A stretch of DNA of 12,553 nucleotides from Candidatus Woesearchaeota archaeon (GTDB taxonomy: Archaea; Nanobdellota; Nanobdellia; Woesearchaeales; WALR01). This document shows, piece after piece, positions 1 to 12,553 of this stretch. The stretch is from the NCBI GenBank assembly GCA_015522765.1, contig WALR01000076.1, positions 1 to 12,553 on the forward strand, written 5' to 3'. A program made the position numbers and the translations under genes. The stretch's first letter is position 1. The number at the start of each line of letters is the position of its first letter. The notes below the pieces were generated by a model that made no database searches, was not told where the DNA came from, and saw only the letters and a program-made list of their open reading frames with translations.

Positions 1-117
1 CCCCTTGAGGGCATAGCCAAACCTCGTCTTGTCTGACTGTTTTAATTTTCTTAAAGAATAAGACACAAGAATAAAGCTCTCTTTTTTCTCTTGTTTTTTA
101 TTGTTCTTCCCCTTCAT
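1..117 (-). CDS. Hypothetical protein, N-terminal fragment cut by the left edge
   Basis: An ATG at 117-115 on the minus strand opens a frame of 39 codons that runs without a stop to base 1, so the gene continues outside the window. The visible part begins with a Lys/Glu/Asn-rich stretch (residues 2-13), followed by the segment ESFILVSYSLRKLKQSDK and then TRFGYALKG at the edge. I do not recognise the family. The start is supported by a TATA-like box at 147-156, which would place the transcript start about 7 nt before the ATG. It lies 61 bp downstream of the leftward coiled-coil gene, on the same strand. The short length leaves real doubt; a longer reading of the neighbouring sequence would settle it. 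Confidence 0.5.
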   Translation of the reverse strand, partial: MKGKNNKKQEKKESFILVSYSLRKLKQSDKTRFGYALKG

Positions 118-124
118 ACCTACC

Positions 125-137
125 GTTTATTATAAAC
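125..137. repeat. 13-bp palindrome, copy 1 (possible operator)
   Basis: GTTTATTATAAAC is a perfect inverted repeat of 6-bp arms around one central base. An identical copy lies 38 bp away at 163-175. This copy falls between the TATA box and the expected transcript start of the leftward edge gene, where a bound repressor could block initiation. The operator role is an inference. Confidence 0.5.
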
Positions 138-146
138 CTTAAATCA

Positions 147-156
147 CTTTAAATAG
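147..156 (-). promoter_or_regulatory. TATA box of the leftward edge gene
   Basis: Read on the minus strand this is CTATTTAAAG, a typical archaeal TATA element. Its centre is about 34 nt before the ATG at 117, predicting a transcript start near 124. It lies exactly midway between the two 13-bp palindromes at 125-137 and 163-175. Confidence 0.45.
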
Positions 157-162
157 TTTTCT

Positions 163-175
163 GTTTATTATAAAC
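163..175. repeat. 13-bp palindrome, copy 2 (possible operator)
   Basis: Identical to 125-137 in sequence and orientation. It lies upstream of the same TATA box and just beyond the stop codon (179-181) of the leftward coiled-coil gene. Together the two copies bracket the TATA box at 147-156. Confidence 0.5.
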
Positions 176-178
176 AAC

Positions 179-1933
179 CTATGCTCTATTCATACTCACA
201 GAAGCATTTCCTAATTCCGTATTTGCCAATTTTGCCCCCTCATTTAGTTCCCTTTTCACCCTTCCTACATTCTTCTTCCCGATTTCTATAAGCTCAGCCT
301 CAATCCTCTCCATCTCCCTGCTTATGCTTGACTCTCCGATTTCAAGGGCTGATATGTGCTTGCTGTATATTGCCTCGAATCTTTTAATGGCCGTGTTCAT
401 CGCATTAACAAGCCCCCTTCCCCCTACAATCTCCCTTTTAAGGTTTGTTTCTATATCCTTATCAATGCTGTCCTCCCTTGTAATAACCACCTCAACATTA
501 TCAATATCCTCCTTTAAGCTGATATCAGATTCACTCTTAATCATGCCCATTGCATTTTCAATTGCTTTGTTAAGCCCGTTGAACCCCTCCTCTAACCTGT
601 TAAAACCCTGATTTATGAACTCACTCTTCAGACTGAGCTCAAGAACACTCACAGCACTCTCCATTATCTTGCTGCCATAATTAAGAATCCTTATGTCGCC
701 TCTCTCAAAGAGAAGGAGTTTTCTGAGCAGAACAATAAATCCGGCGGTAAGCTCTCTTAATTCACCTATGCCAAGTGAGCCATCGTTTTTCTTTATTTCT
801 TCCTCAATCCGCTTAAGCTTCCCGCTTACATCTTTCATGCCCTTCTCAAATTCCTCCTCTGCCTTGGCATACCCCTTTTCTTTCAGCCCGGCATTAATGT
901 TTTTTAGCCCCCCTTCAATACTCTTCCCCTCTTCTATCACTTTTTTCAGCTTATTATTTATCTCCTTCGCCTCTTTGAACAGCCTCTTCTTCTGGGACTT
1001 TATATCATTTAGCTGCTCCCCAATGTTCAGCTTTTTTTCCTTCGCCGCCTCTCCTAATTTCTCAATTCCCTCATCTAACTCCCTATTCAATCCTCTTATC
1101 TTTTCCCCCCTCTCAAGGTTGAGCCCTCTTATCTTCTTTAAGTTATCATTCATCACAGAGGATTCCCTAAGAGCATCCACAAAATCATTAAACGGGCTTT
1201 TGAGTTTTTCCTTAACATCCCCGATGATATCGGCCTGGTCCCTGATTATGATAGCTATCCGCTCCCCTGTTCTTTCTATTGCATCCGCTCCCCCTGTTGC
1301 ATTAACCCCCCTGAGAATGTTGAATGCCCCTGCAAGAACCCTGCCTATAGAGGATATATTTACTGTGAGTGTGTTGTTTGCTCTTGTAAGCGCCTCCTTG
1401 AGCTCATCTGTCAGGAGCCCCTCCTCTGCTGTGGATGCGCTAATCAGAGAGGTTGCCTCATCAATGGCAGCAACCTCCCCCTCTGCGCCATCCCCTCCTA
1501 TTTTTTCATTTCTCCTCTCTTTCCTCGCACCCTTTATGCTCTTCAAAGCAGCCCTTGCAAGTCCTGCCGCAGCTAAACCCCATCTTGCTCCTTTTTTGCT
1601 TGCTCCTTTTTTGAGGTGTTTTAATCCTTCAAGGGCAGCCCTCACTCCCATCCTCCTCTGCCTCATCTTGTCAAGGGCAATCATTACTGGTATGAGCAGA
1701 AGAATAAACGAGTATTTCAGTCCGCCATAGAGAAGCACAACCATTACAAGAACGCTCCTGGGGACCTTTGTCGACCTGTAGTGCTTGTACTTATAATAGG
1801 TGTACCACAGCATTAGCAGGGTCAATACTAGGACGCCCATCTGATACTTCACAGGGACATTCCCTGCTCCTCCCTTGAGCAGGCCTATTGCCCCCTCAGA
1901 CGCCCTCTCCATTCCACCGTAAAAAAAGCTCAT
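179..1933 (-). CDS. Membrane-anchored coiled-coil protein of unknown function
   Basis: A 584-residue protein that I cannot assign to a family. Hydrophobic segments lie at about residues 32-48 and 61-87, separated by a short basic loop (KYKHYRSTKVPR). A strongly basic, Ala/Lys/Arg-rich stretch follows at about 90-141. The remainder is almost entirely helical in character, rich in Glu, Lys, Ile and Leu, with heptad-like patterning clearest at about 260-385 and 425-570. It has essentially no cysteine and no lipobox, so a cytoplasmic tail anchored at the membrane is likely. The start is supported by a TATA-like element 26 nt upstream with no ribosome binding site, as in leaderless archaeal genes. 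It is divergent from pelA, across a 94-bp shared promoter region. A structural, tethering or membrane-scaffold role is possible but unproven. Confidence 0.8.
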   Translation of the reverse strand: MSFFYGGMERASEGAIGLLKGGAGNVPVKYQMGVLVLTLLMLWYTYYKYKHYRSTKVPRSVLVMVVLLYGGLKYSFILLLIPVMIALDKMRQRRMGVRAALEGLKHLKKGASKKGARWGLAAAGLARAALKSIKGARKERRNEKIGGDGAEGEVAAIDEATSLISASTAEEGLLTDELKEALTRANNTLTVNISSIGRVLAGAFNILRGVNATGGADAIERTGERIAIIIRDQADIIGDVKEKLKSPFNDFVDALRESSVMNDNLKKIRGLNLERGEKIRGLNRELDEGIEKLGEAAKEKKLNIGEQLNDIKSQKKRLFKEAKEINNKLKKVIEEGKSIEGGLKNINAGLKEKGYAKAEEEFEKGMKDVSGKLKRIEEEIKKNDGSLGIGELRELTAGFIVLLRKLLLFERGDIRILNYGSKIMESAVSVLELSLKSEFINQGFNRLEEGFNGLNKAIENAMGMIKSESDISLKEDIDNVEVVITREDSIDKDIETNLKREIVGGRGLVNAMNTAIKRFEAIYSKHISALEIGESSISREMERIEAELIEIGKKNVGRVKRELNEGAKLANTELGNASVSMNRA

Positions 1934-1948
1934 AAAACCATTCTCATT

Positions 1949-1973
1949 TTTTAACTATTTAATTTTAACTATT
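1949..1973. repeat. Tandem 11-bp direct repeat in the divergent promoter
   Basis: TTTTAACTATT occurs at 1949-1959 and again at 1963-1973, a 14-bp period. The pair overlaps the minus-strand TATA region. It may be a regulator site or simply low-complexity AT-rich sequence. Confidence 0.4.
1955..1966 (-). promoter_or_regulatory. TATA box of the coiled-coil gene (leaderless)
   Basis: On the minus strand it reads AAAATTAAATAG. Its centre is about 26 nt before the ATG at 1933, so transcription probably starts at or next to the start codon. No ribosome binding site is seen. Confidence 0.45.
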
Positions 1974-1989
1974 AATACTGCCGTATTAA
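1972..1989. promoter_or_regulatory. 18-bp dyad between divergent promoters
   Basis: TTAATAC-TGCC-GTATTAA has perfect 7-bp arms around a 4-base spacer. It lies between the TATA boxes of the leftward coiled-coil gene and pelA, upstream of both. That is a suitable place for a regulator acting in both directions. No protein partner can be named from the window. Confidence 0.4.
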
Positions 1990-1997
1990 ACGCAACT

Positions 1998-2006
1998 ATT
2001 TTATTT
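1998..2006 (+). promoter_or_regulatory. TATA box of pelA (leaderless)
   Basis: ATTTTATTT is centred about 26 nt before the pelA ATG at 2028. No Shine-Dalgarno sequence precedes that ATG, so the mRNA is probably leaderless. Confidence 0.5.
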
Positions 2007-2027
2007 GGGAATGAAATAACACTGGCT

Positions 2028-3056
2028 ATGAGAACGCTTAAAAGGGATTTGAAGCATGGGATAATAAGGGTGATGCCCGAGAGGATTGAGGATGACTATG
2101 CACTCTCGCTTATTATTAAGAGGGGGGACATCGTTGAGGGACTCGCCACCAGGAAGATAAAGCTCGGGGGGAAGGAGGAGCCTGTTAAGAAGAGGTACAG
2201 GCTGAGGATAAGGGTTGAGAAGACATCCCTTGAGAATGGCACCCTCAGGGTGAACGGCAGGGTAGAAGAGGGGGTAGAAGAGGTCCCCTCAAAATCATTT
2301 CAGAGCATTATTGTTAGCCCCGGCTCAACAATCACAATAATAAAAGAGGAATGGAGCGCGTACGCCCTCCACCTCTTAAAGCAGGCAGGCAAAAGCCAGG
2401 AGGCACCCATCCTTCTCGTAGTCCATGATAGGGAGGAGGCATCATTCGCCCTTCTCAGGGGTAAGAGATACACACTGCTTGAGACTATCAGGGGGAATCC
2501 CCCCAAAAAGGACTATGCCCAGAACTCAGAGGACTTTTACAGGGAGATAGCAAAAGAGACTGAAAGGTACTCTGCAAAGTACTCCCCTAAAAGGATTATA
2601 GTGGCGAGCCCAGCCTTTTTCAAGGAGTATGTAGTAAAACTGCTGGCTGATGATGAGAAGGTGATAACCGCGAGCTGCTCAACCGCAGGGGAGAGGGGGG
2701 TAAACGAGGTTCTTAAGAGGGACGAGCTGAGAAGGGCGGTTAAGGAGGTAAGACAGGGGGATGATTCTGTTTTAATGGATGAGCTAAAGATGAGTATTGC
2801 GGCAGGTGGAAATGTGACATACGGAATTGACGAGGTTGAAAGGGCTGTAAATGCGGGTGCAGTCTCAAAGCTCCTCATAAGCCAGGGGCTCCTCACAGCA
2901 GAGGATGAGGCGCATTTCAGGAGGATTGATGCACTGATTAAAAAAGCGGAGTCCTCAAGGGGAGAGCTCCACATATTCGAGAAGGGGAGCGATGCTGAAA
3001 GGGAGCTTAACGGCCTGGGCGGAATCGCAGCTTTTTTAAGGTACAGGCTTAAATAG
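2028..3056 (+). CDS. pelA: Protein pelota homolog (archaeal Dom34), ribosome rescue factor
   Basis: Pelota recognises ribosomes stalled without a stop codon in the A site and, with a translational GTPase and ABCE1, promotes subunit splitting. It acts in the cytoplasm. The 342 residues match the usual archaeal length. The order is an N-terminal Sm-like beta domain (about 1-125, with HGIIRVMPERIEDDYALSL, GDIVEG and TRKIKL), a central RNase H-like domain (about 130-260, with LLVVHDREEASFALLRG) and a C-terminal L30e-like domain (about 265-342, with YGIDEVERAVNAGAVSKLLI, ending GLGGIAAFLRYRL). The family is archaeal and eukaryotic, which anchors the window in Archaea. The start fits a leaderless transcript. 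It forms an operon with the next gene, 9 nt downstream. No domain is missing. Confidence 0.96.
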   Translation: MRTLKRDLKHGIIRVMPERIEDDYALSLIIKRGDIVEGLATRKIKLGGKEEPVKKRYRLRIRVEKTSLENGTLRVNGRVEEGVEEVPSKSFQSIIVSPGSTITIIKEEWSAYALHLLKQAGKSQEAPILLVVHDREEASFALLRGKRYTLLETIRGNPPKKDYAQNSEDFYREIAKETERYSAKYSPKRIIVASPAFFKEYVVKLLADDEKVITASCSTAGERGVNEVLKRDELRRAVKEVRQGDDSVLMDELKMSIAAGGNVTYGIDEVERAVNAGAVSKLLISQGLLTAEDEAHFRRIDALIKKAESSRGELHIFEKGSDAERELNGLGGIAAFLRYRLK

Positions 3057-3060
3057 GTGG
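3055..3060 (+). promoter_or_regulatory. Ribosome binding site for the PhoU-like gene
   Basis: AGGTGG begins inside the pelA stop codon (TAG at 3054-3056) and lies 5 nt before the ATG at 3066. The overlap supports translational coupling with pelA. Confidence 0.65.
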
Positions 3061-3065
3061 ATTGA

Positions 3066-3959
3066 ATGGAATTCAGAAAGATTCAGAAGACGGGAAACAT
3101 GTTCTACCTCTACCTTCCAACTGACTGGTGCAGGATGAACGGCATAAAAAGGGACTCCCTCGTGAGGGTTAGTTCGGACAGCGCCGGCATCCTCCAAATA
3201 AAATCGTTCATTGAGGAAAAGGAGAAGTCTCTTCCCTCATTCTCTATAGACACCTCTGACAAGGACATACTCTCAAGGTTCATAGTTGCCTGTTATATCA
3301 ACCCTGCGCGAGGCTTTAATATAAACCTCAGGAAGCCCCTCGGATTCTCTGTTCTTCTCGACCAGAAAAAGCTCATAAGTGTCGAGGTGGTGGAGTTTGA
3401 CGGGAAGCATATAAGCTGCGAGTCGAGTGTCTCCATAGAAAACCCCTATTCCATCCTTAAAACCCTTATGAGAAAGGTTGTTAACATGCTCATAGTTATG
3501 CTAAAGAACTACAACTACGAGCTTATAGAGAGATACGAGAATGAGATTGACAGGAGCAGACTCCTAATAGAAAAGGCTGTCATCTCAGGGCTTATGAATG
3601 TAAAGTACTATGAAATGCCTGCTGTGGAGCTCCATTACTCGGCGATAATCGCGCGGGAGGTTGAGAGGCTCGTTGACAAGGTGATACTTCTCGACAAAAA
3701 GGACAAGCCATATATGAAGAAGCTTCTCTCCATATTCTCCGCCCTTCTCTCCATAATTGACGAGAACAGGATAGACATCCATTCTGCCATAAGCTTTGCA
3801 GAGCTCTCTAAAGCAGTTAAGACAAAATCCTTTAAGGGGGACTTAGAGGGGGGCAGGGTTAAATTAAAAAACAGGCTTATAAAAAACGCCGTCTGGGAGG
3901 GCGTATCTGCAATATCAGAGGTGATATTTGACTGGGCAATCACCCTTTCCCTGCAGTAG
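3066..3959 (+). CDS. AbrB-like N-domain plus PhoU-like helical protein
   Basis: A 297-residue cytoplasmic protein. Residues 1-48 (start MEFRKIQKTGNMFYLYLP, then WCRMNGIKRDSLVRV and GILQIKSF) have the pattern of the AbrB/SpoVT swapped-hairpin DNA-binding fold. From about residue 125 to the end it is helical and resembles PhoU, with the helix AREVERLVDKVILL at 196-209 close to the PhoU signature. Archaeal proteins with this order are commonly annotated as phosphate uptake regulators, but DNA binding and a phosphate role are family inferences. No phosphate transporter gene is visible nearby. It follows pelA by 9 nt with a good ribosome binding site and is probably co-transcribed. Its C-terminal part may be a single PhoU-like unit rather than two. 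Confidence 0.82.
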   Translation: MEFRKIQKTGNMFYLYLPTDWCRMNGIKRDSLVRVSSDSAGILQIKSFIEEKEKSLPSFSIDTSDKDILSRFIVACYINPARGFNINLRKPLGFSVLLDQKKLISVEVVEFDGKHISCESSVSIENPYSILKTLMRKVVNMLIVMLKNYNYELIERYENEIDRSRLLIEKAVISGLMNVKYYEMPAVELHYSAIIAREVERLVDKVILLDKKDKPYMKKLLSIFSALLSIIDENRIDIHSAISFAELSKAVKTKSFKGDLEGGRVKLKNRLIKNAVWEGVSAISEVIFDWAITLSLQ

Positions 3960-4007
3960 CCTCCCTGTTCCCATTGCATTAGCAAAAACCAATCTGCCAC
4001 ACCATAC

Positions 4008-4028
4008 AAAACAAAACATTTATATAAT
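4008..4028 (+). promoter_or_regulatory. Promoter of the envelope operon, with shared 17-bp element
   Basis: AAAACAAAACATTTATA (4008-4024), continuing TAAT, contains an A-rich BRE-like stretch and a TATA box centred near 4023. The ATG at 4050 is about 27 nt further on, so the mRNA is probably leaderless. The same 17 bases occur before the third lipoprotein gene at 10229-10245. Confidence 0.65.
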
Positions 4029-4049
4029 TCTGTATACTGAATTAGAGTC

Positions 4050-5264
4050 ATGGTTTCAAGAGATTTATCCCTAAAAAGAGTGAAAAAAGATTCAAAGAAA
4101 AGAAATGGCGTGGGAGGAGGAAGCGCAAGCACCCTCATAGTAATAATAACCTTTATGATAGTTCTTTACATTCTTTTCATTTCACCTGAGGAGCGGGTCA
4201 AGCTTCTTGGGGACGAGAACGCTACATCCCTGTCAACAATTAATTCTGCATCCGGCGCGGCGCTGTTAAAGGCAAGCCCGGGCAGGCTTATTAAAGAGGG
4301 GGCGCAGGAGGTGGAAAAGGACCTTCCCGGCTTTACGGTTTACAGCACTGTAAGCGCAAAGGTCCTCCATGAGGAAAATCCCTTTGTCATAAAGGCAAAC
4401 TCTTTTGAGAGGGAGGACAAAACAATTGAATTCTCCCTAAATCCCCTCCTGACAAGAGATGTTATACTCAGCTTTAATGCCAATGGGAAGGGGACTATGA
4501 CAATAAGGCTGAATGGAAATAAGGTGTTCGAGGGCCCAGTTTCATCAAACTCGCCTCCAATCAAATTAGACGGAAAATTCCTGCTGGCTGATAATAAACT
4601 CTCATTCAGGGTTGAGGGTGTAGGAATACTCTTCTGGATGTCAAACCAATACGAGATTTCCAATCTTAAGATAATAGGCAATGTGAAGGATGAGAGCAGA
4701 AAGAAGGCATCGCTGACATTCACCCTTTCAGAGGATGATATGGCTGCAGTTAAGAGTGCGGAACTTAGGTTCGTGCCTGACTGCATAGCCGGAGATACAG
4801 GGGTGCTCTCAATAAGGCTCAACAATGAGCTGCTCTTTGAGGGCGTGCCTGACTGCTCCCTGCCCAACAATATCGACATCCCTGCCGCCTATCTTAACAC
4901 AGGAGAAAACCTCCTATTATTCGAGAGCAACAGGGGAAGCTACACCATCAGCAATCTCGCGGTTAAGCTGAAGCCAAGAACAGCAGAGTACCCCCTCTAC
5001 AGCTTTGATGTTAATGAGAGCATATGGAATGACATTCTTAATGGAAACGCAAAGGTAAAGCTTAAGATGGACTTTATTGATGACGGAAAGCTGAAGAATG
5101 CAATTATCTATGTAAACACCGGGAAGAAGACGATATCAACAGACAAGGCTCATCTCGAGACAGACATAACATCTAAGGTAAGGCAGGGCGACAACACCCT
5201 TAAGATTGTCCCTGAGTCAAAGAGTATAGACCTAGTCTCTGTTGAGGCAGACATTGTTTACTGA
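4050..5264 (+). CDS. Single-pass membrane protein with three beta-rich extracellular repeats
   Basis: A 404-residue protein I do not recognise by family. The first 22 residues are strongly basic and there is one hydrophobic segment at 28-44 (STLIVIITFMIVLYILFI), which predicts cytoplasmic N-terminus and external C-terminus. The external part carries three similar units: TIRLNGNKVFEG...DNKLSFRVEG...YEISNLKI (151-208), SIRLNNELLFEG...GENLLLFESN...YTISNLAV (254-305), and IIYVNTGKKTIS...GDNTLKIV...SVEA (352-400). The pattern suggests jelly-roll-like beta domains of the sort that bind sugars or partner proteins. Two cysteines, 245 and 269, may form a disulfide in repeat 2. It is the first gene of the envelope operon and lies 24 nt before the M23 membrane protein, in the same frame. 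Partnership with that protein is inferred from order only. Confidence 0.82.
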   Translation: MVSRDLSLKRVKKDSKKRNGVGGGSASTLIVIITFMIVLYILFISPEERVKLLGDENATSLSTINSASGAALLKASPGRLIKEGAQEVEKDLPGFTVYSTVSAKVLHEENPFVIKANSFEREDKTIEFSLNPLLTRDVILSFNANGKGTMTIRLNGNKVFEGPVSSNSPPIKLDGKFLLADNKLSFRVEGVGILFWMSNQYEISNLKIIGNVKDESRKKASLTFTLSEDDMAAVKSAELRFVPDCIAGDTGVLSIRLNNELLFEGVPDCSLPNNIDIPAAYLNTGENLLLFESNRGSYTISNLAVKLKPRTAEYPLYSFDVNESIWNDILNGNAKVKLKMDFIDDGKLKNAIIYVNTGKKTISTDKAHLETDITSKVRQGDNTLKIVPESKSIDLVSVEADIVY

Positions 5265-5288
5265 ACGATAATATGCTTTCTATTAGGA

Positions 5289-7889
5289 GTGCAGGCAGTT
5301 TACAACCGGCTGAGAAAAATGATAAAAGGAAAATTCGGGAGGTTAAAGGAATTCTTTAAAGCGAAGGTGGGAAAACATAAAGAAGCCTCAGGGGAAAACT
5401 CGGCAGGCTATAATGAACCGATGCATCCCCCTAATCGATTCTACCAATATGGTATACCTCGAAGCGTAGTGGGAATCAATGACTATCTGAGCGAGAGCAA
5501 CACACCAATAATACTTGGGCTTATTGTATGGCTTATTTCAATCCCCCTCAACGCGGCGGGCCTCATAAAATACACCCTCGCATTGTATCTTCTTCTCTCA
5601 ATATGGTACCTCAGTCTTCCAAGGGCTCCCGCGAGTAAGAGGAGCATAGCCATTTTATTCTTCCTGACAACAGTCTTCATCCCCATCTTCAGGACTCTTG
5701 CCCAGCTCATAATGTTCACCGCATTACTGCTTGCATTGACCTACTTCTTCATATTCAGGGATGAGGACTCGAGGGAGCTCGGAACGATGCTTCTCCTTGT
5801 AATATTCTTCTTCCACCTCTCGATAGGGCTCTTTCCGCTTCTTGCAAACCTCCTCCCCGGAATAGAGACAACAAGGCTCTTTATGATGTTAAGGGACCTA
5901 ATAAGGTACTTCCCAATAATCCTTATACCTGTTTTGTGGTTCGCCCAGACAACCCTTGGCGAGATACTTAAGTATGTGTTTCTGGGCTACCTTCTTTTAG
6001 GCAGTTTCTTATATGTCAGCCCTGCCTACTCCCACATGTCCGTCCTTAACATTTACAGGCCCCAGGCAGAGAAGATGAATGAGAAGGTTCAGGGGCAGGG
6101 CGGCTTCCTCTCCAGAATGCCCTCCCAGCTCTTCCTCGGCGCAAAGTGCGCCCTCGGAATGGGGAACAGCTCCGAGTGCGCCCGTCTCGGGGAGCTAAGC
6201 GGCGTTGACAATGGGGAGGCAAACACTACAAAGAGCAGGGCTCTCCTCAAGGGCAGGATAGAGGACTCCAATGATGTATTCTTCCTCTCATTAACCAAGC
6301 CCCGCAGGAGCAATGATTATGACAGGACAGGCGCCTCCTTCAATGTCATTTACAGGAGCCCGCTTGACACATTTGACCTCTCGCTTGAATGCAATATAAA
6401 GTCCCCTACAGGAATGGTCAGGGGGGACTCGTTCTTCGAGGTGTTTAACCCTTCATCGCTGGCATACGAGAAGAAGGCCTTAGTCCCCCAGCTCAGAAGC
6501 GATGAGAGGAGCAGGGCGACATCCTCTATAAGCGGGAAGTGTTTCGTCAATCCCAACCAGATATCCATGGGCAAGAACGATTTCATAATAAAGGTTAGTG
6601 CGTCAGGCATACACTCTGCAGTCCGCCTCCCCCTACTGTTCATCCCCGCAGAATACTACTCGAGGATTTCTGCAGAGGCATCAAGAAACGGGATAAATGC
6701 ACCGGACACATATAAAAAGGTGGGCGACAGCTACATAACCAAGAACATAAACACATATAAAAAAGAGCTCTTTGAATACCAAAGGAATATGCTTGAGAGT
6801 GCAAAGGTGAGAGGGAGCAATAAGATAGATTCAACATATCCGTTTGGAAGGGTTACCTCATTCTACCTTAATAAGCTCGTCCCCTGGGTTCTGGATGTCT
6901 CAAACACCGGCTACGACAGCTACGGTCCGGTAATATCTGTAAGGAAAGACGGCTCTACAACAATTACCCTTTACCTTGGCATCTCCCAGGGAATGCCGAA
7001 GGAGCTGAGCCTCAAGGTTGGGAGTGCGAAGCTCATCCTTCCTGAAGGATTAACCCCTGTGAAGGGCGCATGCCCCTTCTCGAGGAAGAGCAAGGGTTCA
7101 GCCAATGCGTGGGAGATGGAAAACCCGAACCTTCTTGACACTGAAAGGATGCGTAAGGGGACTCTTGACTCCTCTGTCTCCTGCCTTCTGGCAGTTACGG
7201 ATCCCTCTAAGATAACAGAGCCCTCCAGCGTTACGAAGAGGGATGTTGAGGTGGTCTTTGATAATATGGTTTATGAAATTGAGAACAATAAGTTCAGCAT
7301 AACATTCAACGGGAAGGAGATGTTCAATGGCAGGCTTGACTTCTTCCCCCTCCAGTCCGGCGTGTATAAGCCCTTCTTTGAGAGCGACTACGGCTCATGC
7401 AGGCCTGACAGGCCCTGGCTGAGCAGTCAGGGGTGCAGGTTCCACGAGGGGATAGACCTTCTCACAAAGGGGAATACGGTTGGTCTGCCTGTTTATTCTG
7501 TCCGCCCGGGAAAGATAGTTAAGGTAGGGTGCAACCTCTACGGGGGGAACAGGCTCACGATAGCGGATGAGGACAACCCCCTCCTCGTCTATTACTATGC
7601 CCATCTCCACTCCTATGCAAAGGACTGGAAGGTGGGGGATGAGGTGAAGGCAGGGGAGCTTATAGGGACAGTCGGAAATACGAGGAACTGCGAGAAGAAA
7701 TGCATTAATGACAGGCCCTGCAGGGATAAGTGCAGTGTCATTGACGGGGTCCATTTATGCGGTGAGGTTGACAATACAATGGTTGCCCATCTCCACTTCG
7801 GGATTTACCTCTCCGGAAGGTCGCTTAATCCCTATAATGCATTAGTCGATGCAGAAAACAGGTATGTTAATGGAGGAAAAAATGCCTAA
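5289..7889 (+). CDS. Polytopic membrane protein with C-terminal M23 (LytM-like) peptidase domain
   Basis: 866 residues from a GTG start. Residues 1-70 are basic and presumably cytoplasmic. About seven hydrophobic segments follow between 74 and 245. A large, probably external region of about 450 residues comes next, then an M23 domain at about 705-855. M23 enzymes are zinc endopeptidases that usually cut peptide bridges. All expected residues are present: H719 and D723 (HEGID), H772 (YAHL), H834 and H836 (HLHF). An insertion between GELIGTVGN and HLHF holds cysteines 801, 805, 811, 815 and 824, and C716 precedes the zinc motif, which suggests disulfides outside the cell. The start is uncertain: GGAG (5286-5289) overlaps the GTG, and ATG at 5319 is an alternative. 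The substrate in an archaeon is unknown; a structural or regulatory use of the fold is possible. Confidence 0.88.
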   Translation: MQAVYNRLRKMIKGKFGRLKEFFKAKVGKHKEASGENSAGYNEPMHPPNRFYQYGIPRSVVGINDYLSESNTPIILGLIVWLISIPLNAAGLIKYTLALYLLLSIWYLSLPRAPASKRSIAILFFLTTVFIPIFRTLAQLIMFTALLLALTYFFIFRDEDSRELGTMLLLVIFFFHLSIGLFPLLANLLPGIETTRLFMMLRDLIRYFPIILIPVLWFAQTTLGEILKYVFLGYLLLGSFLYVSPAYSHMSVLNIYRPQAEKMNEKVQGQGGFLSRMPSQLFLGAKCALGMGNSSECARLGELSGVDNGEANTTKSRALLKGRIEDSNDVFFLSLTKPRRSNDYDRTGASFNVIYRSPLDTFDLSLECNIKSPTGMVRGDSFFEVFNPSSLAYEKKALVPQLRSDERSRATSSISGKCFVNPNQISMGKNDFIIKVSASGIHSAVRLPLLFIPAEYYSRISAEASRNGINAPDTYKKVGDSYITKNINTYKKELFEYQRNMLESAKVRGSNKIDSTYPFGRVTSFYLNKLVPWVLDVSNTGYDSYGPVISVRKDGSTTITLYLGISQGMPKELSLKVGSAKLILPEGLTPVKGACPFSRKSKGSANAWEMENPNLLDTERMRKGTLDSSVSCLLAVTDPSKITEPSSVTKRDVEVVFDNMVYEIENNKFSITFNGKEMFNGRLDFFPLQSGVYKPFFESDYGSCRPDRPWLSSQGCRFHEGIDLLTKGNTVGLPVYSVRPGKIVKVGCNLYGGNRLTIADEDNPLLVYYYAHLHSYAKDWKVGDEVKAGELIGTVGNTRNCEKKCINDRPCRDKCSVIDGVHLCGEVDNTMVAHLHFGIYLSGRSLNPYNALVDAENRYVNGGKNA
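7872..7876 (+). promoter_or_regulatory. Ribosome binding site deciding the first lipoprotein start
   Basis: GGAGG lies 5 nt before the ATG at 7882, within the end of the M23 gene. This favours 7882 over the in-frame ATG at 7849, which lacks such a site and would put charged residues before the signal peptide. Confidence 0.75.
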
Positions 7890-9105
7890 GAATCATAATT
7901 CAAGGACGATACTGCTTTTAATCCTTCTCCTAATAGTTGTAGGTGTGAGCGGATGCAGGAGATTTACGACTCACAAGGCGGATAACTCAAATCTTGGAAA
8001 GGGGTTCAGCCAGATATACACGGGAACTGACGGCGTAGTGTTTGATGTGCTTAAGGGGATGCCCCCTTCAACAATATCCCAGGGGGAATCATTCTCAATA
8101 GGCATCCTTATTGTAAATAAGGGCGCGGATGCCGCCAGGGGGGTTGTTAAGATAGGCGGCTACGACCCTGACAAGTTCTCCCTCCCAAAAACATCAGCTG
8201 ACTTCGCGGTCGGGGGTAAAAGGGAGTATGGGACCATAGGCGGCGAAGCAAGGAAGGTCTTTGACGCATCAAACACGAGAATACCATATGGCACAGAGGA
8301 GTACACAGGGACATTTACTGTAAGTATCTGCTACAACTACACCACTAAGGCGGCGCTGCCCGTCTGCATAAAGCCGCCTGACAAGTCCAGCCAGATTACT
8401 GAGGCGTGCAAGAATGGGGTGACAAAGGATTCTGCTGGCCAGGGCTCTCCAGTAACTATTGATGCAGTCCAGAGCGAGAGCACTACAGAGGATGGGAAGA
8501 CAAAGCTGAGATTCAAGTTCCACATAAAAAACGCCGGCAGGGGAAGGGTTACAGAGTTTAACTCAGGGCTCTGCAACGGCGACTCCTCTGTAAGGGTTGA
8601 TGAAATCAGTGTTTATGGGAAGTCCTATAAGAAGGGGGAGGTGAAATGCTCATTTAGGGGGGAGGATGGCCTGTTCCTATTAGGGGCGGACAAGGACAAC
8701 TACCTTGACTGCTCGGTCGACCTCGGCGGCTACAAAATTTCCTCTTTTGAAACCCCTGTTGTTATCCATCTCTCATACGGCTACCTCGAGTCAGAAGACA
8801 TTGATGTAAAGGTGAAGGGCAGGGACATAATACTCTGCCCTGCGGACCACTGCAAGGACAAGGGAATGTGCACTACTTATTATAATGGCTACTTTGATGA
8901 CAATAATAAAAGAATGGACTGCGATAAGGGCTATGAGTGCTGCAAGTCAGCCCTCTCAAAGTGTGAGAGGGAGCATGAGGGTGCCTCATGCAGGAGAAAA
9001 GGGGAGTGCGGCCAGTCGGTGTTCCCCGGAGAGTGCCCTGGAAAACTCCTCTGCTGCCCCCCTAAGCTGCCTGAGAGTCCTGCAGGGTCTAATGGAAAGA
9101 AATAA
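7882..9105 (+). CDS. Secreted lipoprotein with two Ig-like domains and a 12-cysteine tail
   Basis: 407 residues starting inside the M23 gene (8-bp overlap). A signal peptide with a run of Leu/Ile ends in the lipobox VSGC, so Cys25 is the likely lipidated residue and the protein faces outward. Two beta-rich domains follow: one opening with TGTDGVVFDV and containing the ICYNY...PVCI cysteine pair, the other opening with GQGSPV and containing FHIKNAGRGRV and SYGY. The same landmarks recur in the next two lipoproteins, so all three are paralogues. Only this copy has a C-terminal module (residues 319-392) with 12 cysteines in two six-cysteine repeats sharing C-x5-C-x(8 or 16)-C-x5-CC. This looks like a small disulfide-knotted domain, superficially like WAP or knottin folds. 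Function is unknown; coupling to the M23 gene suggests a partner role. Confidence 0.85.
   Translation: MPKNHNSRTILLLILLLIVVGVSGCRRFTTHKADNSNLGKGFSQIYTGTDGVVFDVLKGMPPSTISQGESFSIGILIVNKGADAARGVVKIGGYDPDKFSLPKTSADFAVGGKREYGTIGGEARKVFDASNTRIPYGTEEYTGTFTVSICYNYTTKAALPVCIKPPDKSSQITEACKNGVTKDSAGQGSPVTIDAVQSESTTEDGKTKLRFKFHIKNAGRGRVTEFNSGLCNGDSSVRVDEISVYGKSYKKGEVKCSFRGEDGLFLLGADKDNYLDCSVDLGGYKISSFETPVVIHLSYGYLESEDIDVKVKGRDIILCPADHCKDKGMCTTYYNGYFDDNNKRMDCDKGYECCKSALSKCEREHEGASCRRKGECGQSVFPGECPGKLLCCPPKLPESPAGSNGKK
8836..9057 (+). other. Cysteine-rich double repeat (domain within the lipoprotein)
   Basis: This stretch encodes 12 cysteines in 74 residues. Repeat 1 spacing is C-x4-C-x5-C-x16-C-x5-CC; repeat 2 is C-x8-C-x5-C-x8-C-x5-CC. 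The repeated framework shows internal duplication of a six-cysteine unit with three likely disulfides each. Confidence 0.7.
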
Positions 9106-9131
9106 AAAGGTTGAATCAAAAGTACTCATAT

Positions 9132-9136
9132 GGTGA
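9132..9136 (+). promoter_or_regulatory. Ribosome binding site deciding the second lipoprotein start
   Basis: GGTGA lies 4 nt before the ATG at 9141. It favours that start over the in-frame TTG at 9111, giving a standard signal peptide beginning MKKENLL. Confidence 0.7.
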
Positions 9137-9140
9137 AAAG

Positions 9141-10208
9141 ATGAAGAAGGAGAATCTGCTGCCCGGATTTTTCATTGTGCTTGCCCTCTCGCTTTTACTC
9201 CTCTCAGGGTGCACGAATAATAATAGGGGGATGAACAACCTTAAGCTGGGCGGCCTTGGAAGGAACCCTGATAAGTATGTTGATGTCAGGACAAATTTCC
9301 ATACAGGCACAAAGGGGGTTACTGTTAAGTTTGTGAAGGACAATCCGCCATTAATCCTTTATGACACTGGTAATACAGACCCTTCTAAGCCCGAGATTCC
9401 CCTCCTCCTCCAGGTCCGTAATGAGGGCGCCTATACTCCGGACGCCATTTACATCTACCTCACAGGATTTGACCCTAATATAATAGGGCTCCCGACAAGA
9501 TTTCCTCGTATAAGCTCCCTTCAGGGGAGGAGCCTCTTCAACACAGAGGGCGGCATAGCCATGCTGGGTCTTAGTGATGGCACTGAATTTGGCACAGGAG
9601 TTGATAGGGGTCAGATAGACCTCCCCCCTGAGCTTGACGAGTTTAATCCGACTATCCAGGCACTGTTCTGCTATGATTATGAGACAGATGCCAGTCCTAC
9701 GATATGTGTTGATCCTCATCCCTACACAGTAACAGAGCAGAAGGCGTGCAGGGTGGAGGATGTGAAGGACTTCAGGGTGGGGGGCCAGGGTGGTCCTGTT
9801 GCAGTCACCTCTGTCAGGCCCAGGATGGTTCCAGGAAAGGTCATAGTCGAGATTGGTATAAGAAACAGTGGGCACGGCAAGGTTGTCAGCATTGATTCAA
9901 TAGGCGGTAATTGCCCCTTCGGTCTTGGTTTCAGCGATATGAACATCATGGGGTATGAGGTAACATTCAACGGCAAGATTGTTGACAGCAATTCAAATAC
10001 TGGCAGAACAACAGGTTCAGTAGAATACGGATGCCAGCCCTCTCTTCTCAGGCTGAGGAACAATGCGGCAACCCTCCACTGCATCTTCCCGATTAACTCC
10101 ATGCAGAACTCTGCCTATCAGACAGTCCTTAATATTAAGCTTAAGTACGGCTACCTTGATTATACAGAAAAGCAGTTGAGGATAAAGAACATTAAGCGGT
10201 ACGGCTAG
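9141..10208 (+). CDS. Secreted lipoprotein, second paralogue
   Basis: 355 residues with a signal peptide ending in the lipobox LLSGC (Cys24). The mature part starts with an Asn/Gly-rich linker, then shows the shared family landmarks in order: TGTKGVTVKF, an NPP turn, LQVRNEGAY, a cysteine pair in FCYDY...TICV, the hinge GGQGGPV, GIRNSGHGKV, further cysteines (GNC, YGC, LHC) and KYGYLDY near the end. It lacks the 12-cysteine tail of its upstream relative and ends soon after the second beta-rich domain. The gene lies 35 nt after the first lipoprotein gene with its own ribosome binding site and no clear promoter between them, so it is probably the last member of the operon that begins at 4050. 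The family has no name known to me. Confidence 0.84.
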   Translation: MKKENLLPGFFIVLALSLLLLSGCTNNNRGMNNLKLGGLGRNPDKYVDVRTNFHTGTKGVTVKFVKDNPPLILYDTGNTDPSKPEIPLLLQVRNEGAYTPDAIYIYLTGFDPNIIGLPTRFPRISSLQGRSLFNTEGGIAMLGLSDGTEFGTGVDRGQIDLPPELDEFNPTIQALFCYDYETDASPTICVDPHPYTVTEQKACRVEDVKDFRVGGQGGPVAVTSVRPRMVPGKVIVEIGIRNSGHGKVVSIDSIGGNCPFGLGFSDMNIMGYEVTFNGKIVDSNSNTGRTTGSVEYGCQPSLLRLRNNAATLHCIFPINSMQNSAYQTVLNIKLKYGYLDYTEKQLRIKNIKRYG

Positions 10209-10228
10209 CTGGAATTAATGCACCTAAT

Positions 10229-10250
10229 AAAACAAAACATTTATAAAAAA
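10229..10250 (+). promoter_or_regulatory. Promoter with the shared 17-bp element before the third lipoprotein
   Basis: AAAACAAAACATTTATA at 10229-10245 repeats exactly the element at 4008-4024. The TATA box predicts a transcript start near 10270 and a leader of about 65 nt. Further TATA-like sequences at 10281-10287 and 10302-10308 could give shorter leaders, so the true start site is uncertain. The 128-bp gap holds no gene that I can see. Confidence 0.55.
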
Positions 10251-10323
10251 GGGGAACAAAGGGATTCAGGTAGTTAGTAATTTATAACTCTATAATGTCA
10301 CTTTATAAAAAATTAAATTATGC

Positions 10324-10333
10324 GAGGCTGGTG
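10324..10333 (+). promoter_or_regulatory. Ribosome binding site of the third lipoprotein
   Basis: GAGGCTGGTG contains GAGG 9 nt and GGTG 3 nt before the ATG at 10337. It supports 10337 (or the GTG at 10331) over the far upstream ATG at 10295, which would add a hydrophilic extension before the signal peptide. Confidence 0.5.
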
Positions 10334-10336
10334 CGA

Positions 10337-11314
10337 ATGAGAAAAGAGATGATTTTCCTGACAATAACCTTTATAGCGCTTCTATTCCTGGTTAGCGGTT
10401 GCAGCAAGTCCCAGCAGTCAAAGGGCCCGGCTACTGGAACAAGCAGCGGGGCTTTTATAGGCGGTACAGACGGCGTGACACTTGCCTTTATGGACGGTTC
10501 TCCTCCGCCCGAGGTTTACGACAACAAGCTCTACCCTTTTAGTGTGAGCCTTAAGGTTTCAAATCAGGGCGAGTGGGATGTGCCAGCCGGCAAGGCAAAG
10601 ATAGTAATAAGGGGGATAGACGCCGCTGACTTCGGCAATCCAAAGGTAGAGGAGACACTTAATTATGAGATTTACGGGAAGAGGAAGGACGCCCAGGGGA
10701 CAATAACCCCCGGCACAATCACAAATGTGGATTTTCCAGGATTCAGCTATTCGAAGAAGCTTACAGGGAGCGCGGTTTTTAACATACAGGCAAATATCTG
10801 CTATCCCTACGGAGGAAAAGCATCCACGAAGATGTGCATCTGGAAGGAGATGCCAAGGCCTAAAAGGACAGGGGATGTGTGTGATGTGACTAGGAGGATG
10901 AACCCTGAGAATTCCGGTTCCCCTGTTCACATAAGTGATTTCAGCCAGTACCCTGTGGGCCCCCATAAGATAAGCTTCTCTTTTAAGATTACCCATGTTG
11001 GAACAGGGCAGCTCTTCTCTCCTGAGAATGCGAACTGTCAGGAGGGGGACTTCTCAACAAAGGACAAGGTAAAGGTGACAGTGGATACAGGCATAGCAGG
11101 ACTTACCTGCCCTACGCTTGGCTCATCGAGCGGAAGCTCGGTATCAGGCGAGGTCAAGCTATTCAAGGATGGGAATACGATTACATGCACCCAGGATGTT
11201 GGAAATGTTGCCTCTGACTTTGAGAAGGCAATCTCAATAATCACTGAGTTTAATTATAAGAAGAGCGCCCAGAAGTCCCTGATAGTTAAGCATATAGAGC
11301 AGGGCGGAAATTAG
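10337..11314 (+). CDS. Secreted lipoprotein, third paralogue
   Basis: 325 residues from the preferred ATG. A hydrophobic signal peptide ends in the lipobox LVSGC (Cys22), followed by a Ser/Gly/Thr-rich linker. Family landmarks recur: GGTDGVTLAF, GSPPPEVYDN, LKVSNQGEW, the cysteine pair ICYPY...KMCI, NSGSPVHI, FKITHVGTGQL, later cysteines at NC, LTC and ITC, and a final beta segment FNYKK. It is the shortest of the three and lacks the cysteine-rich tail. Unlike the other two it has its own promoter, carrying the same 17-bp element as the operon promoter at 4008, so it is likely expressed together with them but as a separate transcript. ATG at 10349 is a less likely alternative start. Its molecular function is unknown. 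Confidence 0.83.
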   Translation: MRKEMIFLTITFIALLFLVSGCSKSQQSKGPATGTSSGAFIGGTDGVTLAFMDGSPPPEVYDNKLYPFSVSLKVSNQGEWDVPAGKAKIVIRGIDAADFGNPKVEETLNYEIYGKRKDAQGTITPGTITNVDFPGFSYSKKLTGSAVFNIQANICYPYGGKASTKMCIWKEMPRPKRTGDVCDVTRRMNPENSGSPVHISDFSQYPVGPHKISFSFKITHVGTGQLFSPENANCQEGDFSTKDKVKVTVDTGIAGLTCPTLGSSSGSSVSGEVKLFKDGNTITCTQDVGNVASDFEKAISIITEFNYKKSAQKSLIVKHIEQGGN

Positions 11315-11341
11315 TTTTCGTACCACTCTCTAATAGAAAAG

Positions 11342-11349
11342 TTTAAATA
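11342..11349 (+). promoter_or_regulatory. TATA box of the mini-protein/surface-protein unit
   Basis: TTTAAATA, preceded by an A-rich BRE-like AAAAG, predicts a transcript start near 11372. That is at the edge of the ribosome binding site GAGGTGA at 11372-11378, so the leader would be very short. Confidence 0.5.
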
Positions 11350-11371
11350 GTGGAATAATTAAATTTGAGAA

Positions 11372-11378
11372 GAGGTGA
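11372..11378 (+). promoter_or_regulatory. Strong ribosome binding site of the 71-residue gene
   Basis: GAGGTGA is close to a full match to the 16S rRNA 3' end and lies 5 nt before the ATG at 11384. It is strong support that this short frame is a real gene. Confidence 0.75.
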
Positions 11379-11383
11379 AGTAA

Positions 11384-11599
11384 ATGGAGAGCGAGAGAGC
11401 AAGAATAAGCATACTCATAATGGTGGTGCTGGTTGTTGTTGTTTCTGTCTTGAGTGTGTGGACGGTTCTTGAGAGAACATCTCCCACTAATCAATATGTT
11501 CCCAATCAGGTTGAGGTGCATCATGGTGCGAGCGTCGGCAGTGTCAGTTTAAGGATACTCCCACCATCAGAGGCGCCCAATTCAAATGTGAAAAGGTGA
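11384..11599 (+). CDS. 71-residue single-pass mini-protein
   Basis: A small protein with a charged N-terminus (MESERAR), one membrane segment at about residues 8-28 (ISILIMVVLVVVVSVLSVW), and a short external tail of about 40 residues. The tail contains GASVGSVSLRILPP, one predicted beta strand. The same order occurs in the next gene: membrane segment, then LER, then a G-rich strand with alternating pattern (there TTGTANLTVLG). The mini-protein therefore looks like a shortened relative of its neighbour. The strong ribosome binding site, a TATA box and coupling to the next gene argue that it is real. Similar tiny anchored proteins seem common in DPANN genomes, as far as I recall, but no function is known to me. 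Confidence 0.75.
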   Translation: MESERARISILIMVVLVVVVSVLSVWTVLERTSPTNQYVPNQVEVHHGASVGSVSLRILPPSEAPNSNVKR

Positions 11600-11600
11600 T
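11595..11600 (+). promoter_or_regulatory. Ribosome binding site overlapping a stop codon
   Basis: GGTGAT contains the TGA stop (11597-11599) of the mini-protein and lies 6 nt before the ATG at 11607. The ribosome finishing one gene sits on the binding site of the next, so the two are translationally coupled. Confidence 0.7.
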
Positions 11601-11606
11601 GATACG

Positions 11607-12266
11607 ATGGATGAAATATCAAACAAGACTCTTATGGCGTTTCTTATTGCGGCGATTGTTATCTCTATAGGCGGCACCATTATAAGCCTCGAGCGTATAT
11701 CACGACTGGGTGCTCCAGAGGTTGCGGGCTATGCAACCACAGGAACAGCTAATCTAACAGTTCTGGGGACGGCGGCGGTTGTCGTTAACAAGAATGTTGA
11801 CTTTGGTTCTGGCTCTCCAAGCTCGGACGTGACTAACCAGACTACGCTGACCACTGAAACAGCCAATACAGGTGGATTTAATGACTGCACTACCGGGGAT
11901 AATTGTCTTGGTCTTGAGCTGGAGAATACTGGAAATGTTGATGTTAACATAACGATAACCGCGGCATCTGACTCCAATGGATTCTGGTCAGGGACAGATA
12001 CGCAGGGCTCTTTCCAGTTCTTTGTCGCTGACGGGAACAGGTCAAAGGATGAAACTGGCTCCTGCCATAACGCGAGCGGGGCAATAGTAACAGAGGTAAG
12101 CGACTGGACAGCGATATCAACGAGTCCTATACTCATGTGCTACAACTTCACCTATCCAAGCGCAACAGATACGCTTACAGTGGAGTTTAACCTCACCATT
12201 CCGACTGACGAACCAGTAGGTTACAAGGAGAACACATTTACCTTTGGCTTTACCCAGATAAGTTAA
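11607..12266 (+). CDS. Glycosylatable surface protein with NKTL-type membrane anchor
   Basis: 219 residues. A membrane segment at about 9-27 follows the start MDEISNKTLM; the external part begins near residue 30 and is Thr/Ser/Asn-rich and beta-like. It holds seven N-x-S/T sequons (Asn 49, 77, 114, 144, 155, 180, 195) and four cysteines (94, 100, 153, 178), enough for two disulfides. The middle segment VNKNVDFGSGSP followed by ELENTGNVDVNITI resembles small archaeal surface proteins with one Ig-like domain. The sequons suggest N-glycosylation by an archaeal oligosaccharyltransferase, and the composition suggests an abundant cell-surface or S-layer-associated component; both are inferences. 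It is coupled to the mini-protein upstream and followed directly by a strong terminator. Confidence 0.8.
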   Translation: MDEISNKTLMAFLIAAIVISIGGTIISLERISRLGAPEVAGYATTGTANLTVLGTAAVVVNKNVDFGSGSPSSDVTNQTTLTTETANTGGFNDCTTGDNCLGLELENTGNVDVNITITAASDSNGFWSGTDTQGSFQFFVADGNRSKDETGSCHNASGAIVTEVSDWTAISTSPILMCYNFTYPSATDTLTVEFNLTIPTDEPVGYKENTFTFGFTQIS

Positions 12267-12275
12267 GGATAAACA

Positions 12276-12316
12276 AGGGGTTTTTACCCCTCTTTCTTTT
12301 TCTTTTTCTTATTTTT
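12276..12316 (+). terminator. Hairpin plus T-rich terminator
   Basis: A perfect 6-bp stem (AGGGGT / ACCCCT) with a TTTT loop at 12276-12291 is followed by about 25 bases of T-rich sequence with occasional C. It lies 10 nt after the surface-protein stop codon. T-tracts alone terminate archaeal transcription, and the added hairpin makes this an unusually clear site. It is the only obvious terminator in the window. Confidence 0.8.
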
Positions 12317-12333
12317 GTTGATTATTAGGAAAA

Positions 12334-12343
12334 TTTTTAAATG
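12334..12343 (+). promoter_or_regulatory. TATA box of the right-edge gene
   Basis: TTTTTAAATG, centred near 12338 and preceded by GGAAAA, predicts a transcript start near 12364, about 20 nt before the ATG at 12385. GTGGT at 12376-12380 may serve as a weak ribosome binding site. With the terminator just upstream, this marks an independent transcription unit. Confidence 0.5.
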
Positions 12344-12384
12344 TATACTCACAATAATTAAAAACCAAATACTAAGTGGTTAGA

Positions 12385-12553
12385 ATGATGAAAATAATTC
12401 ACAGAGTGAACAGAGTAACAGATTTGAAGGCGCTTCCTGAAAATTTTGGAGTGGAAGTTGATATTAGAACAAAGAATGCCCACCTAATATTGAATCACGA
12501 GCCATTTGAAGAAGGGGATTTATTAGACGTGTATCTAGCAAATTTTAATCATC
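12385..12553 (+). CDS. GDPD-like phosphodiesterase, N-terminal fragment cut by the right edge
   Basis: The frame starts at ATG 12385 (a second ATG follows at 12388) and runs open for 56 codons to the window end. The pattern fits the start of a glycerophosphodiester phosphodiesterase-type TIM barrel: an early His-Arg (MMKIIHRVN, residues 6-7), an E-x-D pair in VEVDIR (24 and 26), and a His at 38 in LILNHEPF. In GDPD enzymes these are the catalytic His and metal ligands. Similar short proteins are often found in polysaccharide gene clusters, as far as I recall, so the real substrate may be something other than a glycerophosphodiester. The gene is visibly AT-richer than those before it and sits behind its own promoter, so it may open a different region. 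Only the first quarter or so is visible. Confidence 0.6.
   Translation, partial: MMKIIHRVNRVTDLKALPENFGVEVDIRTKNAHLILNHEPFEEGDLLDVYLANFNH

Follow-up and report, generated by a model that had tools for sequence, protein, structure and literature searches.

Gene organization of the locus

The stretch of DNA analysed here (the window, 12,553 nt) belongs to a 961-kb, 85% complete assembly from the Woesearchaeota, very small archaea that probably live at the expense of other cells. Five consecutive genes on one strand had been predicted in it, and all five ORFs were confirmed at positions 4050-11314 of the forward strand. Gene A (4050..5264) encodes an anchor protein of 404 aa. Gene M (5289..7889, GTG start), supported as an ORF and by its position and core profile in relatives, encodes a membrane-anchored protein of 866 aa that carries a C-terminal hydrolase-type domain, hereafter the head. 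L1 (7849..9105, 418 aa, with a cysteine-rich C-terminus), L2 (9111..10208, 365 aa) and L3 (10295..11314, 339 aa) encode lipoproteins. The short or overlapping gaps claimed for the first four genes were found as described: A and M are separated by 24 bp, M overlaps L1, and L1 and L2 are 5 bp apart; the gap between L2 and L3 is 86 bp. The conserved neighbour pelota (2028..3056, forward strand; TIGR00111, 187.1 bits against a cut-off of 177.65) is on the same strand as A in the window and mostly divergent from A in relatives.

A TATA-type, promoter-like element, AAAACAAAACATTTATA, precedes A (4008..4024, forward strand), and a second copy precedes L3 (10229..10245, forward strand). The two are identical over 17 bases, in agreement with the promoter element originally said to be common to the first and fifth genes. 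In a shuffle control, two matches with up to three mismatches were found in 2 of 200 shuffles. The 16-base core of the element has two sites in the whole 961-kb assembly, namely the A and L3 copies, and the reversed 16-base core has no match there. Since the element is identical before both genes and its core is unique to them in the assembly, the sequence suggests common regulation of the A-M-L1-L2 unit and of L3 in the window organism. A long common promoter element is not general among relatives: the regions upstream of A and L3 have at least 13 bases in common in only 4 of 121 loci, the window being one of the four.

Conservation and gene order in relatives

Full-length M was first used as a query against 60 genomes, the window's own plus those of 59 relatives, and matches came from the own genome and from six others. 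Three of these (G042, G047, G056) have the same order of pelota, A, M and three lipoproteins, the G047 contig ending within L3; in G042 and G056 a gene that we read as the RFC small subunit lies just beyond the lipoproteins. In G010, G004 and G002 the M23 domain is found in a different, pilin-like operon. RFC and pelota were recognised in relatives by profiles made in this work, and the name RFC is our own reading.

A four-row profile of A was then used for an anchor survey. Within the Woesearchaeales-type order, 219 of 240 genomes contain the anchor (141 of 149 when completeness is 90% or more), and so do 196 of the 237 genomes sampled from the phylum; about 50 of the matches listed for the phylum sample, some of them weak, fall outside the order but within the same class. 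A scan of named genomes gave 50 loci, from genomes titled Woesearchaeota, Nanoarchaeota, Nanoarchaeia or "archaeon", and the gene order recurs in named Woesearchaeota MAGs. About 170 loci were collected in all, some being the same place twice, and those of the order were taken from the best-scoring anchors and not as a random draw. Among 98 order loci with enough contig, the M core was found downstream of A in 92, L3 in 82, M together with at least two lipoproteins in 81, and RFC in 70; pelota lies upstream of A in 93 of the 97 loci with room upstream. The M core was not detected in six of the 98 (L085, L086, L099, L181, L184, L192), and the profiles used detected fewer than two lipoproteins in 15. 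Outside the order but within the class, seven loci were analysed: behind A they have a short headless M (389-482 aa) and then two lipoproteins, and two of the seven have pelota upstream. The genes therefore stay linked across the order instead of being scattered. We concluded that A-M-L1-L2-L3 is, with near certainty, one conserved system, and that it belongs to the window's order and to related orders.

Anchor A and the lipoproteins

The AlphaFold2 model of A is confident (mean pLDDT 86.8) and agrees with the single-pass protein with three beta repeats that had been proposed: an N-terminal membrane helix (residues 24-43), some extra strands, and three jelly-roll-like repeats at about 124-214, 219-309 and 316-403, these approximate boundaries being set by strand pattern. 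In structure comparison A has a jelly-roll fold resembling carbohydrate-active jelly rolls, with PDB 9fmt (BcsB) and 1pgs among the matches. Like these, A presents jelly-roll domains on a membrane-anchored protein; the likeness is one of fold only, and the PDB sequence search with A gave nothing at E ≤ 0.001, the best match being a GH26 mannanase (E 0.49). Non-sugar proteins are also present in the list of fold matches. The CBM-like Pfam family PF14683 matches 12 of 42 A members at E ≤ 0.1 (best 3e-6), and the window's own A has no match to it at that threshold. A common fold does not by itself show sugar binding, which is a putative property of A. For the 36 relatives of A listed, every source that gives a name says "hypothetical protein".

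All three lipoproteins carry lipobox-like motifs (VSGC in L1 and L3, LSGC in L2). BLASTP linked L1 with L2 (E 1.8e-15), L1 with L3 (E 4.2e-11) and L2 with L3 (E 4.3e-5), and profile comparison of L1 with L3 gave a probability of 100, so that motifs, BLASTP and profiles agree on the three mutually related lipobox proteins of the original prediction; counterparts of L3 are found in relatives. L1 has a weak Pfam match to CARDB (E 0.027), and the PDB sequence search with L3 gave nothing at E ≤ 1. Neither Pfam nor NCBIfam gave an over-cut-off match for A, L1, L2 or L3 of the window.

Protein M: conserved core and variable membrane part

The core of M (residues 324-674; 6258..7310, forward strand), defined by a core profile and conserved columns, is an ectodomain about 350 residues long in which cysteines C368, C418, C595 and C632 (window numbering) are conserved. 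Of 149 non-redundant M candidates, 144 are matched by the core profile. In the AlphaFold2 model of the window protein the core is formed by confident beta sandwiches; the model is weak overall (mean pLDDT 58.4), and the M23 part was left unmodelled, probably because few alignment rows carry M23.

About seven membrane segments plus an M23 domain had been claimed for M. The M23 domain is well supported (see below), and about seven hydrophobic helices appear at residues 72-248 (5502..6032, forward strand) of the low-confidence model; what did not stand is the generality of this layout. A crude hydropathy count gave 0 to 10 hydrophobic segments before the core over 144 M relatives, four in window M itself, and one or two in M of other orders. 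Because the membrane part varies in this way, "polytopic" describes some lineages and not the family.

Searches for relatives of M outside the system gave little. At E ≤ 1, Pfam found in window M the M23 domain, a weak ATP-synthase domain and nothing else. The PDB sequence search with M returned 34 sequences, mostly matches to membrane helices that we read as composition, and for the M tail two SLT70 sequences at E 0.4-0.5. With the weak window model (mean pLDDT 58), Foldseek gave no PDB match at E ≤ 0.001, and in VIA-align all Z scores were below 8, with no specific fold relative. A protein-database search with M and its M23 region found one near-identical protein, the window's own, the reach of this search being limited by its word-based method. 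A lipoprotein-like ectodomain in M was considered and rejected, as profile comparison gave a probability of just 5-10%.

Exchangeable hydrolase-type heads

The head of window M matches PF01551 (M23) at 59 bits against a cut-off of 28.7 over residues 717-800 (7437..7688, forward strand). M23 enzymes bind their metal through HxxxD and HxH motifs, and both are intact in window M (HEGID at residue 719, HLH at residues 834-836). The motifs are complete in four of five M23 heads (window, L128, L082, L222), and ligand positions are lost in the fifth (L010, from G042).

We scanned 144 distinct M candidates with Pfam at E ≤ 0.01; the other five of the 149 (the fragment L213 and the incomplete L108, L119, L121 and L145) were outside the scan. 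Heads of six families were found: SLT in at least 25 proteins, M23 in at least five, glucosaminidase in at least four, M15_4 in at least two (one of the two matches, E 7e-4, being counted without placement on a particular protein), and Amidase_2 and NlpC/P60 in at least one each. About a quarter of the M proteins examined thus end in a peptidoglycan-hydrolase-type domain, example domains having been located at residue level, and in 73 of the 144 core-positive proteins the chain runs on for over 40 residues beyond the core. Other families in the M candidates were fn3 (at least five) and single PKD, crystallin and Ig-like matches; CTP synthase and primase matches stem from candidates that are probably not M. 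The tail of L152 is NlpC/CHAP-like by eye, without a Pfam match. In L161 and L226, two further loci, L1 instead of M carries the SLT domain; other ORFs of the cluster loci had no match to local hydrolase profiles at E ≤ 1e-4. The catalytic Glu is present in 26 of 28 SLT-like heads; these 28 SLT labels, used on the tree below, rest on a local SLT profile whose E-values are inflated because it was iterated on the same tails, and the head counts reported here are those of Pfam. Overall the catalytic residues of the heads are mostly intact, and the heads are predicted hydrolases.

Head changes were counted on a quick tree of 144 anchors with nine head states, 91 rows being labelled "none" and 10 unassigned. 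The head states need at least 27 changes, compared with a mean of 40.3 for shuffled labels and a possible minimum of 8, and nine SLT changes and four M23 changes are required even if only well-supported branches are considered. A statement that M23 arose five times was given up: it comes from the fewest-changes count only, and a single clade of the five M23 rows was not rejected by the AU test (p 0.08). Figures for one pair illustrate a direct swap. L180 (glucosaminidase) and L104 (SLT) have M proteins that are 52% identical over 802 columns, and their anchors fall in one clade of eight SLT rows and one glucosaminidase row (SH-aLRT 100); their tails, which include 10 core residues at the start, can be aligned at the first 13 positions and in one 24-residue match (E 0.5) only. 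We concluded that head type is exchanged on a conserved M and differs between lineages. By sequence comparison, the ectodomain is the conserved portion of M and the C-terminal head the exchanged one, and M23 is not the defining feature of the system.

The headless majority of M proteins, together with the short headless M of other orders, argues that wall cutting is not the core function. As most members have no recognised head, the core should have another job, perhaps attachment. The core would also be older than the heads, provided that the headless state in other orders is ancestral.

SLT domains were found in 33 of the 60 genomes. Among the 63 SLT matches listed, just six are on M (four) or L1 (two) of the fetched loci by coordinate comparison; the window genome has two, neither on M. 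Several other SLT domains are in single-helix proteins that end pilin-like operons, for example on contig C148 of the window genome, so the M system appears to be one of at least two display routes for such enzymes.

Likely substrate of the heads

The six head families fall into four or more unrelated folds (lysozyme-like in SLT and glucosaminidase, with a common core in M23 and M15), and the substrate they have in common is peptidoglycan. Peptidoglycan synthesis genes were looked for in the 60 genomes. A penicillin-binding transpeptidase was found in two of them and not in the window genome. The Mur-ligase family was matched in 23, with one copy each except in G005 (three copies) and none better than E 4e-18; we read these matches as probable folate-type ligases. 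As far as tested, archaea of this order appear to be without peptidoglycan synthesis of their own. With the synthesis genes lacking, the substrate of the heads is likely to come from a different cell. Bacteria are the obvious candidates, and the heads probably target bacterial peptidoglycan.

Comparison with known systems

Peptidoglycan hydrolases attached to trans-envelope machines are known from VirB1, FlgJ and phage tape-measure domains. These resemble the present system in combining a conserved machine with interchangeable peptidoglycanases. They differ from it in that A, core M and L1-L3 have no similarity to them in Pfam, NCBIfam, PDB and Foldseek searches, and in that no peptidoglycan pathway was seen in the archaea studied here.

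Peptidoglycan hydrolases in Woesearchaeota have been described (PMC8204110), and the idea that some such archaea live on or attack bacteria is also in print (PMC8204110, PMC9723730, PMC12352652). The family fam00969 (PMC8204110) is found in the same organisms, has an SLT-type domain and has bacterial walls as its proposed target; in the parts of that source available it is treated as a single family belonging to a module of 51, and its description there contains no conserved five-gene locus, head exchange, anchor or lipoproteins. The archaeal modular peptidoglycan hydrolases (Woldo and others, PMC12352652) likewise include M23 and other enzymes and are prominent in Nanoarchaeota. In these, one polypeptide contains a catalytic domain together with one that binds peptidoglycan, whereas window M is tethered to the membrane, lacks any wall-binding domain recognised by Pfam (E ≤ 1) and is part of a conserved cluster.

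A literature search of partial coverage found no description of an A-M-L1-L2-L3 system, which together with the order-wide linkage upholds the proposal of a single undescribed archaeal envelope system. Given the lack of over-cut-off Pfam or NCBIfam matches for A, core M and L1-L3, and with no described system of such make-up found, the system itself appears to be new; its hydrolase heads are of known kinds.

Proposed role and alternative explanations

The reading that we favour, with modest confidence, is a surface complex that acts on cell contact, can be equipped with enzymes against bacterial walls and would serve episymbiosis or predation. A and the lipoproteins would be placed at the external surface of the archaeal membrane and surround the M ectodomain, which presumably faces outward; we infer the mutual contact of the five products from their gene order. 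M, and sometimes L1, would carry the hydrolase head, which in the window organism is of the M23 metallopeptidase type, its ligands intact, and in relatives is an amidase, glucosaminidase, lytic transglycosylase, M15 or NlpC/P60 domain. When a bacterium is touched, A and/or the lipoproteins would bind its surface, and the membrane-tethered head would then cut its peptidoglycan locally, giving the archaeon firm attachment, breaching or feeding. Where heads are absent, the core presumably has a role in envelope architecture or in attaching to other hosts. The biological purpose assigned here is likewise a deduction: our best guess agrees with the first suggestion for this locus, that it serves to attack neighbours or to attach to a host cell, and use in contact with living bacteria has an even or slightly better chance of being right.

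Several other explanations were weighed against this complex. A-M-L1-L3 could be general envelope or S-layer architecture, its heads being accessory domains for scavenging or defence, as a near-universal core with patchy heads, the short headless M of other orders and the fn3/PKD-type domains in M tails would suggest. We consider this unlikely, though a serious competitor, because it leaves unexplained that most recognised C-terminal domains of M are of peptidoglycan-hydrolase families and that heads were exchanged repeatedly at one place. An improbable variant is that the head remodels a polymer of the archaeon itself or of an archaeal host, such as methanogen pseudomurein, and not bacterial peptidoglycan. 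M23-type enzymes are not strictly confined to peptidoglycan, which counts in its favour, whereas SLT and glucosaminidase enzymes act on a MurNAc-GlcNAc backbone that pseudomurein does not have, and peptidoglycan is common to all six head families. It gains from the observation that all cultivated DPANN have archaeal hosts, as stated in the abstract of PMC11291902.

The original prediction compared M with the LytM activators EnvC and NlpD, with which it has an M23 fold in an envelope setting in common; an M of that type would itself be inactive and would activate a partner hydrolase. The degenerate M23 in G042 would fit such a role, which we nevertheless hold very unlikely, since HxxxD and HxH are kept in window M, L128, L082 and L222, the catalytic Glu is kept in most SLT-like heads, and the NCBIfam activator models score far below cut-off on window M (ActS 21.1 against 375 bits, NlpD 12.2 against 311). 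Moreover, M23 is just one of six Pfam head families, other heads replace it in relatives, and most M have no recognised head. The EnvC/NlpD analogy was rejected on the intact ligands and the model scores. Scarcely credible, and the least probable reading, is a type IV secretion-like machine for DNA or protein transfer with the head acting as VirB1: the pairing of a membrane protein with a wall hydrolase follows type IV secretion logic, but the window has no additional gene inside the A-L3 interval, the conserved genes found when the neighbours in relatives were profiled for eight genes are pelota, A, M, L1-L3 and RFC, and the number of membrane segments in M is not conserved. The related idea of M as a VirB6-like protein was dropped on the same grounds, variable membrane segments and no extra gene within the cluster.

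A bolder form of the surface-complex reading, offered tentatively and as less likely than not, is an order-wide docking and wall-breaching apparatus for life on bacteria, in which a conserved adhesive platform receives in each lineage the head that matches the wall of the current partner and headless lineages live with peptidoglycan-free hosts. If this is true, the head type in a genome would predict the wall chemistry of the partner. The question whether any Woesearchaeota live on bacteria is now tied to a defined gene set, and protein families without a function, such as the anchor, are supplied with a working hypothesis: they may belong to a nearly universal surface system, as yet unnamed, in which one variable subunit has gained domains of the peptidoglycan-cutting type again and again.

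Other carriers of SLT and M23 domains

A second display system for the SLT and M23 domains was observed, in which a single-helix protein with one or the other domain accompanies runs of small pilin-like one-helix ORFs. The window's own genome has an example at positions 5572-7107 of locus L232 (G000:C148), and further loci are L003/L014, L006/L015, L013, L233, L234, L238, and L242, the last of which has both SLT and M23 together with a weak amidase match. Among the heads (exchangeable C-terminal hydrolase domains) compared, the M23 heads of the second system in genomes G010 and G002 were nearest to the window's M23 by E-value, with ∼38% identity.

The SLT domain was also found in other settings. 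A single-helix SLT protein of 270 aa in the window's own genome (L231, G000:C156, 3210-4022) is sited apart from both the anchor-M-L1-L3 system and the pilin-like system. At two loci, SLT is carried by lipoprotein L1 (L161, 2130-3704; L226, 4847-6583) and the membrane protein M is without it.

Anchor variants and neighboring ORFs

In several genomes (e.g., G013, G067, and G053), the anchor occurs as a longer variant whose open frame spans ∼560-690 aa and which matches the anchor profile over profile positions ∼15-335 only. Some genomes gave more than one anchor match (two to four). The M core (conserved ectodomain) was not found at L181 and L184 (genomes G096 and G018), though the anchor beside pelota is retained; the M candidates of these loci are the likely source of the two CTP-synthase hits among the Pfam-scanned M candidates.

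Between pelota and the anchor, the window encodes a 297-aa protein (3066-3959) without a Pfam match, which we read as AbrB/PhoU-like; L154 also yielded a match to a relative. Two ORFs of 71 and 219 aa downstream of L3 (11384-12266), each with an N-terminal hydrophobic stretch, gave no family match above the cut-off and were unmatched across the 43 further loci that were searched. The minus strand of the window encodes a 584-aa protein (179-1933) that likewise had no family match above the cut-off; hydrophobic stretches at its N-terminus are followed by a long remainder that is charged and looks helical.

Candidate wall-synthesis genes

In the 60 genomes (the window's own and 59 relatives), PF00905 transpeptidase-family matches were detected in two (G010:C1:1062871-1063686 and G047:C263:5644-6258). 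Three Mur-ligase family matches, two of them very strong (5e-52 and 7e-46), were found in G005 (contigs C7 and C2), a pattern that differs from the other 59 genomes and may reflect either a binning error or genuine wall-polymer synthesis.
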